From a virus: 64,000 nucleotides of DNA. The first letter of the stretch is position 1. Each line of letters begins with the position of its first letter. The notes below the pieces were generated by a model. It was not told the DNA's origin and made no database searches. It was given only the letters and a program-made list of their open reading frames with translations. The stretch is from positions 1 to 64,000 of the IMG/VR virus record IMGVR_UViG_3300009488_000018. One strand, given 5' to 3'. The position numbers and the translations under genes are program-made. Of the stretch, positions 1 through 64,000 are shown one piece after another.

Positions 1-1
1 C

Positions 2-1537
2 GGATCTCTAATTACCAGCAAATCAACTACTTGGCAAGGTGGTCTAGTTTACCTTGAGACCAGTGGCAAAGTAGAAGGCGTGACAGTCAATGGAGGCTCA
101 ACTCTGCCTGATCGTACTGCAGGTATATTTGCCGCTGCTATAACTGAATCTGTTAGCCTAGAGGTAACCGGTTGTAGTGTAGAAGTCTATACTAGGGCAG
201 GAATATATGCTCTTGGTGAAACAATGACAGCTAATTATCACCACAATGTAATTAACGGACCAGGTGATGCATCAGCAGGAGTTCCCAATGGCATATTCTT
301 CCTTAGAGGTGTGAATGGTTCGGCTACTTACAATACTGTAACAGACTTATCATATACTGGAGAAACATATCGGAGTACGGGTATAGGAACCTATAATGCC
401 GGAGCTAACATCACGTTTGCTTATAATACCATCTCTAATGTCCAGAATGCCTTTGCCCTGGCTAAAAATACCAGCGGTACGGTGGTTGAGCATAATGAAG
501 CGTACAACTGTCATACTGGTGTCAAGATGGAGTCAGGTGCTGCCAACAGCGTTATTCAGTACAATGACCTACATGACAATGATTTTGCCATACGCTGCGG
601 TTCTGCAATGGGTGGTGGTAATGTAGTTCATTACAATAACTTTGTGAACAATCCAGGTCTTGAATGGACTAGTGGAGACGAGACGTATGTGGGAGCTGTC
701 TGTAACGTTCATACGACCTATATACTTGATGCCGAGAACAACTGGTGGGGTGACGCCTCTGGCCCATTTGATGATATTGGGGATGTAATGGTTCCACCTT
801 GCGGTGGTGTCTATGTTAATGACATGTGGACATCTGGCACAGGTGATAGCGTAAGTAATAATGTAGACTACTGTCCTTGGTTGGAAGAACTTTACAGCAC
901 ACCAGTTGCGAATGCTGGATTAGACCAAAATGTGGATGAAGGTGTCACGGTTACCCTTGATGGGTCCGATTCAAAGGATGCGGATGGTGAGATTGTTTCT
1001 TATCTGTGGGGGCAGACGAGTGGAATCTCAATGACCCTTTCTGATATCAATGCAGTTCAACCAACTTTCACCTCTCCAGATGTTGGACCAGATGGTGAGT
1101 CATTTACCTTCCAACTAACAGTTACAGATAATGAGGGACTGGAAGATACGGATACTTGTATCGTCAATGTAACTTGGGATAACAATCCTCCCATCGCAGA
1201 TGCAGGAGTTGATCAAACAGTGGTGGGTGAGGGTGTCACGGTTACCCTTGATGGGTCCGATTCAAAGGATGCGGATGGTGAGATTCAAGGTTATCTCTGG
1301 ACTCAGACCGTTGGGCCCCCGGTAACCCTGTCAGATGCCTCCGCTGTTCAGCCCACTTTTGTGACTCCAATTGTTGCTCCTAGCGGTACACGCCTGGAGT
1401 TTCTACTTCTTGTGATCGACGATGGTGGCCTACAATCTACTGATATCTGTATCGTTAATGTAGAACCGGAGCCTGAACCAGCGCCACTACGAGGTGATGA
1501 TAACGGTCCTTGCTTTATAGGTACAACATCCGAATAG
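2..1537 (+). CDS. Secreted/surface protein, right-handed beta-helix plus two PKD domains (5' partial)
   Basis: The reading frame is open from the window edge, so the N-terminus is missing. The first part has short degenerate repeats rich in N, G and Y (YNTISNV, VHYNNFVNN, ENNWWGDASGP) typical of right-handed beta-helix (NosD/pectate-lyase-like) proteins. Two PKD/Ig-like domains follow (about residues 275-370 and 375-465 of the visible part), each with ADAGxDQ and VTLDGSDSKDADGEI; the DNA for that motif is nearly identical in both, pointing to recent duplication. The C-terminus NGPCFIGTTSE resembles the start of the CFIATAAYGS sorting-type tail but stops early, so the anchor may be lost. Composition is less AT-rich than the phage genes. 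Likely host-type extracellular protein. Confidence 0.75.
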   Translation, partial: GSLITSKSTTWQGGLVYLETSGKVEGVTVNGGSTLPDRTAGIFAAAITESVSLEVTGCSVEVYTRAGIYALGETMTANYHHNVINGPGDASAGVPNGIFFLRGVNGSATYNTVTDLSYTGETYRSTGIGTYNAGANITFAYNTISNVQNAFALAKNTSGTVVEHNEAYNCHTGVKMESGAANSVIQYNDLHDNDFAIRCGSAMGGGNVVHYNNFVNNPGLEWTSGDETYVGAVCNVHTTYILDAENNWWGDASGPFDDIGDVMVPPCGGVYVNDMWTSGTGDSVSNNVDYCPWLEELYSTPVANAGLDQNVDEGVTVTLDGSDSKDADGEIVSYLWGQTSGISMTLSDINAVQPTFTSPDVGPDGESFTFQLTVTDNEGLEDTDTCIVNVTWDNNPPIADAGVDQTVVGEGVTVTLDGSDSKDADGEIQGYLWTQTVGPPVTLSDASAVQPTFVTPIVAPSGTRLEFLLLVIDDGGLQSTDICIVNVEPEPEPAPLRGDDNGPCFIGTTSE

Positions 1538-1878
1538 TCTCACCTATTGTGAGGTGCCCGAGGTTGGAAGACTGTCCAAACAGATGGTCTTCCAGCCTTA
1601 GTGAATTAGCTACTCTACCCCGACTAATGGCGGTGGTGTTGATCTCGCAATCATTGATGATTTGAAAGTTCAGCTGAGGGACGAGAAACAAACAACCAAA
1701 AGCTCGGGCGGTTAAACTTTCCGATTCTCAGTGACTTAACCGAATAAACGGAGGAGAGGCCAAGGACTTGTCTTTCTTCTAAAAAAGAGGAGGTGAAATA
1801 AATAAGAACAAGTTAAAGTCCATTTTTGTTTAAGATTTAGTTACAACTAACAGATAATGTTAAGAAGGAGAAAAGATT
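1538..1878 (+). other. Intergenic leader region with hairpins
   Basis: No gene is visible between the beta-helix gene and the next start. A stem of 7 bp (CGGTTAA/TTAACCG, 1709-1742) and a purine-rich AGAGGAGGTGAAATA stretch near 1790 are present; the latter looks like a ribosome site but is followed only by a stop in frame. It may be the 5' leader of the downstream secreted protein. I could not match it to a known riboswitch. Confidence 0.3.
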
Positions 1879-2955
1879 ATGAAAAAGTTATTTACATTAC
1901 TTTTTGCGTTAACGTTAATCTTTACGTTTACCGGGATGGCCCTGGCAAATGATCTTAATGATCATCCTGATGGTGATGGTGCGGTCATTAGTACTGGATC
2001 GTTTAATATCGGAGCTGGATCATTTGGTGCTGGATGTGATATTGATTGGAAAAAGATTCCCAATGGTGGAGCGTTTGGTATCAGCGGAGCCGGTGGACTT
2101 GCCGGAGCCAGTGCTTATGGCTATATAGACGGTGGAACTACTTCGGGTGATGTTTACACTATCGGTGGTGGCCTCTCTGGAACGGATGCCTATCGTTGGA
2201 CACCAAAAGATCAAGATGAAAATCCTCTTGGTGATAAGAGAATTGGTGTTGGAAGTCACAGCGAAAATGAAGCCATTACTGGTGCTGGTGCTGGAATCGG
2301 AGTTGATCCCAATGGTTTTGGTAATGCCGCAACTCAAATATGTGGTGCCGCTACTCAGGGTACTCTGAATGCTTCCTATGTCACCGAATCTCCTCGGTAT
2401 TTTGACACTGAGGGATTTTCCGGTGGTATTGCGGGTCAGGGTTCTATCGGTTGTTTCCATGGCGAGGGCAGTATCAATACAGGCTCTACCCCTTTAGGGG
2501 TTGAAATAGATGCCGAAATTGCCATGGATGGTTACTCATACTCCGAATCATATCGGTTTGTAGGCTGGCATAATGGGTATAAAACCGAAGGTATGGGTAC
2601 ATATGTTGGTGCTGGAACCGACATCGAATCTTACGGATACGGCGTCGGATACGTCGTTAATGGTTACGAACCTAATGGCAATCCTGGCCCACCTGGCCCA
2701 CCTGCCTATAGTAATGTTGATGGCGGATGGACTGCTGGTGGTTTTGCTGCAACGGCGACTGTACAGAACGCCCCAGGTATAGGTGGAGCAGGAGCTTATG
2801 CAGTTGGATCCTATAGTGGGTCAGGTCCTTTGAACACCAACTACACTGGAAGTGCTAATGGTTACAGTGCTACATCTGTTACTACTGCCAAAAACATGAA
2901 CGGAAGTATCAATACTGCCAGTGCAGGTATGAGTGTGACCAGCACGGTTCACTAA
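1879..2955 (+). CDS. Secreted glycine-rich protein, unknown function
   Basis: Preceded by AAGGAG and starting with ATG. Residues 1-23 are a clear signal peptide (MKK, hydrophobic stretch, cleavage after ALA). The mature protein is rich in Gly, Ala, Ser and Tyr with repeated short GAG/GGxxG and YG motifs and a few Cys, suggesting an extracellular beta-rich or filament-forming protein. No catalytic motif is visible. It lies in tandem with another secreted-protein gene. The base composition matches the beta-helix gene upstream rather than the phage block, so it is probably host-derived or recently acquired. I do not recognise the family. Confidence 0.7.
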   Translation: MKKLFTLLFALTLIFTFTGMALANDLNDHPDGDGAVISTGSFNIGAGSFGAGCDIDWKKIPNGGAFGISGAGGLAGASAYGYIDGGTTSGDVYTIGGGLSGTDAYRWTPKDQDENPLGDKRIGVGSHSENEAITGAGAGIGVDPNGFGNAATQICGAATQGTLNASYVTESPRYFDTEGFSGGIAGQGSIGCFHGEGSINTGSTPLGVEIDAEIAMDGYSYSESYRFVGWHNGYKTEGMGTYVGAGTDIESYGYGVGYVVNGYEPNGNPGPPGPPAYSNVDGGWTAGGFAATATVQNAPGIGGAGAYAVGSYSGSGPLNTNYTGSANGYSATSVTTAKNMNGSINTASAGMSVTSTVH

Positions 2956-3065
2956 GACAATCTTAACCTGGTGGGGACTGTTTTCTATGATCAGTCTCAA
3001 ACCTTAAAATGTTAACAACTTGAAAGGAACATAGTTACTAACTTAAGATTTAAGGAGAAAAAGTT

Positions 3066-3776
3066 ATGAGAAAGTTAATCATAAGTCTTTCAATAATTGC
3101 GTTATTGTTTGTGTTCACCATGCCAGCGATGGCTTTTCTTGACTATATAGACGATGACAGTATTACGGCTGAGGCTAATGTTGAGGCTGTCGCTGTTGTA
3201 AACCAAATTGGTGCTCCTATTCCAAGAGCTTTTCCAATGGCCCCGGAATATCACTATCCTGGTCTAATCGGTTACTCTGGCCCAGCCATGGCGTCTTCAA
3301 ACTTCCGGAGTATGAAACAGATCGTTCTGTATTCCAACGTTTGGAAGCTTAAAGACCTCCAGAATATCCTCATCAAGGATAAACTGGTAAAGAAGCATGA
3401 GTTGATCACGGATAAGAAGGTCCTGGCCAAGACTATCCGAGTCATCGTTTCTAATGGGAAAGCTGAAAACGCTGCTGTTATTGGTTTCGGAACCAGCAAG
3501 TCAGAAAACGGTGCCAACTCGGTTGGTGTGTTTGCGATGGCCTGTGTTCGAGCAGCCAAAATGGGTGCTAATGCTATCCACATGAATGCTGAAGGTGTAA
3601 ATCGAGAGTTGAAGTCCTTCGGGTGGGGTATTGGTCTCGCAATGACTCGTGCATCGATTAACCATGATGAAACTGCCGGAAGTGTTGCTGGTGGCGGTAC
3701 TGGTATCGCTGGTGCCAAAGCTACTGTTAAGGATAATCCCTGGTTACAGTGGACAGCACTTAAGGTAGGCAAGTAA
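3066..3776 (+). CDS. Secreted protein, unknown function
   Basis: AAGGAG precedes the ATG. Residues 1-23 form a signal peptide ending PAMA|F. The mature protein has an acidic start (DYIDDD), a central basic part (KLKDLQNILIKDKLVKKHELI) and a Gly/Ala-rich C-terminal half (AGSVAGGGTGIAGAKA). The N-terminal signal resembles that of the preceding gene, so both probably belong to one exported set. It ends at the strand switch to the leftward phage genes and is followed by strong terminators. Function unknown. Confidence 0.7.
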   Translation: MRKLIISLSIIALLFVFTMPAMAFLDYIDDDSITAEANVEAVAVVNQIGAPIPRAFPMAPEYHYPGLIGYSGPAMASSNFRSMKQIVLYSNVWKLKDLQNILIKDKLVKKHELITDKKVLAKTIRVIVSNGKAENAAVIGFGTSKSENGANSVGVFAMACVRAAKMGANAIHMNAEGVNRELKSFGWGIGLAMTRASINHDETAGSVAGGGTGIAGAKATVKDNPWLQWTALKVGK

Positions 3777-3778
3777 AT

Positions 3779-3849
3779 TATACCGGTTCGTGCCTCGGTA
3801 TAATGGCGAGTGGTAGAGGGGACTTAGAATCTCCTCTACCATTTTTTTG
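3779..3849 (+). terminator. Double hairpin terminator at the host-like/phage junction
   Basis: Two inverted repeats in a row: TATACCG/CGGTATA (3779-3802) and GGTAGAGG/CCTCTACC (3812-3840) followed by ATTTTTTTG. The T-tract ends rightward transcription of the secreted-protein genes; the leftward phage gene ends at once on the other side, so the structure may serve both. Confidence 0.75.
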
Positions 3850-3850
3850 T

Positions 3851-4696
3851 TTATTTTTTTGTTAGTCTTACTACTTTAAGTTTTCGTCTTATCTTAGCTA
3901 CTGTCTTTTTATGTTCTGGTTTTCCCCACAATTCTTTTAATTTTGCATAAGCAGTATAGAATAGGGCTAATCCAAGATTATATAAAGACTTTCCCATCCA
4001 AGGAACTGACAGACCAAAAACAGTTCCAACTCCAAACAATGTTATTAACATAAGTCCTTCTGGACTTACAAATAAACTTTCAATTGTAAAAACACCTTTG
4101 AGAGCTAATACAATAGTTTCAAAATTAAAGTCATATTCAAGGTCTCCAATGAAAGTCATATGTAACCACATATAAAGAATTAACCCTGCTAAGACAATAC
4201 CAGTAATTTTCTTTAATAGAGGATAACGATTTAGTACTTCATCTACTTTCATAGCGCCTCTTCTCACTTTTTCAAATATCTTTAATCTAAAGATTTCTCT
4301 GAAAATTTCAAACAAACCATTTCTGATAAATCCAGATAGTTCATTAAGAGCTCTGAAAATCAATCTGAGATTAAACGCAAAAGCTTTTAGTAAACCAAAT
4401 ATATCTCTTTGTTTGAACGACGCAACGATAGTAGACGTATTGATTTTAAATTCCTTAGATATCTTTATAAGACTTGTTTTTAGTTCTGAGAAAACTCGGA
4501 CGAGTTCTCTGGAAAGTCTGAGTTTCTTAATCTGGTCCCAAAGACCTTCTGATAAATGTTCTAGAAAAAACTCTTCTGATAACTTGTTAGACATAACTAA
4601 ATCTAATGCTTCACAATACATTTCATAATCAACAAAGGAGTAGTCCTCTACAATTCTATCGTATTCTAGTAATATTAGATAGTCTTGAAGGTTCAT
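3851..4696 (-). CDS. Membrane protein, last gene of the tail block
   Basis: The ATG at 4696 is chosen over the upstream GTG at 4747 because AGGAG lies correctly in front of it. The 281-residue protein has a helical, charged N-terminal half and two hydrophobic segments in the C-terminal half (about ITGIVLAGLILYMWL and LMLITLFGVGTVFGL), then a basic tail. It is the promoter-distal gene of the leftward tail-fibre/lysis cluster. No family recognised; a virion or membrane-associated accessory role is only a guess. Confidence 0.7.
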   Translation of the reverse strand: MNLQDYLILLEYDRIVEDYSFVDYEMYCEALDLVMSNKLSEEFFLEHLSEGLWDQIKKLRLSRELVRVFSELKTSLIKISKEFKINTSTIVASFKQRDIFGLLKAFAFNLRLIFRALNELSGFIRNGLFEIFREIFRLKIFEKVRRGAMKVDEVLNRYPLLKKITGIVLAGLILYMWLHMTFIGDLEYDFNFETIVLALKGVFTIESLFVSPEGLMLITLFGVGTVFGLSVPWMGKSLYNLGLALFYTAYAKLKELWGKPEHKKTVAKIRRKLKVVRLTKK

Positions 4697-4737
4697 TACT
4701 TCTCCTATAATGACGTCCTTTACAGAACTGTATATTA

Positions 4738-6651
4738 TTACTCCCACACATCTCTTTCTGATAACACTGCATATGTTACTCCACCTTTTCTTACTCTTAA
4801 ACTTGTTGCAAGGATGTGACTTAAATTTGAAGATAAGGGAATATATCTTACCGCACCAACATAAGCATTAAGATAATTGGCTATACCATTTGAATTAGGA
4901 TAAATTTTCATATTCTGTACTGAAAAAACAGTTGTCACAACAAAATCATCCCAATAAACATATGCATCATCTGGACTCTCGTAAACATAACACTCTAAAT
5001 CTACTCCACCGGAAGGCCCCATACTCTTAGAACTTCTCTCTGTCCATTCAGTACCATTTGTTGATGAATAAACTTTTGCTGTGCCATCTGTTAATGTCAT
5101 TCTTAACCAAAAAGGGGTAGATGGTATCGTTGTACTTCCACCAGTCCACTCTAATACCCAGCTTAAACCACCATTAAAACTTACAGCCCCAATATAGAAA
5201 GAAGTAATCCCATCCCTGTACATTAAATCACATGACAAAAGAAATCCGCCTGATCCTCCATAGTCAACAAGTTTTGCGCTTACATCAAAATTACCTACTA
5301 TTGACTGAGATACAGCTGCTTGTGCATCTCCATCAGCGGTCAATTCCAACCTATTATTTTGTTCATTTATAGTATAAACGCCATAACTGTTACCTGTCGT
5401 CCACCAAGCGCCTAACGAATTATCGTCGAAATTATCAGAAGTTAGATCTGGATTAGTACTACCTTTACAATGCAGTTCTTCTGTTATAGGATCGTTAGTA
5501 AATCCTTCATACCAAGTAAAATATACAGAATACTTTTTACCAGATCCAGATATATTTACAGCTAGATTTTCTGGAGTACCATAGTTATTTTCATTGTCTC
5601 CTCTGAATGAACCTGTATCAGAATCATAATAAAGAGAAACAGTAGCCTGAACTACTATACCAACATAATAATTACCAGCTGTTACTTCTGGGGATGTACC
5701 AAATGTTCCCGTTTTAAATTCTTTGACCGTGTCAACTAATACAGCAGGAGTAATAGCATTACTTACTATAACACCAGGTATTGCATCCGTCCATATAACT
5801 CCTTTAATATTAGTTGAACCAGCAGCTACATTACAACAGGCAGATAAAGATGTGATACTCTTAGGGTCAGTTATATCTCCTAGTATAACAACTTTCGTAG
5901 CATAAGCATAGTCAGCTGGCATTGATGTACTTAAACTTCCACAGGTATCGTAACCGAAAATAGGATCAACCGTTATAGGATAAATAGCAGTATTAAGAAA
6001 ATCTTGTGGTATACTTATAGTTAATACAAGTTGCTGACCTCTTCCAAATCTTTTCTCATCTATATTTAATTCACACCACACTCTTTTGTTTTCTGAGTCA
6101 ATTGCATAAGGTCTATAGATATGTGCTATTTTACCTGTCTTGTAATTCTTCCCACCTATTCTTGAATAGTTATCTTTCTTCGTTTTATGATATACCGCAT
6201 AAGAACCTATTACATTTTCTGGTGCAAAGCATCCTTCATCTATTTCTTCCTGTGTTAGTGGAGGCTGGTAGAAAAAATCCAATTCTTTACTTTCAATAGT
6301 ATATTCAAGAATATTACTGTCAGGCTTCTCGTATAAAATAGTTTCGAGTTCAAATCCCCCTTCCTCTGTGCAACAAATCTCACCACCTTCTGTTGGAGAA
6401 ACAGGTAAATCATATAGATTGACTTCTAATTTCTTATTCTTTGAACTCCAGCAAATTTTATCATTTATTATTTTATGAGAACCCCCTTCAATATCCTCCT
6501 TTAGACGAATAGAAAAATTACATTCATTGTCCCAACGAAGAAATTTTACCTGTGGATAAAAATTACTTTGTTTAACATCACCTATCTCAACCACATTAGA
6601 GGTCTTTCTTTCTACTCTATATGAAGTATCATTTAGTTCTATAAAAGACAT
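4738..6651 (-). CDS. Large tail/fibre-type structural protein
   Basis: A 637-residue protein. The N-terminal half carries a stretch ending in YPITVDPIFGYDTCGS, a pattern I associate with phage virion-surface proteins. The C-terminal third (about 420-590) reads DNFDDNSLGAWWTTG ... YWDDFVVTTV, a pattern seen in concanavalin-like lectin/DUF1349-type domains that bind sugars. It sits at the end of the fibre gene run, so a receptor- or glycan-binding tail protein is likely. Exact position in the virion cannot be told. Confidence 0.65.
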   Translation of the reverse strand: MSFIELNDTSYRVERKTSNVVEIGDVKQSNFYPQVKFLRWDNECNFSIRLKEDIEGGSHKIINDKICWSSKNKKLEVNLYDLPVSPTEGGEICCTEEGGFELETILYEKPDSNILEYTIESKELDFFYQPPLTQEEIDEGCFAPENVIGSYAVYHKTKKDNYSRIGGKNYKTGKIAHIYRPYAIDSENKRVWCELNIDEKRFGRGQQLVLTISIPQDFLNTAIYPITVDPIFGYDTCGSLSTSMPADYAYATKVVILGDITDPKSITSLSACCNVAAGSTNIKGVIWTDAIPGVIVSNAITPAVLVDTVKEFKTGTFGTSPEVTAGNYYVGIVVQATVSLYYDSDTGSFRGDNENNYGTPENLAVNISGSGKKYSVYFTWYEGFTNDPITEELHCKGSTNPDLTSDNFDDNSLGAWWTTGNSYGVYTINEQNNRLELTADGDAQAAVSQSIVGNFDVSAKLVDYGGSGGFLLSCDLMYRDGITSFYIGAVSFNGGLSWVLEWTGGSTTIPSTPFWLRMTLTDGTAKVYSSTNGTEWTERSSKSMGPSGGVDLECYVYESPDDAYVYWDDFVVTTVFSVQNMKIYPNSNGIANYLNAYVGAVRYIPLSSNLSHILATSLRVRKGGVTYAVLSERDVWE

Positions 6652-6662
6652 ATCTTATCTCT

Positions 6663-6908
6663 TTATGCAATCCATATACAACCGTTAACTAAATCTGTGG
6701 GTTCGTTTAATGGAATGACTATCTTTTCAGGACATGTGAGACTTGATGTTGTTGGCAGTACAACGTCGTCGGTGTCCGATACAGTTATACCAGTACCCTG
6801 CACTCCCTTTGCTCCATCACTACCTCTAACAATTGTATGGTCAGCTATATTTTCAGGAGCGGAAACACCACCACCAGCAGCTTCTTCTGGTTTTGTTCGT
6901 TCTGCCAT
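6663..6908 (-). CDS. Short tail-associated protein with duplicated N-terminus
   Basis: An 81-residue protein whose N-terminus (MAERTKP) and start region match the first residues of the Asp-box tail protein upstream (MAVRTKP). The leader in front of it also repeats the end of the gene at 8533-8985. It seems to have arisen when a small junction segment was duplicated, giving a new short reading frame. Contains KGVQGTGITV and an acidic patch; no domain recognised. Confidence 0.6.
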   Translation of the reverse strand: MAERTKPEEAAGGGVSAPENIADHTIVRGSDGAKGVQGTGITVSDTDDVVLPTTSSLTCPEKIVIPLNEPTDLVNGCIWIA

Positions 6909-6962
6909 TTATTTACCTCTAGGTTTTTAGAATGGTCGATCTTGTAAAGTTAAGATTTCACA
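6909..6962 (-). repeat. Duplicated gene-junction remnant
   Basis: Read leftward, this stretch encodes a vestige TLQDRPF followed by a stop, identical to the C-terminus of the gene at 8533-8985, and then a ribosome site and a start like that of the gene at 8513. It is a second copy of the junction near 8510-8560 and shows local duplication within the tail block. Confidence 0.65.
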
Positions 6963-6989
6963 TTCAATTATCCCATTTCCGTTAAATTA

Positions 6990-8513
6990 TTAATCTTCTT
7001 CATAACCACCCGCTTCTGAGCCCCCAACACTGAATATAAGCCCATCAGAAACTGTAACTTTAAAATTTACACCATCATCAAAATAACCTTCCCAATTTCC
7101 ACTAGCTAACTTAGTTAGCCCAGCTTTTATTGAAGATGCTGAAACTTCAAAAGTACCAAGCCTGTCAAGGTAATCATCATGATCCTTTTGATGTTTCTTA
7201 TTATAAGCATCCAATAATCCCCCAAGAGGAATACTCCAAAGATTGGAAGGGTTACCTAATGCTACTTTGAGTTCGTCCCGCCTAAATATGTAGAAAGTAT
7301 TTGTTTGATGACTAAGAATCATAAAACCAGCTAATGAATTACCAGCAATAGCAGAAAAAGTACTTTGTCCAACAGCATCGCTACTCTCTGCTCTCAAACG
7401 CACCCAGCTCCTACCAGAATCTGCGGAATACCAAACTCTACCAGTAGAAGCAGTATATCTACCTATAGCTAAAAATATCTCTTTGGTGTAGGCCCAAATC
7501 GCGACGTCACCCACTCCAGTACCAACCATAAAATCTCGTTTAGTCCAGGTTGCTCCCCCATTCTCAGTAACAGAAACAAACGTATCGTTCCCACCAGAAG
7601 AATCGACATAAATTATAACCATATTGTCGGCATCAACAACAGACAAATCGGACAACCCGTATGTACCACCAGTATCAATATCAACTTTCGTCCAACTAGT
7701 ACCTCCATCAAGAGTCTTATGAAAGTGTAGATTGCTTGCTTCAGAGACTGTAACATAAATTAAATCAACACTAATAATCTCGCATCTCACAGCTTGGGGA
7801 GAAGTATATGCTGTTGCATAGACCTTAACTGGGGATGACCAATTCGCACCACTATTGACTGACTTTGTAAGATAGAGACAATCATCGACCCCACTTATGA
7901 AAAATACGTAGATTGTGGTCCCATCCAATGAACAAATGTCAGCACACCTGACATGAATATTACTAGAGACCTCTTTCAGACCAGCCCAGTCAACCCCAGC
8001 ATTAACAGACTTCTTGAAATAGAGCTTGTCACTATCTTTTCCAAAAATGACTAGAATGTTATTAACATCTATAGTCTCAAGCCTGATTGTATCTTGAGCA
8101 GCCAGATCATGTATAAGAATTGCAGCTGGCCAATTTGCACCATTATCTACAGTCTTCCTCAAAGCAGGTTTTGTATCCCAATTAATATGAGCTACATAAA
8201 ACACATTATCATTAACGGCATTAACATCGGCTTGTTGAGGAGATGCACTACCTATGTTAGGGCCATATGTAGGCATAGGAGTAGGTATAAAATGCCCATC
8301 TAAGAGTAAAATATCTGTATTCTGGGCATGCTTCTTAGAGATTGAATCAAGATAGTTAGCCCTAGTTAAAGAACCACCACTTTTAAATCCCAAAGAAGTA
8401 TCCTTGACATTATTAATACTTTTGTTGTTCATATCAAGGTTAGAAGCAGCTGGATTTGTCATAACACCTGCAACAGCAGAAGCTGGTATTGCTGGTTTTG
8501 TCCGTACTGCCAT
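6990..8513 (-). CDS. Tail protein with Asp-box (BNR/sialidase-like) repeats
   Basis: A 507-residue protein. After an N-terminal part (MAVRTKP ... LDMNNKSINNVKD) similar to fibre attachment segments, six or more Asp-box repeats of the SxDxGxxW type are visible: TVDNGANW, SVNAGVDW, SVNSGANW, TLDGGTSW, TENGGATW and SADSGRSW. Such repeats mark beta-propellers of sialidase or photosystem assembly type. In a phage tail cluster this suggests a glycan-binding or glycan-cleaving tailspike. Catalytic Arg/Glu residues of true sialidases cannot be assigned, so binding is the safer call. Confidence 0.7.
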   Translation of the reverse strand: MAVRTKPAIPASAVAGVMTNPAASNLDMNNKSINNVKDTSLGFKSGGSLTRANYLDSISKKHAQNTDILLLDGHFIPTPMPTYGPNIGSASPQQADVNAVNDNVFYVAHINWDTKPALRKTVDNGANWPAAILIHDLAAQDTIRLETIDVNNILVIFGKDSDKLYFKKSVNAGVDWAGLKEVSSNIHVRCADICSLDGTTIYVFFISGVDDCLYLTKSVNSGANWSSPVKVYATAYTSPQAVRCEIISVDLIYVTVSEASNLHFHKTLDGGTSWTKVDIDTGGTYGLSDLSVVDADNMVIIYVDSSGGNDTFVSVTENGGATWTKRDFMVGTGVGDVAIWAYTKEIFLAIGRYTASTGRVWYSADSGRSWVRLRAESSDAVGQSTFSAIAGNSLAGFMILSHQTNTFYIFRRDELKVALGNPSNLWSIPLGGLLDAYNKKHQKDHDDYLDRLGTFEVSASSIKAGLTKLASGNWEGYFDDGVNFKVTVSDGLIFSVGGSEAGGYEED

Positions 8514-8532
8514 TTATTTGCCTCCAAATTTT

Positions 8533-8985
8533 TTAAAACGGTCGATCTTGTAAAGTAACATAAGTTAGAGAAAGTAATGTAGTTCCAGAAGCATTCTCAA
8601 GATACACATACAAACTATTAGTTACTGGAGTATCTCGGTTCTTAATAACAAAATCTTGAAAATTCTCATCTGAATGATCTAAGTTAATACTATCATAAGA
8701 TAAGACTTCATAAATCGTATTAAGTTTAGTAACATCATTTATATTGAGAATTCTCATATTAAAATCTGTTGAGCCGCCAGAAATCGAAAACACAAGTAAC
8801 TGTATAGCGTATGACTTTCCTCCAGTCGTTCTGAGATTTGGCATTTGTCGATATGAAGGTTCATCATTCGCAAGACCAGGAAGTTTAAGTTCTACTAAAG
8901 CAGTAGCATCCGTAATCTCCCACGTAGCAATGATATTTGGAGGCATCGAGTACGTAACTTCAGTACCTATCAATCTTGCAGACAT
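8533..8985 (-). CDS. Small virion/tail protein
   Basis: A 150-residue protein rich in beta-type sequence (YAIQLLVFSISGGSTDFNMRIL) with a C-terminal TLQDRPF that is repeated as a remnant near 6940. It lies between the Asp-box tail protein and the lysis genes with short spacing and a good ribosome site. It may be an adaptor or fibre-tip protein. Family not recognised. Confidence 0.6.
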   Translation of the reverse strand: MSARLIGTEVTYSMPPNIIATWEITDATALVELKLPGLANDEPSYRQMPNLRTTGGKSYAIQLLVFSISGGSTDFNMRILNINDVTKLNTIYEVLSYDSINLDHSDENFQDFVIKNRDTPVTNSLYVYLENASGTTLLSLTYVTLQDRPF

Positions 8986-9014
8986 TATTTAAGTCTCCTT
9001 TTAATGTTTGTTAA

Positions 9015-9326
9015 TTAATCACCAAATTCAGGTGTTTTTTCTCTTTGAGTTTCAACCCACTTAGCCAATTTCTCTTGAGTATCGTCTGCCCATTTAGAAA
9101 TTTTTGGATTCGACTTCTTCATCCAAACTTTTAGGTTTATTAGAGCTTTACTAATTTCTTCCCAACCCTTCTTTCTAATCAAACCTTGGAAATGACTCAA
9201 AGGAAGTTTCTCAACATCTCCTCCTTCTGGGACTTCTAATATTCCAGGATGTTTAACAGCAATCCTAACTTTCTGTTCAGTTTGATATAACCTGTCTAGA
9301 TAACCCGTAATTGGATTCTCTCTCAT
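9015..9326 (-). CDS. Small hydrophilic protein, unknown
   Basis: A 103-residue, charged, helical protein (MRENPITGYLDRLYQTEQKVR ...) with Trp-rich amphipathic segments KVWMKKSNPKISKWADD. It lies just downstream of the endolysin-like gene in the same leftward run. No signal peptide, membrane segment or known motif. A gap of about 150 bp upstream holds no evident gene. Confidence 0.55.
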   Translation of the reverse strand: MRENPITGYLDRLYQTEQKVRIAVKHPGILEVPEGGDVEKLPLSHFQGLIRKKGWEEISKALINLKVWMKKSNPKISKWADDTQEKLAKWVETQREKTPEFGD

Positions 9327-9484
9327 TTCTTTCGTTGCTCCTAATGTTAAAGATCTGATCTAAAATTTCGACCCCTTAAGTTTATATTGAACTTAGAAAT
9401 CTAGTCTTTTTACCAGCTCTAACTAGTTATAATCATTGATACTTTTTTCTGGAAAATTCTAAAAAGTAACTTTCTCAAATCTTT

Positions 9485-9971
9485 TTATAAGTATAATTCC
9501 TCTAAATAGTCAATAGAAACATTCTGGTAGTTATGATTCCTATCTTTTAGCTTTAACCTTTTTAGATTCCCTCCTTCTCTATAAACTACATGAACCCAAC
9601 CATCTGGCGGGAACTCAAGGATTAAAGTCCGAAATTCAAGATTCTTATATATCCACTTAATTACATCTAACAAAGTAACTCCTTCTTCTAATGGTTCTAT
9701 ATCGGAAGCTTCTCCTCTACAATGATTACTATTTATACTTCCACCTATAGCTTTATTTAATTTTTTAGCTCTGAATCCACTAGTTATTCTAATTCGTCCA
9801 AAGTGGTTTCTAACTGGTTGCAGAACCATTACAGCAAGGAGCTCAATCTTTTCCCACTCTTCATCAGTAGGAATATTATTTATTCCAAGTCTTATAGCTG
9901 CGTCTGATTTAACAAATTCTTTATATTTAAAACTTGGTGCTCCAGGAATTCTTGCTTGTAAATCTCTCATT
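9485..9971 (-). CDS. Peptidase M15-type endolysin (cell-wall peptidase)
   Basis: The M15A zinc peptidase pattern is clear: SGFRAKKLNKAIGGS, then SNHCRGEASDIEP supplying the His and Asp zinc ligands, and GWVHV with the second His. Members cut peptide cross-links in peptidoglycan. The ATG at 9971 is preferred to 9994 because GGAGG lies 5 nt before it. Length (about 160 residues) fits a single-domain phage endolysin. The neighbouring upstream gene encodes a coiled-coil membrane protein, as expected for a lysis pair. Confidence 0.85.
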
Positions 9972-10379
9972 CTATCCTCCCGTTCCTCCTCCAATTACCA
10001 TTCTTGTAACAAGATATATAATCACTGCTTGAACTATTAAAAAGCCCATACCAATAATTTTATTCATATACTTTTCTGTAAACGAAACTTTCTGTCCCAT
10101 CACAGCAGAATTAGTTTTCATATTTCCAATACTTGTTGTTAGTTCATGTTCTACTTCAAGTCTCTCCTTATGACAATCTTCATAATGTTGTCTCGAATCT
10201 TCCGTACATTTCTGTACATTATCCATCTTAATTTTTAACACGTCTATTTTACCTTTTAACTCCCCAATCTTATTATTACTATCGTCAGTTCTATCATAAA
10301 TATCTTTAATATCTTGCGGCACAGACTCAAGTTTACCTAATAGTATCAGTATCTGTTTGTATTCCTCATTGGCAGGCAT
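9972..10379 (-). CDS. Coiled-coil protein with one C-terminal membrane segment (holin/spanin candidate)
   Basis: A 135-residue protein: residues 1-100 are a long charged helix (heptad-like IGELKGKIDVLKIKMDNV), followed by one hydrophobic span IIGMGFLIVQAVIIYLV and a Gly-rich tail. It ends one base before the endolysin start and is surely cotranslated with it. The tail-anchored topology fits some phage holins or holin-associated proteins, but the sequence alone does not prove the role. Confidence 0.65.
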   Translation of the reverse strand: MPANEEYKQILILLGKLESVPQDIKDIYDRTDDSNNKIGELKGKIDVLKIKMDNVQKCTEDSRQHYEDCHKERLEVEHELTTSIGNMKTNSAVMGQKVSFTEKYMNKIIGMGFLIVQAVIIYLVTRMVIGGGTGG

Positions 10380-10390
10380 AAATTGTCTCC

Positions 10391-10684
10391 TTATTCAAAT
10401 AGAGATTGAGTTCCAGTAGCTCGTGATCGTGTATTATATAGTTTACTTAATTTGTTACCAGGAAGATTTTCATAACTGTTTCCTTGAAAAATTCTAATAT
10501 TACTTTCTAAAGACTTTAGTTTCTCAATAAATTGATATGCAGAATCGACAATCTGAATTTCTTCTGGCTCAGGGTCAGTTTTATTTTCTAAAATCTTTAT
10601 TAGAAAATTGAGAGTATCTATCATCTCTTTACTAGAATTAAGTTCCTGAAGGAATTTCAGAGTAATTTTATTTACCTGTGACAT
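10391..10684 (-). CDS. Small helical protein, unknown
   Basis: A 97-residue, mostly alpha-helical acidic/basic protein (ITLKFLQELNSSKEMIDTLNFLIKIL) with no membrane segment. Placed between a zinc-binding protein and the lysis pair in the leftward run, with a normal ribosome site. I do not recognise it. Confidence 0.55.
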   Translation of the reverse strand: MSQVNKITLKFLQELNSSKEMIDTLNFLIKILENKTDPEPEEIQIVDSAYQFIEKLKSLESNIRIFQGNSYENLPGNKLSKLYNTRSRATGTQSLFE

Positions 10685-10708
10685 AACTTATATCTCCCTA
10701 GTTTACTC

Positions 10709-10921
10709 TTATTTACTTTTTTTAGGTTTCCTACCCTCGAAAACGCAACCACATGATTCACAGTAGAATATAAGACCTTTAATACCTTCTGGATCGTCTG
10801 GTAGGGGCGATGGACGTCTTTTTTGAACATCTATTTCTGCGTCACATTCTGGACATTTAACTATGTCTGCACCTAAATGATACTTTACACCATGTTGTAT
10901 AACTTCAAATTCAAAACCCAT
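10709..10921 (-). CDS. Small zinc-ribbon protein
   Basis: A 70-residue protein with two Cys pairs, CPECDAEI and CESCGCVF, spaced as in a zinc ribbon, and a basic C-terminus (GRKPKKSK). Encoded in the tail/lysis run four bases from the preceding gene. Such small ribbons often bind nucleic acid or act as assembly factors; nothing more specific can be said. Confidence 0.6.
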   Translation of the reverse strand: MGFEFEVIQHGVKYHLGADIVKCPECDAEIDVQKRRPSPLPDDPEGIKGLIFYCESCGCVFEGRKPKKSK

Positions 10922-10925
10922 GTTA

Positions 10926-11270
10926 TTAACCTCCTGGTTTAGTTTCTTCTATAATCTCAATAAAAGGTAGATTAAGAACTTCTTGATTTCCAATCCTTTC
11001 ACCACTATTTTTTACCATATCAGATATCGTTCTTAACACAACAATATTTGTATTCCTCTGTTGTTCACTACTTTTCTCTACTCCAATTAATCGATTACTT
11101 AAATCTTGAATCAATAGAAAAGTTCTTCGAGGAGCACAATCATGAACTAATAATGGTTGTCCATCTCCTCCTGGTTGTTTGGGTTGCCACCAACTTTCAA
11201 TATAATTAGGACATTTATCTTTAAACTTCTTCCACATAGGACATTCGCCTTTTCTACATGTATCTTCCAT
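10926..11270 (-). CDS. Cys-containing small protein, unknown
   Basis: A 114-residue protein with an N-terminal Cys cluster (CRKGECPMWKKFKDKCPNY) and a CAPRR motif, then a helical C-terminal half. The Cys spacing suggests a metal site. It follows the second collar protein by 3 bp and so is translationally linked to the fibre genes. Family unknown. Confidence 0.55.
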   Translation of the reverse strand: MEDTCRKGECPMWKKFKDKCPNYIESWWQPKQPGGDGQPLLVHDCAPRRTFLLIQDLSNRLIGVEKSSEQQRNTNIVVLRTISDMVKNSGERIGNQEVLNLPFIEIIEETKPGG

Positions 11271-11273
11271 GAA

Positions 11274-12026
11274 TTAATCCTTTCTCGCCAAAATTCCTAC
11301 ATATGCCTGCGGTCTCCATGTACTTGGAGTTCCAGAATCTAATGTATTCCCATGATTATGAACATCTCCTCCTCCTGTACTACTAGTTGGAACAGTATTT
11401 GTAGCATAAGGAGAAAAATACAAACCACCCTGACCACCCTCAACTCTCCAAGTATAACGGTCTGGCCTATCATGTGTATGAGCTGGCATCTCAGCTTTTG
11501 TTAATTGATGGTCTGCCGTAGTATGTAAATGATTTGGTTGTACCCATGTTCCAGCATTATTTCCACCTGCTACATTATATGCATTAGCTCCACCCTTTAC
11601 TGCAAGTAAACTATCAGCCGCAGCAATTAAAGACCATCCAACAGGAGATACATCTTGATAGAACCACATGCTAGAACCAGATGGAACAGGAGGTCCAGCT
11701 GCTACGGGTCCAGCAGTCCATGCCGACCCATCACATACAAAAATTCCAGTTTCACTCCCAGAAATAGTAGCAAGTAATGTAATTCCATTGCTAGCATAAA
11801 CATTAAGTACATTCCCACCATCCGTATTAGTTATCCAAAAGATTATACCATCTGAGTCTGCTTCAGTTGGCAATGTTATCTTTCTATCAACACCATTTGG
11901 ATCTAAGAATTGAATCCTTTCACTATCCGTTGCTAACGTCTTATTTGCATTTAGAGTCTCAGTATTAGTACTTTGTGAAGACAATATTAATAGAACGTCC
12001 GACAAAGAATATCTTCTTTCAGTCAC
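11274..12026 (-). CDS. Tail-collar-domain fibre protein (copy 2)
   Basis: A 250-residue protein whose C-terminal half has the phage tail-collar pattern: PVGWSLIAAADSLLAVKGG, QPNHLHTTADHQLTKAEMPAHTHD and NHGNTLDSGTPSTWRPQAYVGILARKD. The His-rich MPAHTH loop is a metal-binding hallmark of short tail-fibre tips. It is a diverged tandem paralogue of the next gene upstream, sharing the order of N-terminal NTET..TLxxDKTL and collar segments. Likely a receptor-binding fibre tip. Confidence 0.8.
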   Translation of the reverse strand: MTERRYSLSDVLLILSSQSTNTETLNANKTLATDSERIQFLDPNGVDRKITLPTEADSDGIIFWITNTDGGNVLNVYASNGITLLATISGSETGIFVCDGSAWTAGPVAAGPPVPSGSSMWFYQDVSPVGWSLIAAADSLLAVKGGANAYNVAGGNNAGTWVQPNHLHTTADHQLTKAEMPAHTHDRPDRYTWRVEGGQGGLYFSPYATNTVPTSSTGGGDVHNHGNTLDSGTPSTWRPQAYVGILARKD

Positions 12027-12045
12027 TTAACTTTCTCCTTATTAA

Positions 12046-12816
12046 TTAATCTTTTGTACAAATAATACCAACTCGTGCTTTTGGTCTATAAGTATTTACA
12101 GTAGCACTATTACCTGTATTACCATGATTATGTGCTTGACCTCCACCAGTATCGCCTGTATATACAGTTTCAGTACCACTTCTTGTATTTAACCAATTAT
12201 CAGAAGACGAATATGTCAAACCATATGTATTATGAACATAACTATGGTGATGTACCGGCATCTCAGCTATCGTTAATGTATGGTCATCTGTAGTATGTAA
12301 ATGGTTTGGTTGTGTCCACGTTCCTGCACCGCTCCCACCAGCTACATTATATGCATTAGCTCCACCCTTAACTGCTAGAAGCTCATCTGTAATTGTTCCA
12401 TCAATAGTCCAACCAACTGGTGCTACGTCTTGATTAATCCACATTGGAGTGCCAGTTGGAATATCAGTTCCATATCTTCCAGAACCAGTTGCGCCCGCTC
12501 GCCAAACAATACCATCACACATAACAAAACAAGACTCAGCTCCGCTAAGATAAGACTTAGGAGTAACTCCATCACTAGCATAAACTGTCAAGAGATTACC
12601 AGCTGGTCCAGCAGTATTGGTTATCCAGAAAATTATACCATCCGAAAGAGCTTCAGAAGGAAGTATAACATCTCTATCAGACCCTCCTGGGTTTAGGAAC
12701 TGAACTCTTCTGTCGTTAAAAAGTAGAGTTTTATCACCAGTTAGTGTTTCAGTATTCGTTCCAAAGGATATAATTTTTGCAAAAACGTCTGGCAAATTCC
12801 ATTCTCGTTCAGCCAT
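12046..12816 (-). CDS. Tail-collar-domain fibre protein (copy 1)
   Basis: A 256-residue paralogue of the downstream gene. Visible features are NTETLTGDKTLLFNDRRVQFLNPGGSDR near the N-terminus and the collar signature APVGWTIDG ... QPNHLHTTDDHTLTIAEMPVHHHSY ... YRPKARVGIICTKD. The variable middle between the two His motifs differs most from copy 2, as expected for a receptor-contact region. Its ATG overlaps the stop of the upstream gene, so they are cotranslated. Confidence 0.8.
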   Translation of the reverse strand: MAEREWNLPDVFAKIISFGTNTETLTGDKTLLFNDRRVQFLNPGGSDRDVILPSEALSDGIIFWITNTAGPAGNLLTVYASDGVTPKSYLSGAESCFVMCDGIVWRAGATGSGRYGTDIPTGTPMWINQDVAPVGWTIDGTITDELLAVKGGANAYNVAGGSGAGTWTQPNHLHTTDDHTLTIAEMPVHHHSYVHNTYGLTYSSSDNWLNTRSGTETVYTGDTGGGQAHNHGNTGNSATVNTYRPKARVGIICTKD

Positions 12817-14177
12817 TAGCTATTTAAACTCCTAGTTAATTCGTACCAAACTGACCCGTCAAAAAGTAACGATATCGTATCGTCAGCAACTCCAATAAAA
12901 TCAGCACCACCCTGTAGAGTTATGTTAACATTATGTTGAAATGTTGTATTACTATCTGTAAAGATAATACGTTTCACATCATCAGCTCTACAACCATCAA
13001 AGTTTGTAATTGTGGTTGGAGCTGAAGAATTTGTTTTCCATGTTCTATAGTCAGATAAATCGGGTGTTGCATCACCATCTGTCATTACTCCAATTCCTCT
13101 AGCAGATGGACCTGCAGGGTCTGAAGCATAGGCGTCTCCAAAAACTTCTTTTCCTAAAGCTTCAATTCTTAAGTTTAACTGTACTTCAAGTGACTTGTAT
13201 GGCATAAACCAAATATCACAATTAATTGTATGACTTCCTTCTTCAACACAAACTCCAATCCACTGAGTGAAAACTGCTGTTGAATCAGTAATAGCACCAG
13301 CAGTCACTGCAGAAAGATAAACTTCTTCTCCTTCTGAAATTGTCCTTCCTGCTTCTATGGGAACATTTTCGACTTTACCATATAATCTAGCTTTTCCACC
13401 AGTAGTTTTAGTTCCAGTTTGTATCACAGCTACTTGGGCTAATGTATCAAAATCTGTAGCGATAGCAGGATGTAAATTACCGTCTGTTGCTAAGTAAGCA
13501 AGTTGTCCCACAGTACAAGTTCCAGTATCAGCTACATCTCTTAAGTTTGCGAATGATTCCCATCTATTTGATAAACCAAAGAATAACTCATTTTGGTCGA
13601 TAACATAAATTAATTTAGATTCATGTTCATCTTGATCAAATGTTGGAAGAGTATATTCAACTCCTGCCCATATAGGTACATATTCTCTTTTTATAGTTAC
13701 GTTTGTAGGATCGTAGTCATGGATTGACACAATATGACGAGCATCACCGTCTCCTTGTACTAAAACTGCTTTTAAGAATAAGTACGCAGCGTCGGTTATA
13801 TTACCTCTTTGGTCTGGTCTAAGGATTCTTATTGAAGCTTTTGGTGATGGGCGAGCTTTTGCGAACGAATAGTTAACTGCTATGTAGTAGTATCCTTGTC
13901 GATCCCATGGATTTGTATGAGGAATATAAAAGTCTGAGTCAGTCATGTCGACTGTAAAGTTAGAAGTGAGTTCTACAAGAACTTGGTCTTTATAAACTAT
14001 TCCTGTAGTTATAATAATAGCAGTAGAATCAGAAATTTCAATATCTACTGAATGGTGGTGATCAATACAATCTGCCCCTCTCGTTGCCAATTTATGGATT
14101 AGATTTACAACATTCGAATTATATGAAGCATAAGGGTCAACATTTCGTACTTGATCTGGATATATTGTGTCAGCCAT
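12816..14177 (-). CDS. Tail/baseplate structural protein
   Basis: A 453-residue protein, first gene of the leftward tail operon. It contains HHSVDIEISDSTAIIITTGIVYKDQVLVEL and a C-terminal GDATPDLSDYRTWKTNSSAPTTITNFDGC segment similar in style to phage fibre adaptor and baseplate proteins. A promoter-like motif lies about 50 bp upstream. It likely connects the collar fibres encoded next to it to the virion. No enzyme motif seen. Confidence 0.65.
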   Translation of the reverse strand: MADTIYPDQVRNVDPYASYNSNVVNLIHKLATRGADCIDHHHSVDIEISDSTAIIITTGIVYKDQVLVELTSNFTVDMTDSDFYIPHTNPWDRQGYYYIAVNYSFAKARPSPKASIRILRPDQRGNITDAAYLFLKAVLVQGDGDARHIVSIHDYDPTNVTIKREYVPIWAGVEYTLPTFDQDEHESKLIYVIDQNELFFGLSNRWESFANLRDVADTGTCTVGQLAYLATDGNLHPAIATDFDTLAQVAVIQTGTKTTGGKARLYGKVENVPIEAGRTISEGEEVYLSAVTAGAITDSTAVFTQWIGVCVEEGSHTINCDIWFMPYKSLEVQLNLRIEALGKEVFGDAYASDPAGPSARGIGVMTDGDATPDLSDYRTWKTNSSAPTTITNFDGCRADDVKRIIFTDSNTTFQHNVNITLQGGADFIGVADDTISLLFDGSVWYELTRSLNS

Positions 14178-14223
14178 CTATCTAAATCTCCTTTAGAAAT
14201 TTCCTAAACGTTCGAGAGACTCC

Positions 14224-14240
14224 TTTTATTTTTGTTCTAC
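14224..14240 (-). promoter_or_regulatory. AGAACA motif site (candidate phage promoter)
   Basis: Read leftward: GTAGAACAAAAATAAAA, about 50 bp before the tail operon. Same motif as at seven or more other operon starts (for example 29990, 43368, 46653, 51828). Confidence 0.55.
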
Positions 14241-14284
14241 ATATTGTAGTTATCGGTACAAACTAACTTCGAAGTTATTAATTA

Positions 14285-14392
14285 GTTTTCTATATATATT
14301 AATACCTGAAGGTAAGTTTGTTAATTTCTAAGAGGAGAGATATGATGAAATAATAAGAGTGGGAGATGCCGTACTTTCACGACATCTCCCGT
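14285..14392 (+). other. Short leader-like segment with hairpin
   Basis: Between divergent ends lies TATATATATTAATA, then AGAGGAGAGAT followed by a two-residue frame ATGATGAAATAA, then an 8-bp hairpin GGGAGATG/CATCTCCC (14361-14390). This looks like a small rightward transcript unit or the terminator of the leftward gene at 15111. No T-tract follows. Confidence 0.35.
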
Positions 14393-14451
14393 AACATCAT
14401 TCATAACTTAATAGTATTTAATATGAGTAGTAAGTTTGTATTTTGTTCTAA

Positions 14452-15111
14452 TTAACTGATCAGATCAGTGGCTTTTACCAAATCGTCTATTAAAGGACTA
14501 TTAGAATTAACTTCGATAACTTTCCATCCATTATTACGAAGTTTCACATTTCTGGCTAAATCCATGTACCGGTCTTCATTATGCCAGAAAGCACGAGGAA
14601 ATTCAAAGTCTACCTTCAAAATAGGATCAGCGAAGTCTGTAATAAACTCATATTCTAACCTTCCATCTGGAGCAAATATTCTGATCATATAGTCCTGCTC
14701 TATATTACGAAAACTTTCTTTTAGAAACCTTAAAATGTTATCCTTAGCTCTGCTCATAGGGTCTTGTTTCTTTTTAGGTAACTCTATAACAACTTCAGGA
14801 ACTTCTTCTAATCTTAGCTCTTCTGGTTCTTCAACCGATAATTCTTCATCGGTTATTATATCTTCTATTACAGGCTCACCTTTTCTTTCATCTTCTTTTT
14901 TAAACAGATGAAGTTTTCCAAACTTTCCTCTAGATCTGAATTCTTTTGATGAAAGTGGAGCGTCAGGATATCTAGTTCTATACTGAGCAAGTGTTACATC
15001 ATGTATCCTTGAGAGATGTTTTGGAGAAATAACGAGAAATGCTTTTCCACAAATCTGACAAACTACTTTCTCGTTTTCATCAAGCTTAGGATAGGGTAGA
15101 GATTCACTCAT
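14452..15111 (-). CDS. MucR-type zinc finger plus Vsr/DUF559-like nuclease domain (possible homing endonuclease)
   Basis: The N-terminus has CQICGKAFLVISPKHLSRIH followed by TLAQYRTRYPDAPL, the Ros/MucR zinc-finger pattern. The C-terminus has DPILKVDFEFPRAFWHNEDRYMDLARN and NNGWKVIEV, resembling the D..FWHN..R...R...L...GW.V core of Vsr/DUF559 PD-(D/E)XK-fold nucleases. A DNA-binding finger joined to such a nuclease suggests a free-standing homing-type endonuclease or a phage DNA-processing enzyme. It stands alone between two operons, with its own candidate promoter upstream. Confidence 0.6.
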   Translation of the reverse strand: MSESLPYPKLDENEKVVCQICGKAFLVISPKHLSRIHDVTLAQYRTRYPDAPLSSKEFRSRGKFGKLHLFKKEDERKGEPVIEDIITDEELSVEEPEELRLEEVPEVVIELPKKKQDPMSRAKDNILRFLKESFRNIEQDYMIRIFAPDGRLEYEFITDFADPILKVDFEFPRAFWHNEDRYMDLARNVKLRNNGWKVIEVNSNSPLIDDLVKATDLIS

Positions 15112-15140
15112 TTCGTTCTCCTTTCAATTCTTTTAACCAT

Positions 15141-15155
15141 TTATAGTTTGTTCTA
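15141..15155 (-). promoter_or_regulatory. AGAACA motif site (candidate phage promoter)
   Basis: Read leftward: TAGAACAAACTATAA, 30 bp before the zinc-finger nuclease gene. Includes a TATAA element right after the GAACAAA core. Confidence 0.5.
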
Positions 15156-15168
15156 AATAGGAGATCTC

Positions 15169-15543
15169 TTGAAGAAAAAATATCATTACTTGCTCGGAGT
15201 TGCCGTACATAGCGCTCGTGAAGAAAAAGCAGGTGACTTCTTTCTAAAATATTTTTTAAAATATACTGAAAAAGATGTAGAAGCAGTAAACCAAGCGATT
15301 GAAATGTCAAAAAATGAAATGTGGGAAGCCACTATTGAAGAAGCACTAAAAGCATATAACAAATCAGGTTTAATTTCCCTTCTACAGGGTCTTCTCCTCT
15401 CTTCTGAAGCAAATGATGCAACATTACATCATTTTGTTACAGAATATAAAACAGAGGAAAAAGTTTTCGAAACTATAGTTTCTCTTGCAAACTCTTGCAA
15501 TTACCATAAAGAATTACTAAAGGAATCAAGAATCTTAAAATAA
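15169..15543 (+). CDS. Small helical protein, unknown (TTG start)
   Basis: Start TTG is chosen because AGGAGAT lies 5 nt before it. The 124-residue protein is helical and charged, without membrane or metal motifs. It opens the rightward block of small genes and is followed by the membrane transglycosylase after 11 bp. Function unknown. Confidence 0.6.
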   Translation: MKKKYHYLLGVAVHSAREEKAGDFFLKYFLKYTEKDVEAVNQAIEMSKNEMWEATIEEALKAYNKSGLISLLQGLLLSSEANDATLHHFVTEYKTEEKVFETIVSLANSCNYHKELLKESRILK

Positions 15544-15554
15544 GGAGTTAAAGA

Positions 15555-16373
15555 ATGGGAAACGATACAACTACAGAAGATACAATTACAGAAAATTCAA
15601 ATGAGGAAATTCAAGAACCAAAAAAGAAACAACCATCATGGTTTACTGTTATTGTTATAATAGCAATAGCCGCTATATGTTCTTACTTAGTCACTGCAAT
15701 TCAGTATAAAAAAATAATGGACAATAAAGAAGAACGTATTGAGTTTCTTGAAAAAGAGATTAAAATTCACGAAGAACATGTTGAGTTGCTTACAGAAGAA
15801 ATTGAAAATTCCAAAGAACAAATGTCAAAATATCTTGAACTGTTAGATAAACAAAAAGCTTTGGCAGAAGAAAAGTTGGTCAGAGATAAGAAGAACTATG
15901 AAAAACTTGTTGAGTGGGTTTATAAAAACTCTTCTAAGATCTCAAGGAAAACAGCAGAAGAAATAGTTAGTTACACGTTAGCAACCAACTTTCCACTGAT
16001 GCATCTAGCCATAATGAAAATCGAAAGCAGTTTTGATCCATCTTCAATTTCGTCCAAAGGAGCTTCTGGAATCGGTCAACAGATGCCAAAGGACTACAAG
16101 GAACTACTAATCCAAGCTGGAATCATATCTGAGTGGAGAGACATCTTTAATATTCCACAGGGTGTCAAAGCCACAGAATTTGCTTGGAACGACAAATTTC
16201 AACTAGGAAAGGGCAACGTTCTGGAATCTCTAAAACTGTACTATGGAGAAAATGATAAAGATTACATAAATCAGGTATTGATTGATTATCATTATCTTGT
16301 ATATTTACGTAATTTTAATGGATTAGAGGAGCAGGAAAAAAACGATGAAACAAACATAAAGCTATTAAAGTAA
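15555..16373 (+). CDS. Membrane-anchored lytic transglycosylase (SLT-like)
   Basis: A 272-residue protein: a polar N-terminus, one transmembrane span (about 30-50, FTVIVIIAIAAICSYLVTAI), a coiled coil (about 55-110), then an SLT/lysozyme-like domain with AIMKIESSFDPSSISSKGASGIGQQMP. The Glu of IESSFDP is the expected catalytic acid and GASGIGQ the conserved substrate loop. It would cut peptidoglycan at the inner membrane surface facing the periplasm. Its location outside the endolysin block suggests a role other than final lysis, or in late particle entry/exit. Confidence 0.75.
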   Translation: MGNDTTTEDTITENSNEEIQEPKKKQPSWFTVIVIIAIAAICSYLVTAIQYKKIMDNKEERIEFLEKEIKIHEEHVELLTEEIENSKEQMSKYLELLDKQKALAEEKLVRDKKNYEKLVEWVYKNSSKISRKTAEEIVSYTLATNFPLMHLAIMKIESSFDPSSISSKGASGIGQQMPKDYKELLIQAGIISEWRDIFNIPQGVKATEFAWNDKFQLGKGNVLESLKLYYGENDKDYINQVLIDYHYLVYLRNFNGLEEQEKNDETNIKLLK

Positions 16374-16411
16374 ATTAGAAAAAATTAATTAGAAAAAATG
16401 GGGGTGGAAAA

Positions 16412-16906
16412 ATGAACTTAAAAGAAATAAGAATAATAGAGGATCATTTCGAGAAAAAAATCATAAAAGTAGAAAATAAAGGAAAGTTTTTTAAAGTAGA
16501 ATTTTCCGACAGTTCAGTAATGGTTTTTTTCAAAGCGGAAGACCTAGCCAGGAGTTTAGAGAAGATTCGTGAAGAGAGTATAAAGATTTTGTCCAAATGT
16601 TCGACAAAAACTCTAAAAGAAATCGCCAAATTCTGTAAATACAATATAGAAAATGAACCTTTGGTAAGTCTTTATTTTAACAGAGCTGAAGAACTTTCCA
16701 GTCTTCTAGAAAGAGCCTATGTTGAAGTCAACGGACCAAATATCTTGCATTTCTTCATAAAAGAAATTGATATAAAAGTCTATGGAAAGGCACAAACATT
16801 TATGAAACAAGTGACTGATTTATATACCACAATAGAAGAAGTTCTGAACTCAAAAGAAAAAGAAGTATCAGAAAAACGAAATCATCTTAGAATAGTGAGA
16901 GGATAA
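16412..16906 (+). CDS. Hypothetical protein
   Basis: A 164-residue charged helical protein (MNLKEIRIIEDHFEKKIIKVENKGKFF ...). Preceded by GGGGGTGG rather than a standard AGGAG. No membrane segment or known motif. Next to a 43-residue basic protein. Function unknown. Confidence 0.6.
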   Translation: MNLKEIRIIEDHFEKKIIKVENKGKFFKVEFSDSSVMVFFKAEDLARSLEKIREESIKILSKCSTKTLKEIAKFCKYNIENEPLVSLYFNRAEELSSLLERAYVEVNGPNILHFFIKEIDIKVYGKAQTFMKQVTDLYTTIEEVLNSKEKEVSEKRNHLRIVRG

Positions 16907-16907
16907 C

Positions 16908-17039
16908 ATGGCACATTCCAGAAATGATACGTACACACGGTGTAAGCAATGGTGGAAGCATTTGAGATCATGGAAACGTGTGCAAGCCAAACAGGAAAGG
17001 CAGGCTGCCAAGAAACGCATTTCAAGGGATTCAGTTTAA
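16908..17039 (+). CDS. Very small basic protein
   Basis: A 43-residue frame starting at the ATG one base after the previous stop, with GAGAGG in front. Sequence MAHSRNDTYTRCKQWWKH then repeated R/K and a basic tail (QAAKKRISRDSV). Highly basic with three Trp, so RNA or DNA binding is plausible. Its base composition is less AT-rich than that of its neighbours. Confidence 0.55.
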   Translation: MAHSRNDTYTRCKQWWKHLRSWKRVQAKQERQAAKKRISRDSV

Positions 17040-17079
17040 TATAGTCAATTAATTGGAGAAAAAATGGAAGGAGATCAGG

Positions 17080-17265
17080 ATGACGAAAACTTTTGAAGAT
17101 CCAGTCTTTCTGAATAAAATGATTGAAGATGGAGAAGAGGCACTCAAACATCTTGAGAAAGACGATGGATCATATGTTAACACATGGTTAGAAAAATATG
17201 GCCAGCTCGTTGAAGAAAAAATAGAAGAAGACTTCTCAGATCTTCTTCAGGAGGTATTGAAGTGA
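17080..17265 (+). CDS. Small acidic protein
   Basis: The ATG at 17080 has AAGGAG correctly spaced; an earlier in-frame TTG does not. The 61-residue product is acidic (EDGEEALKHLEKDDG, EEKIEEDFSDLLQEVLK). Its stop overlaps the start of the SLOG gene, so the two are cotranslated. Unknown role. Confidence 0.6.
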   Translation: MTKTFEDPVFLNKMIEDGEEALKHLEKDDGSYVNTWLEKYGQLVEEKIEEDFSDLLQEVLK

Positions 17266-17708
17266 TGAACATTGGTTTTACAGGAAATAGATTAGGAATG
17301 TCTCGTCGTCAAATGAGAGTATTTAAAACGATAATGATGGATCTTATAATGAATACTAGAACTTTTCACCATGGTGGATGTATAGGTTCTGACAAACAAG
17401 CACATGATATTATATTTGGAATACGGAACGACAAATCTATCAACCTTACATATCCTCTAAGTGAAAATGTAAAGATCATTGTTCATCCATCAAACAATCC
17501 TGTAAGTCGAGCTGATTGTACCCTTGATGCTAATGATGAACGATTAGATGAAAAACCACCGTTGGAAAGAGATATGGATATAGCGAAAAGTTGCGATATA
17601 CTTTTTACTACTCCTAGAATATTAAGAGAAGAAAGAAGGTCTGGAACGTGGGCAACTATTAGATACGCCAGGAAACTTGGGAAAATGATTGTAGTCTTAG
17701 ACCCGTAA
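17265..17708 (+). CDS. SLOG-family nucleotide-binding protein (YspA-like)
   Basis: The pattern NIGFTGNR at the N-terminus, FHHGGCIGSDKQAHDI, IIVHPS, then ERDMDIAKSCDILF and SGTWATIRYARKLGKMIVVLDP matches SLOG/DprA-like Rossmann proteins found in phages and defence islands, which bind nucleotides or nucleotide signals. About 147 residues, the size of a single SLOG domain. ATG 17265 follows AGGAGG. The ligand cannot be told; a link to NAD or cyclic-nucleotide signals is speculative. Confidence 0.75.
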   Translation: MNIGFTGNRLGMSRRQMRVFKTIMMDLIMNTRTFHHGGCIGSDKQAHDIIFGIRNDKSINLTYPLSENVKIIVHPSNNPVSRADCTLDANDERLDEKPPLERDMDIAKSCDILFTTPRILREERRSGTWATIRYARKLGKMIVVLDP

Positions 17709-17748
17709 TTTCAATTTAGAAACTTTAACTTCAAACTGGGATGGAATT

Positions 17749-17982
17749 ATGAAAATAGAAAAGAAAGGAGAGTTCTGTAAGATTTGTAGGAAGAACGTTA
17801 TGGCAGAACGTGAGAAAATTAATTATTTCTCACATCTCTGTCTAATGCTTCTAACAGCTGGTTTAATATCTAAATTTAAGGACCAGCTGAGAAAGAAGGA
17901 ATATCGTTGTCCAGAATGTGGTAGTATAACGAGTGGTCCCACTAAAGGAGAAGTCATCCTTATGGGAGAATCTATCTTATGA
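17749..17982 (+). CDS. Small zinc-ribbon protein with hydrophobic segment
   Basis: A 77-residue protein with CKICRKN at the N-terminus and CPECGSI near the C-terminus, enclosing a hydrophobic stretch LCLMLLTAGLI. The two Cys pairs probably bind zinc. Followed by a terminator hairpin. No family recognised. Confidence 0.6.
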   Translation: MKIEKKGEFCKICRKNVMAEREKINYFSHLCLMLLTAGLISKFKDQLRKKEYRCPECGSITSGPTKGEVILMGESIL

Positions 17983-17994
17983 TGTTTAAGAATA

Positions 17995-18031
17995 ACCTGG
18001 GATCTGCGAAAGGTCCCAGGTCGTTTTATTT
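17995..18031 (+). terminator. Rho-independent terminator
   Basis: An 8-bp stem ACCTGGGA/TCCCAGGT followed by CGTTTTATTTT. Ends the first rightward gene group. Confidence 0.75.
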
Positions 18032-18057
18032 TAATTTATTCTAGAAAGGAAAAAAAC

Positions 18058-18852
18058 ATGGATACAAGTTTGGTTACTCAAAAGTTCGAAGAGGTTGGCG
18101 CAAGAGTAAAATTTGGTGAAATCCGACCAACTCGTGAATCAGAAGGAGAAAAAATCAGGATTGACATTAGAACAGATCGTCTTGGTGAATACTACCTCAT
18201 CGATGCCAAAGATGAAGTTTTTGTTGATATACCTGATGTGCAAAAAGTCGACAGACATCTACTACTTTTTGCGAGAGACCCAGAGTTACGGCGATTCCTA
18301 TGCGGGCATGATGAAAGGAATTGGTTCATAGCTGCAATTCCAGAAGATAGTAGAGCTTCTAATGTTAAAGAGGCGAAAGAGTCGCTCAAACCTCGGGATG
18401 TTAAATTCTCTGAAAAGAGAGCCGGTGTTAAAAAGAAAGACTCAGAAAAAAGAAGAACTAAAGCTTTCGTGAGACAAGGAGAATGGTTCTTTATTCCAGT
18501 TCCAGAATTTCAAGTTCAAAAAAGCTTAATATTAAAGAACGAACCAATTCAAAGAAGTAGAGGAACTCCTCACATGGTTGAAGAAGTTTTCCGGAGAGGA
18601 GGGGAAAATCTTTACATCAGTAGAGAATATCCAAACGGACTCTCTGAAAATAGGTATCAAGATTTGATTAAATCAAATCCAGAACTTAAAAAAACACACT
18701 GGGAAGTTCGAAGAGTCAATCCTACAGTTTTTGGAAGAGGACGGGTTACTCATAAAGATCATAAAACTATCGTCCTCCAATTCTGGCATGAGATTATAAT
18801 GAATACTGAGTTTCGAGCTCGAGCTATGAGAAATGTTGCCTTTATAGATTGA
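18058..18852 (+). CDS. Hypothetical protein, 264 aa
   Basis: Good AAAGGA before ATG. The N-terminal half contains a beta-rich part (KIRIDIRTDRLGEYYLID) and the middle a basic linker (KKKDSEKRRTKAF). The C-terminal half holds EWFFIPVPEF, RGTPHMVEEVF and THKDHKTIVLQFWHEI, the last with His residues that could form a metal or active site. I cannot name the family. Stands in its own transcription unit after a terminator. Confidence 0.6.
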   Translation: MDTSLVTQKFEEVGARVKFGEIRPTRESEGEKIRIDIRTDRLGEYYLIDAKDEVFVDIPDVQKVDRHLLLFARDPELRRFLCGHDERNWFIAAIPEDSRASNVKEAKESLKPRDVKFSEKRAGVKKKDSEKRRTKAFVRQGEWFFIPVPEFQVQKSLILKNEPIQRSRGTPHMVEEVFRRGGENLYISREYPNGLSENRYQDLIKSNPELKKTHWEVRRVNPTVFGRGRVTHKDHKTIVLQFWHEIIMNTEFRARAMRNVAFID

Positions 18853-18858
18853 GGTGTT

Positions 18859-19356
18859 ATGATGACAGAATATGCAAAGTGTATAGGTTGTGGATATTGT
18901 TGTATAAAAGCTAAGTGTTCAGCTGCTTTAAGATTGTACCCAAATAGTAAACAATGTCCACAACTTATTTGGAATGGTGAAGATACAAGATATTATTGTG
19001 GACTAATGTTATTACCAGGAGAACTTGGTAGAGTTTATAGGAAGGAATTATATGCAGGAACGGGATGTAGTTCAAGCTTTTGTAATTCTTGGCGTAAGGA
19101 TATTAAACGACGAGATAAAAAAGATATTGAAAAAGTAAAAATAATTTCTCCAATAGACCAAAAGTTCCAAGTTTTTCTTCGTTCTCTGGGTAGGCAAGTT
19201 ATGAGTACTGACTTAATTAAATTAACTGTTTCAACTTTTGTTGCTGACTTAACACAAATGGGTTATGAAGAGTCTTATGCTGAATTTGTTGGAGATAATG
19301 TATTAATGTATATACAAAATAACAAACATTCTTTATTCTCAAAATTTATGGGGTAG
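18859..19356 (+). CDS. Cys-rich (YkgJ-like) metal-binding protein
   Basis: The first 80 residues contain CIGCGYCCIKAKCS, QCPQLIW, YYCGLMLLPG and GTGCSSSFCNSW, a Cys arrangement like YkgJ-type zinc/iron cluster proteins. The rest is helical. A second ATG lies 3 nt downstream. Function is unknown; metal-binding is likely. Confidence 0.6.
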   Translation: MMTEYAKCIGCGYCCIKAKCSAALRLYPNSKQCPQLIWNGEDTRYYCGLMLLPGELGRVYRKELYAGTGCSSSFCNSWRKDIKRRDKKDIEKVKIISPIDQKFQVFLRSLGRQVMSTDLIKLTVSTFVADLTQMGYEESYAEFVGDNVLMYIQNNKHSLFSKFMG

Positions 19357-19358
19357 AT

Positions 19359-19889
19359 ATGTATTATTTCAAAAACATGGCAGGAAAAACTTGTAATGAA
19401 GAAGTAAGAGAAGAATTAACACACGCTGGTATTATACCAATATATCCAGTTACTCTCAAACATTCGGAAGTAAAAACGTCTGTAGCAGGAGTTCTTGGTT
19501 GTTGGTACGATCCTGAAGAAATAAAAGTCAGTTTAAATAAGTCTAGAATACTCCAAGAAATGGACTTTTTAGAATTGACAAAGGACCTTTTCAGATATAT
19601 TTTTTCGAGAGCTTGGACATACTGGGTTTGTCATGGTCCGGTACCATTAACAGTAGCTAAAGAATTATATTCAACTGAAATTGGAAAGAAGTCTGTACGA
19701 GTTACTGGTAATTGTACATGTCCACCACCAAAGGATCCTTGGTTAAATCCCTATGATGGACCCTATGGAACAGAGGGTTCAGCAGTATATTTGTATCATA
19801 TTGACACAGTCGAAGGATTGAGATTATTCGTAGACAAACTGAAAGAATACAAACTTGACCAGGTTCCAAGACAATACAAGTTTAGTTAG
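19359..19889 (+). CDS. Hypothetical protein, 176 aa
   Basis: Begins two bases after the preceding stop. Contains SRAWTYWVCHGPVPLTVAKELY and CTCPPPKDPWLNPYDGPYG. No membrane or signal sequence. A gene further right (53602-54003) also has a WxxxHGP-type segment (WLLCHGPSTLGFHG), a weak hint of relation. Confidence 0.55.
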   Translation: MYYFKNMAGKTCNEEVREELTHAGIIPIYPVTLKHSEVKTSVAGVLGCWYDPEEIKVSLNKSRILQEMDFLELTKDLFRYIFSRAWTYWVCHGPVPLTVAKELYSTEIGKKSVRVTGNCTCPPPKDPWLNPYDGPYGTEGSAVYLYHIDTVEGLRLFVDKLKEYKLDQVPRQYKFS

Positions 19890-19900
19890 GAGAGACCATT

Positions 19901-20416
19901 ATGATAAAACTAAATATAGGTGAGGCAATCCAGATCTTAGAAGCACTTTATAGTTCAGACGACCCAATAGAATTTAGAGGAAAAGAAACATCTCCAAACG
20001 GTCTTCTTTATGATGACTTTGGTCTTTACGAAGCACAAGGTGCTTCAGGAATTCGAATTCAATTCCATACATTAAGTGGAAAAAAGATATCAGGTTCGTT
20101 ACATACAATGGTACGAGAAAGACTAGGACTAAGCATCAAACAAACAAAAACAAAAGAACCTAAAAAAGTTGTGAAAACGTATCATTTATATGAATGGGGA
20201 ATGCGAGGAAGTGGTGAATTCCATCCAGAAGTAATAACTGAAATTCAAAAAGACACTGAAATAGACTTCTCATTTAGTGGCGATTCATTTGTAGATTATT
20301 CTACACTTGCAGATGAAATTGTTCAGCAACTTGCAGACCACGGTTTTAAATATGATTGTTATTCTGATGACGACATTATTATAAAGATAACTATGTCAAA
20401 TAAACAAGAGGAATAA
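19901..20416 (+). CDS. Hypothetical protein, 171 aa
   Basis: AGGAGAGACC precedes the ATG. Sequence is mixed alpha/beta with a basic middle (KQTKTKEPKKVVKTY) and acidic C-terminus (SDDDIIIKITMSNKQEE). No recognised motif. Confidence 0.55.
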   Translation: MIKLNIGEAIQILEALYSSDDPIEFRGKETSPNGLLYDDFGLYEAQGASGIRIQFHTLSGKKISGSLHTMVRERLGLSIKQTKTKEPKKVVKTYHLYEWGMRGSGEFHPEVITEIQKDTEIDFSFSGDSFVDYSTLADEIVQQLADHGFKYDCYSDDDIIIKITMSNKQEE

Positions 20417-20419
20417 GTT

Positions 20420-20653
20420 ATGTTACGAGAACTTATAGAGTACATAAAATGGTTACGAGACGGTAAACCAATGCTTACTTATCCTGGTTTCCATTGTGGA
20501 GCATGTGGTCGTTGGGAGGACGAAGAATTCTCTATACCAAAACATAAATCTGATGGAGAATGGGCTGATACATGGGGATTATGTAAACAATGTATACAAG
20601 AAAGTACAGGAGTTAATCATGAAATACAAAGTCAAATATCAAAGAAGAAGTAG
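20420..20653 (+). CDS. Small zinc-binding protein
   Basis: A 77-residue protein with CGACGRWED and CKQCIQES, two Cys pairs as in a treble-clef or ribbon finger. Overlaps the start of the next gene by 35 bp in another frame. Confidence 0.55.
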   Translation: MLRELIEYIKWLRDGKPMLTYPGFHCGACGRWEDEEFSIPKHKSDGEWADTWGLCKQCIQESTGVNHEIQSQISKKK

Positions 20654-20876
20654 AGACGGTTATTCATTGAAAAACATTACAGATATATTTTCAACTGGTC
20701 TTTCTCAAGAAAAATTTGTTGAGGTTTTCAATAAACTGAGAGAAGGCAGTAGCACAATGCCCATAACCGTTAACGACGTAAAAAAAGTAAGATTTAATAG
20801 AGTAGAAGTATTTTCTGTTGTCTTACTAACAATTAGTATATTAGTAGCAATTTTCTCATTTCTTATGAAAAACTAA
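20619..20876 (+). CDS. Small membrane protein
   Basis: The ATG at 20619 has CAGGAG before it. The 85-residue product has a basic N-terminal half and one strong C-terminal transmembrane span (FSVVLLTISILVAIFSFLM). Overlaps the preceding gene. Unknown role at the membrane. Confidence 0.55.
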   Translation: MKYKVKYQRRSRDGYSLKNITDIFSTGLSQEKFVEVFNKLREGSSTMPITVNDVKKVRFNRVEVFSVVLLTISILVAIFSFLMKN

Positions 20877-20892
20877 ATAAGGAGAGACAATC

Positions 20893-21267
20893 ATGAGAAA
20901 AGTTAAGTTTAAAGTAGTAATAACTAATCGTCGTATTAGTTACTATGCTCAAGGGAAATATTGTAAAATATACAATAAAGGTGAAATCGTAACTGCCGAG
21001 AAACATACAATTGGTATTGCAGTATTTAAAAAGAAACAGAACGCTGAGAAATTCATAGATAGACATGTCGTAGGACAAATCATAACTGTAGAACCAATTG
21101 GCAGAGGAAAAACTTTCAGTCTTGTTTTTGGTAGTCAAGATGAAGATTCATTGAATTTCTTTTATCATGAACTATCAGAATGTCCTAAGTTTCTTGATTT
21201 TGCTATAGACAGGTCAATAACACCAAAAGGAACAATCTTCTATCCAGCAGTAAAAGTATTAGATTAA
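20893..21267 (+). CDS. Hypothetical protein, 124 aa
   Basis: Good AAGGAGAG site. Basic N-terminus (MRKVKFKVVITNRRI) and mixed alpha/beta sequence with FSLVFGSQDEDSLNFFYHEL. No family recognised. Confidence 0.55.
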   Translation: MRKVKFKVVITNRRISYYAQGKYCKIYNKGEIVTAEKHTIGIAVFKKKQNAEKFIDRHVVGQIITVEPIGRGKTFSLVFGSQDEDSLNFFYHELSECPKFLDFAIDRSITPKGTIFYPAVKVLD

Positions 21268-21279
21268 AGGGATAAGACT

Positions 21280-21534
21280 ATGATAGACCATAAAACAATA
21301 ACTAAATGGTTAATAGATTTTTCTGAGGACAGAGAATCTATACAAATTGAACTTGACTCTAATGGAAGTCTTGCTGATATAGTCTTCAATGGAAGTTTTG
21401 AAGAAATGATAAAGCATATAAAATATGTGATAAAAATAGATAAAGTTTCTGTATTTACAAAGAGACAAATTCAAGCAAGACTTATCATACAACTTACAAA
21501 CAAATATGGACTACAACTAAATGAGTGGTCATAG
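21280..21534 (+). CDS. Hypothetical protein, 84 aa
   Basis: A small soluble protein (MIDHKTITKWLIDFSEDRESIQ ...) in the tight rightward run, 12 bp after its neighbour. No motif seen. Confidence 0.5.
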   Translation: MIDHKTITKWLIDFSEDRESIQIELDSNGSLADIVFNGSFEEMIKHIKYVIKIDKVSVFTKRQIQARLIIQLTNKYGLQLNEWS

Positions 21535-21546
21535 AAAGGAGAAGAA

Positions 21547-21828
21547 GTGTTTAATAACTTGTCCACAAAACTAAAAGTTAGATCATCAAGGTTTGCGAGA
21601 GAACATTCTAGTGGTCTCGCCAAAACAATTTTCATCTTGATTGTTGCAGCGATTTGTTTTATACCGTTCTATATTGGTTTACTTTTTTGGTGGTTGATAT
21701 CTCCATCAGGATTTTGGCCAGTTTTTGCAACATCAGCATTACTATTAGTAATTTTCGGTTCAACACAAACAATATGTCTTATTATTAGCATCATTGTTAT
21801 TATTAATGTTCTAGTTGAAGATCTCTAG
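21547..21828 (+). CDS. Small membrane protein (GTG start)
   Basis: GTG start with AAAGGAGAAGAA before it. A basic N-terminus is followed by two hydrophobic spans (TIFILIVAAICFIPFYIGLLFWWL and VFATSALLLVIFG ... IISIIVIINVL). Likely inner-membrane. Function unknown. Confidence 0.6.
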   Translation: MFNNLSTKLKVRSSRFAREHSSGLAKTIFILIVAAICFIPFYIGLLFWWLISPSGFWPVFATSALLLVIFGSTQTICLIISIIVIINVLVEDL

Positions 21829-21843
21829 AAACAGGAGAACATA

Positions 21844-22209
21844 ATGAGAACAGAAGAAGAACATGTTGAATATACAAATACATATTACATATGTGAAAGA
21901 TGTAACTACAGATGGTTAGGTTCTAAAATATATATTGTTTGTTGTCCTAAACATGGTGATCTTTGTGCTCATTGCGCTACAAATATAGACCCTAAGAAGC
22001 TAGTCTTCCCTTTTGTAATATGTCCAGAATGTAAAATTACAGGAAATGAAATTATAAGTTACCAGTACCAGAACAATAACCCTCCAACTGGTCCAAACTG
22101 TCAGTGGGACAAAATACTTTTGCCAGAATCTTTCGTAATAATACGAGACGATTCATCAGGTTATTGGATTGGTTCTAAAAAGGAGGCAGTTGATGAGAAT
22201 AATAGTTAA
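21844..22209 (+). CDS. Zinc-finger-like protein, paralogue 1
   Basis: A 121-residue protein with YICERCNYRW, CCPKHGDLCAHC and VICPECK: several CxxC pairs typical of a zinc-bound finger. The same order (CERC.W, CPKHG.LC..C, CPxC) occurs in the next gene, so they are tandem paralogues. Both end in WIGS.. motifs. Confidence 0.6.
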   Translation: MRTEEEHVEYTNTYYICERCNYRWLGSKIYIVCCPKHGDLCAHCATNIDPKKLVFPFVICPECKITGNEIISYQYQNNNPPTGPNCQWDKILLPESFVIIRDDSSGYWIGSKKEAVDENNS

Positions 22210-22456
22210 AAATATTAAAGTAAATCACTACGTTTGCGAAAGATGTGGACGTGAATGGCAAGAGAGAATGTGGATAACAAAATGTCCTAAACATGGAGAG
22301 TTCTGTGCAGATTGTTCTATTTCCGAAAACGGGGAAAAGTTAGTATGTCCAGACTGTCGTTCTGAGATGGCTAGGGATATACAAACAATTACATACCCAT
22401 ACGTTGAAATAAAAAAAGACTTTGCAGGAGTTTGGATTGGTTCTATTTCAACTTAG
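22193..22456 (+). CDS. Zinc-finger-like protein, paralogue 2
   Basis: The ATG at 22193 follows AGGAGGCAGTTG; the longer frame lacks such a site. The 87-residue product repeats the Cys pattern of its neighbour (CERCGREWQ, CPKHGEFCADC, CPDCRSE) and ends GVWIGSIST. Its TAG stop is part of the promoter-like motif that precedes the tmRNA gene. Confidence 0.6.
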   Translation: MRIIVKNIKVNHYVCERCGREWQERMWITKCPKHGEFCADCSISENGEKLVCPDCRSEMARDIQTITYPYVEIKKDFAGVWIGSIST

Positions 22457-22468
22457 AACAAAATAAAT
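22453..22468 (+). promoter_or_regulatory. AGAACA motif directly before tmRNA (candidate promoter)
   Basis: TTAGAACAAAATAAAT ends exactly where the tmRNA acceptor stem (GGGGGTG) starts. The same motif lies before the large RNA at 52554 and before many leftward genes. Confidence 0.6.
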
Positions 22469-22821
22469 GGGGGTGAATGGCTTCGACGGGGACAATGAAA
22501 TATATGTTGCGTATCGCGGGCGGCTGACCGTGTTAAAACCAGTCAAATTAAACATAGTCGCAGATGACTATTACCAAGAGATGCGCTTAGCTGCGTAACT
22601 CCGTTCTTTTCCCGTCCCTCTCCGTGGACTCGAAAAGAGCGTCGACTTTAACGGAGATAGCTTGATTTTCTGTCCACAAAAATCAGGCGAGACACTGTGG
22701 ACTTAATCTTCATACAAGTTGTCTGGATACGAGTAAGAAGATGACATTTATAATCCAGAATATATACGTAGAAGCATGTGTTGAAAGTTTTCGGACTCGG
22801 GTTCGATTCCCGACACCTCCA
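22469..22821 (+). ncRNA. ssrA: tmRNA (transfer-messenger RNA)
   Basis: The 5' end GGGGGTGAATGGCTTCGAC and the 3' end with a T-arm GGTTCGATTCC and CACCTCC pair into a 7-bp acceptor (one G-U). The tag frame begins GCA at 22560, preceded by the usual AGTC, and encodes ADDYYQEMRLAA before TAA at 22596. Length (about 353 nt) is normal. Discriminator A is followed by TCCA rather than CCA, so CCA would be added by the host. tmRNA with SmpB frees stalled ribosomes and tags nascent proteins for ClpXP-type proteases. Phage copies are known but uncommon. Confidence 0.93.
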
Positions 22822-22843
22822 TCCAAGGTTACTGGAGAAACTA

Positions 22844-23185
22844 ATGGAAACTATAGGAAAGACGTATGTCAGCAAAACAGACGAAGAACTGAAACAAGTC
22901 GCGTTAGACTTATTTAAGGGTATTATTTTTTCGGATCGACACTTGATAAATGAACCTAACATGCTTACTTCAGTATTCATGGTACTTCCAATGTTAGATA
23001 AAGAAAAATTAGAAGAACTAAAAAATAATGATGTACATTTCATTTTTGAGTATCTTGATAAAGCTTTGCCGAGGTCTATAAATGGCTGTCCGGCATTTAT
23101 GTCACTACAATATCTTGATAAAGACGACACTGAAAAGATGTTTAAATATTATAGAGAAATAGAAAGAAAAGTTAAGTCAGTATAA
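22844..23185 (+). CDS. Hypothetical protein, 113 aa
   Basis: The ATG at 22844 is used since the longer frame would lie inside tmRNA; ACTGGAGAAACTA precedes it. Soluble, helical protein (METIGKTYVSKTDEELKQVALDLF ...). The GGAGAAACT at its start matches one arm of the inverted repeat at 23202-23282. No family recognised. Confidence 0.6.
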   Translation: METIGKTYVSKTDEELKQVALDLFKGIIFSDRHLINEPNMLTSVFMVLPMLDKEKLEELKNNDVHFIFEYLDKALPRSINGCPAFMSLQYLDKDDTEKMFKYYREIERKVKSV

Positions 23186-23201
23186 TTAGCGTCTATTTTA
23201 A

Positions 23202-23282
23202 AGTCACTGGAGAAACTGGATTATCGAGCCAACATCCAAGATGAAAATTTAAAAAGCGCTCCTAGAAGTTTCTCCAGTGACT
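23202..23282 (+). repeat. Perfect 16-bp inverted repeat with 49-nt loop
   Basis: AGTCACTGGAGAAACT (23202) and its exact complement (23267) enclose 49 nt. No T-tract follows, so a simple terminator is unlikely. The arm shares CTGGAGAAACT with the ribosome site of the gene at 22844. It may be an RNA regulatory element or protein-binding palindrome. Confidence 0.65.
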
Positions 23283-23336
23283 CCTTCCTTTATTCCACAT
23301 CTAATAGTAAAACAAATCTAACAAGAGGCAACTACG

Positions 23337-23618
23337 ATGAAACGAGATTTAAGTTTCTTAAATAAAGAAATAACAAATCGAATAAAAAAGTGGATTATCG
23401 AAAGTAATAAATGGAATTGTCCATTCCTTTATAATGTTATATACATGGATCCTCAATCTGGACTTACACACCACTGTAATTATTGTGAGAAAATATTTCC
23501 AGGAATCAAGGGGAGACAAAACCCAAAGACAACAATAAGAAATTGTCCTTGTGGCCACTACGAGTTCAGATATGTAAAACGTATAGCCAATCTCATAATC
23601 AAAGAAATACCTAAATAA
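23337..23618 (+). CDS. Tandem-paralogue zinc-finger protein A
   Basis: A 93-residue protein with MKRDLSFLNK at the N-terminus and CNYCEKIFPGIKG, then NCPCGHYEFRYVKRIANLIIK. Two Cys pairs likely bind zinc. The next gene is a close copy including its leader GAGGCAACTACG, so the pair arose by tandem duplication. Confidence 0.65.
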   Translation: MKRDLSFLNKEITNRIKKWIIESNKWNCPFLYNVIYMDPQSGLTHHCNYCEKIFPGIKGRQNPKTTIRNCPCGHYEFRYVKRIANLIIKEIPK

Positions 23619-23631
23619 AGAGGCAACTACG

Positions 23632-23910
23632 ATGAAACGAGATTTAAGTTTTTTAAATAGACGAATAATACGTCGAATAAAAAAGTGGGTCAAAGGTAGT
23701 AAATGGAATTATTGTCCATTCATTTATCAATTACCTAGCTTCAGATTATTTGGTTTTAAATCTAAACGTCGATGTTATTATTGTGAGAAAATATTTCCAG
23801 GAATCAAGGGTAAAGAAAAACCAGAAAGAACAATAAGTAATTGTCCTTGTGGCCACTATGAATATAGGTACGTAAAACGTATAGCTAACCTCATAATAAA
23901 ACTAAGTTAA
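23632..23910 (+). CDS. Tandem-paralogue zinc-finger protein B
   Basis: A 92-residue copy of the previous gene: MKRDLSFLNR, CYYCEKIFPGIKG and NCPCGHYEYRYVKRIANLIIK are kept, while the middle part has diverged (FRLFGFKSKRR). Same AGAGGCAACTACG leader. Function unknown. Confidence 0.65.
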   Translation: MKRDLSFLNRRIIRRIKKWVKGSKWNYCPFIYQLPSFRLFGFKSKRRCYYCEKIFPGIKGKEKPERTISNCPCGHYEYRYVKRIANLIIKLS

Positions 23911-23927
23911 TAGAAAGGAGGCTTACA

Positions 23928-24272
23928 GTGTTACGTAAAGATGGAAGAGTTAAGTTCTATACAGTTCAGTATCTTTCCACAGTATCTAACCAGTGGACAG
24001 AACTCAAGCTTGAGAACTTTATTGGTGTAAGTCAAAAAGATGCTTACAACCCGCTTGAAGAACCCTATAGAAGTTTTACATTAAGTGGGAAATGTTGGCA
24101 AACAATCGGAGAACGAGGATGTTATAACAAGAAGGTTGCTATCAGACTTCTCAAACTTCTCAATGCAAAATATACTAAAATATCTTTCCGTGTCATACAT
24201 GTCGAAATGTGGCAAGAAACACAACAAGTATATCCTCACCAACACTATCCAATACCAATACCAAGGAGATAA
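23928..24272 (+). CDS. Hypothetical protein, 114 aa (GTG start)
   Basis: GTG start after AAAGGAGGCTTACA. Basic protein with FYTVQYLSTVSNQWTELKL and a His/Pro-rich C-terminus (YPHQHYPIPIPRR). No recognised motif. Confidence 0.55.
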   Translation: MLRKDGRVKFYTVQYLSTVSNQWTELKLENFIGVSQKDAYNPLEEPYRSFTLSGKCWQTIGERGCYNKKVAIRLLKLLNAKYTKISFRVIHVEMWQETQQVYPHQHYPIPIPRR

Positions 24273-24273
24273 A

Positions 24274-24426
24274 ATGTTAATTGAGATTGATGAACATGTA
24301 ATCAACAAAGTTAAAGACATCGCAAAAGAGAGCTGCGACAAAAAAACTGATTTAGATGAAATAGACGAGTTCATACAAGACATAATTGAAGAATGGATCC
24401 TTAGAAAAGAAACTTTGAAAGGTTAA
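24274..24426 (+). CDS. Small acidic helical protein
   Basis: ATG 24274 follows AAGGAGATAAA; a longer frame would overlap the gene before. The 50-residue product is acidic and helical (MLIEIDEHVINKVKDIAKES ...). Unknown. Confidence 0.55.
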   Translation: MLIEIDEHVINKVKDIAKESCDKKTDLDEIDEFIQDIIEEWILRKETLKG

Positions 24427-24436
24427 GGAAGGAATT

Positions 24437-24814
24437 ATGTTAGAAAAAAAAATATGTAAGAGATGTCGTATAAAGGAATTCAATAGTAGTAAAGGATGGA
24501 ACGAGTTCACAGAATCGTGGTTCGATCCATACATATACAAAGTGGGTGGGACAGTAATCCGTCCAGGTCATGTACATTGTCCCTACCCCATACTTGAGAG
24601 ATGGAGAGAGAGGGCATTAGAAAAGATAAGAAAATCTGGATTGTTCGAAAAATGGGAACTTGGTCTCATTGAAAGTCAGTTCGGAATCTTTGATTCTCAA
24701 GTACATTTAACAGAAGAAGACCCCCCACCATGGTGTCCTTACAAAAAAGAACATAGAAAAGATCTGAAAATTACATTGGACCATGGATCTAGTCTAAGAG
24801 AAAGATTTAGTTAA
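24437..24814 (+). CDS. Cys-containing hypothetical protein
   Basis: A 125-residue protein starting MLEKKICKRCRIKEF with a CxxC pair and further Cys/His residues (HVHCPYP, PPPWCPYKKEH), which may form a metal site. Followed by a long hairpin that may end transcription. Confidence 0.55.
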   Translation: MLEKKICKRCRIKEFNSSKGWNEFTESWFDPYIYKVGGTVIRPGHVHCPYPILERWRERALEKIRKSGLFEKWELGLIESQFGIFDSQVHLTEEDPPPWCPYKKEHRKDLKITLDHGSSLRERFS

Positions 24815-24826
24815 GAAACTAAAGTT

Positions 24827-24902
24827 TGGAAGGTGATGATTTTCCCACCATACCCACCAAAAATGGCGCGGAAAGCATGTTTCAGCCAGTCATCACCTTC
24901 CA
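24827..24902 (+). terminator. Long hairpin, terminator-like
   Basis: A 13-bp perfect stem TGGAAGGTGATGA/TCATCACCTTCCA encloses 50 nt. Only a weak T-run follows (CATTATTC), so it could be a terminator, an RNA-processing site or a regulatory element. Confidence 0.5.
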
Positions 24903-24926
24903 TTATTCATAAGAAGGAGAAACCAG

Positions 24927-25094
24927 ATGGAAAAAGAAGATATTGAAGATCTCAAGAAAATAAGGTACGAAGTAGAAAGGATAATGAGCTCTTTCTCAAA
25001 TATCAATAAGATCCTAAATTATTGGATTGAAAGGCTCGAAAAAAAAGAATTAAATACTGATGCCAAAGGAGAAGCAGATGCCGATAGCCTGTAA
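24927..25094 (+). CDS. Small coiled-coil-like protein
   Basis: A 55-residue frame with AAGGAGAAACC before ATG. Charged helix MEKEDIEDLKKIRYEVERIM with heptad spacing. It overlaps the next gene by 17 bp in another frame. Unknown. Confidence 0.55.
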   Translation: MEKEDIEDLKKIRYEVERIMSSFSNINKILNYWIERLEKKELNTDAKGEADADSL

Positions 25095-25347
25095 ATATTG
25101 TATCGCTACTAAGGGACTAAAGGGAAGTGATATCGATAAACTTCCTAAAACCAATGAGGAACTTTTTCAACATATAGAAACGGAACACCATGTACCAATA
25201 ATTAGGGAAAATGAAACAGAAGAAGAATGTTTGGAGCGGTTTAAAAGAGAGAATCCAGAAGCTGGTGGTCCTAACTGTAAATGTCCCGCTTGTCAACGTA
25301 AAGGAGAGGTTCAGGATCTGTTAAACGATCTTCAATGTCATAATTAG
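25078..25347 (+). CDS. Small Cys-rich zinc-finger protein
   Basis: ATG 25078 with AAAGGAG. The 89-residue product has CKYCIATKG, an HIETEHHVP helix and CKCPACQRKG; the CxxC...HxxxxH layout resembles a C2H2-type finger. Overlaps the gene before. Confidence 0.6.
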   Translation: MPIACKYCIATKGLKGSDIDKLPKTNEELFQHIETEHHVPIIRENETEEECLERFKRENPEAGGPNCKCPACQRKGEVQDLLNDLQCHN

Positions 25348-25362
25348 AAGAAAGGAGATAAC

Positions 25363-25587
25363 ATGTCAATCTTTCCAAAACCAGAAGTTCTTAATGAGCA
25401 AATTGAGGACGAAAAGTCAATATATAAATGCTCCAACTGTAATAAAGAATTTCCTGGAAAAGAAATGAAATTTCAAGATGGTCTTCCAGATAATTTTCAA
25501 ATTGCAGGTCTGGACCAAAACCAAAAAATACCACAGTGTCCTCATTGTGACAAACTTGCGTTTTTTGGTTTTGAAAAAGTAAGATAA
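25363..25587 (+). CDS. Small zinc-ribbon protein
   Basis: A 74-residue protein with YKCSNCNKEFPG and IPQCPHCDKLAF, two Cys pairs separated by about 30 residues as in a zinc ribbon. AAAGGAG precedes the ATG. Function unknown. Confidence 0.6.
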   Translation: MSIFPKPEVLNEQIEDEKSIYKCSNCNKEFPGKEMKFQDGLPDNFQIAGLDQNQKIPQCPHCDKLAFFGFEKVR

Positions 25588-25598
25588 AAGGAAGGAGC

Positions 25599-25880
25599 AT
25601 GAATAAGAAAAAAATAGAATATCTTTTAGATCATTGGAAACTAGGAATTCATCTCGTCCTGCATACCAATAGATTCGGGGTGAATAATGACTGGTGGTTT
25701 CAGTATCGTGAATCACTTTTTGGGTATCGACCTTGGTGGAAAACCCTACTTAACTTGATTACTGTACGTCCAATGATAAGAAATTATAAAGCTATGAAAC
25801 ACAGAGCTATATATCTTGGCTTTATGCATCCAGATGAAGTAAGACTTTTATGGGGTAAACACCCCTGGTTTGATGATTAA
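25599..25880 (+). CDS. Hypothetical protein, 93 aa
   Basis: Basic protein rich in Trp, His and aromatic residues (WWFQYRESLFGYRPWWKTLLN). AAGGAAGGAGC precedes the ATG. No motif recognised. Confidence 0.55.
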   Translation: MNKKKIEYLLDHWKLGIHLVLHTNRFGVNNDWWFQYRESLFGYRPWWKTLLNLITVRPMIRNYKAMKHRAIYLGFMHPDEVRLLWGKHPWFDD

Positions 25881-25914
25881 AGAGAATATCGGAATCAAGA
25901 AAGGAGTATAACTT

Positions 25915-26127
25915 GTGACAAAAATGATAGAACTATATATACAGAGTCCTAAAACGGAGAAAATTAAAACCGCAAAAGGCACAGTGGACTACTCTGATTG
26001 GTTAGAACAAGAAAGGGACCGGATTAGTTCAGACCCGACTCGGACTGTAGAAGTCAGGGAAAGTAAGAGTGGTGATCAAGTATCTCTCTGGGTTGATGTT
26101 ACGAAACGTAAACGTATCAGAGTATAG
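25915..26127 (+). CDS. Tandem-paralogue small protein A (GTG start)
   Basis: A 70-residue product: MIELYIQSPKTEK, KGTVDYSDWLEQERDRISSDPTR and a WVDV end. GTG start after AAAGGAGTATAACTT. The next gene is a clear copy. Between them lies a short block of the ARYNN 5-bp repeat. Unknown function. Confidence 0.6.
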   Translation: MTKMIELYIQSPKTEKIKTAKGTVDYSDWLEQERDRISSDPTRTVEVRESKSGDQVSLWVDVTKRKRIRV

Positions 26128-26143
26128 CCCAGCGGAATGCAGC
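26113..26143 (+). repeat. ARYNN 5-bp repeat, satellite block 1
   Basis: AGTAT AGCCC AGCGG AATGC AGCAA AGTAA read in phase, the same 5-bp period as the large array at 27041-28385. It overlaps the end of one paralogue and lies in the leader of the next. Confidence 0.65.
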
Positions 26144-26176
26144 AAAGTAATTAATTTTAAACGGAAGGAGTTACTT

Positions 26177-26377
26177 ATGGGAGAAATGATAGAATTATAC
26201 AAACAAGGTTTCAAAACAGGAAAAGTTCAAACTATAAAAGGTACAATGGACTATATTAATTGGTTAAAGCAGGAAAGAGACCGGATCGGCTCAGACCCGA
26301 CTCGGATTGCAGAAGTCAGGGAAAATAAGATCGGAAATCGAGCGTCCCTTTGGGTTGATAATCTTGTAGAATATTAA
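26177..26377 (+). CDS. Tandem-paralogue small protein B
   Basis: ATG 26177 with CGGAAGGAG. The 66-residue product repeats the neighbour: MIELYKQGFKTGK, KGTMDYINWLKQERDRIGSDPTR and SLWVD. Flanked on both sides by ARYNN repeat blocks, which suggests these blocks take part in duplication or regulation here. Confidence 0.6.
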   Translation: MGEMIELYKQGFKTGKVQTIKGTMDYINWLKQERDRIGSDPTRIAEVRENKIGNRASLWVDNLVEY

Positions 26378-26388
26378 CATACTTAAGG

Positions 26389-26456
26389 AGAGCGGAGTAT
26401 AGCAAAGCCAAACACAGCCGAGCGCAACCTAGCGAAACATAGTTAACTTAACGAGA
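26389..26456 (+). repeat. ARYNN 5-bp repeat, satellite block 2
   Basis: About 12 units in phase (AGCGG AGTAT AGCAA AGCCA AACAC AGCCG AGCGC AACCT AGCGA AACAT AGTTA ACTTA). It fills the whole gap between the paralogue and the 190-aa gene. Confidence 0.7.
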
Positions 26457-26469
26457 AGGAGAAATAGTT

Positions 26470-27042
26470 ATGAAAGAATGGCAAATAGACATAAAAGTTA
26501 AGGGTCTGACTGATATTATGTTTGATCGTTTTTACGATCAAAGTAAAACGAAAAGACCACCCGAAGCAAAAATGTACATCAACGATGGTATTATTTCATT
26601 TCCTAGTATGAATATACGTGCTTTCCTAACTAGCCAGAGGAATGGTGGGTGTGTTCGAGTATTTGAAGGAAAGAACTGGGCAGACTATTATCGTGTCTGT
26701 CAGTCCTTTGTGAAAATCGAGGACTGTTTTATTCCATTCCTTGATGAAAATGAACAGCCAATTAAGTTCGATAACTTCAAGGAGAAAACGTTCATATATA
26801 CTTGTAACGTATTGGTAGGACACGGACAAAACGTAAGTCGTCAAACTATTTCAAGACCAGTACTTAGACTGCCCTGGTTTCTCGAATTCCAAATTATACT
26901 CTTCGAGAACGAACTTATAAAGTTAGAAAAACTCAAAGAGTATTTCCAACGAGGTGGTAAGCTGATTGGCTTTGGAAATGGGAGACCTCAGGTTGGCCAG
27001 TTCGAAATTATCAAATGGGATGTAAGGGAATTACAATCATAG
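26470..27042 (+). CDS. Hypothetical protein, 190 aa, next to the repeat array
   Basis: Good GAAGGAG. Contains SRPVLRLPWFLEFQIILFEN and a C-terminal GGKLIGFGNGRPQVGQFEI, a glycine-rich GxGxxRPxxG loop that recalls RAMP/Cas7-like folds, but this resemblance is weak. The TAG stop is part of the first ARYNN unit. Lying between two repeat blocks, it is a candidate to bind them. Confidence 0.6.
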   Translation: MKEWQIDIKVKGLTDIMFDRFYDQSKTKRPPEAKMYINDGIISFPSMNIRAFLTSQRNGGCVRVFEGKNWADYYRVCQSFVKIEDCFIPFLDENEQPIKFDNFKEKTFIYTCNVLVGHGQNVSRQTISRPVLRLPWFLEFQIILFENELIKLEKLKEYFQRGGKLIGFGNGRPQVGQFEIIKWDVRELQS

Positions 27043-28385
27043 CTAAGCCAAGTGAAGCAAAGTATAGCGGAGCCTAGCGAAACGAAGCCCAGCATATGAA
27101 ACGTAGATATCACTTAAGTTGAAAACTTCTAAGTGGTATCTACGTTCTAAGTTAGAAGTTTAAAATAAAAAATTGTAGTCTAACGGAGCGGAGTAGAGCG
27201 GAGCATAACGCAACTTAGTATAACAAAGCATCGCATCAGTTAAGAAAACAATGAAATAGAAAAATACTGGAAGTACTCCCTCAGCCGAGCAAAACACAGC
27301 TGAGCAGACCTAAGTGGAGCAGAGCATAACAAAGCATAGTAAAAACAACGAAATAAAAACACTGAAAGTTTTGGATCGAAGAGGAGCGAAGCTAAACGCA
27401 GTAAAACGCAGCTAAGCTGAGCCGAGCGAAACGAAGCGTAGTTTAATACTAGTAAAATAGAAGAAGTGAAGTATTAAAGATATTTTTTCAGTAACTAAAA
27501 CTAAGCAGAGCGGAGCTGAGTACAGCAAAACAAAACGGAACGGAGCGACACATAGCATAGCATAGTAAAAATAACGAAAAATATAAATGTTATCAGAGCG
27601 CAGTGAAGCTGAACACATCAGAGTATAGCCAAGCGTAACTAAGATCAGCGAAGCAAAGAATAAAAAACGACAAAAAGTAAAATGGATATTCCGGAGCGCA
27701 GCGAAGTTTAACCAAGCGCAGTCCAGCCAAGCACAACCCAACAAAGCAAAGCATAGTCACAACGAGAAATGGAATACTAAAACATTTTTCAGAGCGGAAC
27801 GAAACAAAGTGCAACGAAGAATAACGAAAAAGTTTCAAAGCGCAGCTGAGTATAGCGCAACACAACTAAACCAAGACCAGCTTAGCAAAGCACAGAACAA
27901 CGAAAAATACCAAAATATTTTCATAGCATAGTGAAACAAAGCACAGATAAGCATAACTTAGCTCAACATAGCAAAACTCAACTGAGTAAAGTAATAGTAA
28001 AAGAATAACGAAAAATACTAAAATATTTTCATAGCAAAACTAAGCACAACAAAGTCTAGCTTAGCGCAGTTCAACCTAGCGAAACGAAGCAAAGCATAGC
28101 AAAGAACGAAAAATAAAATACTAAAATATTTCTATAATACAGCCTAGCTGGGCGAAGCATAACTTAGCTAAACGAAACGAAGCGGAGCAAAGCATAGCAA
28201 AGAACGACAAAGAGTAAAATAATGAATATTCCGCAGCTGAGCGAAGCAGAATAGAGCAAAGCGGAACACAACAAAGTACAGCGGAGCATAGTAAAGAACG
28301 AAAAATACTAAAACATTCACCTAGCGAAGCCTAACCAAGCAAAGTACAGCGGAACTTAACTTAGCGAAGCAAAACGAAACAACGT
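27041..28385 (+). repeat. Large ARYNN 5-bp-periodic array with AACGAAAAATAC spacers
   Basis: About 1.35 kb of non-coding DNA. Roughly 13-14 blocks of some 60-80 bp are built from 5-bp units A(G/A)(C/T)NN, mostly AGCNN, for example AGCTA AGCCA AGTGA AGCAA. The blocks are parted by AT-rich spacers based on AACGAAAAATACTAAAATAT (near 27571, 27899, 28007, 28106, 28297 and others), giving a higher-order period near 100 bp. Positions 4-5 vary freely, so this is not a simple microsatellite. Stops fill all rightward frames. The array lies between the converging small-gene block and the capsid operon. Role unknown: partition, origin, packaging or a long RNA are possible. Confidence 0.85.
27100..27160 (+). 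promoter_or_regulatory. Two alternative hairpins (attenuator-like)
   Basis: AACGTAGATATCACTTA (27100) pairs with 27130-27146 over 17 bp with one G-U and a GAAA-capped inner stem. A second pairing, AACTTCTAA (27124) with TTAGAAGTT (27152), uses part of the first hairpin, so the two exclude each other. It lies within the start of the repeat array. Confidence 0.5.
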
Positions 28386-28431
28386 AAAATTGTCACCTGA
28401 CCCATTTCTGAGTTAGGTGACAATTTTTTTG
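28386..28431. terminator. Bidirectional terminator
   Basis: A long stem AAAATTGTCACCTGAC/GTTAGGTGACAATTTT with T-tract on the right and A-tract on the left. It can stop rightward transcription through the repeat array and leftward transcription of the capsid gene. Confidence 0.8.
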
Positions 28432-28457
28432 TTTCGAGTTCGAGTCTCGTCTATTTA

Positions 28458-29930
28458 TTAGGCACCAATAGTAAGCAGAGCAATACCATTACTTCTAACC
28501 AACGAAGTCGCATAACGACTCAAGATGGTTAGACTTGGAGTGTGACCAAGTGGGTAAGGGTGAAGAACTGCTGGAACGTAAGGACAATATAGATACACAC
28601 ACTTCAGTTCTTCAACTGGTTTGTAGATCACTACCATTGTACCTTGTGTTACCACTCCACTTGTTAGAACCTTCCATTTTCCACCAGCAACAGTAGCTGA
28701 ACGATATCCAAGATCACCATCTACACTAGAAGTTCCAGTATAGTTAAAGGTTTGAAGATCTTCAAGGATAGCAACATCTAGAGGATTCGCTAGAATCGTA
28801 TTAGCAGCGTCCATATTTGTATCGTTGTATACTTGAGCAGAAAGTTGGTTCAATACGGGAATGATATTTTCATGCCAGTATTTAGCACCCCAGTAGTAAG
28901 TACCAGCTGGCGTTCTATTAAAGTTAGCTGTATGTGTCGGAGAATTCAGTCTGGTGCTTCCTACAATCAAGGCGTTGATAATTTCCCTGTCGATATCTAG
29001 CGCGATTTGTTGTCCAAGAATATTCACAATTTCTGCTTGCATTGAAAGATCGAATAGAGCCCGCATATCTTGCTCCATATTGATTGTCCAGTTTGCAGAA
29101 ATTTGACGATCCCTAGCATACAGTCTTACTTTATCGACACTTAACTTGACTGCGGGGTTGATTCTGTTTTCTTCTAGTGAACAAGTAACTCTGAATCTTA
29201 CATATGCAACTCCAGTAGGACCTCCAACAACACTAGAAATATCTAGAGTTCCAGCTAGATAATCAACTTTACCAGAAACAACATCCTCAACTCCAGTAGT
29301 TGCATAAACAGTTGCAGAAAAATGTCCTTCAACAGCTGGGATAATTGAAACGTCTACCCAAGTCGTACCATCAGGAGAGACAGCTGTAATTTCGAAGTCT
29401 CTTTCAAGATGCGCTTCCGTACTAGATACTGCAGGAGCAGGAATAAGACCTAAAATGTCAAAATTCAAGGATGGAACTGCAACTGATGCATAAGTTGGAA
29501 TTCCAATACCTGGTCCACCTGAGATGTCAGTTCCAGTAACAGGTGCAGGAATCAGAGCAGTAGTATTCGCAGCTGAGAATTCAGCGTTGATAAATGCTTT
29601 TATCGTTTCTGGTTTATCCATTGGCGACAAAGTAATTGCTTCTTTAGCAACTAGTTTAGGATAAAATACTCTCAGTATTGGAAGAGTTAACGTCTCATAA
29701 GGGTTGATTTGGAACATTGAATTTTCTAGTAAATTTACTCTTGTGTTCTCCGCTAACTGTATAAAAACTTCACGATCATGCTTATTCTCTAGAGACTCAG
29801 CAAGAGCAGTTACATACGCCTCGAAAGCTGTATCGTCTACAAGCACAGCTTTCATGTTTCCAGGTTTACTAGGATCCACTCCACTAACTTTCTTAGTAGT
29901 CTTATAGACTTCTTGAAGTAGTTCCTTCAT
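28458..29930 (-). CDS. Major capsid protein (T4 gp23-like)
   Basis: A 490-residue protein at the position expected in a T4-type head module (portal, protease, capsid). Features fitting gp23-like capsids: an N-terminal helical region (MKELLQEVYKTTKKVSG) likely removed by the prohead protease, ENSMFQINPYETLTLPILRVFYPKLVAKEAI, and a C-terminal VYLYCPYVPAVLHPYPLGHTPSLTILSRYATSLVR. It forms the hexamers of the head. A candidate promoter lies about 60 bp upstream, so it can be transcribed alone at high level. Confidence 0.8.
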   Translation of the reverse strand: MKELLQEVYKTTKKVSGVDPSKPGNMKAVLVDDTAFEAYVTALAESLENKHDREVFIQLAENTRVNLLENSMFQINPYETLTLPILRVFYPKLVAKEAITLSPMDKPETIKAFINAEFSAANTTALIPAPVTGTDISGGPGIGIPTYASVAVPSLNFDILGLIPAPAVSSTEAHLERDFEITAVSPDGTTWVDVSIIPAVEGHFSATVYATTGVEDVVSGKVDYLAGTLDISSVVGGPTGVAYVRFRVTCSLEENRINPAVKLSVDKVRLYARDRQISANWTINMEQDMRALFDLSMQAEIVNILGQQIALDIDREIINALIVGSTRLNSPTHTANFNRTPAGTYYWGAKYWHENIIPVLNQLSAQVYNDTNMDAANTILANPLDVAILEDLQTFNYTGTSSVDGDLGYRSATVAGGKWKVLTSGVVTQGTMVVIYKPVEELKCVYLYCPYVPAVLHPYPLGHTPSLTILSRYATSLVRSNGIALLTIGA

Positions 29931-29989
29931 AACAATTTTCCTCCCTATTATTTAATTGAATAGTAAATTAGATCTAAACGGTAAACTAA

Positions 29990-30005
29990 TTTATTATTTG
30001 TTCTA
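29990..30005 (-). promoter_or_regulatory. AGAACA motif site before the capsid gene
   Basis: Read leftward: TAGAACAAATAATAAA, 60 bp before the capsid start. Fits the consensus seen at other operon heads. Confidence 0.6.
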
Positions 30006-30095
30006 ATCTGAAAGTAAGGAGGGATCAGTACTTTTTTAAAGGTAGGAATTTAGAACTGTTCTAAGGAGAGATTTGTAGAATAGAAACATTCTGAA

Positions 30096-30509
30096 TTAAG
30101 TAGTAAACCTTTTACTAATCATTCTTAAAGTTTGTTTTAAGTGGTAGTCTAGTTTATCATTAGATAAGCTTTCAATAACCTTCAATAAAACAATAATTTC
30201 ATTTTTTAAAGCTCCATCATAAACTAAACCAGATGAAACTAACTTAGAAATTCTATCAACTAATTTCTTTGTTTTTTTCTTCTTATTATAAACTTTCATT
30301 CTTCCTTCAATGTTATCTTTAGATTCTCGTATAAGTCGACTTTTTTGTTTTAACTCCTTTTCCAACTCCTTAACTCTAGATAATTCTTCATGATATATCT
30401 CACTTAAAAGTGGATATATATTCTTAACTATTCTCTCTGATAAATCTAATTTTGTTCTATCAATATTTTCTTTTGTTACATCTGGAATACTCGTTTCTAT
30501 AATATTCAT
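30096..30509 (-). CDS. Coiled-coil protein in head module
   Basis: A 137-residue, strongly charged helical protein (HEELSRVKELEKELKQKSRLIRE). Its start overlaps the stop of the next upstream gene (ATGA type). Between protease and capsid genes, T4-like phages often keep scaffold or core proteins, so this could be a small scaffold or internal protein. Not proven by sequence. Confidence 0.55.
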   Translation of the reverse strand: MNIIETSIPDVTKENIDRTKLDLSERIVKNIYPLLSEIYHEELSRVKELEKELKQKSRLIRESKDNIEGRMKVYNKKKKTKKLVDRISKLVSSGLVYDGALKNEIIVLLKVIESLSNDKLDYHLKQTLRMISKRFTT

Positions 30510-30799
30510 AATTCACTTCCTAAAGTTTCTAATAAATCAGAGCGTAACTCTGATACATAATCTGACAATATATTTATTCTTTTTTCTAAATCATTTTTGA
30601 TTTCTACCGAACGTTGGATGAGTCCATTTTTTTTCGAAACCTTCTCTTCTAAAATCTTTATTTTTTGTTCAACATCTTCAGTTTCAGATTTTAACAAAAA
30701 AGTTTCATCCGTCTTACATATAGCAAAGATAGTTCTCATTATATTTGGAACTGGAAACTTCTCAACTTTTATTTCTCTCTTCACTTTTTCAATCTTCAT
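30506..30799 (-). CDS. Small coiled-coil protein in head module
   Basis: A 97-residue charged helical protein (EDVEQKIKILEEKVSKKNGLIQR) overlapping the next gene by 4 bp. Its heptad-like sequence and place right after the prohead protease gene fit a scaffold/core component, as an inference from order. Confidence 0.55.
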   Translation of the reverse strand: MKIEKVKREIKVEKFPVPNIMRTIFAICKTDETFLLKSETEDVEQKIKILEEKVSKKNGLIQRSVEIKNDLEKRINILSDYVSELRSDLLETLGSEL

Positions 30800-30814
30800 A
30801 TAACACTCCCAAAA

Positions 30815-31474
30815 TTATACCCATTTATTAAAGAACTTAATACACCTAGTCTCAATTAGTTTATCAAAGTAGTCCGGTAAGAAACACCTTCCATTAATAC
30901 AAACGAGTCCAACTTGTTCTACTAAACAAGAAGACTCAAACTTCATCTCATTAAAGTCTACAACTGCTGCAGAATGTGATGGCATAGAAACAGCATCAAA
31001 AGCAATAATAGTAAGAGGAGATACTACAATACTATAATCTTTTTCTCGTTCAAGTTCTGCAAGACCTCTCATCGAAAAACCTATTCCAGACTTGTCTCGT
31101 AACAAACCTAGTAGAATTGCTCCATTAGGAGTAGATGTTGTTTCCATCTCACTAAGTAAATGGTTTTCTCTAAATTCATAATCTCTAATCAAATGAGAGA
31201 CTTCTTTCAAAGCAACAGTGGTTTGTCTTATTGCATCAAATTCTTCATTTCCTTGTAGGAAAGGATGGTCTAATTCATTTAAAAATGAACGTCTTTTCAT
31301 TCTTCCTTCACAACCTTCCATTGCCTCAGCCAAAACTTTCTTAGGATACATACGATTGTTTTGATTAATTTCATTCATTGTTTGGATTGTACAACGAAAA
31401 ATTGCTTTCGACGGATCACTCTTTATTATTTTAGCTTCTTGATAAATAGCACTCTCTAAAATAAAAGATGACAT
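30815..31474 (-). CDS. Prohead core protease (T4 gp21-like)
   Basis: A 219-residue protein with the prohead protease layout: NQNNRMYPKKVLAEAM near the N-terminus, FLNELDHP supplying the catalytic His, and GIGFSMRG with the catalytic Ser, followed by PLTIIAFDAVSMPSH. It matures scaffold and capsid proteins within the prohead and destroys itself. The gene order portal to protease to capsid supports the call. Confidence 0.88.
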   Translation of the reverse strand: MSSFILESAIYQEAKIIKSDPSKAIFRCTIQTMNEINQNNRMYPKKVLAEAMEGCEGRMKRRSFLNELDHPFLQGNEEFDAIRQTTVALKEVSHLIRDYEFRENHLLSEMETTSTPNGAILLGLLRDKSGIGFSMRGLAELEREKDYSIVVSPLTIIAFDAVSMPSHSAAVVDFNEMKFESSCLVEQVGLVCINGRCFLPDYFDKLIETRCIKFFNKWV

Positions 31475-31486
31475 ATTTATTTCCTC

Positions 31487-32101
31487 TTAAATAACTTTAT
31501 TAGTAGTACTACTTTTCTTAGACTTATAGTAACTATCTAATAATGTATACACAATATCTAAGAACTCATAGAAAACTACAATTATTTCGTCAATCTTATC
31601 TTTGAATGACTCTAAATTTGAAGTAAGAATCTCAAATAAGCTTATTGCCTCAGATACATAATCTCGAAGTTTTAACAAAGTAACACTAGATGTAGTCGAA
31701 AGATATGACTCAATTGAAACTAATCTTGAGTATATTTTCTTCAACTCATAGATTCTACCAATCTGAGATGCAGTTTTTGGTGGCTCTTCTATACCCATAC
31801 CCATACCCATACCTGGCATTTCTCCACCCATTCCGGGTACTACACCTCCTACTTCTCCACCAACTGCTGCTGCTTCTTTCTCTTCTTCAGGTGGTTCTCC
31901 CGCTCTTGCTTCTTCATCAGGAACTGTTTCTTCTTCCTCTTCTTCTGGTACTTCTTGTTCTATTCTCACATGTGTCGTATATTCATCCTCATCCGTTTCA
32001 TACGGCGCAAAAGGTACATCTAAGACGTCATCACGGTCTCTAATCTCTTGCTTAAACAACGCATCTTGTAACTGTTTTAAAATATCAGAAGGATTGGCCA
32101 T
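31487..32101 (-). CDS. Acidic head-assembly protein (scaffold candidate)
   Basis: A 204-residue protein. The first 90 residues are very acidic (EVPEEEEEETVPDEEARAGEPPEEEKE) with a Gly/Met-rich stretch (PGMGGEMPGMGMGMG), and the rest is helical. Acidic low-complexity plus helix is common for scaffold or core proteins. Located between portal and protease genes. No named family. Confidence 0.55.
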   Translation of the reverse strand: MANPSDILKQLQDALFKQEIRDRDDVLDVPFAPYETDEDEYTTHVRIEQEVPEEEEEETVPDEEARAGEPPEEEKEAAAVGGEVGGVVPGMGGEMPGMGMGMGIEEPPKTASQIGRIYELKKIYSRLVSIESYLSTTSSVTLLKLRDYVSEAISLFEILTSNLESFKDKIDEIIVVFYEFLDIVYTLLDSYYKSKKSSTTNKVI

Positions 32102-32114
32102 CCAATTGCTTCCT

Positions 32115-32330
32115 TTATAACGCTAGTAACTGAGCCATTTGCGCAGCAGTTACTGGTGCACCATGATTATCTACCTGTATTCCAGTCCATCCACAAGCAG
32201 GACAAGTCCATCTAATAACTCCGTCTTGCGCAATAACATCTTCTTGTGTCCCAGGAATAAACGTCCGAACAACATCTTTTTCCATTCGGATAGCCCAACC
32301 TCTATTTTTACAATTATGTCTATTTTCCAC
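32115..32330 (-). CDS. Small Cys/His protein in head module, copy A (GTG start)
   Basis: GTG at 32330 is preferred because GGAGG lies before it. The 71-residue product has CKNRGW, RWTCPACGWTG and a C-terminal VTAAQMAQLLAL. The same frame (C-NRG ... ITAARLAVLQAM) is seen in the next gene, so they are diverged tandem copies. A small zinc-bound capsid accessory protein is possible. Confidence 0.55.
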   Translation of the reverse strand: MENRHNCKNRGWAIRMEKDVVRTFIPGTQEDVIAQDGVIRWTCPACGWTGIQVDNHGAPVTAAQMAQLLAL

Positions 32331-32362
32331 TTTATTTTCCTCCGTCCTAAGCAAAAATAATC

Positions 32363-32569
32363 TTACATTGCTTGTAACACAGCTAGTCTTGCTGCGGTTA
32401 TCGACCTCCCATAAACTTCAACGAACGTTTGAGTAGGAGCATTACAACAAGGATAATCATAATGCTTAACTATTTCCCAAGAGCCTCCTCTCCAAGCTCT
32501 ACGAACGTTAGTCACCTTAGCAGTTTGTGGAATACCTCTGTTATTACAAAAACATTTGCTGTAACTCAT
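32363..32569 (-). CDS. Small Cys protein in head module, copy B
   Basis: ATG 32569 follows AGGAGGAAAATA; a longer frame would run into the motif site and the portal gene. The 68-residue product has CFCNNRG, PCCNAPTQTF and ITAARLAVLQAM, matching copy A at both ends. Unknown function. Confidence 0.55.
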   Translation of the reverse strand: MSYSKCFCNNRGIPQTAKVTNVRRAWRGGSWEIVKHYDYPCCNAPTQTFVEVYGRSITAARLAVLQAM

Positions 32570-32590
32570 ATTATTTTCCTCCTGTACATT

Positions 32591-32607
32591 ATTTATAATT
32601 TGTTCTA
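32591..32607 (-). promoter_or_regulatory. AGAACA motif site within the head module
   Basis: Read leftward: TAGAACAAATTATAAAT, in the gap between portal gene end and the small Cys protein. It has a full TATAAAT element, which resembles T4 late promoters. Confidence 0.6.
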
Positions 32608-32624
32608 TTATAAGAGACCTTTTG

Positions 32625-34532
32625 TTAGAAAGCAGCTGTTCCCATTCCGCCCATTCCACCCATGCCTTCTTCTTCTTTCTTCTTCTCTGGATCTAACTCT
32701 TTCTCAATTTTACTACTAATTTCATACTTTTTAACTTCTTCCCAATCAACTTGTGACAGATATTTTTTCTTAGAATATTCTCGAGGAATTCCAATTCTTT
32801 CAAGCGTCTCAACTAAACTTGCTAACTCACCCATATATCTTGCTTCACGTTCATATTGAAGTGACCGAGGAACTGGTAAAGCTATATTAACAACGTCAAG
32901 GATTGTTAGTGCTTCCTCTGGATTAGTTAAATCAAATACTTTCTCAATCAATTCATTAATCTGGTGTGTAAAATACTTTTGGTGACCAATTATCGTTCTA
33001 GCAAACAAAACATTTTCTTCGGTTAAAGCAGCTTTATTTGAAAGATTTTCTTCAATATTAATAAAACTTGGAGGAACACCTAAACTAGCAGTTAATTGGT
33101 CTCTCATAAATTTGAGTTCGTCAACCTTAGACCTAATGTCCACATTTCCTTCATTAAATGTTGAAATATCAACAAAAGCTTTACCATCTTTCTGAGGAAT
33201 ATAAACATCTTCGAAAGTTGTAATCATACTAGGAATTGTATCAACTGTTCCGAATGAATCAAGACTAACTTTTCTCTTTCTAAATTCTTCTTTCATCGCC
33301 TCAATTGCTTTCTTTGCGTCTCGTGGCAGTCCAACCTCAATTGCAATTTTTCTTTTCTCAGTCGAACGTGAAAGTCTCTGAATTGCTAAAGCAGTTTCTA
33401 ATGCGATTAAAACTTTCGCAGAAAATTGACCACTATCAAATATAGACTCACCATAAGGATAGTACTTAGTAGAAGGAACCATAAAATGGATAACTCGATC
33501 TGGTGGAACATACCTAACATTCATTGTATTATTAATATCTGTCTGTGAAAGCATTGCTTTAATTATATCTTTTAAGTCTTTAATTTCTTTAAACTCTTTC
33601 ATCTGTGGTAATTTTTTCTGTAAACTTTTAATAATTGACATACAGATATTATTAATTGGTTCGTCTTGTATTGATATTCCAGGAAAAAGTGTTATCTGTG
33701 GAAAAACTAGATAACCAAAACATAAAGGAAAAAGAGAACTTTGTAATTTTACTACAAATTTTGGCTCGTGAAATATTAATTTTATATCACTAAGGCTCAT
33801 TTTATCGTTTTCTTTTTCTTCTTTTTCTTTACTTGTTTCTTCAGACTCTGCAAAAGACGAATAGTCCATTGTTATCTCAAATTTCTCTTCTTTATTCAAT
33901 GGAACTTTTAGGACCTCTTTTTTTCCTTCTTCTATATCTTGACTAACATGTGTAAAATATTCAGCCTCAGTTAAAATTGATCTACTAGTTAAAGCAGTTT
34001 TTGGATCACCAATCTCACAGAAAAGGTCACCGAACTCAAGAGTGTTTCGAACTATTAAATTTAAATGTCTTTCAAGGTCTAATTGTTTTACTACTTCTTG
34101 AACAATTCTAACTTTCGATTCTGATGGTGCAGTCTCATCCTCTAAGAGGGTGGATGGTTTAATCTCTAACGAAATTTTTGATATATCATCTGGTGACAAA
34201 ATACTATCAGTTAAAACACTTAATGCTCTATAACAATAGTTTATATTTGATACTATTGCTTCATAGGTCTTATAACGTAGAAGTCTACCACCTTGGCCGA
34301 ATGCAGCAGGGGTAGAACCTTGTGTAAATAAACCACCAGAAGCAGCAACCTGTACATCTGTTGCACCTTTAGATATTAAACTTCGAACCAATTCAATATA
34401 ACCATTTCGACCAGACTGTGATTTATAAGCTACAATGTTCTTAACAGCTTGGTCTAGCTTTTTATCAATTTTTACTGTCGAAGTTCCAATGATACTAGTT
34501 TTTAGTTTTGAAAAAACATCTTTTAATGGCAT
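32625..34532 (-). CDS. Portal protein (T4 gp20-like)
   Basis: A 635-residue protein of the right size and place. Segments such as RLLRYKTYEAIVSNINYCYRALSVLTDSIL, VRYVPPDRVIHFMVPSTKYYPYGESIFDSGQF and FMRDQLTASLGVPPSFINIEENLSNKAALTEENVLFAR are typical of gp20-like portals. It forms the dodecameric ring for DNA entry and tail joining. An acidic low-complexity insert (SEETSKEKEEKENDK, about 230-245) is unusual. Confidence 0.85.
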   Translation of the reverse strand: MPLKDVFSKLKTSIIGTSTVKIDKKLDQAVKNIVAYKSQSGRNGYIELVRSLISKGATDVQVAASGGLFTQGSTPAAFGQGGRLLRYKTYEAIVSNINYCYRALSVLTDSILSPDDISKISLEIKPSTLLEDETAPSESKVRIVQEVVKQLDLERHLNLIVRNTLEFGDLFCEIGDPKTALTSRSILTEAEYFTHVSQDIEEGKKEVLKVPLNKEEKFEITMDYSSFAESEETSKEKEEKENDKMSLSDIKLIFHEPKFVVKLQSSLFPLCFGYLVFPQITLFPGISIQDEPINNICMSIIKSLQKKLPQMKEFKEIKDLKDIIKAMLSQTDINNTMNVRYVPPDRVIHFMVPSTKYYPYGESIFDSGQFSAKVLIALETALAIQRLSRSTEKRKIAIEVGLPRDAKKAIEAMKEEFRKRKVSLDSFGTVDTIPSMITTFEDVYIPQKDGKAFVDISTFNEGNVDIRSKVDELKFMRDQLTASLGVPPSFINIEENLSNKAALTEENVLFARTIIGHQKYFTHQINELIEKVFDLTNPEEALTILDVVNIALPVPRSLQYEREARYMGELASLVETLERIGIPREYSKKKYLSQVDWEEVKKYEISSKIEKELDPEKKKEEEGMGGMGGMGTAAF

Positions 34533-34564
34533 CTATTTTTATCCTCAAGAAAAAGAGATAACAC

Positions 34565-34981
34565 TTATTCTCCTGTCTCCATTAAGTTTTCGATAGCGTC
34601 TTTACGTATCTCATCACCCTCATATTTAGTACTAAAAACTTCCATGAGATTAAAAAGAAAAGTGTCTTCATCACCATACAAGTTAGTAAACTCATTTGTA
34701 AGCATCGGTCCCATCAACTTTATAACAAGACTTGCGAAGTCCTTTGCGAATTCGTTAAACTGTTTATCATCTATTTTTGTTGCTTCTATTGAATAAATTA
34801 ACATTCTGTCTTTATGAATTATATCATAGGCTTTTTCTATAAAAAGACTCTGGACTCCAATATAAGTCTCAAAATTAATTACGTACTGAAGATTTTGTTC
34901 TTTCTTTCTAGGTATAAATTTTAGCAAACCAAAAAGGACAAGGACAATTAATGCTCCAAGTAATAATGCTTCCAAACCCAT
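34565..34981 (-). CDS. Membrane-anchored protein near portal gene
   Basis: A 138-residue protein with one N-terminal hydrophobic span (LLLGALIVLVLFGLLKFI) and a soluble helical remainder. The span is a signal-anchor more than a cleaved signal. Proheads of T4-like phages form at the membrane, so an assembly link is possible but not shown. Confidence 0.55.
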   Translation of the reverse strand: MGLEALLLGALIVLVLFGLLKFIPRKKEQNLQYVINFETYIGVQSLFIEKAYDIIHKDRMLIYSIEATKIDDKQFNEFAKDFASLVIKLMGPMLTNEFTNLYGDEDTFLFNLMEVFSTKYEGDEIRKDAIENLMETGE

Positions 34982-35287
34982 CTAATCACCCTCTGTTATT
35001 ATGTCGACTTCTTCTTCGTTTTCGAGTTCAGTTGACTCAACTGGTTCTGACTTTTGATCTACAATATCTTCACTAGTTTTTTCTTCATTTACCAAAATTG
35101 ATATAACTTTATTTGGTCTCAAAACTACAGAACTAGAAGTAGTATGTAATATCGAAATATTCCCTAACTCTAATACTGCAGATAATTTCTTTATATAACT
35201 AGACAGGTCAGAATCATCTAAGTCAACAAGTTCTATATTACTAACGTTCTCTTGAAAGATTACTATTTTCTTCATTGTCTTCTCCAA
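34982..35287 (-). CDS. Hypothetical protein, 101 aa
   Basis: Small protein with beta-type N-terminal half (KIVIFQENVSNIELVDLDD) and an acidic C-terminal tail (ELENEEEVDIITEGD). Stop adjoins the next gene. No family recognised. Confidence 0.5.
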   Translation of the reverse strand: MEKTMKKIVIFQENVSNIELVDLDDSDLSSYIKKLSAVLELGNISILHTTSSSVVLRPNKVISILVNEEKTSEDIVDQKSEPVESTELENEEEVDIITEGD

Positions 35288-35300
35288 AATTACTATCCGT

Positions 35301-35558
35301 CTAAAAACCTTCTAAAGTCGACTTCATTTCTAACTCTTCTATCAAGGGTTCTGTAACAACGCTAATTTCCTCTTTTAACTTATCTTCCCTAGTAGATAAC
35401 ACAATTGAGTAATCAATGACTTTAGAAGCAAATCTTACTTTAAATATATCCAATTCATCTTTAGTCATTTCTAACTCAACTGGCGACCTTACAACTCGAT
35501 TTCTGAAAAAGATCTTTTTTCCTGGTGTTCTAACCTTTACTATATAAAATTCTGACAT
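35301..35558 (-). CDS. Hypothetical protein, 85 aa
   Basis: Small basic-then-acidic protein (EFYIVKVRTPGKKIFFRNRVVRSP). Lies between portal-linked genes and the acidic protein in the leftward head run. No known motif. Confidence 0.5.
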   Translation of the reverse strand: MSEFYIVKVRTPGKKIFFRNRVVRSPVELEMTKDELDIFKVRFASKVIDYSIVLSTREDKLKEEISVVTEPLIEELEMKSTLEGF

Positions 35559-35624
35559 TTTGATTCCTAATTCAGAAGTTAGGTGAGTTCTATAAAGAAC
35601 TCGTTTAGGAACGTTCCAATAAAT

Positions 35625-36488
35625 TTAAACTACAACGTCTTCGGACTCAATTTCGTCGACGTCGTCTTCAATCTGTTCTTTGAAAATTTGGAAAGTTTCT
35701 TCTAACTCATCTTCGTCTTCTTCATTACCTTTTGTTCCTGGCTTACCCGGACCACTACCTAATGCCGCAGGCGCAGGTGGAACTTGTTCCTCAACTTCTT
35801 CCATTTTCTTATCTACATCTAATTCCTCTTCCTCTTCCTCTTTCTCTTCTTCTCCAGCTACTTCTTCTTGTTCAAGTTTTGCAGCTTTGACTGGATGTCC
35901 TTCTCCCTTATCCTTGTCAGGCGGGACCTCTTTCTCGGCAGTACCTGTACCAGCAGCTTCTGTTCCGGCTCCCTCATCACCTTCTTCTTCCATCTCACCA
36001 ATTAGTTTCTCAATAATTGCATCTTCAACACTTTCCCCAACTTTTTCAGTACTCTCTCCAACTTCTTCCACTTCTTCCTCAGCTTCTTCTGCCGCTTTTT
36101 CTTCTTCCGGCGTTAATTCATCTTGTTCTGCTACTTTCTTTTCTTCTTTTTCTTCCTCTTCCTCTTTCTCTTCTTCTCCAGCTACTTCTTCTTTTTCCGT
36201 AACTTCTTTCTCAATGTCTTTCTTTGCAGCTGCGATATTATCATCAGGAACTTCGTCAACCACGTTATCTTCATGTTCTTCAATAGAAACTCCTTCGTCA
36301 GCACCTTCATTGAAGTAGTATCTCTCTAAAATACTTGCAGCATCCTTATGAGTAGGGAGTTCTCCAGCGCCATCATAGGACATAATAGGATCTAACATCG
36401 GACCTTTCATGTCAACTGTCTTTGAAGTATCAAACTCAGCAATAGCTTCTTTTAACAGTTTAACATATGAAACTTGTTTTTTGCCCAT
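35625..36488 (-). CDS. Very acidic protein, scaffold or head-core candidate
   Basis: A 287-residue protein with a normal N-terminal 80 residues (MGKKQVSYVKLLKEAIAEFD, MLDPIMSYDGAGELPTHKD) then long Glu/Lys-rich stretches (VAGEEEKEEEEEKEEKK) repeated twice. Acidic internal proteins with such repeats occur in heads of large phages. A candidate promoter lies 45 bp upstream. The internal VAGEEEKEEEEE repeat shows segment duplication. Confidence 0.6.
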   Translation of the reverse strand: MGKKQVSYVKLLKEAIAEFDTSKTVDMKGPMLDPIMSYDGAGELPTHKDAASILERYYFNEGADEGVSIEEHEDNVVDEVPDDNIAAAKKDIEKEVTEKEEVAGEEEKEEEEEKEEKKVAEQDELTPEEEKAAEEAEEEVEEVGESTEKVGESVEDAIIEKLIGEMEEEGDEGAGTEAAGTGTAEKEVPPDKDKGEGHPVKAAKLEQEEVAGEEEKEEEEEELDVDKKMEEVEEQVPPAPAALGSGPGKPGTKGNEEDEDELEETFQIFKEQIEDDVDEIESEDVVV

Positions 36489-36531
36489 AACAAAAACCTC
36501 CTCTTACTTTGACTATAAAATTTCTTATTAG

Positions 36532-36545
36532 TATTATTTTGTTCT
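36532..36545 (-). promoter_or_regulatory. AGAACA motif site (weaker)
   Basis: Read leftward: CAGAACAAAATAAT, about 45 bp before the acidic head protein. First base differs from consensus. Confidence 0.45.
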
Positions 36546-36577
36546 GATCTAACTTGCTTATTAAACTTAGTTCGAAT

Positions 36578-38071
36578 CTAAAAACCACTTTTCAATTCCG
36601 AAAAACCTTTAAATAAATTGTCAGAAGTAACAGTCGCTTTGTCAATATTAGACGCTTTAGTTCCAGAAACAAATTGGAACTTATTAAAATTAACTGTAAA
36701 GTCAATCCCCACATTCGCTCTTCCACTTCTATTCTTCCCCACTTTAGCATGGACTATATCATCTCTTACAGGATCTTTTGCTAATAAACATACAAAGTCA
36801 GCATGCTCCACTTTCTTAATTGACTCTGACGTTTGGTCTAAATTCAACTCACTAGCTTCTTTTACTCGATACGCTGCTCTTCCTAGTTGTGTAGCAGTAA
36901 CTACAGGGATACCATATTGTACTGCCAATGTCTTCAATGACAAAGTAATATGACCCAACTCTAATCTATATAAATCATACTTTGTATCAGATTTTAGAAG
37001 GTCTATGTAATCAACAAAAATCCCACAAATAGATTCTTTTCCATATTCCTCTATTACATCATCTAAAACTCCCATCAAATCAATAGCACTTATAGTCATT
37101 GCTGGAAAGTACTTCATAATTATTGTTGCATTACTTTCCATTAACTTATCGTAGATCATCTGTTTCATATCTACTTTTTCTTCTCGAATATCTCTCATAA
37201 CTTCTATAGTTGTTTTTTGAAACAACGGTTGGTAAGTCCTCATTAAGGACTCGTCAATTGTATTCTCCATAGTTACATAAACATAAACCTTATCTATTTC
37301 GCCTTCTTTTAAAACTTTTTCCGAAAGAAAACCTCGTCCTGTTTCAGCAGATTTAATTATTAAGTTATTCAAAATAGTTGATTTCCCAGCGCCAGTTCCT
37401 CCACCAAACAAATATAACCTTGAGGGTTCGAATCCCCCATACATGATGTCACCATCAAAAATCGGAAAGCCAGTTGGAGTTTTACTCTCCCGATCATACT
37501 TCTTTTTTATAACTTCTATAACACGGGTATAATCATCCTTAACTAAATCTAATGATGCAGCTGCTTCAATAGTCACAGCTCGATTTGCTTCCATCATATT
37601 AGCGTATAACTGTTTAATTGTAACTTCATAATCTTCAACCAAGTCTTCAATAGAGTCAAACGACCCATCTTTTATAGTATCTAAAACTTTACTTAACTCA
37701 TCATAATTACTAAAAATCAAGTTTATTTTCTTCCTTAACCTAATTTGTCTAACAATGTCATTTATCTTTACACTAGACAATTTCTCATTCGCTTTTAAGT
37801 CTAAAAAGTCTTTATATTGCTTAAACTTTTCACCAAACGTTATACTCTCTATAATAGACTCAACAGTTTTATCTTCCAGAAACATCGTACAAATTTTTCT
37901 TAAACAGTCTAATTTACTTTTTACTGTTAACGGAACTTCTATTTCCTCTTTCTTTTCATAAGAATCAAGAATTTCTATAATATCCCTATACAAACTTTTA
38001 CTTTTCTTAACTTTAGATTCCTTACAGAGTATTAAAGAAAAACACGAATTCAAAAAAGATTCAGTTATCAA
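36578..38071 (-). CDS. Replicative DNA helicase, DnaB-like (TTG start)
   Basis: A 497-residue protein. The Walker A motif LFGGGTGAGKSTILNN lies near residue 225 and is followed by CGIFVDYIDLL (Walker B), VVTATQLGRAAYRV (Q-motif-like H3) and KNRSGRANVGIDFTVNF near the end, as in DnaB/gp41 SF4 helicases. It unwinds DNA ahead of the fork. Start TTG follows GGAGGGATAGTT. N-terminal 150 residues are helical and lack clear DnaB-N similarity, as in other phages. A degenerate motif site lies upstream. Confidence 0.85.
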   Translation of the reverse strand: MITESFLNSCFSLILCKESKVKKSKSLYRDIIEILDSYEKKEEIEVPLTVKSKLDCLRKICTMFLEDKTVESIIESITFGEKFKQYKDFLDLKANEKLSSVKINDIVRQIRLRKKINLIFSNYDELSKVLDTIKDGSFDSIEDLVEDYEVTIKQLYANMMEANRAVTIEAAASLDLVKDDYTRVIEVIKKKYDRESKTPTGFPIFDGDIMYGGFEPSRLYLFGGGTGAGKSTILNNLIIKSAETGRGFLSEKVLKEGEIDKVYVYVTMENTIDESLMRTYQPLFQKTTIEVMRDIREEKVDMKQMIYDKLMESNATIIMKYFPAMTISAIDLMGVLDDVIEEYGKESICGIFVDYIDLLKSDTKYDLYRLELGHITLSLKTLAVQYGIPVVTATQLGRAAYRVKEASELNLDQTSESIKKVEHADFVCLLAKDPVRDDIVHAKVGKNRSGRANVGIDFTVNFNKFQFVSGTKASNIDKATVTSDNLFKGFSELKSGF

Positions 38072-38080
38072 AACTATCCC

Positions 38081-38100
38081 TCCTTTGTTTTTTTGTTCAA
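38081..38100 (-). promoter_or_regulatory. Degenerate AGAACA motif before the helicase gene
   Basis: Read leftward: TTGAACAAAAAAACAAAGGA. Shares GAACAAA but not the full TAAA part, so this is the weakest site of the set. Confidence 0.35.
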
Positions 38101-38122
38101 AAAACTATCTTAAAGTACATAC

Positions 38123-38449
38123 TTACATTAATCTTGTAAGTTCTCTAAGTATTTCTTCATCTACTTCTTTTGCGATTTCTTTCGATAAAGCCTCAATTAG
38201 TCCTTTTTCTACATCGTAAGAATAGATTGTTTTTACATTAACAGACGAAGAAAAAGACCAATCAGCTGAAAGAATCTTTCGAACTTTTCCTATTATATTC
38301 TCGATCCAGTCTAGTTTTCCATGACCAAAACACTTACCACAAATTTCTGTACATAACTCATCATTATCACTACTGTTCGGTTCATGACATGTACCTTTAC
38401 ATCTATCACAAATAACTTCGCCTTCTTTAAGGTGTATCTTATTACCCAT
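38123..38449 (-). CDS. DnaJ-type CxxCxG zinc-finger protein, copy 1
   Basis: A 108-residue protein with CDRCKGTCHEP and CGKCFGHGKLDWIENIIGKV. The CxxC(x)G repeats are those of the DnaJ zinc domain. It is the last of three similar genes in a row, all with KLDWIE(N/V)V(L/I)GK. They overlap each other and may act as chaperone-like or nucleic-acid-binding proteins. Confidence 0.65.
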   Translation of the reverse strand: MGNKIHLKEGEVICDRCKGTCHEPNSSDNDELCTEICGKCFGHGKLDWIENIIGKVRKILSADWSFSSSVNVKTIYSYDVEKGLIEALSKEIAKEVDEEILRELTRLM

Positions 38450-38669
38450 TTACTAATATCCCCAATGAACTCGTTGGTCTCCACGACGAATGAACATGAG
38501 ATGGGTCCGTTAGTTCTTGTTTTCCAATAACAACCTCAATCCAATCTAGTTTCCCACAACCAAAACATTTATCACAACGTCTAGGATAAGGAGTATATAA
38601 GTCAGGAATTAGCTTACCAGATCCCTTACATTTATTACAAACTACTTCACCTTCATTAATTTCTACCAC
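38442..38669 (-). CDS. DnaJ-type CxxCxG zinc-finger protein, copy 2 (GTG start)
   Basis: A 75-residue product with EGEVVCNKCKGSGKL, CDKCFGCGKLDWIEVVIGK. Shortest of the three copies. Overlaps both neighbours by a few bases, so they are cotranslated. Confidence 0.65.
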   Translation of the reverse strand: MVEINEGEVVCNKCKGSGKLIPDLYTPYPRRCDKCFGCGKLDWIEVVIGKQELTDPSHVHSSWRPTSSLGILVNG

Positions 38670-38983
38670 CTTTCATAATCCTCCGTTGTCGTTGAAGATG
38701 AAAACGAAGTTGAATATGAAGTAGTTGAACTACATGTAGTAGAAGTACAAGTTTTCCCTAATACATTCTCAATCCAGTCTAACTTCCTATCACCAAAACA
38801 CTTTGGACAAAGTTTACCATCTTTCCGTCCCCACCCTTTACATACATCGCATATAATGTCTCCTTCACCTAATGGAACTTCAGGGTCTACATCTTCCTTA
38901 CCTTCATCTTTAAACCACTTTGGCAAAGGAAATCCAAATCTACTTAACCACAATTTTTTAGTAATTTTTTCTACAAAACTCAT
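38663..38983 (-). CDS. DnaJ-type CxxCxG zinc-finger protein, copy 3
   Basis: A 106-residue product: basic N-terminus, EGDIICDVCKGWGRKDGKLCPKCFGDRKLDWIENVLGK, then a Ser/Thr-rich tail (TTCSSTTSYSTSFSSSTTT). The first gene of the triplet; its ATG overlaps the DpdA-like gene stop. The family of short CxxCxG proteins is expanded here (a fourth lies at 47296). Confidence 0.65.
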   Translation of the reverse strand: MSFVEKITKKLWLSRFGFPLPKWFKDEGKEDVDPEVPLGEGDIICDVCKGWGRKDGKLCPKCFGDRKLDWIENVLGKTCTSTTCSSTTSYSTSFSSSTTTEDYERW

Positions 38984-40359
38984 ATCGTTAGAACTCTTCC
39001 ATTATCTTCAAGTTTCGAAAATTCATCTTTACTAAGAAACTTGCTTACCAAGTATTCACAATATTCTTCATCCAAATTTGTTAAGATATCTAACGACTTT
39101 GCAATACTATATGATTTTATTCGTTGCTTTTTGGTTATCTTTCCACCGTTCAGGTTCTTAGTAATATCAATAACTGAGTTTGTAAACTCCTCTAAAAAAC
39201 CGTTCTCATAAAATATATATACCTTTTCTGCTGACTCTTTACAAATAGACTGTATCTCAGAGTATTGGTTCAACATATGTAACATAGTATATACTTTTAT
39301 CTCTTCAAAGAATGTCCCTGTTTCACTACTATAAATTCCGTCTTTTCCAACTTCTTTAAAATTAAATTTTCTAAAAAGTTGGTTCATTTCTTGAATATAT
39401 ATATCTACTACTTTTGTTCCACCTTTAAATCTCTTATCCAAATTAGTCGATTTAATATCTACTTTATGTATGATATTATTATCGAGTACATGGATATACC
39501 TTCCAACCATCAAACCTTTATAAAGACCTGACGAGTCATATGTTATATTAACTTCAATATTGTGTTTGTTTCGGATATGAATTTTGAAAAGCTCATAAAA
39601 GAAAACATCTCTAAAGGTTGCTCCACCAAGTATATGAAAATCTAAAGCATTTAAACCACTTCTTTTACATTCATTTAACAATATAACTAACGGGAGCACA
39701 TAAACAATACATGGAATTGCTAAATCACCAGCTAAATTAGCAACCATTCCTCCAACACCAAAATGATTAAACTTCGAGAATAAGTCATACTCTCGTAAAA
39801 GTTTTAAAAATATTTCCCACAATCTAGGTGTTCGAAAGTGGTGAATATAAATGATCTTCTTTATAACATCTGGGCTCAACCCCGCTGCCTTAGTATAGGA
39901 CTCAATATTCATCTTTTCTACTTCATCAAAACTATCAAAAGCAACACAGTTCGGTCCAGGTATAAGATCTAAAATAAATGCTCTATCAAGAACTTCATGA
40001 TGTTCTTCTAAAAAGTCGTAGAACATTCTAAGAAGAAGTTTTGTTGTATCTTTAGCTAGACCAATAGAAACTTGGTATCCCCCAGAATCTGTAATAAGTA
40101 AAGAACCATCAAATAAACCAAACTCTCTACAATTCTTAAACAACGTAGCTTCTGATTTATTAAATTTAGAATAACTTCTTCTCATTGCAAAATTTTGTCC
40201 ATAAGAATGGAGGAAACCAGAACATGTTTTTAAAAGGAAATCTGAAATATCTTCTCGAGAAAAATTACTCTCATACCGGTTTTTTGTATTTTTTATAAAG
40301 TTATTTATTATTGTGGCGAGAGTTTCAAAACCTGCTACTACATATCCAGACTGTGTCAT
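38980..40359 (-). CDS. dpdA: DpdA-like DNA guanine transglycosylase (TGT family)
   Basis: A 459-residue protein with LLITDSGGYQ at residue 88-96, the TGT substrate-binding signature (TDSGGFQ), then DLIPGPNCVAFDS, IIYIHHFRTPRLW, FNHFGVGGMVANL, FHILGGA and VNITYDSSGLYKG. TGT enzymes swap a guanine for a 7-deazaguanine; DpdA relatives in phages and genomic islands do so in DNA. No CxCxxC zinc site of tRNA-TGT is seen at the C-terminus, which fits DpdA more than Tgt. A QueE gene in the same operon run supplies a precursor step. Confidence 0.75.
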   Translation of the reverse strand: MTQSGYVVAGFETLATIINNFIKNTKNRYESNFSREDISDFLLKTCSGFLHSYGQNFAMRRSYSKFNKSEATLFKNCREFGLFDGSLLITDSGGYQVSIGLAKDTTKLLLRMFYDFLEEHHEVLDRAFILDLIPGPNCVAFDSFDEVEKMNIESYTKAAGLSPDVIKKIIYIHHFRTPRLWEIFLKLLREYDLFSKFNHFGVGGMVANLAGDLAIPCIVYVLPLVILLNECKRSGLNALDFHILGGATFRDVFFYELFKIHIRNKHNIEVNITYDSSGLYKGLMVGRYIHVLDNNIIHKVDIKSTNLDKRFKGGTKVVDIYIQEMNQLFRKFNFKEVGKDGIYSSETGTFFEEIKVYTMLHMLNQYSEIQSICKESAEKVYIFYENGFLEEFTNSVIDITKNLNGGKITKKQRIKSYSIAKSLDILTNLDEEYCEYLVSKFLSKDEFSKLEDNGRVLTI

Positions 40360-40361
40360 AA

Positions 40362-40601
40362 CTAAACTGTACCGCTTTCTGCATATGCTTTACTTTCTTC
40401 ATCGAGTATTTCTCCACATTTCTTACAAACCAAAACAGGAATCAGAAATCTCTGTTCATTACCATCTTTTGTGAGAAACGAAGAAAGTTTCTTGATTCTA
40501 AGAGCTTGGTCAAATATTTCATTACCACATTTACATTTCATATCTGGTAAATTGTCTAGACTCATCCCAGGTGGTAATGATGGAATATCTTGTCCATTCA
40601 T
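40362..40601 (-). CDS. Small zinc-ribbon protein
   Basis: A 79-residue protein with MKCKCGNEIF and VCKKCGEIL, a zinc-ribbon layout, after a Pro-rich start. It sits between the DpdA-like and TS-like genes with 2-4 bp spacing. Function unknown. Confidence 0.6.
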   Translation of the reverse strand: MNGQDIPSLPPGMSLDNLPDMKCKCGNEIFDQALRIKKLSSFLTKDGNEQRFLIPVLVCKKCGEILDEESKAYAESGTV

Positions 40602-41431
40602 TTCTGTTCTCCCTCTATTAATAATATATCCTCTTTCATCCTCAAAACTTTTGCTATATCAAAACAATGATCATAGAGATGAAGACCTTTGCTCGATGCA
40701 ACCATTTCACCATCTCCAACACCTATACTCTCGGCCATATACTCCTTCAATAATTGGATAGAAGCCAAATTAGCGGGAAATCCACTCCACAGGTCCCATG
40801 ACCTAAAATATACAAAGAAATGTAGTTTATTATCTTGTATTCTTGTATCTATCTGTCGTAAACAGGGTGGGTCTTTTATTAACATATCAGAAGGGTGAGC
40901 TACTTGAAGAGTTATTTGATTATTTCTAAATCCAGACTTCTTATATCTCCAAATCGCATACTCGATTTGGTTTAGAAATGTAGGAGAACTGTATCTAGGA
41001 CCACTAGAAATTATCTCTTCATTATCCCACAAGTCTGATTCAATATGGTAAATAGGTTCTTGACGACAATTTACAATATCTTCTTCTATTCTTGCTAGGT
41101 AACTTTCTGGAATCTCGTATTTTGTAAGTCTTTGACCATAAGTATATGACTCATTCTCCTCCATATATGAAGTCAGCAAATAAGGAAGATATTTATCTAA
41201 GTAGTCATTAGATACTGGATTCGGAATTCCATAATGGCCAGGAATTTGTGGGAGAAGAGGTTTAGTCCCAGGATATCGAATATAAATAGTTACATAATCA
41301 AACTCAAGTCTTTTTTTACCAGAGTATGATCCCTTATCAATTGTAAAAACCTTACCTTTCTCAAGTGCTGTATAAACACATTGAAACCAAGCATCTGGTA
41401 AGTCTCTAGCGACAATATTCACTAGTTCCAT
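40598..41431 (-). CDS. Thymidylate synthase-family protein (dUMP/dCMP C5-transfer enzyme)
   Basis: ATG 41431 is used since a longer frame would run into the tRNA-Ile gene and AAGGAG lies before it. The 277-residue protein has DLPDAWFQCVYTAL at the N-terminus and the TS core DPPCLRQIDTRIQDNKLHF (catalytic Cys), YFRSWDLWSGFPANLASIQLL and SKGLHLYDH. The layout recalls archaeal-type TS. It may make dTMP or a hydroxymethyl-pyrimidine; sequence alone does not separate these. Its place next to DpdA and QueE hints at a modified-base pathway. Confidence 0.75.
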   Translation of the reverse strand: MELVNIVARDLPDAWFQCVYTALEKGKVFTIDKGSYSGKKRLEFDYVTIYIRYPGTKPLLPQIPGHYGIPNPVSNDYLDKYLPYLLTSYMEENESYTYGQRLTKYEIPESYLARIEEDIVNCRQEPIYHIESDLWDNEEIISSGPRYSSPTFLNQIEYAIWRYKKSGFRNNQITLQVAHPSDMLIKDPPCLRQIDTRIQDNKLHFFVYFRSWDLWSGFPANLASIQLLKEYMAESIGVGDGEMVASSKGLHLYDHCFDIAKVLRMKEDILLIEGEQK

Positions 41432-41455
41432 ATTAATTCTCCTTTTCTCGTTTAG

Positions 41456-41528
41456 TAGCACCGGATGGTCTTGAACCATCGACCTCACGATTATCGGTCG
41501 TGCGCTCTACCAACTGAGCTACGGCGCT
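41456..41528 (-). tRNA. tRNA-Ile (GAT) with C33
   Basis: Acceptor AGCGCCG/CGGTGCT, D arm GCTC/GAGC, anticodon stem CACGA/TCGTG, T arm GATGG TTCAAGA CCATC. The anticodon is GAT, but the base before it is C33 instead of the nearly universal T33. CCA is not encoded. Confidence 0.85.
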
Positions 41529-41537
41529 TTATATCCT

Positions 41538-41717
41538 TTACCATTCAAACACTGTAGCGTGAAAAAGTTTCATTATTTGTTTAGCTACTTCTTCTGAGTT
41601 ACTATCATTTTTCTTTGCTTCTACTATAATGTTTTTAATTTCTTCTAACATCGTCTCTTCTAGATCTTTTCCATTCTTATAACATCTATCCACAAAATCA
41701 CTATAGTCTTTATTCAT
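41538..41717 (-). CDS. Small acidic protein between tRNAs
   Basis: ATG 41717 with AAAGGAG. The 59-residue product is helical and acidic (MNKDYSDFVDRCYKNGKDLEE ...). Between tRNA-Ile and tRNA-Gly. Unknown. Confidence 0.5.
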   Translation of the reverse strand: MNKDYSDFVDRCYKNGKDLEETMLEEIKNIIVEAKKNDSNSEEVAKQIMKLFHATVFEW

Positions 41718-41746
41718 TTCCACTCCTTTCAACCTTCAAACTTTGG

Positions 41747-41819
41747 AGCGGGCGACAGGAGTCGAACCTGCAGCTTTCGGGTTGGAAGCCCGCTACTCTA
41801 CCATTAAAGTTACACCCGC
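41747..41819 (-). tRNA. tRNA-Gly (TCC)
   Basis: Acceptor GCGGGTG/CGCCCGC, anticodon loop CTTCCAA, T arm CAGG TTCGACT CCTG. One mismatch in the anticodon stem (G-A at the first pair). CCA is not encoded. Confidence 0.88.
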
Positions 41820-41822
41820 TAA

Positions 41823-42125
41823 TTATTTTTTAATAGATGTTACTGTCGCTTTTTGTCTTTCTTCTAAAATACCATATACTTCGGGATAACCCAAAACTTT
41901 CATGGTCCTATTATCAATTAACATTACTTGGCCACCGAATTTCGCAAACAGAATAATATCTCCCTCTTTGATTGTAGGAACTTCTTCACCAACAGAAAGG
42001 ACACGACCATATCCTTGTGGGTCTTTCTCAGCAGTAGCTGGTATAATAATTCCTCCTTCTGTTTTCTCGTCCTGTTTTAGGACCTCCACAACTATTTTGT
42101 CTTTTACTGCTTTAACAAATTTCAT
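41823..42125 (-). CDS. GroES-like co-chaperonin
   Basis: A 100-residue protein: MKFVKAVKDKIVVEVLKQDEKTEGGIIIPATAEKDPQGYGRVLSVGEEV, then EGDIILFAKFGGQVMLID. This is the GroES pattern with a mobile loop rich in Gly-Ile-Ile. It would cap host GroEL, as T4 gp31 does to fold the capsid protein. No groEL is present in the window. Overlaps the next gene by 4 bp. Confidence 0.85.
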   Translation of the reverse strand: MKFVKAVKDKIVVEVLKQDEKTEGGIIIPATAEKDPQGYGRVLSVGEEVPTIKEGDIILFAKFGGQVMLIDNRTMKVLGYPEVYGILEERQKATVTSIKK

Positions 42126-42427
42126 TTACTTTTCTCCTTTATTCTAAGTTCATCCTCTTCTATAATCCTTAAAGGTGAAAATTCTTCAGATTCAAAAACT
42201 TCTTTTCCTACAAAGATTTTAGGAATTCTATATCGTTCTATTTTACTACCATCTTCAAAATAAGCAAACTGATCATCCAACCTTGCTATCTTTTGTATCC
42301 TCATATTGACTGTAGGAATTGGGTAGACGCTACTTCCTGGTTTTGTATCCTCTAGTAGACGCGCAGGATATTGTACTAATACAGGATTACCAATGCTAAG
42401 ATGAAGTGCTATTTTTATCTTCTCCAT
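42122..42427 (-). CDS. Hypothetical protein, 101 aa
   Basis: Small beta-rich protein (IGNPVLVQYPARLLEDTKPGSS) with charged C-terminus. Placed between the bS21 and GroES genes, overlapping both by a few bases. No family recognised. Confidence 0.5.
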   Translation of the reverse strand: MEKIKIALHLSIGNPVLVQYPARLLEDTKPGSSVYPIPTVNMRIQKIARLDDQFAYFEDGSKIERYRIPKIFVGKEVFESEEFSPLRIIEEDELRIKEKSK

Positions 42428-42660
42428 TTCTTCCCCTCCTTTAAAAGTCTTTCTTCTTCTCTTATTCGTCGTCTTCTGGCAATCTCTTTCTTCTTTTTCT
42501 TCTTTATACTAGGTTTTTCAAAAAACATCCTCTCTCGCATTTCTAAACTTAAACCACTTCTCGTATATTTCTTCTTAAATCTCCTTAATAATTCATGTAA
42601 ACTTTCACCTGGCCGAGTAACTACAGAGATACCTTCTTCATATTGACGTCGATAATACAT
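42415..42660 (-). CDS. rpsU: Ribosomal protein bS21 homologue
   Basis: An 81-residue basic protein with VVTRPGESLHELLRRFKKKY, then LSLEMRERMFFEKPSIKKKKKKEIARRRR. This is the bS21 pattern (RFKR core, EKPS then basic tail). bS21 binds the platform of the 30S subunit near the anti-Shine-Dalgarno site. Copies are known in some large phages and may favour phage mRNA. N-terminal part is slightly longer than in bacteria. Confidence 0.85.
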   Translation of the reverse strand: MYYRRQYEEGISVVTRPGESLHELLRRFKKKYTRSGLSLEMRERMFFEKPSIKKKKKKEIARRRRIREEERLLKEGKKWRR

Positions 42661-42680
42661 TTTTAGAATTCACCTCCATT

Positions 42681-43358
42681 CTAAACAAAACCATAAATTA
42701 TATGTGATCTTGTAGAAAAGTTGAACTTATATTTTTCACAGGCATTAAATACTTTACCAGCTCGTTCAATAAGTTCTTCTCTTGTACTCCCTTCTGGCAT
42801 AAGATAAACTCGATGATATTCGTTACTATAACCACAGAGAGACGATAACATCTCTAAATAAGTATGTATTAAATCGACATCTTCATATACTATCTTAAAA
42901 TAAACACTTCGAAAAGAGAGAAAATCCTTTGTCTTAGTAATTGCTAATTCTAAGTCTTCCTCACTAAAGATTTTTGGCGAATAGATAAATTTTATAGATT
43001 TTTTTAAGTCAACTCGACTAATTAGTCCTTCAAGATTATAACCGTTTGTTTCGACATTAGCTATTAGATAATTAAGTTCATTTAAAATTGCTACTGAATC
43101 ATCTATATGTTTCCCAACAGTAGGTTCTCCACCAGTAACAAGAATACCTACTTTTTTCTGGTCTATAATATCCTGAAGTTCTTGTAACGAATAATTGGCT
43201 TCATTAGAAATTCGCATCTTGACTTTCGTATCACACCATGGACAGTCTAAATTACAAGTCTTACAACGCAGAATTACCATCGCCCGTCCTAAATCTGGAC
43301 CCTCACCTTGAAAACTACAAAAATTCTCAATTAAACGAACTTCTGTATTCACTATCAT
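42681..43358 (-). CDS. queE: QueE-like 7-carboxy-7-deazaguanine synthase
   Basis: A radical-SAM enzyme of 225 residues: NFCSFQGEGPDLGRAM then RCKTCNLDCPWCDTK with the 4Fe-4S Cys set C35, C39 and C42, and ILVTGGEPTVGKHID. It turns 6-carboxytetrahydropterin to 7-carboxy-7-deazaguanine, the core of queuosine-type bases. With the DpdA-like gene it supports 7-deazaguanine in phage DNA. Other Que genes are not in the window and may be supplied by the host or the rest of the phage. Confidence 0.88.
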   Translation of the reverse strand: MIVNTEVRLIENFCSFQGEGPDLGRAMVILRCKTCNLDCPWCDTKVKMRISNEANYSLQELQDIIDQKKVGILVTGGEPTVGKHIDDSVAILNELNYLIANVETNGYNLEGLISRVDLKKSIKFIYSPKIFSEEDLELAITKTKDFLSFRSVYFKIVYEDVDLIHTYLEMLSSLCGYSNEYHRVYLMPEGSTREELIERAGKVFNACEKYKFNFSTRSHIIYGFV

Positions 43359-43367
43359 CCTCCTATA

Positions 43368-43384
43368 ATTTAATATTTGTTCTA
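43368..43384 (-). promoter_or_regulatory. AGAACA motif site before queE
   Basis: Read leftward: TAGAACAAATATTAAAT. Its TAG is also the stop codon of the polymerase gene, the same overlap seen before tmRNA. Confidence 0.55.
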
Positions 43385-46300
43385 AAACGTTAAAATCTTT
43401 TCTCTAGTTTCCATTATTGGTTTTAATAATTGCTCATATCTATCTTGCCAAACAAACTTATACATTAACTTTGTATCTGGAACAAAATAATCTGGAAGTC
43501 TTAACTCTTCATCTGGCAAACAAATTACGTCTAATTTTTTCCCTTCACTTAAAAACTCTTTTTCATACTTCTTAACAACATCTTCTGGTGCTTTTAAAAC
43601 ATCAATTCCTTTTGTCTTAAAAAGATATCCCCGATCACCGGGACTAAAGGCTTCATACATTAACTTATTCCAGTTAATACATCCTCTAACATTCTGTGGA
43701 ATTACTTTATAACTTTCAACTTTTTTAGTGAACGCAGCTGGTTTTCCAACTGACTTATTCCCCTCTTCAATCAACTTAATAACCTCTTTTCCTTTTCTTT
43801 CAACAAACTTATTAATTGTTATTAATGAAAACCTCTCATTCTTTAAGATAATATCAAGAAGTTCAACTAAAAATTCTTTAGTTACTGAAGGAAAATCTGA
43901 CCTTTTAATTTCCATCCCCATATAAATTACATCATCGGTTCTTCTTCCTTCCTGAGAAATTACATTAATTATATACCTTTTCTTAGCCAGAAACAATCCT
44001 CGTCTGATAACTAACTCATTCTTCAACTCGAGTCTGTTTCTTTCTGGAGGAACATTATGACTCAAAACTAACTTCTGAATAATATCCTCATTTAAATGTT
44101 TTTGTATCTCAACGCAAAACTTATTTATCTCTAATATTTTGTCGTCTTCTGACCGATCTCCGTCTTTAATCAAGCTGTCCAAAATAGCGAACAAAGAATC
44201 TGTATCCCCAGTTATTACATTCTCAGTATACCTACTTATGTCACCAAACATCTCTTGTTTAGTTATCTTCTCTGGTTTAATATAGGGATTCCCTTTTAGT
44301 TTGTCAATAAATGCATTCCCTTCAAGAATCGATGCTTTAATAGCTTCTTGACCAGAAAGAGTAATAGTCCTTCCCGTATCAATATTAAAAAATCTAAAAA
44401 CGTTATTACCAAGAACTCCATATAATGCGTTCGCAAAGATCTTAAAAACTTGTTGTTTATTATCATAAATAGACTTCAAGTTCTCGTCACCTAATTGTTT
44501 AGCCTCAAACATCTTTTGTTTAAACTCTCTCCTAGACGATAAGAGAATATCGAGAACTTCGCTATAAATAGATAACTCATTCTCATGTGCTTTAAAGAAA
44601 CAACCGTTTATTGTAGATATTAACTTACATTCTTCAATTTTCTTTAATAACTGTTCTTTAGTTATTTCAACTTCTTTTTTCGAATAAGCTGGATCAATTA
44701 CCATAGTAAACTTTTCAGGAAGGTTATCAATATCATAAATGAGATCATATCCATGTGTGTAATCTTTGAACTTCATTACAAATGTGTTAATTCCAATATT
44801 ATAAGTTATAATTAAACTTGGATACAAAGAAGTAAAATCAAAATCGACAATGTTATTATGAACACCTACAATTGGTTCTTTTACAAACGCACCTTCAAAT
44901 TGTTCTTTCTTCTCATGAATGTTTGCATTCTTTGACGCAATTCCCCTTTCTTTTAAGAATGATATTACCAGAGAATCTAACATTCCCATGTTACTCGTAG
45001 AACCTTTAAAACTATTCTTACTTATCTTCTTAATCTCATTCTGTAACAAAATATGTTGTAGTTTCTTCTCTAAGTCCACTAACAATGTAACGTCTCGCCG
45101 GTTATATTTAATAGATTTATTCACATCAGATCTGTACATCTCTGAAAAGTTACTTCCAGTATCTAACTTTTCCTTATTAATTTCAAGCTTCGCAATTGTT
45201 CCAAGTCGATAATTTTCTCTCTTTGTATATGTAAAGTTTCTATATAAAATCAATTGGTCTAAAGTAACAAAACCAAATATATCAGCATAATTCTGTATTA
45301 AGTCTATCGAAACTTCTCCAAACTTTGACATACTTTCTGATCTAAGACCTATTTTAGGACATCGATTATGAATATATGGGAGGTCAAATCCATTAGAGTT
45401 CCAACCACAAATAAAATCTGGATCTAACTTCTTGAAATTCTTGATAAAACTGTTAACCAGTTCCTTTTCTGTTTTAAAAACAATAACCGAACCTTTGTCT
45501 ATATCTATATCAGCTGCGTTAGGATTCTTCAACAGAATTTTATTGTCTAATACATAGCTTACAAGTTCACCATGATAGTAATATGAAATCATACATATGG
45601 TATGTCTTGCTTCCTCTGGGTGTGGAAATCCTTTCTCTTCTGAATAAGTTTCAATATCAAGAAAAAAGATATTAAGATCAATTTCAGGTGCTTCGTTCTT
45701 TGTTTGAAGGTAATAATCTTGAGCATGTTTCGTAGTTATTTTCTCATCTCCCTCATAAGTAATATCTGAGTCTAACATAATTTTCTGTTTATATGGAATT
45801 TTAACTTGTACTAAGTCGTCATACTTAACGAAATGTCTTGACTCAACTTTACTTCCTTTCGGAACTTGATAACAATAATAATCATCTTTTTCTTTATGAT
45901 AAACTTTATTATTTTCTTTGTCTCTAAAAATATATAAAACATCTCTAGTTCTACCTAAATACTGAATATCTACTAACCTATATTTGTCAGTATAGAACTC
46001 CTCAGGAATCTTATAGTAATGCACTCCTTTTTTGTTTAAAACTTTTGCTCCACCACTTTCTTTTATATCGACTTTCGTTCCTAAAATCTCAGCTACTGTT
46101 TTCATATCATCTGAAAATCTCTGTTCAAAAGAGGGATTACGATTTACAAAACTTGGGTGGACTGTCAAGAAGATATCGAAGTTATTCCATTTATAAATAT
46201 TCCCTCTTAAGTTAGTAACTCCAGATTTAGCAATTCCAAAAGCACTCATCGGAACTGTACCCATAGCTACAACTAGTTTGGGATTACATTGCTCTATAAA

Positions 46301-46633
46301 TTTGAAACAATTTTCTTTACAAATGTTAATTACTTCTTCTGTAGGATTACCAGTAGTTCCATCTTTATTTAAGGTTTGACAGAGAACAACATTTGTAAGA
46401 AGGTACTCAATTTTATTAAGACTGAACTGTCTAAAATATTTTCTAAATTTTTGTCCTGCTTTTCCAATTAACGGAACTCCCTTTTCAACTTCATCTTTCC
46501 CTGGATTCTCAGCTACAAAAACTACCTTAACCTTAGTCAAGTCATCCCTACAATTAGTTTCTAAAATACAAGAAGGTGAAAAAAGGAGGGAACAAACAGA
46601 GCAGTTAGCAAATGATTTCTTAATAGATTCCAA
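43382..46633 (-). CDS. DNA polymerase B with N-terminal uracil-DNA-glycosylase domain
   Basis: A 1083-residue fusion. Residues 1-190 match family 4-type UDG: Cys pairs at the start, VVFVAENPGKDEVEKGVPLIGKAG, LLTNVVLCQ and LTVHPSFV. From about 320 follow family B polymerase motifs: ExoI FLDIET (D326, E328), ExoII GWNSNGFDLPYI, ExoIII YNRRD, motif A DFTSLYPS (D599), motif B KQQVFKIFANALYG and motif C ITGDTDS. So it has both proofreading and polymerase centres. The fusion would remove or sense uracil next to the fork. Confidence 0.88.
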   Translation of the reverse strand: MESIKKSFANCSVCSLLFSPSCILETNCRDDLTKVKVVFVAENPGKDEVEKGVPLIGKAGQKFRKYFRQFSLNKIEYLLTNVVLCQTLNKDGTTGNPTEEVINICKENCFKFIEQCNPKLVVAMGTVPMSAFGIAKSGVTNLRGNIYKWNNFDIFLTVHPSFVNRNPSFEQRFSDDMKTVAEILGTKVDIKESGGAKVLNKKGVHYYKIPEEFYTDKYRLVDIQYLGRTRDVLYIFRDKENNKVYHKEKDDYYCYQVPKGSKVESRHFVKYDDLVQVKIPYKQKIMLDSDITYEGDEKITTKHAQDYYLQTKNEAPEIDLNIFFLDIETYSEEKGFPHPEEARHTICMISYYYHGELVSYVLDNKILLKNPNAADIDIDKGSVIVFKTEKELVNSFIKNFKKLDPDFICGWNSNGFDLPYIHNRCPKIGLRSESMSKFGEVSIDLIQNYADIFGFVTLDQLILYRNFTYTKRENYRLGTIAKLEINKEKLDTGSNFSEMYRSDVNKSIKYNRRDVTLLVDLEKKLQHILLQNEIKKISKNSFKGSTSNMGMLDSLVISFLKERGIASKNANIHEKKEQFEGAFVKEPIVGVHNNIVDFDFTSLYPSLIITYNIGINTFVMKFKDYTHGYDLIYDIDNLPEKFTMVIDPAYSKKEVEITKEQLLKKIEECKLISTINGCFFKAHENELSIYSEVLDILLSSRREFKQKMFEAKQLGDENLKSIYDNKQQVFKIFANALYGVLGNNVFRFFNIDTGRTITLSGQEAIKASILEGNAFIDKLKGNPYIKPEKITKQEMFGDISRYTENVITGDTDSLFAILDSLIKDGDRSEDDKILEINKFCVEIQKHLNEDIIQKLVLSHNVPPERNRLELKNELVIRRGLFLAKKRYIINVISQEGRRTDDVIYMGMEIKRSDFPSVTKEFLVELLDIILKNERFSLITINKFVERKGKEVIKLIEEGNKSVGKPAAFTKKVESYKVIPQNVRGCINWNKLMYEAFSPGDRGYLFKTKGIDVLKAPEDVVKKYEKEFLSEGKKLDVICLPDEELRLPDYFVPDTKLMYKFVWQDRYEQLLKPIMETREKILTF

Positions 46634-46652
46634 ATAGATACCTCCATTTTAG

Positions 46653-46670
46653 TTTTATTTTTTGTTCTAC
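46653..46670 (-). promoter_or_regulatory. AGAACA motif site before the polymerase gene
   Basis: Read leftward: GTAGAACAAAAAATAAAA, 20 bp before the UDG-PolB start region. Conserved core GAACAAA and A/T tail. Confidence 0.6.
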
Positions 46671-46710
46671 AAATATGAAATAATTTCTTAGTTATTTTCT
46701 TAGAAACTTT

Positions 46711-46726
46711 CTATATATATAAATAA
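46711..46726 (+). promoter_or_regulatory. TATATATATAAAT element (possible promoter)
   Basis: CTATATATATAAATAA upstream of the rightward gene at 46771. Similar elements lie at 14292 (TATATATATTAAT) and 51935 (ATTATATATATTAAT), each in front of rightward units. Confidence 0.4.
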
Positions 46727-46770
46727 TTGATTAGAATAATTATTGTTTAAAACATTTAGGAGGTGGTAAA

Positions 46771-47202
46771 ATGAACCAAGAAATTCCAATTCCAGGAGCC
46801 AATCCAGTCTCAATTAGACAAGTTAAGAAACTTGCAGACCGACTTGCTTATTCAGAGATCCAGGTTCCAAAAATCGTCATGGACGAAACAATCCAATGGC
46901 AAGATATCATGCCAGAGTCTTACGGGGAAGACCAAGAAGGAAGATTCTTCTTGGTTACTCAACTTGTAACTACTATAACAACAGTTGAAACATTCAAAGA
47001 AGGAATATTCAAAGGAAAATCGATAACTTCCTTCGAACCAGTTTGTTTATGTATGTTCCAAAGATTTCCAGACAAGGAAGACTTCGTTGAATTTACATCA
47101 AACACAACAGGTCTTTTCTTCCGGTTGTCAATTAAATCTTTCAAAGAAATAGTTGACCAGTTAGACAAAGGCAAGGGACATACAGTTAACATTTATACCT
47201 AG
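46771..47202 (+). CDS. Hypothetical protein, 143 aa
   Basis: AGGAGGTGGTAAA precedes the ATG. A soluble beta-rich protein (GRFFLVTQLVTTITTVETFKEG). It has its own promoter-like element and terminator, so it may be expressed alone at high level. Family unknown. Confidence 0.6.
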   Translation: MNQEIPIPGANPVSIRQVKKLADRLAYSEIQVPKIVMDETIQWQDIMPESYGEDQEGRFFLVTQLVTTITTVETFKEGIFKGKSITSFEPVCLCMFQRFPDKEDFVEFTSNTTGLFFRLSIKSFKEIVDQLDKGKGHTVNIYT

Positions 47203-47208
47203 AAAACG

Positions 47209-47255
47209 GGTGGACTTCAGTCTAAGAAATACTAGACTTGTCCACCTATTTATTT
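47209..47255 (+). terminator. Rho-independent terminator
   Basis: Stem GGTGGAC/GTCCACC with an inner AGTCTA/TAGACT, followed by TATTTATTTG. Ends the single-gene unit. Confidence 0.75.
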
Positions 47256-47295
47256 GTCAAAACCCTTAATCTTCAAAAAGGAGGAACAATATGAA

Positions 47296-47919
47296 ATGAA
47301 AGAAGAACTTCTAAAAGCAACTGACCTCTTGGGACTTCAAATAGATTATAAAGATACTACGGTTCTCCAAACATACAAAAATATTTTTGAAGAAACCAAC
47401 AGAAAGATTCAAAAAAAGAAACTTACAGAAGCAAAGAACTTAATAATCCGCGACATTATTGAAAAGCAACTAACAGAACAGAACTTTTTTAGTATAGAGG
47501 TTCCTCCGGACTTCAACCCTTGTGAATCATGCAAAGGAACAGGAGAAATTTACAGACTCGAAATTATAAAGATCGTAGATAAATGTAGTTATTGTAAAGG
47601 AAGTGGAACCTATACAGAACCCTGTAAGCGATGTAACGGTACTGGTCTAATAGACAACAAGAAATGTCCTACCTGTAAAGGAACTAAAATATATGTACAT
47701 AAGAAGATGTTTCCAAAAAGACCCGAAGATAAAATATGTAGTCACTGTGAAGGATCAGGAGACGCAATTAAAATAATAAAAACAGGAAAGATCGACATAC
47801 ATACGACTTGTATTACATGCCGAGGAAGTGGAATGAAAAAAGTAAAACATAAACGAGGTCTTCCTCATCCAGTCATTACAACAGACATAGGAAAAATAAT
47901 CAAAAAGTTACTCCCGTAA
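47296..47919 (+). CDS. DnaJ-type CxxCxGxG repeat protein
   Basis: ATG 47296 is used; an earlier ATG at 47291 reads only ATG AAA TGA and could act as a mini-frame. The 207-residue product has five or more CxxCxGxG motifs (CESCKGTGE, CSYCKGSGT, CKRCNGTGL, CPTCKGTK, CSHCEGSGD, CITCRGSGM), i.e. a DnaJ-like zinc domain without a J domain. It may bind unfolded protein or RNA. Confidence 0.75.
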   Translation: MKEELLKATDLLGLQIDYKDTTVLQTYKNIFEETNRKIQKKKLTEAKNLIIRDIIEKQLTEQNFFSIEVPPDFNPCESCKGTGEIYRLEIIKIVDKCSYCKGSGTYTEPCKRCNGTGLIDNKKCPTCKGTKIYVHKKMFPKRPEDKICSHCEGSGDAIKIIKTGKIDIHTTCITCRGSGMKKVKHKRGLPHPVITTDIGKIIKKLLP

Positions 47920-47923
47920 ACTC

Positions 47924-47969
47924 TTCTCTGTTATAAAGATCTCTTAACTCAGATCTTTATAACAGAGAA
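47924..47969. terminator. Bidirectional terminator, 19-bp perfect stem
   Basis: TTCTCTGTTATAAAGATCT and its exact complement flank an 8-nt loop. It separates convergent genes, and one arm encodes the last residues (SVIKI) of the leftward protein. Confidence 0.75.
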
Positions 47970-48464
47970 ATTTCTAGACAACAAATCTTGTAAAGAGATC
48001 TTCCCTTCATTTTTTTGTTCAACAGATGTCAACTTCTTTTTCTTTGGTTTATCAATCCCTAGAGAACTATAGATACGTTCAACATCTGGTGATTTCTCGA
48101 CTAGGTCACATAATAAACTAACATCATAATTTTTTATTATAGGTATTTTTGCTCTAAGAGAGTCAAACAATTTAGTATTTTTCTTATACTGAACAAAGGG
48201 TATGTTCTTCCTCTGAACCTTAAAATCTATAACACACTTTTTTATAAAGAAAAGGAGTTCTTCTTTATCTATATATCGAAGGTTTATATTATTAAAGTAA
48301 GAATCTAAATAGAAATTTAATGGTCCATTATTTAAGAATAATGAAATAACATAAGTTGAGGTAATTGGACTGTTATATTTTAGAATATCAGGAACCTTTT
48401 CTCCTCTTGGAATAGGAGATTTAATATCATTGTTAAAAAGCCATGAGAAAAATGTTTTATACAT
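47949..48464 (-). CDS. Hypothetical protein, 171 aa
   Basis: Basic helical protein (YIDKEELLFFIKKCVIDFKVQR) with KPKKKKLTSVEQKNEG near the end. Its stop lies in the loop of the bidirectional terminator. No family recognised. Confidence 0.55.
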   Translation of the reverse strand: MYKTFFSWLFNNDIKSPIPRGEKVPDILKYNSPITSTYVISLFLNNGPLNFYLDSYFNNINLRYIDKEELLFFIKKCVIDFKVQRKNIPFVQYKKNTKLFDSLRAKIPIIKNYDVSLLCDLVEKSPDVERIYSSLGIDKPKKKKLTSVEQKNEGKISLQDLLSRNFSVIKI

Positions 48465-48476
48465 TCTAGAAAACCT

Positions 48477-49265
48477 TTATAACCCTCGTTTTATCCTTTC
48501 ATTAATCTCAAAAATAAGTCTCATTATTCGAGGATCATCATCAACTCTACTTCTCAAATCAACTAACAGTTTTTTCTCTAGTTCCCACTTAGTTATTAAA
48601 AGTCTCCGTACATTTAGTTCGTTTTTATCTTTGGAGTTCTCTATTGGAAACTGCAGAATTTGTTCTAAATCATATACCCTCTTTTCTTGTAAGTCAATTT
48701 CTTTATGTAGCTTATTATGGAAACCAGTTTGGACTACTTTAATACTTCCTACTTTATCCCAGAACTTATCTCTCGTATGATGTAGTATCCAATTATTTGC
48801 CAAGGTTGTTCTAAAAAGAAATTCAAGACCATGATAAATAATAAACGAAAAATTATGTCTCGCTAATCCAATATTCAATGAATTACTTCCTTTCGATGCT
48901 AATTCCATAAACGGCGACTTCCTTCCCTGAGCACTAAATCGTAACTTCATTTGACAAATCTTCGTATCATAACATGATTTCGGTCTTGGTAAAATGTTTC
49001 CAGAACATGTCCAACAATCGTCATAAATAATATAGTGATCTACTATTTTTTGAACTATCTTTTCTATATTATTTATATTATAGTTTATACTAAATAAATG
49101 GAAGGGTTCATATTTTCTATTATTAAAAAGATATTTTCCATACGGACTTATCTCTTTATAAAAACATATTAACTTCATTAGCATATCATAGTCTACTTTG
49201 TTCTCTCGTTGTAATTTTAATAGTCGTTTGAATTCTACAAGATCCGCTAGTGGCAGTTTCATCAT
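48477..49265 (-). CDS. Cys/His-rich protein, possible HNH-like nuclease
   Basis: A 262-residue protein with DDCWTCSGNILPRPKSC, KICQMKLRF, NWILHHTRDKFWDKVG and FHNKLHKEI. The Cys pair, HH and HN..H set recalls HNH-type zinc nucleases, but spacing is not standard. AGGATGTAGA precedes the start. The role is uncertain. Confidence 0.5.
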   Translation of the reverse strand: MMKLPLADLVEFKRLLKLQRENKVDYDMLMKLICFYKEISPYGKYLFNNRKYEPFHLFSINYNINNIEKIVQKIVDHYIIYDDCWTCSGNILPRPKSCYDTKICQMKLRFSAQGRKSPFMELASKGSNSLNIGLARHNFSFIIYHGLEFLFRTTLANNWILHHTRDKFWDKVGSIKVVQTGFHNKLHKEIDLQEKRVYDLEQILQFPIENSKDKNELNVRRLLITKWELEKKLLVDLRSRVDDDPRIMRLIFEINERIKRGL

Positions 49266-49284
49266 TCTACATCCTCCAAAACAC

Positions 49285-49584
49285 TTACTTTTGTAAAACT
49301 AACGTATTAAATTTATAACTACATCGTCCTAAATCACAAAGAAAATCAAGAGACGATTTTCTAGCAATTTCATCCATTATAAAAGTTACACGTCCCTGAT
49401 TATCTTTTTCTTTATGAACCCAGTGTCCTAAGTAAGTATTCTCTACAATTCTTCTAAGTTCGTCTCTTACTGATTTAGATTTCCAACCAATCAACTGAGA
49501 TATATCTTGTACTGACACTTTACCAAATTCTTTCAGGACCCACAATGTTCCCTTTCCTAGTTCTTCAAACGGTGATGTTTTCAT
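49285..49584 (-). CDS. Winged-helix DNA-binding protein
   Basis: A 99-residue protein with EFGKVSVQDISQLIGWKSKSVRDELRRIV, a helix-turn-helix pattern, followed by a wing-like WVHKEKDNQGRVTF. Good AAAGGAGAAG. Likely a small regulator of the neighbouring genes. Confidence 0.6.
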   Translation of the reverse strand: MKTSPFEELGKGTLWVLKEFGKVSVQDISQLIGWKSKSVRDELRRIVENTYLGHWVHKEKDNQGRVTFIMDEIARKSSLDFLCDLGRCSYKFNTLVLQK

Positions 49585-50550
49585 TTACTCTTCTCCTTTC
49601 ATTTCTTTTATTATTCTTTGAAAAAAACAACACATTTCTGAATGGTTCAATAAAATTGGACATGGTAGTTCTCTATCTAATCCCTTATTAATTATTTCAA
49701 ATAACTCTTCTTCATTATCATATAAATATTCTCTAGGCAAGAGTTCTGGATAAGAAAACTTATTCGGAGCAACAGGAATACAACCATTTAAAACCGCATC
49801 AACAACTTGATAACCAAATGTCTCTTCCTTACTAGTTATAAGCATAACTTTACACATACTTATACATCTATAATAATTATCCCACGATATAAAATTCCTT
49901 CTTATAATTTTACCAAATTTCTTCTCAACCTTCTTTTCTAATCGTTTATTAACTTTCTGGATATTTGGACGAGCAACAGATATTGTATCTTTTACTTTAC
50001 CAGCAATATTATAAGTTTTAAAAGGTGGGTAAGGCAGGGCAGTAACAACTACGTTTCTCCAGTCTGAATTTCGTCTATAATACTTTAACTTATATTCATG
50101 GTACTCACTAGCAACAAAGACTTTATCAAATAATTTAGAATGACCAGTTTCAACTAACCATTTTGATTTCCTAACAGGTTGGAAGATATCATATGCATTC
50201 CTACTTGTACCATGACAAAAAGCAAAATTCTTACTTGGTCTTTTATGGTGAAGGATATTAGAAAAGAAACCTGGATAACTTAAATCTGACAAAAATAAGA
50301 TGTCATTATCTTTTAAGTCAAGACTCATAAACTCCCATATTTGATGTCGCTCTAACTCAACAGATAATTGTAAATTAGAAAATACATTTGGACTATCAGT
50401 AGGTTGGTCTTTAAAGTTACTGATAAAAGATTTTCCTAGAACAATTACTTCGTCAAATTCTTTCTTAAACTCCTCTTTGAATACAGGTAACCACCATTCT
50501 TGATACCTCATTTTAACTGGAAACTGAGGTACGAAAATCAATCTATTCAT
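49585..50550 (-). CDS. Glycosyltransferase, GT-B fold
   Basis: A 321-residue protein of GT4-like type: N-terminal Rossmann-like part (LIFVPQFPVKMRYQEWWLPVFKEEF), AFCHGTSRNAYDI, FDKVFVASEYHEYKLK and a C-terminal ISMCKVMLITSKEETFGYQVVDAVLNGCIPVAPNKFSYPELLP with the EAxxxG(C/T)P-type nucleotide-sugar site. It moves a sugar to an acceptor; near the deacetylase and modification genes this may be DNA, but a cell or virion target is also possible. ATG 50550 preferred to the GTG at 50553. Confidence 0.75.
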   Translation of the reverse strand: MNRLIFVPQFPVKMRYQEWWLPVFKEEFKKEFDEVIVLGKSFISNFKDQPTDSPNVFSNLQLSVELERHQIWEFMSLDLKDNDILFLSDLSYPGFFSNILHHKRPSKNFAFCHGTSRNAYDIFQPVRKSKWLVETGHSKLFDKVFVASEYHEYKLKYYRRNSDWRNVVVTALPYPPFKTYNIAGKVKDTISVARPNIQKVNKRLEKKVEKKFGKIIRRNFISWDNYYRCISMCKVMLITSKEETFGYQVVDAVLNGCIPVAPNKFSYPELLPREYLYDNEEELFEIINKGLDRELPCPILLNHSEMCCFFQRIIKEMKGEE

Positions 50551-51016
50551 CACTCTCCTGTTTTAAAATTTGTTCGCCATATTCATCTAAAAGATCCATT
50601 TCTTTTAGTCTTTTGTTCAGATAATCTTTAATTTGTTCTAGCTTTCCTTTGTATTCTTCGGAATCCCCATTAAAAGCATATTTAAAAGGCTTAGGAACTT
50701 CTACTGGTACTTTCTCAATTTCTTCCATCGGCCAAGCAGTACCAAAACCATCACTCAAGTCAACGTGGTTTTCATCGAATAAGATGTTATAACCCGTCTT
50801 AAATCTTGAGACCAAAAAAGTTCCCATCTCCTCAATCCAAATTCCTAGTTTAGACTTTCTAGCATCAATCTTATATAAATATCGATCCTTTAATTTACTG
50901 ATATTTATAGACCGTTCTCTTTTCTCATCTTCTAGTTGCTTTAACCTTTCGCTAAAGTTATAATAACTATCTGATTTCTCTTTTAACTCGTTCAAAAAAG
51001 GGTTCCTTTTCTCCAT
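50543..51016 (-). CDS. Hypothetical protein, 157 aa
   Basis: Charged helical protein (YYNFSERLKQLEDEKRERSINISKLKDRY) with a middle beta-type part (FKTGYNILFDENHVDLSDGFGTAWPMEEIEKVP). It overlaps genes on both sides. No motif recognised. Confidence 0.55.
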   Translation of the reverse strand: MEKRNPFLNELKEKSDSYYNFSERLKQLEDEKRERSINISKLKDRYLYKIDARKSKLGIWIEEMGTFLVSRFKTGYNILFDENHVDLSDGFGTAWPMEEIEKVPVEVPKPFKYAFNGDSEEYKGKLEQIKDYLNKRLKEMDLLDEYGEQILKQESDE

Positions 51017-51293
51017 AAGCTTCTTTAACGACTTCGCTTTTAGTAATTCCTACTGGAATTTCCACTACTCTCATATAAACACCATGGCTTACATGTTCTA
51101 GATAACCCGAAGCAGTTAGATACCTACGATATACATCAACTGTTTGATATAGGTATCTATTTCGTCTAGTTTCTCTTAAACGATTCTCACCATAAAGAGA
51201 ATCTAAAAGTTCTTGTCTAGAAACTTTATCTTGTAAATTTTTCTCTCTAAAAAAATCTACTACCGATGTCCACAAATTCTTTTGTTTTGACAT
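50967..51293 (-). CDS. Winged-helix-like protein
   Basis: ATG 51293 follows GAGGAGGAATAGA. The 108-residue product has LQDKVSRQELLDSLYGENRLRETRRN and YRRYLTASGYLEHVSHGVYMRV, which fits a DNA-binding winged helix. A likely regulator or DNA-binding partner in the glycosyltransferase operon. Confidence 0.55.
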   Translation of the reverse strand: MSKQKNLWTSVVDFFREKNLQDKVSRQELLDSLYGENRLRETRRNRYLYQTVDVYRRYLTASGYLEHVSHGVYMRVVEIPVGITKSEVVKEAYGEKEPFFERVKREIR

Positions 51294-51338
51294 TCTATTC
51301 CTCCTCATAACCTTAGTTCTCAATAAATATTAAGTAAT

Positions 51339-51809
51339 TTAGATGATCCACTTATAATAACCTTCAAACAAAATATACTTCTTATCATGTTCCCATAAGT
51401 CTTTCTGACTCGGATAAACATTGTTTAACAAAGTTTCTTTCTGACTCGGATTTTTAACTTCATGACAATATGGTGCTCGCATATTTGTACTATAAAATAT
51501 TACGTCGAAACCACCTCTAACTAGTTGCTCACCTATTGTTCCCTGTAAACGATGTGCTGGATGAGTCTCGTAGATTGGATCCGGAAAGTAAAATATATTC
51601 TGTCTATTTAGAAGTTGGGAAGGGATTGATCTAAGAAAAAACTGGGCTTTAATATCTACAAACTTCTTAATTCTTAAAGCTTCTTCTTTCCTTTTTTCTT
51701 CAATATCTTCTGTATAGATAATAATAGGTTTCTGATCTTCCATTAAGATTCTTGTACAACCAATTATTTCATCATCAGGGTGAGGCGATATAATCACAAT
51801 ATCAAACAT
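51339..51809 (-). CDS. PIG-L/LmbE-family deacetylase
   Basis: A 156-residue protein starting MFDIVIISPHPDDEIIGCTRIL, with the PHPDDE zinc and catalytic motif, then IYYPDPIYETHPAH-like text (FPDPIYETHPAHR). Members remove N-acetyl groups from GlcNAc-type sugars. In one operon with a glycosyltransferase, which suggests a shared amino-sugar product. First gene after a candidate promoter. Confidence 0.85.
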   Translation of the reverse strand: MFDIVIISPHPDDEIIGCTRILMEDQKPIIIYTEDIEEKRKEEALRIKKFVDIKAQFFLRSIPSQLLNRQNIFYFPDPIYETHPAHRLQGTIGEQLVRGGFDVIFYSTNMRAPYCHEVKNPSQKETLLNNVYPSQKDLWEHDKKYILFEGYYKWII

Positions 51810-51827
51810 CTACATTTTCTCCTTTCT

Positions 51828-51845
51828 ATTTACTTTTTGTTCTAC
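51828..51845 (-). promoter_or_regulatory. AGAACA motif site before the deacetylase operon
   Basis: Read leftward: GTAGAACAAAAAGTAAAT, about 20 bp before the PIG-L start. Confidence 0.6.
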
Positions 51846-52007
51846 TTCTTTTCAAAAAAATCTCAGAGTTTATCTCTGTAAGATTATTTATTTGTTCATT
51901 AAAATAAAATAGTTTTCCAATGAAAACAAAACAATTATATATATTAATTACTGAGTAAGGGTCGAGTTGTTTATTTTTTCAAATTTAAGTTTAAAGGAGG
52001 AACTCTC

Positions 52008-52538
52008 ATGGAAATGAAAGTGGTAGAAGGTATGAAAAAACTTAAGATTATTGAGAAAAAAATGAGGTCTAACTGCCAGAACATAACTAGGTATGCTAGT
52101 ATGGTAGATATAGAACGACCACTTTTTGAAACGGAAAAAAAACAAGTGGAAGAAGTTAAATCTCTCGTACAGTCTAATGTAGACCTAATGAAAGAAGCAT
52201 TAGGACTAAAGAAAAAGATTGAACAGACTAACCTAGAAACCACCGTTCAAATTGAAGGCGAGTCTTATACAATCAGTGACCTCCTTTTCATTCATCATAG
52301 AATGGGAGAACTAATGTTGAGTACATTCTACTCCATGAATGATACAGAAGGGCAGAAAAGACTGAGGAACTCTCCTTCAATAGAAGGAAGAACTCCACAA
52401 GTGGTTCGTATGTACAAAGAAGAAACAAGAAACGAAGGTCTTAAAAAATGGCAAAACCTTCTTGACAATATTACCATGCGTCTAGAGGTGATAAACGCCA
52501 CAACAAACCTGGTCGAGGATGAACCTCAACAAGAGTAA
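52008..52538 (+). CDS. Coiled-coil protein, DIP1984-like (weak)
   Basis: A 176-residue helical protein with KKIEQTNLETTVQIEGESYTISDLLFIHHRM, which recalls the INxTN..T.V.G.TL core of DIP1984-type proteins. AAAGGAGG precedes the ATG. Its TAA stop is part of the motif in front of the large RNA gene. Function unknown. Confidence 0.5.
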   Translation: MEMKVVEGMKKLKIIEKKMRSNCQNITRYASMVDIERPLFETEKKQVEEVKSLVQSNVDLMKEALGLKKKIEQTNLETTVQIEGESYTISDLLFIHHRMGELMLSTFYSMNDTEGQKRLRNSPSIEGRTPQVVRMYKEETRNEGLKKWQNLLDNITMRLEVINATTNLVEDEPQQE

Positions 52539-52553
52539 GAACAAAATACTAAA
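52536..52553 (+). promoter_or_regulatory. AGAACA motif directly before the large RNA
   Basis: TAAGAACAAAATACTAAA ends at the GGGG that begins the structured RNA, just as the tmRNA copy does. Confidence 0.6.
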
Positions 52554-53004
52554 GGGGTTCGGTAGCGTAAAAATGGAAACTTTGGGAGCCCGCTAACTGG
52601 GACAATGTTAGAGTGAAATAATAAAGTAAATCTGATTCGACAACTTCGAATATTTTTTACTTCCATTATAACAATGGTGTTAAGACTCATGACATAAGGT
52701 TAAAGACTAAGACGATCTCCACGTCGATAAAGAACGGAGATGGTCAAGTTTAAAGACAAAAGTTTCAAGATACGCTAAGGTAAAACTTCTGCGGGAAAAA
52801 TCCAGACTAAGGTGTAGCCCTCTCAAGCAACCTATCACTTCTGGCTGTTATTTGGACCCTTTTCTCAAAAAATCTTAAGTAACTCTACATTATATCTAAA
52901 AATTCCCAACCCAATGTCGTATCCTTCTCAAGGTTGGTCACATGTTGTGAGGGTAAGACTATTTTACTCTCACAACAAACCTAATTCTTAGGAACTATTT
53001 TTTT
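52554..53004 (+). ncRNA. Large structured RNA candidate, about 450 nt
   Basis: No reading frame of note. Several helices are visible: CCATT/AATGG (52662 area), GACGATCTCC/GGAGATGGTC, AAGTTT/AAACTT, and a long helix CCAGA..GGTG..TAG/CTA..CACT..TCTGG near 52812-52855. It starts right after a promoter-like motif and ends in a terminator just before tRNA-His. Size and tRNA-adjacent place fit the GOLLD/ROOL kind of phage RNAs, but I cannot confirm a match. It lacks the RNase P core (GAGGAAAGTCC) and clear group I intron elements. Confidence 0.65.
52944..53004 (+). terminator. Terminator of the large RNA
   Basis: A 13-bp stem GTTGTGAGGGTAA/TTACTCTCACAAC with one G-U, then a small CCTAA/TTAGG hairpin and TTTTTTT. 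Confidence 0.7.
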
Positions 53005-53022
53005 CTTCTGGGAGACTGTTAT

Positions 53023-53096
53023 GGAGACTGTGGTGAAGAGGTTACCACGAAGGGCTGTGGCCCCTTTATACGCCAGTTCGAATCTGGTCAGTCTCC
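53023..53096 (+). tRNA. tRNA-His (GTG)
   Basis: An encoded G-1 pairs with C73 as typical for tRNA-His; acceptor GAGACTG/CAGTCTC; loop CTGTGGC; T arm CCAG TTCGAAT CTGG. A short copy of its 5' end (GGAGACTG) lies at 53011. Confidence 0.9.
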
Positions 53097-53127
53097 CCCT
53101 TTAGAAGCTATTTAAAGGAGGTTACTA

Positions 53128-53583
53128 ATGGTTTCGTTTGTAAATAAAGATATAACTACTATAACTGAAGGTATCATTTGTCATCAAGTTAATTGTCGCG
53201 GTGTTATGGGTGCGGGACTAGCTAAACAAATCAGGAATAAGTTTCCAAAAGCCTATGAAGATTATATACAACAATATAGAAATAATAAGCTTCAACTTGG
53301 CAATGTTATATTTACAACAATTAACACTTATCCATTCTTGGTTATAGCTAACTTATGCGGACAAGATGGATATGGAAGACAAGGAGTATTTACAATTTAT
53401 CAAGCCGTCAGACAATGTCTTTATAAAGTAGTAAATTACAAAAATTTCCTTGTGGGACCATATTTATTGCCAATATATATTCCAGATCATATGGGGTGTA
53501 CATTGGGTGGTGGAGACTGGAAAAAAATACTACAAATAATAGATAAAATAATACCAGATGCTATAATAACACAATATGGATAA
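53128..53583 (+). CDS. Macro-domain protein (ADP-ribose binding)
   Basis: A 151-residue single macro domain: VSFVNKDITTITEGIICHQVNCRGVMGAGLAKQIRNKFPKAY and GCTLGGGDWKKI. Such Poa1p-like proteins bind or process ADP-ribose derivatives, including ADP-ribosylated targets. In a phage it may undo host NAD-based defence. The key HQVN and GxMGxGLA parts are intact. Confidence 0.85.
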   Translation: MVSFVNKDITTITEGIICHQVNCRGVMGAGLAKQIRNKFPKAYEDYIQQYRNNKLQLGNVIFTTINTYPFLVIANLCGQDGYGRQGVFTIYQAVRQCLYKVVNYKNFLVGPYLLPIYIPDHMGCTLGGGDWKKILQIIDKIIPDAIITQYG

Positions 53584-53601
53584 ATTGAGCGGAGGATAAA
53601 A

Positions 53602-54003
53602 GTGAAAATTTATAAGATACAATTTTATAGGTTTAATACTCGTGTTAAACCAATGATGGAAGCGAATGTTGATGTAGTGTTTAGAACTAATTTTCCCCCA
53701 GAGGAAGACGATTTGTTCAATGACGAGTTTCTCAATATAATGTGGAAAGAAATGTGGAAACAGAATCCTGGATGGCTGTTATGTCATGGGCCCTCAACAT
53801 TAGGATTTCATGGTTGGTCATCTGTTATGTGGAAAAGGGAGTCATTAGTGGAGGTTAAAATAGATGAAAGGGATATGCCAGAAGATCTGACAGGAGAAGG
53901 GAATATGCTTACCGCATTAACATTTCATCCACTACTTCCCTCTGATATAAGAACGGCATTAAAAAAAGCCTACGAGCGCGGATTGAGAGACAAAACAAAA
54001 TAA
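53602..54003 (+). CDS. Hypothetical protein, 133 aa (GTG start)
   Basis: GTG start after GCGGAGGATAAAA. Contains FNTRVKPMMEANVDVVFRT and WLLCHGPSTLGFHGWSS. It ends two bases before tRNA-Ser. No family recognised. Confidence 0.55.
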   Translation: MKIYKIQFYRFNTRVKPMMEANVDVVFRTNFPPEEDDLFNDEFLNIMWKEMWKQNPGWLLCHGPSTLGFHGWSSVMWKRESLVEVKIDERDMPEDLTGEGNMLTALTFHPLLPSDIRTALKKAYERGLRDKTK

Positions 54004-54005
54004 CC

Positions 54006-54097
54006 GGAGAGGTTGACCACAGTGGGAACGCGTGGCCTGGTCTTGAAAACCAGTGGTCGTTAACAGCGGCTTCGGGGTTCGAATCCCCGTCTCTCCT
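54006..54097 (+). tRNA. tRNA-Ser (TGA)
   Basis: Acceptor GGAGAGG/TCTCTCC, anticodon loop CTTGAAA, long variable arm (TGGTCGTTAACAGCGGC), T arm GGGG TTCGAAT CCCC. A type II tRNA. Confidence 0.9.
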
Positions 54098-54125
54098 TCT
54101 AATATCAAACAAAAGAGGTAATAAA

Positions 54126-54344
54126 GTGGGAACGACCGGAGAATTACATAAAGAATTATTCAAGATGAATATAAAGTTGGTTAAAGTACATCCATTCTAT
54201 GAAACCTTCAAAGACGAACTTAGAGACATCTTAAGGAAATGTTTAACATATGAAAATAAATTTATAGCGACAAATTGTTTTCTTTCTGACAAAATTGATG
54301 AGCTAGAAAGAATAATGAAAGGATCTGGAAAATATCTTCATTAA
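54126..54344 (+). CDS. Hypothetical protein, 72 aa (GTG start)
   Basis: GTG start with AAAGAGG before it. Small helical protein (MNIKLVKVHPFYETFKDELR inside). An internal ATG could also serve. Between tRNA-Ser and the phosphoesterase gene. Confidence 0.5.
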   Translation: MGTTGELHKELFKMNIKLVKVHPFYETFKDELRDILRKCLTYENKFIATNCFLSDKIDELERIMKGSGKYLH

Positions 54345-54369
54345 TTTTAATAAAAGGAATTATTGAACT

Positions 54370-55053
54370 ATGATTTTAGCAGTAGGCGACATCCACAGTG
54401 AGTTCAAACACTTAAATTCTCTAATCAGTGAGAAACAACCATCAATAATTCTTCAAGTTGGTGACTTCGGATACTGGCCAAAAGACAAGAAAAGTCAGAA
54501 AATAAAAAATAAAGATACTATAATCTACTTTTGTGACGGAAATCATGAAGACCATGAAAGTTTGAAGAACCTCGAAAACAACGAAATACAACAGAACATA
54601 TTTTATATGAGAAGAGGTTCTACTTTAACTCTACCGGATGGTCGAACTGTTTTATTTATGGGAGGTGCTTTCTCTCACGATTGGAGATATAAAGAATTTG
54701 GCAGTGATGAATGGAAATATAGAGAACCTGGAATTGACTGGTTTCCATTTATGGAACTAATTACTCAAGACGATATTAACAAAATTCCAAATATAAAAAT
54801 AGATATTGTTATTAGTCATACTGCTCCAGAAGAATTCTTCATGCCACCAAGAGACGGAGGATTAAAAGTTAAAGATCCATCAAGAGAATGTTTATCTCAA
54901 ATATTAAAAAAGTATAAACCAAAAGAGTGGTACTTTGGTCACTATCACTACTTTAAATATGGTTTTGATTATGGATGTAAATGGACAGCATTATCATATT
55001 CCAGATCAAATAGTAGATGGTGGGTTGGTTTAGATTTATGCAGGGTCGAGTAG
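54370..55053 (+). CDS. Metallophosphoesterase (calcineurin-like)
   Basis: A 227-residue protein with the five motifs of the family: AVGDIHSEF, LQVGDFGYW, FCDGNHEDHE, VISHTAPEEF and YFGHYHYF. It hydrolyses phosphoesters with two metal ions; the substrate could be RNA ends, nucleotides or protein phosphates. Its last 12 bp lie inside the 5' end of the next tRNA gene. Confidence 0.85.
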   Translation: MILAVGDIHSEFKHLNSLISEKQPSIILQVGDFGYWPKDKKSQKIKNKDTIIYFCDGNHEDHESLKNLENNEIQQNIFYMRRGSTLTLPDGRTVLFMGGAFSHDWRYKEFGSDEWKYREPGIDWFPFMELITQDDINKIPNIKIDIVISHTAPEEFFMPPRDGGLKVKDPSRECLSQILKKYKPKEWYFGHYHYFKYGFDYGCKWTALSYSRSNSRWWVGLDLCRVE

Positions 55054-55121
55054 TGGTCTAGCTCAGTGGTTTCATATGCCACGGACATGTGTCTTCATGG
55101 GTTCGAATCCCATCCCTGCTA
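55039..55121 (+). tRNA. Type II tRNA with CAT anticodon
   Basis: GCAGGG/CCCTGC acceptor with a T-T mismatch at the first pair, D stem GAG/CTC, anticodon stem GTGGT/GCCAC, loop TTCATAT, a 14-nt variable arm with GAC/GTC and T arm ATGGG TTCGAAT CCCAT. CAT would mean Met or modified Ile, but the long arm and the mismatch are unusual. The 5' end overlaps the gene before. Confidence 0.65.
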
Positions 55122-55132
55122 CATTAACATTA

Positions 55133-55204
55133 GACGGTGTAACCGAAATGGATAGGTGACGGGTTGCAACCCCGTTTATGCAGGTTCAAGTCCTGTCACC
55201 GTCT
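55133..55204 (+). tRNA. tRNA-Cys (GCA)
   Basis: Acceptor GACGGTG/CACCGTC with T73 as usual for Cys; loop TTGCAAC; T arm CAGG TTCAAGT CCTG. Confidence 0.92.
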
Positions 55205-55209
55205 CTAAC

Positions 55210-55294
55210 GGGCGAGTCGATTAGTATGGTGACATCAGCGGACTGTAAATCCGTGGCCCCTGGCTTGTAGGTTCGAATCCTTCCTCGCCCACCA
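55210..55294 (+). tRNA. tRNA-Tyr (GTA), CCA encoded
   Basis: Acceptor GGGCGAG/CTCGCCC, loop CTGTAAA, long variable arm (TGGCCCCTGGCTTG), T arm AGG TTCGAAT CCT, ACCA at the end. Confidence 0.92.
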
Positions 55295-55323
55295 AAATCA
55301 TTATAAAAGGGAAACAAGAACAT

Positions 55324-55692
55324 ATGGGAAAAGAATTGTTATTCTCTGTTACTGCAAAGGACTGTGATTGGGGTTACTATCGAGGAAGTGGTAAAGGAGG
55401 ACAAAAGAAAAACAAAACAAGTAACTGTGCTAGGTGTACCCATCGTGATAGTGGAGCAGTTGGGAAGTCAGAAAAAGGACGATCTAAAGAACACAATCGA
55501 AGAGAAGCTTTCCTCCATATGATCGAAACTAATAAATTTAAAGTATGGCACAGAGTTGAGATTGCAAGGAGACTTGGAACCCTTGCAAAGATAGAAGAAA
55601 AGGTCGATCAAGAAATGAAGAAAATTAAAGTAGAAGTTAAGTCCGAAGATGATAAATGGGTAGAATGGACAGACAATTTAGAATCTATTTAA
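55324..55692 (+). CDS. ArfB-like GGQ peptidyl-tRNA hydrolase
   Basis: A 122-residue protein with GSGKGGQKKNKTSN, the GGQ loop of release factors and the nearby NKT, but no codon-reading domains. Its C-terminus is charged and helical. Size and layout fit ArfB/ICT1-type rescue factors that free stalled ribosomes. Together with tmRNA it gives the phage two rescue paths. The neighbour genes are tRNAs and ClpP. Confidence 0.82.
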   Translation: MGKELLFSVTAKDCDWGYYRGSGKGGQKKNKTSNCARCTHRDSGAVGKSEKGRSKEHNRREAFLHMIETNKFKVWHRVEIARRLGTLAKIEEKVDQEMKKIKVEVKSEDDKWVEWTDNLESI

Positions 55693-55719
55693 AATAGAGA
55701 AATATGAAAGGGTAATAAA

Positions 55720-55914
55720 ATGAACCCACAACAAATCTACCTTAAGAAGGAAAAACTACAAAAAAGCATCAAACTTTTATGTAGAAATTTTGAGAAAGAA
55801 ACAAACACAGTCGTTACAGAGATTACTAACCGGAATACCGATAACAATGGTTGTCTAGATAGTACTAAAGAAGTTTCCGTAATTTGTGAAGATGACTACT
55901 GCATTTATAAATGA
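55720..55914 (+). CDS. Hypothetical protein, 64 aa
   Basis: Small protein (MNPQQIYLKKEKLQKSIKLL ...) with two Cys near the end (CLDSTKEVSVICEDDYC). Weak ribosome site. Unknown. Confidence 0.45.
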   Translation: MNPQQIYLKKEKLQKSIKLLCRNFEKETNTVVTEITNRNTDNNGCLDSTKEVSVICEDDYCIYK

Positions 55915-55948
55915 GAATTGTCACAACCAAACTGAAAGGAGAATTGTT

Positions 55949-56587
55949 ATGAGAAGAATAACTCGTTCTTATTGGGGAAAAGGTCAAATAGAAGCAGTAC
56001 CTGAGGAGACAAAGACAGAAGATAAAGCGGAAGTATTAGTTAGAGAACCTTCTGTCTTAGAACAAGTAGATAACAGGATCTATTTCTATGCAGAAATAAA
56101 TCGTCAGAATATTTTAAAATTAAACAAAAGTTTACGACGGTTAAGTAATGATCTTATAACAACAAGCAATTTACAAGAGTTTAATATGTATCCACCTATA
56201 ATTCTACATATCAACACTTATGGTGGTAACCTTTTTGATGGACTAGCAGGACTGGATGAAATAACAAATTGTAAAGTAGAAGTCAGAACTATTGTAGATG
56301 GTTGTTGCGCAAGTTCAGGAACTTTCCTTAGTGTTGCTGGAAAGGAACGATTTATAAACAAACATGCTTTTATGCTTATCCACCAACTTTCTTCGTTCTT
56401 TTGGGGTCCATATAGTGAATTTCAAGACGAGAAGAAAAACTTAGATTGGTTGATGGACATGATAAAGGACGTCTACAAAGAATACACTAAGGTACCAGAG
56501 AAGACGATAGACGAGATTTTGAAACATGATTTATGGTTCGACGCAGAAACATGTCTGGAATACGGGCTAGTTGATAAAATTCTCTAA
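55949..56587 (+). CDS. clpP: ClpP-like serine protease
   Basis: ATG 55949 follows AAAGGAG. The 212-residue protein has ILHINTYGGNLFDGLAGLDEI, DGCCASSGTFLSVAGKER with the catalytic Ser, HAFMLIHQLSS with the catalytic His, and an Asp-containing C-terminal part (DLWFDAETCLEYGLVDKIL). This is the ClpP fold and triad order. A phage ClpP may join host ClpX to alter degradation; the tmRNA tag ending LAA would be a natural substrate signal. Confidence 0.85.
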   Translation: MRRITRSYWGKGQIEAVPEETKTEDKAEVLVREPSVLEQVDNRIYFYAEINRQNILKLNKSLRRLSNDLITTSNLQEFNMYPPIILHINTYGGNLFDGLAGLDEITNCKVEVRTIVDGCCASSGTFLSVAGKERFINKHAFMLIHQLSSFFWGPYSEFQDEKKNLDWLMDMIKDVYKEYTKVPEKTIDEILKHDLWFDAETCLEYGLVDKIL

Positions 56588-56602
56588 GAAGGAAACTACT
56601 AC

Positions 56603-56830
56603 ATGGAAGAGGGCGATCAGGTAAATAATGTTGTTGTATCTACTGATGGTTGCACCTGTCAAGGATGCGGTAAAATCTATAAAGTAGATATTATAGTCCC
56701 TGACGAACTCTGGAAACTTATTAAGCCTAAAGATAAGTCAGACGAAGGAGGGCTGTTATGTGGAATGTGTATAATGGATAGAATAGAAGCCTTCAATAAA
56801 TTTGATGCTTATGAATTAAGACCATTGTAA
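56603..56830 (+). CDS. Small zinc-finger-like protein
   Basis: A 75-residue protein with CTCQGCGKIYKV and GLLCGMCIMDRIEA, two Cys pairs likely binding zinc. AAGGAAACTACTAC precedes the ATG. Confidence 0.6.
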   Translation: MEEGDQVNNVVVSTDGCTCQGCGKIYKVDIIVPDELWKLIKPKDKSDEGGLLCGMCIMDRIEAFNKFDAYELRPL

Positions 56831-56842
56831 TGGAGAGTGGAA

Positions 56843-57022
56843 ATGAGTAAAATAGAGAAAGATAGTGAATTGCGTTACTATGCTTCCATTTTATGCGAGT
56901 ATTTTGTGCCTGAAATGGATGGGTATACGTGTTTATGTCACGAGCCTAAAAGAATGGAAGACCCGATAGGGTTGAAAAAATGCGTAGTAAAATATTGCCC
57001 TAAGCTCAATAAAACTGACTAG
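56843..57022 (+). CDS. Small Cys-containing protein
   Basis: ATG 56843 follows GGAG. The 59-residue product has CEYFVPEMDGYTCLCHEP and CVVKYCP, so a metal site is likely. Its TAG stop overlaps the first base of the next tRNA gene. Confidence 0.55.
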   Translation: MSKIEKDSELRYYASILCEYFVPEMDGYTCLCHEPKRMEDPIGLKKCVVKYCPKLNKTD

Positions 57023-57106
57023 GGAGGTTAAACCGTAGGGGTAGCGGGCTTGGCTGTAGACCAAGTGTCATTGCGTACTCGGGTGGTTCGACTCCATCAC
57101 CTCCCA
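57022..57106 (+). tRNA. tRNA-Tyr (GTA), second copy, degenerate D arm
   Basis: Acceptor GGGAGGT/ACCTCCC, anticodon stem CTTGG/CCAAG, loop CTGTAGA (anticodon GTA, G37), long variable arm and T arm GGTGG TTCGACT CCATC. The D arm pairs poorly. Reading GTA makes it Tyr. Confidence 0.7.
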
Positions 57107-57142
57107 TCAAAAACAAATAATGTATAGAAGAAGGAGATACTT

Positions 57143-57604
57143 ATGAGGAAACCAATTGGATACAGCTTTGAGATCGGGATTAATGAAAACAAAACACCAT
57201 CTTTATGTATGTATCCAACACAATTCTGTAACATAAGACCGATAGCTGTAATGAGTAATCTATTTCATGCTGTCATACCAAGTATGGTTCGTAACGTGTT
57301 TGGAGGGATAAAAGTAGATCTCCTCTTTGGTAAAATAAAGAGACCTGTTTCAAACCCTTTTGCAATACAAAATCCATGGACCAGCGGAAACCATTGGTTT
57401 GTTATCGATATACCATTCCCATTACCAGCATTCTTTATTTCCTTTGGGTTTGGTAAACGAGGGAAACAGTTTGGATTTTATTTCGGCTGCAAGACATACC
57501 GAATAGATCATATTTCAAATGCTGGTAAATGGTGTGATGAGTCTGAGATGGGAAACATTTACCTTTGTCCATCATGCAGTATCCGCGAAACAATGTGGGA
57601 TTAA
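57143..57604 (+). CDS. Hypothetical protein, 153 aa
   Basis: GAAGGAGATAC precedes the ATG. Hydrophobic and aromatic (WFVIDIPFPLPAFFISFGFG) with Cys-His features at the C-terminus (GKWCDESEM, CPSCSIRE). It ends one base before tRNA-Asn. No family recognised. Confidence 0.55.
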   Translation: MRKPIGYSFEIGINENKTPSLCMYPTQFCNIRPIAVMSNLFHAVIPSMVRNVFGGIKVDLLFGKIKRPVSNPFAIQNPWTSGNHWFVIDIPFPLPAFFISFGFGKRGKQFGFYFGCKTYRIDHISNAGKWCDESEMGNIYLCPSCSIRETMWD

Positions 57605-57605
57605 T

Positions 57606-57681
57606 GGGAGAGTAGCTCAGCGATCGAGCAGTCGGCTGTTAACCGATTGGCACGTAGGTTTAAATCCTACCTCTCCCGCCA
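57606..57681 (+). tRNA. tRNA-Asn (GTT), CCA encoded
   Basis: Acceptor GGGAGAG/CTCTCCC, loop CTGTTAA, T arm GTAGG TTTAAAT CCTAC, GCCA end. Confidence 0.92.
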
Positions 57682-57699
57682 ACTAGGTTTATTATTTTA

Positions 57700-57860
57700 T
57701 GTACTTGTTAGGTGCGTTATGTGATGGAGGTCTGGGTGGAAGACTGTAGTTATCCCAGTTCAGTGGAAAGGATACGGTCGTACGGAGGCATGGCTGGCTA
57801 CAGAGCAATCCTCCAGCGTCGAGGACGTATGGGCCATACATTTCGCGTCTAACAAGTACA
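57700..57860 (+). ncRNA. Structured RNA A, 161 nt, closed by a 17-bp helix
   Basis: TGTACTTGTTAGGTGCG (57700-57716) pairs fully with 57844-57860, two pairs being G-U type. Inside are CTGGG/CCCAG, GGAGG/CCTCC and GTATGG/CCATAC stems. No frame, T-arm or anticodon is seen. It lies 18 nt after tRNA-Asn and 9 nt before tRNA-Ala, so it must be cut from a common transcript. Shares GCGTCTAA and GGATACGG with RNA C. Confidence 0.75.
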
Positions 57861-57869
57861 ATTAACTAC

Positions 57870-57948
57870 GGGCTGTGGGATTGCATGGGGTGATCACCTC
57901 GCTTGCACCGAGGATATCAGCAGGGTTCGATTCCCTGACGGTCCACCA
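57870..57948 (+). tRNA. tRNA-Ala (TGC), CCA encoded
   Basis: Acceptor GGGCTGT/ACGGTCC with G-U pairs, anticodon stem CCTCG/CGAGG, loop CTTGCAC, T arm CAGGG TTCGATT CCCTG, ACCA end. Confidence 0.88.
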
Positions 57949-57953
57949 GTTTA

Positions 57954-58105
57954 GGTTGTTAGTTTGTTGATGACGATTATAGCAAAGATTAGTACGCACT
58001 ATAAGCATTCACTTGGTATGATATGGGACGACGTTCCCATGATAGGAATGCGGGAAGACGTTCCCAAGGTCAGTGAGAGACTGGCTTGTCGATGAACTAA
58101 CAATC
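57954..58105 (+). ncRNA. Structured RNA B, 152 nt, closed by a 20-bp helix
   Basis: 57954-57973 pairs with 58086-58105 over 20 bp including several G-U pairs; the G-U rich nature marks RNA rather than a DNA palindrome. Inside are two like hairpins GGGA-CGACG-TTCCC and GGGA-AGACG-TTCCC. It starts 6 nt after tRNA-Ala. No known family recognised. Confidence 0.75.
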
Positions 58106-58114
58106 TTTTAATTT

Positions 58115-58191
58115 GCTGAGGATACGGTAATATTATAGCCTGCGGCGTCTAAGTATAAAAGATGTACATAGGGTGATCCCGTATCTTCGGC
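58115..58191 (+). ncRNA. Structured RNA C, 77 nt, closed by a 13-bp helix
   Basis: GCTGAGGATACGG (58115-58127) pairs with 58179-58191 over 13 bp. tRNA-sized but without T-arm or anticodon arm. It ends 6 nt before tRNA-Pro. Shares GGATACGG and GCGTCTAA with RNA A. Confidence 0.7.
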
Positions 58192-58197
58192 CCATAT

Positions 58198-58274
58198 CTG
58201 AGTGTAGTTCAGTCTGGTAGAACGCCTGGTCTGGGGCCAGGATGTCGGTGGTTCAAATCCATTCACTCAGACCA
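58198..58274 (+). tRNA. tRNA-Pro (TGG) with C33, CCA encoded
   Basis: Acceptor CTGAGTG/CACTCAG (C1-G72 as in Pro), anticodon stem CCTGG/CCAGG, loop TCTGGGG: anticodon TGG with C at position 33. T arm GGTGG TTCAAAT CCATT. Confidence 0.85.
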
Positions 58275-58275
58275 T

Positions 58276-58350
58276 TCTGGGGTAGCTCAATGGTAGAGCT
58301 TTCGGGTGATAACCGAAGGGTTGCTGGTTCGAGTCCAGCTCCCAGAACCA
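58276..58350 (+). tRNA. tRNA-Ile (GAT), CCA encoded
   Basis: Acceptor TCTGGGG/TCCCAGA, D arm GCTC/GAGC, anticodon stem TTCGG/CCGAA, loop GTGATAA, T arm GCTGG TTCGAGT CCAGC, ACCA end. A second Ile-GAT besides the leftward one. Confidence 0.9.
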
Positions 58351-58352
58351 TG

Positions 58353-58392
58353 TCGATATAACTCAAACAGGTAGAGTCCTGGCGGTCCATTA
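58353..58392 (+). pseudogene. Truncated tRNA (5' half)
   Basis: GTCGATA TA ACTC AAACAGGTA GAGT reads as acceptor, D arm and D loop of a tRNA, but the anticodon 3' strand, T arm and acceptor 3' strand are missing. A tRNA broken by deletion, in the same array. Confidence 0.55.
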
Positions 58393-58434
58393 ATTTATTA
58401 TAAAGTGAAAATAAATAAAAGAAAGAGGAATTAC

Positions 58435-58842
58435 ATGAAAACAGAAAATCAAAATTGTCTATCATGTCAAGCAATGAGGAATCGTCTTATCTCTATTGCA
58501 AAAGGATGTATACATATTGAACAATTAAACGATAGAAATAAGTGTGATGAGCATGAAGGTTGTTTTGAACGTGATTTAGTACTGAGGTCAATTTACGAGA
58601 TTGCAACAGGCAAACATAATTGGCCAGAAGCAAGACCATACGATCCAGTAACAGAAGAGGAATTAAATATAGAAGAATTTTCTTGTAAAGTCTGCAAAAA
58701 TGCTATTTGGTTAGAGGGAATCCAAAATTGGATATGTACAAAAATGCCAAATGTAGATAATATCCTTCATTGGGTACTCACAAAAACAATCCACAAAGAG
58801 TGTCCCCTAAGTCACAAGGAGAAAATGGAGAATCGAATATAG
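58435..58842 (+). CDS. Cys-rich hypothetical protein
   Basis: ATG 58435 follows AAAGAGGAAT. The 135-residue product has CLSCQAMRNRL, CDEHEGCFERD, CKVCKNAIW and a later NWICTKM, giving several potential metal ligands. The stop overlaps the next start (TAGTG). Confidence 0.6.
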   Translation: MKTENQNCLSCQAMRNRLISIAKGCIHIEQLNDRNKCDEHEGCFERDLVLRSIYEIATGKHNWPEARPYDPVTEEELNIEEFSCKVCKNAIWLEGIQNWICTKMPNVDNILHWVLTKTIHKECPLSHKEKMENRI

Positions 58843-59330
58843 TGAAGAAACATAATTGTGTTCTACAAGATTGGGTTCATGAACTGTCTTTTATGCAACA
58901 ATCTGTATTAATTACAGCCACTCGTGGACCAGATGGATTACGAAAAGACCATATATCTAAAGTCTTGCTACGTTGGTTAAGACGTTGTTACATGATATCT
59001 GCTTTTGAGAAAACAGTTTTATCTGACCCCTATGACCCAAGAGGAGGTTCTTTTACAGGTCCTTGTACAATGGAATTAGAAAAGGCAGTGGATTTATATC
59101 TGAGATCGATTGATGAAATACCACACCACTTCCATCTTCATCTAATGCATGCTTCAGAGATTTTAGGTTACAAACATCCTAGTCCAAAAATACGGAGCTT
59201 TTGGAACAAATTCTATTCAAGAATTGTTAGAGACGCACATTTAAACCCTGAATCTGAAGAACAAATGGACAGAAGATTAGGAAACAATCGAGATACTTGG
59301 AGACAAGCTGAAGAAGTAACTGCTTATTAG
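58842..59330 (+). CDS. Hypothetical protein, 162 aa (GTG start)
   Basis: GTG start overlaps the stop before, with AAGGAG upstream. Helical protein (DGLRKDHISKVLLRWLRRCYMIS, PHHFHLHLMHASEILGYKHPS). His-rich in the middle. No family recognised. Confidence 0.55.
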   Translation: MKKHNCVLQDWVHELSFMQQSVLITATRGPDGLRKDHISKVLLRWLRRCYMISAFEKTVLSDPYDPRGGSFTGPCTMELEKAVDLYLRSIDEIPHHFHLHLMHASEILGYKHPSPKIRSFWNKFYSRIVRDAHLNPESEEQMDRRLGNNRDTWRQAEEVTAY

Positions 59331-59355
59331 ATTACAAAAAAATTAGAAATAATAT

Positions 59356-59431
59356 GGAGTCGTCGTCTAGTCAGGTCGAGGACACAAGGCTTTCACTCTT
59401 GTAATCGTGGGTTCGAATCCCGCCGGCTCCA
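59356..59431 (+). tRNA. tRNA-Glu (TTC)
   Basis: Acceptor GGAGTCG/CGGCTCC, anticodon stem CAAGG/TCTTG, loop CTTTCAC, T arm GTGGG TTCGAAT CCCGC. CCA not encoded. Confidence 0.92.
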
Positions 59432-59455
59432 CTTAAAAGAAAAGGAGAATTAGTT

Positions 59456-59770
59456 ATGTATCTAATTAAATATGAAGGATTATGGGATGGAATTTCACTG
59501 TATGGTTTTGCGTTTATACCTATAGATGAGTGGGAAAAGATAATGAAACTAATATCAGATTATAAAGATTATCCAGTTATAGTAACAATCGGTTCAAACG
59601 GAGAGAAAATATGTTACAATAACAGTCGTGAAGTACTAAAAGAATATACAACACAAATAATCTCATATGATATGAGCGCAAAAATTAAAAATATATTTGG
59701 AAACTTTCAATTCGGTATGTTTCCAATATTCCTAGTTGAAGAAGAAATAAAAGAAAGAAAAGAATCATGA
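59456..59770 (+). CDS. Hypothetical protein, 104 aa
   Basis: AAAGGAG precedes the ATG. Mixed alpha/beta (GISLYGFAFIPIDEWEKIMKL). Stop overlaps the next start (ATGA). Unknown. Confidence 0.55.
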   Translation: MYLIKYEGLWDGISLYGFAFIPIDEWEKIMKLISDYKDYPVIVTIGSNGEKICYNNSREVLKEYTTQIISYDMSAKIKNIFGNFQFGMFPIFLVEEEIKERKES

Positions 59771-60243
59771 AAAATGCATTCTTAGAGATTCTTACTTGGA
59801 AGGGTACGTCTGCCTTCGGGGCAACTCACTACTACGGTAAAATCCGTTTCGGTAAGGATAGTGTCGATGTTGAGTTCATCTTAACTAAGAACGAAGCTAC
59901 TAAAATGAACATGGATAGGGATGTTGACGTTTTTGGTCGCTATCACGCAGGAGAAGAATCTACTGCATTTACTGACGAGAAGAAAGTCATAAAAGAGGCG
60001 ATTAAATTATTCAAGAAGGATCCTCATGGATATGATGTCTTATTAAAGGGAAACCATTGTACCTGTGATCCCCAAGAAATAATAACAGGCCCTAAGAATG
60101 TTATGATAAGAGCTAACATTATATACGAGGAATTTGAAAGCTATAATGGATGGGGCTGCCAGGAAGGAGATCATAAGAAAGTACAAGCGATATGTGACAA
60201 ATGGGACATAGTTCTTGGAGGCAAGTTCTGGGAAAGAGATTAA
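59767..60243 (+). CDS. Hypothetical protein, 158 aa
   Basis: Contains AFGATHYYGKIRFGKDSVDVEFI and YDVLLKGNHCTCDPQEIITGP, the latter with Cys and His that may bind a metal. Cotranslated with the gene before. Less AT-rich codons at its start than neighbours. Function unknown. Confidence 0.55.
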   Translation: MKNAFLEILTWKGTSAFGATHYYGKIRFGKDSVDVEFILTKNEATKMNMDRDVDVFGRYHAGEESTAFTDEKKVIKEAIKLFKKDPHGYDVLLKGNHCTCDPQEIITGPKNVMIRANIIYEEFESYNGWGCQEGDHKKVQAICDKWDIVLGGKFWERD

Positions 60244-60271
60244 GGTTTAATTTTATTAAAAGGTAAGAATC

Positions 60272-60526
60272 ATGAAAAATGGATACGGTAGAATCTTTCC
60301 AGGAGGCAATAAGAAAGATTTTGTATGGATAAAACGATCATTAAAAAGAAGAAATATCCCATATAAACAAATAAAATTGCACCACGATGGATGTATATTT
60401 CTAATTCAACAAGAAGACTTACACAAATTACCAAAAGATAAAGATGGTCCTTATCTCGGAAACAACCAAAGGGGTTTTTCTATTTACTCTATAACAGAAG
60501 AGATGATAGCGGACGTATTAAAATAA
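60272..60526 (+). CDS. Hypothetical protein, 84 aa
   Basis: Basic small protein (MKNGYGRIFPGGNKKDFVWIKRSLKRRNI). AAGGTAAGAATC before ATG. No motif recognised. Confidence 0.5.
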   Translation: MKNGYGRIFPGGNKKDFVWIKRSLKRRNIPYKQIKLHHDGCIFLIQQEDLHKLPKDKDGPYLGNNQRGFSIYSITEEMIADVLK

Positions 60527-60581
60527 AGGTAGTCCTTACTAAACCAAGTAGATAACAACTTTTGAAAGGAGATAGAAGACA

Positions 60582-60833
60582 ATGAAGATTGGTGACAAAG
60601 TTTGGACATATAATCATTGGCATAGTTTAATAGAGATAAAAATTTGGTCTATTATAAATGATGATAAGACATATGTAGTTAACGGAGAATTTCTATTAGA
60701 CAACTGTTCTCTTACAAAGGAAGAAGCAAGAGACAAGTTAATAGAACATATGTGTCGTCAAATAGAAATTAAGAAGAAGAATATTATTCACCTAGAAAAA
60801 GAGGTACAAAATATTCGGAAACTAATTTTGTAA
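60582..60833 (+). CDS. Hypothetical protein, 83 aa
   Basis: AAAGGAG precedes the ATG. An N-terminal small-beta-like half (MKIGDKVWTYNHWHSLIEIKIW) and a helical charged C-terminus. Unknown function. Confidence 0.5.
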   Translation: MKIGDKVWTYNHWHSLIEIKIWSIINDDKTYVVNGEFLLDNCSLTKEEARDKLIEHMCRQIEIKKKNIIHLEKEVQNIRKLIL

Positions 60834-60866
60834 ACTAAACACTAAACTAATAAACTGAGGAAATAA

Positions 60867-61103
60867 ATGGGAAGAACTTTTATTGGATGGATAGAAGGAA
60901 AACTTCAGGATAAACGTAAACTTCGAAAGTTAGGCGTTAAAGGAAGAATGAAATATAATCTAAATTTAAGATGTTTTGAGAACTGTGAGATCGATGAAGA
61001 TATAGTAGACAACTTAAGAAAAGAACATCCTCCATTCTGGTCACCTGCTTTTACTGGTGTAAGTCTTAATGGAAGTCAAGAATTTTTGAATTTCAAAGTA
61101 TAA
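60867..61103 (+). CDS. Hypothetical protein, 78 aa
   Basis: Basic N-terminal half (GKLQDKRKLRKLGVKGRMKYN) and a C-terminal PPFWSPAFTGVSLNGSQ. No family recognised. Confidence 0.5.
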   Translation: MGRTFIGWIEGKLQDKRKLRKLGVKGRMKYNLNLRCFENCEIDEDIVDNLRKEHPPFWSPAFTGVSLNGSQEFLNFKV

Positions 61104-61112
61104 GGATTAGTC

Positions 61113-61487
61113 ATGGGAATAATAATGTGGGACAAACCGAAAAAAATGATGACTGAAAAAACAAGACAAAAAAGATTTCAGTCAGACTGTGATATTCCTG
61201 GAACTTACTTTCCAAATATGAGTCTAGAAGACAGGAAACGTTGGAAAGGTAAAGTTGTTGGAAAAACAACAGGTTCTCCACAAGTAGAAATAAGAAAAAA
61301 TACATTTGTTATAATAGTTTCTTTAGGTGGTGGATACAAATACAAATATTATAGTAGAGACAAAACAAAAAGAACAAATATACATATTGGAGCTTCTGGA
61401 CCGATCCAATTAACTTTTAAAGAATGGGAAGAGATGAAATATGTAGTAGATGAAGCAACACAGGTGTTAAGGGAGTTAAGTGATTAG
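61113..61487 (+). CDS. Hypothetical protein, 124 aa
   Basis: Basic protein (KKMMTEKTRQKRFQSDCDIPG) with a beta-rich C-terminal half (TFVIIVSLGGGYKYKYYSRD). It ends just before tRNA-Pro. Function unknown. Confidence 0.5.
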   Translation: MGIIMWDKPKKMMTEKTRQKRFQSDCDIPGTYFPNMSLEDRKRWKGKVVGKTTGSPQVEIRKNTFVIIVSLGGGYKYKYYSRDKTKRTNIHIGASGPIQLTFKEWEEMKYVVDEATQVLRELSD

Positions 61488-61495
61488 AAACATAT

Positions 61496-61572
61496 CGGCG
61501 TGTAACTCAGCCTGGTAGAGGGCATGGTTTGGGACCATGCAGTCGGCGGTTCAAATCCGTCCACGCCGACCA
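61496..61572 (+). tRNA. tRNA-Pro (TGG), second copy, CCA encoded
   Basis: Acceptor CGGCGTG/CACGCCG, loop TTTGGGA with normal T33, T arm GGCGG TTCAAAT CCGTC, ACCA end. Confidence 0.93.
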
Positions 61573-61589
61573 TTAAGAAAGGAGCGAAT

Positions 61590-61790
61590 ATGGGTTTACT
61601 TGGTGGAACAATAAAAGAAGGTTCTTGGTGGTTAAATAGCAAGTCAGATCCTAGATGGAACGTAGAAGGACGTTCATCATATGTGGGCGGACTTGTGATG
61701 CCATCTGACTGCGAATCTAAAATTGAAGAACTAAAAAAAGAACTTGGTGAGCCCCCAGACGATTTGGAATGGGGATACATGAAAGATTAA
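61590..61790 (+). CDS. Hypothetical protein, 66 aa
   Basis: ATG 61590 with AAAGGAGCGAAT; the longer frame runs into the tRNA. Product MGLLGGTIKEGSWWLNSKSD ... with an acidic C-terminus. Fourteen bases later the methyltransferase gene starts. Confidence 0.5.
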   Translation: MGLLGGTIKEGSWWLNSKSDPRWNVEGRSSYVGGLVMPSDCESKIEELKKELGEPPDDLEWGYMKD

Positions 61791-61804
61791 GAAAAGGAGA
61801 AAGA

Positions 61805-64000
61805 ATGGCAATAAAATATCCACCTTTACCAGTAACATTTAATGTTGAGAAAGAAGTGGCTTTTTATTATTCGTCAGTTATTTCGCAAATACTAAATTGC
61901 AGTTTCAAAGCGAGATTTAATACAGATGGTCTTTTTGAATCGTCTGAAATTAAACTCCTTGCCGAATATAAATGTGGTGTTTCACTAACTAAAAAAGGTT
62001 TAATTCAATGTGTTGTACAAAATTTATTCTATATCAAAAGGATTGAGAAGGCAGGAGAATTATTACCAAATGTTATTTTTATTGGTAATGAAGAAAACTA
62101 TTGTATCTTTGATTCTTCAAATTTAAATGAGTATCTTAAATTAGACGTAAATTGGTTTGAAATATCTCCAAGTCAAGCTTTTATAAAACCACCAGAAGTA
62201 CTTTATAACGCTATCGAAAAAAGTTTTACTGTGCACCTATATTCATTATCTAATATACCAATTTTAGAACAAATTATTAATAATTTTAGGAATAATAATA
62301 TAGGATTAAAGATGACAGTAAACAATGATAATGTTGGAATGTTATTTGAAGAATTTATAACTTCAAATATTGTAGCGCAAAAATTAGAACCGCATGAAGT
62401 GGTAGCATTATTTGCTAGCATTCTCTTTGGTGAATGTTCTGATATTGTGAAAGATGAAAACAAAATAACAACACCCTTGTCAAACAAACAAATAGTAAAA
62501 ATTTATCGAAAAAATTACGACTCATTTTTAAAGATTGTAAAAGAAGTTGGTGATATAAAAATAAAAGACGAGATAATGGCTCAATCAGATCGCCTAATCG
62601 AAGAAGTTTATCGACGATTCCACGGAGAATTCTACACACCAAAGATCTGGGTTAATGAAGCTCATAAAATGATTTGTGAAACAATTGACCCACATTGGTA
62701 TGAAAATTATGTTGTCTGGGATACTTGTTGTGGTCTTGCAAATCTCACTAGAGATTATACATTTACAGAATTATATATGTCAACGTTACATCAAGAAGAT
62801 ATTGATATCATAAAACAGAGAGGATATAATCCAGAGGCTAAAGCAATATTTCAATATGATTTTTTAAATGATGATGTTCTAGCAGATGAAAATGTACTAC
62901 CAATGGTTCCAAACAATTATATTTCTAAACTAGAACAACTGGCTCCAGGTTTAATCGAAGCTTTTCAGGAGAACAAGAAGATCTTAATTATTATGAATCC
63001 ACCATACGGAGCTGCAGGAGGAAGCAAGATCCTTTCAATTAGAAAAGAAAATATTTCGAACACTAAAATTAAAAATATTATGAAAAATCAAAAGTTAGCT
63101 CACGCATCTTTACAACTATTTTGTCAGTTTTTATTTAGAATTATTGGATTTAAGAAATACTATAACGAAACAAATATAAGTATAGCATCTTTTTCAACAC
63201 CAATATTTTTAGCTGGTCCTTCATTTAAGAATTTTAGAAAGTTATACTTAAATGAATTTAGCTACATAAGAAGCATTTTTTTCAGATCAGATGAATTTGA
63301 TTCTGTTTCTGGAATTTGGGGAATCTTATTTAGTCTTTGGAATAGCGGTAAAACAATAATTCAAGACTCCTTTGTAACAACAATGGTTGACAAAGATACT
63401 ACATTAAACAAAGTACTATACAATACTGACAATGTGGAACCAGCTACTAGTCACTTAAAAAGAACAGTTCCAGAAAAAAGTTGGATTGAATATCCGAACT
63501 TTAGTAGTGGATTGGTAGTTAAAGAGACACATAACTTGTTTTTGAAAAATTCAATTGGTACATTTGTTACAGCAAGTAATGATGTGAATCAATCAATTTT
63601 TGTTACTGGCGTCCTAAGCGGTGCATCATCAATTGGTGGAATTCCTATTACAAAAAACAATTTTTTAGATTTTGTTAGCTTATTTACTGCAAAAACAAGA
63701 GCTCCCAGACACTGGAGTACAATGCATGACCAATTTTTAGTTCCTAATAAACAAATAGATGGATATCAACAATGGAATTATGATGCTATTGTATATACAA
63801 TTTTTAAAGAGGCACAAGTATCTACGTCTGTTCGTAATATATTTTATAAAAATAAGCAATGGAATATCAAAAACGAATTCTTCTGGTTACCGAACCAATT
63901 TATGCAAGATTTAGCAAACCAGAACAATTTTGAAGAGTTATACAGAGATGCAAATACATTTAATCAAGAAAGATTTGTATATCAAGAACTACAAAAAGTT
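61805..64000 (+). CDS. DNA N6-adenine-type methyltransferase / type IIG-like enzyme (3' partial)
   Basis: Open from the ATG at 61805 (AAAGGAGAAAGA before it) to the window end, 732 codons without a stop. The middle has GEFYTPKIWVNEAHKMI, VVWDTCCGLANLTRDY as a SAM-binding motif I variant, and IMNPPYGAAGG, the NPPY catalytic motif IV of amino-methyltransferases. The N-terminal 260 residues may carry another function, and the C-terminal part a target-recognition region. Layout resembles large Eco57I/BREX PglX-like enzymes. It would protect phage DNA. Confidence 0.78.
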   Translation, partial: MAIKYPPLPVTFNVEKEVAFYYSSVISQILNCSFKARFNTDGLFESSEIKLLAEYKCGVSLTKKGLIQCVVQNLFYIKRIEKAGELLPNVIFIGNEENYCIFDSSNLNEYLKLDVNWFEISPSQAFIKPPEVLYNAIEKSFTVHLYSLSNIPILEQIINNFRNNNIGLKMTVNNDNVGMLFEEFITSNIVAQKLEPHEVVALFASILFGECSDIVKDENKITTPLSNKQIVKIYRKNYDSFLKIVKEVGDIKIKDEIMAQSDRLIEEVYRRFHGEFYTPKIWVNEAHKMICETIDPHWYENYVVWDTCCGLANLTRDYTFTELYMSTLHQEDIDIIKQRGYNPEAKAIFQYDFLNDDVLADENVLPMVPNNYISKLEQLAPGLIEAFQENKKILIIMNPPYGAAGGSKILSIRKENISNTKIKNIMKNQKLAHASLQLFCQFLFRIIGFKKYYNETNISIASFSTPIFLAGPSFKNFRKLYLNEFSYIRSIFFRSDEFDSVSGIWGILFSLWNSGKTIIQDSFVTTMVDKDTTLNKVLYNTDNVEPATSHLKRTVPEKSWIEYPNFSSGLVVKETHNLFLKNSIGTFVTASNDVNQSIFVTGVLSGASSIGGIPITKNNFLDFVSLFTAKTRAPRHWSTMHDQFLVPNKQIDGYQQWNYDAIVYTIFKEAQVSTSVRNIFYKNKQWNIKNEFFWLPNQFMQDLANQNNFEELYRDANTFNQERFVYQELQKV

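What the first reader, a model, noticed from the sequence alone, without database searches (positions are those of the whole stretch)
27041..28385. A 1.35-kb array of 5-bp-periodic ARYNN units with a 100-bp higher-order period
Seen directly: block after block reads in phase as A(G/A)(C/T)NN, mostly AGCNN, with free last two bases, so only three of five positions are fixed. Blocks of about 60-80 bp alternate with AT-rich spacers based on AACGAAAAATACTAAAATAT, giving a second period near 100 bp. Unlike a microsatellite, units are not copies of each other; the phase itself seems selected. Five bp is half a helical turn, so AGC steps would fall on alternate faces of DNA, or, if transcribed, every fifth base would be presented regularly. 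I know of no described phage element like this. Possible roles: centromere/partition, origin, packaging, nucleoprotein scaffold, long non-coding RNA, or a dense target for a modified guanine.
Basis: partly seen in the sequence, partly recalled or inferred. Interest (0 to 1): 0.92.

Follow-up and report, generated by a model that had tools for sequence, protein, structure and literature searches.

The report
Phage VIPR guide-RNA array, ARY core
The odd 5-base-periodic stretch is a set of about 15 guide-RNA genes of a newly described phage weapon called VIPR (a small ancestor-like relative of CRISPR), in a version whose repeated "AGC/AAC/AGT" core differs from the published "GGY" core.

Summary
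15 blocks, 14 of them 11-14 units long, follow A(G/A)(C/T)NN in phase, all on the + strand, at 26391-26445 and 27041-28382 of a 124-kb Gp23-type phage; shuffles never come near this. It is a Vipr protein: its family profile matches the solved SUSP1 Vipr (E=1.3e-50), and its predicted fold matches CRISPR Cas7/Csm3 RAMPs. VIPR (preprint PMC13142463, 2026) pairs Vipr with ~100-nt vrRNAs of 9-16 pentanucleotide repeats. The fixed trinucleotide (GGY or a related consensus) is scaffold, and the free NN pairs with target DNA with one base skipped. The window is therefore a vrRNA array with an ARY core. Support: 31 of 40 diverse arrays found by pattern alone in IMG/VR carry a Vipr gene against 1 of 80 low-diversity ones; the closest Viprs carry AGC or GGC cores; and the window's NN series has the composition of codon positions 1-2 in coding sense, as the 1-nt-skip rule predicts. 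No natural target was found, no known vap gene was recognised, and transcription was not tested. New variant of a known kind.

The parts
26470..27042 (+). vipr gene, 190 aa RAMP-fold Vipr protein with G-rich loop (GFGNGRPQVGQF)
   Evidence: PDB 36pp_D 'SUSP1 Vipr protein' phmmer E=5.8e-6, family profile E=1.3e-50; phrog_4652; AlphaFold2 pLDDT 83, pTM 0.82; Foldseek top hits Csm3/Cas7
26121..26150 (+). short ARYNN run (6 units) overlapping the 3' end of the upstream ORF; vrRNA remnant or short guide
   Evidence: sequence
26391..26445 (+). vrRNA v01, 11 units, upstream of vipr; the spacer after it holds the vipr ribosome-binding site
27041..27095 (+). vrRNA v02, 11 units, begins at the vipr stop codon
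27100..27146 (+). strong hairpin directly after v02 (27096-27176 folded, -23.1 kcal/mol, z -5.5)
27177..27231 (+). vrRNA v03, 11 units
27283..27342 (+). vrRNA v04, 12 units
27385..27449 (+). vrRNA v05, 13 units
27499..27568 (+). vrRNA v06, 14 units
27597..27656 (+). vrRNA v07, 12 units
27695..27759 (+). vrRNA v08, 13 units
27793..27817 (+). vrRNA v09, short (5 units)
27839..27893 (+). vrRNA v10, 11 units
27925..27994 (+). vrRNA v11, 14 units
28033..28102 (+). vrRNA v12, 14 units
28136..28200 (+). vrRNA v13, 13 units
28235..28294 (+). vrRNA v14, 12 units
28295..28322 (+). example of the 3' tail/spacer (AGAACGAAAAATACTAAAACATTCACCT), one of about 12 related tails
   Evidence: alignment; no stable common fold
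28323..28382 (+). vrRNA v15, 12 units
28376..28435 (.). terminator-like hairpin closing the array, facing the convergent major capsid gene (28458-29930, - strand, Gp23)
   Evidence: fold -29.5 kcal/mol, z -8.1; PF07068

Best explanation
A phage-encoded VIPR system. The + strand array is read, probably together with the vipr gene, into RNA and cut or started as a series of ~100-nt vrRNAs, each of 11-14 ARYNN repeats plus an AT-rich 3' tail. One Vipr subunit grips each 5-nt unit by the ARY trinucleotide, as Cas7 does on crRNA every sixth base, and presents the NN dinucleotide. The NNs together pair non-contiguously with double-stranded DNA as NN-x-NN-x-NN, the skipped base falling on codon wobble positions, so that the RNP represses genes of competing phages or satellites. 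Shown here: the Vipr gene, its fold, the array, their association across viruses, and NN composition equal to codon positions 1-2 in sense orientation. Taken from the SUSP1 work: vrRNA processing, binding to Vipr, 1-nt skip, transcriptional repression. Inferred: that all this holds for the ARY core and in this phage.
For: Vipr: PDB 36pp_D E=5.8e-6 for the single protein, 1.3e-50 for the family profile with the next hit a CRISPR RAMP (Csm5) at E=0.3; 27 of 28 family members in phrog_4652; Foldseek hits are Csm3/Cas7 at E~1e-6. Array anatomy equals the paper's: 9-16 pentanucleotide repeats, ~100-nt period, one block upstream and several downstream of vipr; the SUSP1 genome scanned the same way gives GGY blocks at the same places. 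Blind association: (ARCNN)8 searched in IMG/VR without reference to proteins, 31 of 40 diverse arrays carry a Vipr, 1 of 80 low-diversity ones. Viprs of the window's own well-supported clade (100/99) carry AGC (L121, L109) or GGC (L207, L208) arrays. NN composition of the window guides: N1 A.34 C.15 G.31 T.21 against codon position 1 of the same genome A.35 C.14 G.31 T.21; codon 1-2 sense is the best of six registers; mean log-odds sense over antisense 1.55, expected 1.27 if all sense, 0 if random (random reaches it in 0.1%). GUU-core arrays, read on the vipr strand, show the same. 23 relatives of the capsid gene lack Vipr in their whole records and lack the array near the capsid gene.
Against: No natural target found for v02, v05, v08, v10 in IMG/VR (exact 8-unit stretches), for v05 in GTDB genomes, or for the 14 longer guides in the own genome or held loci. 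No recognisable vap gene; SUSP1 Vap1 finds nothing in the genome, though that search had no positive control. The tails share sequence but not a stable fold like the SUSP1 pseudoknot. The core is ARY, never GGY. No transcription data.
Confidence: 0.94

Rival explanations
1. RNA decoy or sponge for a TRAP-like ring protein: 11-14 triplets spaced at 5 nt wrap a ring of 11-12 subunits (established for TRAP: (G/U)AG with 2-3 nt spacers).
For: Period 5 and 11-14 units per block fit a ring.
Against: The base before A is free (A .41, T .22, C .19, G .18) and AA replaces AG in about 50 of 178 units. The linked protein is RAMP-fold and matches Vipr. A ring decoy would not need NN with codon 1-2 composition.
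Confidence: 0.02
2. Double-stranded DNA element (centromere, partition, origin, packaging or nucleoid scaffold) with binding sites every half helical turn.
For: Dense periodic sites, intergenic, at a convergent transcription switch.
Against: All units lie on one strand. Across viruses the array keeps a fixed orientation to vipr: AGC or GGC on its strand, and AAC antisense, that is GUU on its strand, with one exception (L030). It stays next to vipr, not to replication or packaging genes, and the capsid relatives lack it near the capsid gene.
Confidence: 0.02
3. A decayed VIPR locus: the array is real but the ARY core (G to A, C to T changes from AGC/GGC) reflects mutational decay and the system no longer works.
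For: AAC and AGT are transitions of AGC; one short block and one remnant; no vap found.
Against: The vipr frame is intact. 168 of 178 units are AGC, AAC or AGT, transversions in the core are almost absent, while NN are free: selection still acts. AAT, expected in about 9 units if both changes were independent, occurs in 3.
Confidence: 0.04

Closest known systems
VIPR type II of Escherichia phage SUSP1 (PMC13142463; KT454805.2, locus L202)
   Same: Vipr RAMP gene with one vrRNA block upstream and several downstream; 9-16 pentanucleotide repeats; alternating fixed trinucleotide and free NN; ~100-nt spacing; phage genome
   Different: Core ARY instead of GGY; 15 blocks instead of 4 vrRNAs; no SUSP1-like Vap found; tail without an evident stable fold; Vipr distant (matched region of 75-180 only in a single-sequence search)
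VIPR loci L121, L109, L207 and L208 (IMG/VR; found here)
   Same: Same Vipr clade with 100/99 support; blocks directly before and after vipr; AGC or GGC core
   Different: 2-3 blocks each; small contigs, not a Gp23 myovirus; core fixed as AGC or GGC rather than ARY
Class 1 CRISPR Cas7/Csm3 RAMP complexes
   Same: Same fold by Foldseek; oligomer on a guide RNA with interrupted pairing at regular steps
   Different: No CRISPR repeats or spacers, no cas genes; single small RAMP; 5-nt unit with 2 readable bases instead of 6-nt with 5
TRAP (MtrB) RNA targets
   Same: Triplets repeated at 5 nt, 11 or more per site
   Different: TRAP needs (G/U)AG; different protein fold; not guide RNAs

Membership tests
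VIPR system | Vipr protein: small RAMP homologue of the SUSP1 Vipr family | tested here: met
VIPR system | vrRNA genes of 9-16 tandem pentanucleotides alternating a conserved trinucleotide (GGY or a related consensus) with hypervariable NN | tested here: met
   14 blocks of 11-14 ARYNN units plus one of 5; the 'or a related consensus' wording is in the paper; clade members with GGC core
VIPR system | Blocks flank the vipr gene in non-coding DNA, on its strand | tested here: met
VIPR system | Invariable 3' tail after each repeat tract | tested here: inconclusive
   Tails share AACGAAAAATACTAAAATATT but vary, and no common stable fold
VIPR system | Accessory gene vap near vipr ('typically') | tested here: inconclusive
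   No match to SUSP1 Vap1 in the genome, without a positive control; two ~70-aa paralogous ORFs upstream of unknown function
VIPR system | NNs specify DNA targets with a 1-nt skip at codon wobble positions | tested here: inconclusive
   NN composition fits codon positions 1-2 in sense; no actual target found
VIPR system | Vipr-vrRNA complex and repression of target genes | not testable with these tools
   Needs sRNA-seq, pull-down and reporter assays
VIPR type II (SUSP1 / P. fulva) | GGY core with SUSP1-type tail and vap1 | tested here: not met
   No GGY unit in the array; SUSP1-type tail fold and vap not found; therefore not filed as type II
CRISPR-Cas | Identical repeats separated by unique spacers, with cas genes | tested here: not met
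   No identical repeats; the neighbouring genes searched match no cas family
TRAP RNA target | (G/U)AG triplets | tested here: not met
   Base before A is free; AA instead of AG in about 50 of 178 units

The most novel reading that the evidence does not exclude
VIPR guides in this and other little-studied lineages (ARY, AGC and GUU cores) are almost all in mRNA sense: NN = codon positions 1 and 2 of the coding strand, estimated sense fraction 1.00 in three sets. That would mean they pair with the template strand only, cannot act on mRNA, and may be acquired by a strand-biased, perhaps transcript-derived, process; and that the RNA core can be rewritten (GGY, AGC, ARY, GUU) along with the Vipr protein, giving orthogonal guide scaffolds.
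Probability: 0.35. Interest if true: 0.78.

Novelty: new variant of a known kind. Interest (0 to 1): 0.66.

Why it matters
VIPR is a months-old, minimal RNA-guided DNA-recognition system proposed to precede CRISPR. This window adds a large array (15 blocks) with a relaxed ARY core in a Gp23-type phage. A simple DNA pattern search, with no protein knowledge, recovers VIPR loci, which gives a way to find arrays. The core triplet changes inside one Vipr clade (GGC, AGC, ARY), which makes the protein-RNA recognition code directly testable by swapping proteins and scaffolds. The codon-position signal lets guide orientation be read without knowing any target.

Tried and rejected
Near-DNA and distant-DNA BLAST of the array and of the capsid region in phages: nothing. 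tblastn of the Vipr in named phages with the window protein or L121: nothing; with the more central L034 Vipr it reaches SUSP1 and 133 records in all but one (134 records). Rfam: no family, including hammerheads. Own-genome and held-loci target scans (skips 0-3 for the window guides, 0-2 for all guides): no excess at any skip apart from each array's own site. IMG/VR 8-unit scans v10, v02, v05, v08: 2, 9, 7 and 3 hits, none extending to the rest of the guide. GTDB 10-unit scan v05: none. Decoded-peptide search in own and related proteins: at control level. Tail folding: mostly weak. The paper's supplements (figs S16-S22, types and consensuses) could not be read, so the type (I-VII) of this locus and whether ARY is already listed there are not settled.

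Full report
OBSERVATION. The window is bases 1-64000 of a 124,327-bp virus record. The array is as described: 15 in-phase blocks of ARYNN at 26391-26445 and 27041-28382, 14 of them with 11-14 units and one with 5, all on the + strand and nowhere else in the record. Among 178 units the first three bases are AGC 93, AAC 47, AGT 28, AAT 3, others 7, while the last two are free, 51 different pentamers in all. The longest score is 14 against at most 5 in 200 first-order Markov controls, and power at periods 5 and 2.5 is about three times the genome value. Block spacing is mostly 86-114 bp. A second contig, IMGVR_UViG_3300024432_000012, is identical over the locus.

ANATOMY. The array follows a + strand gene series and begins at the stop codon of the ORF 26470-27042. 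One block (26391-26445) lies just before that ORF. The array ends in a strong hairpin with a T-run (28376-28435, z -8.1), beyond which the major capsid gene (Gp23, PF07068) runs the other way. Many blocks end in AGCAA-AGCAT-AGYAA followed by a related AT-rich tail AACGAAAAATACTAAAAYATT. The tails show no common stable fold. A hairpin at 27100-27146 (z -5.5) follows the second block.

THE PROTEIN. The 190-aa product of 26470-27042 matches phrog_4652 and, in the Protein Data Bank, 36pp_D, 'SUSP1 Vipr protein' (E=5.8e-6). A profile of 28 relatives matches it at 1.3e-50, and the next hit is the CRISPR RAMP Csm5 at E=0.3. The AlphaFold2 model (pLDDT 83, pTM 0.82) finds Csm3/Cas7 RAMPs as its top structural matches.

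WHAT VIPR IS. PMC13142463 (bioRxiv 2026.04.26.720920 v2) describes Viral Interference Programmable Repeat systems: a ~20-kDa RAMP, Vipr, and ~100-nt vrRNAs made of 9-16 repeats in which GGY ('or a related consensus') alternates with hypervariable NN, then a 3' tail. The NNs pair with dsDNA with one skipped base, usually the codon wobble base; the complex represses genes of competing phages and satellites. The SUSP1 locus, scanned here in the same way, shows GGY blocks before and after vipr.

ASSOCIATION ACROSS VIRUSES. A Vipr ORF was then found in 31 of 40 loci with diverse NN and in 1 of 80 without. AGC arrays lie on the vipr strand; arrays that read AAC lie antisense to it, so their RNA core is GUU (one exception, L030). 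In the tree the window Vipr joins L121 and L109 (AGC) and L207 and L208 (GGC/GGY) with 100/99 support. The core has therefore changed inside one Vipr clade, and the window has the most relaxed version seen there, ARY. Relatives by capsid protein (62-77% identity) have no Vipr in their whole records and no array near the capsid gene, so the system is an accessory module.

THE CODE. If NNs are codon positions 1 and 2, their composition should show it. In the window N1 is A.34 C.15 G.31 T.21 against codon position 1 A.35 C.14 G.31 T.21 of the same genome, and N2 resembles position 2; of six possible registers, positions 1-2 in sense fit best. The mean log-odds per guide, 1.55, is what all-sense coding guides would give (1.27 +/- 0.47) and is reached by random picks in 0.1%. 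The same holds for 59 AGC guides and for 38 GUU guides read on the vipr strand, which argues against a bias caused by the core itself. For the window alone the dinucleotide model is no better than its own marginals; for the AGC and GUU sets it is slightly better. This is compositional evidence, not a demonstrated target. It suggests that guides carry mRNA sense and so would pair with the template DNA strand and could not bind the mRNA.

TARGETS. None found: own genome and held loci, IMG/VR with four guides, GTDB genomes with one guide, decoded peptides against own and related proteins. Most of the possible target space (metagenomes) could not be searched.

VERDICT. A VIPR vrRNA array with its Vipr gene, in a core variant (ARY) and with many more guides than SUSP1. 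It works, most likely, as RNA-guided repression of competitor genes. Membership in VIPR as a whole is met on protein, array and placement; membership in type II is not met; the type is left open because the supplements were not readable. Steps shown: gene, fold, array, association, codon-position composition. Steps inferred from SUSP1: processing, RNP, 1-nt skip, repression.

Noticed in passing
window 25915-26127 and 26177-26377: Two tandem paralogous small ORFs (70 and 66 aa, 66% identical) just upstream of the first long vrRNA block, with a short ARYNN run between them; only weak family matches (E about 0.02, unknown function); possible accessory genes.
   Followed up: partly
L121 3866-4651 and L124 471-1241: A calcineurin-like metallophosphoesterase (PF00149, weak SbcD/exonuclease match in L121) lies next to vipr and an AGC array in two viruses; candidate nuclease-type accessory protein.
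   Followed up: partly
L013, L032, L037, L047, L052, L061, L066, L096, L101, L103, L104, L127: Arrays whose core on the vipr strand reads GUU instead of GGY or AGC, a consistent second core type.
   Followed up: partly
L055, positions 1215-1569 counted on the reverse strand: A single uninterrupted run of 71 AGCNN units next to a Vipr gene; perhaps the 'staggered' overlapping array type.
   Followed up: no
L018, L049, L058, L094: Diverse AACNN or AGCNN arrays without a recognised Vipr in the stretch held; Vipr may be beyond the stretch or too diverged.
   Followed up: no
L180 7614-7652: Weak lead: 20 of 26 bases of guide v08 at 1-nt skip, in frame in an open reading frame (AELQAPQTLNFIT); not above chance.
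   Followed up: partly
window 22469-22824: Phage-encoded tmRNA (tag ADDYYQEMRLAA), plus a set of tRNA genes at 53-62 kb.
   Followed up: no
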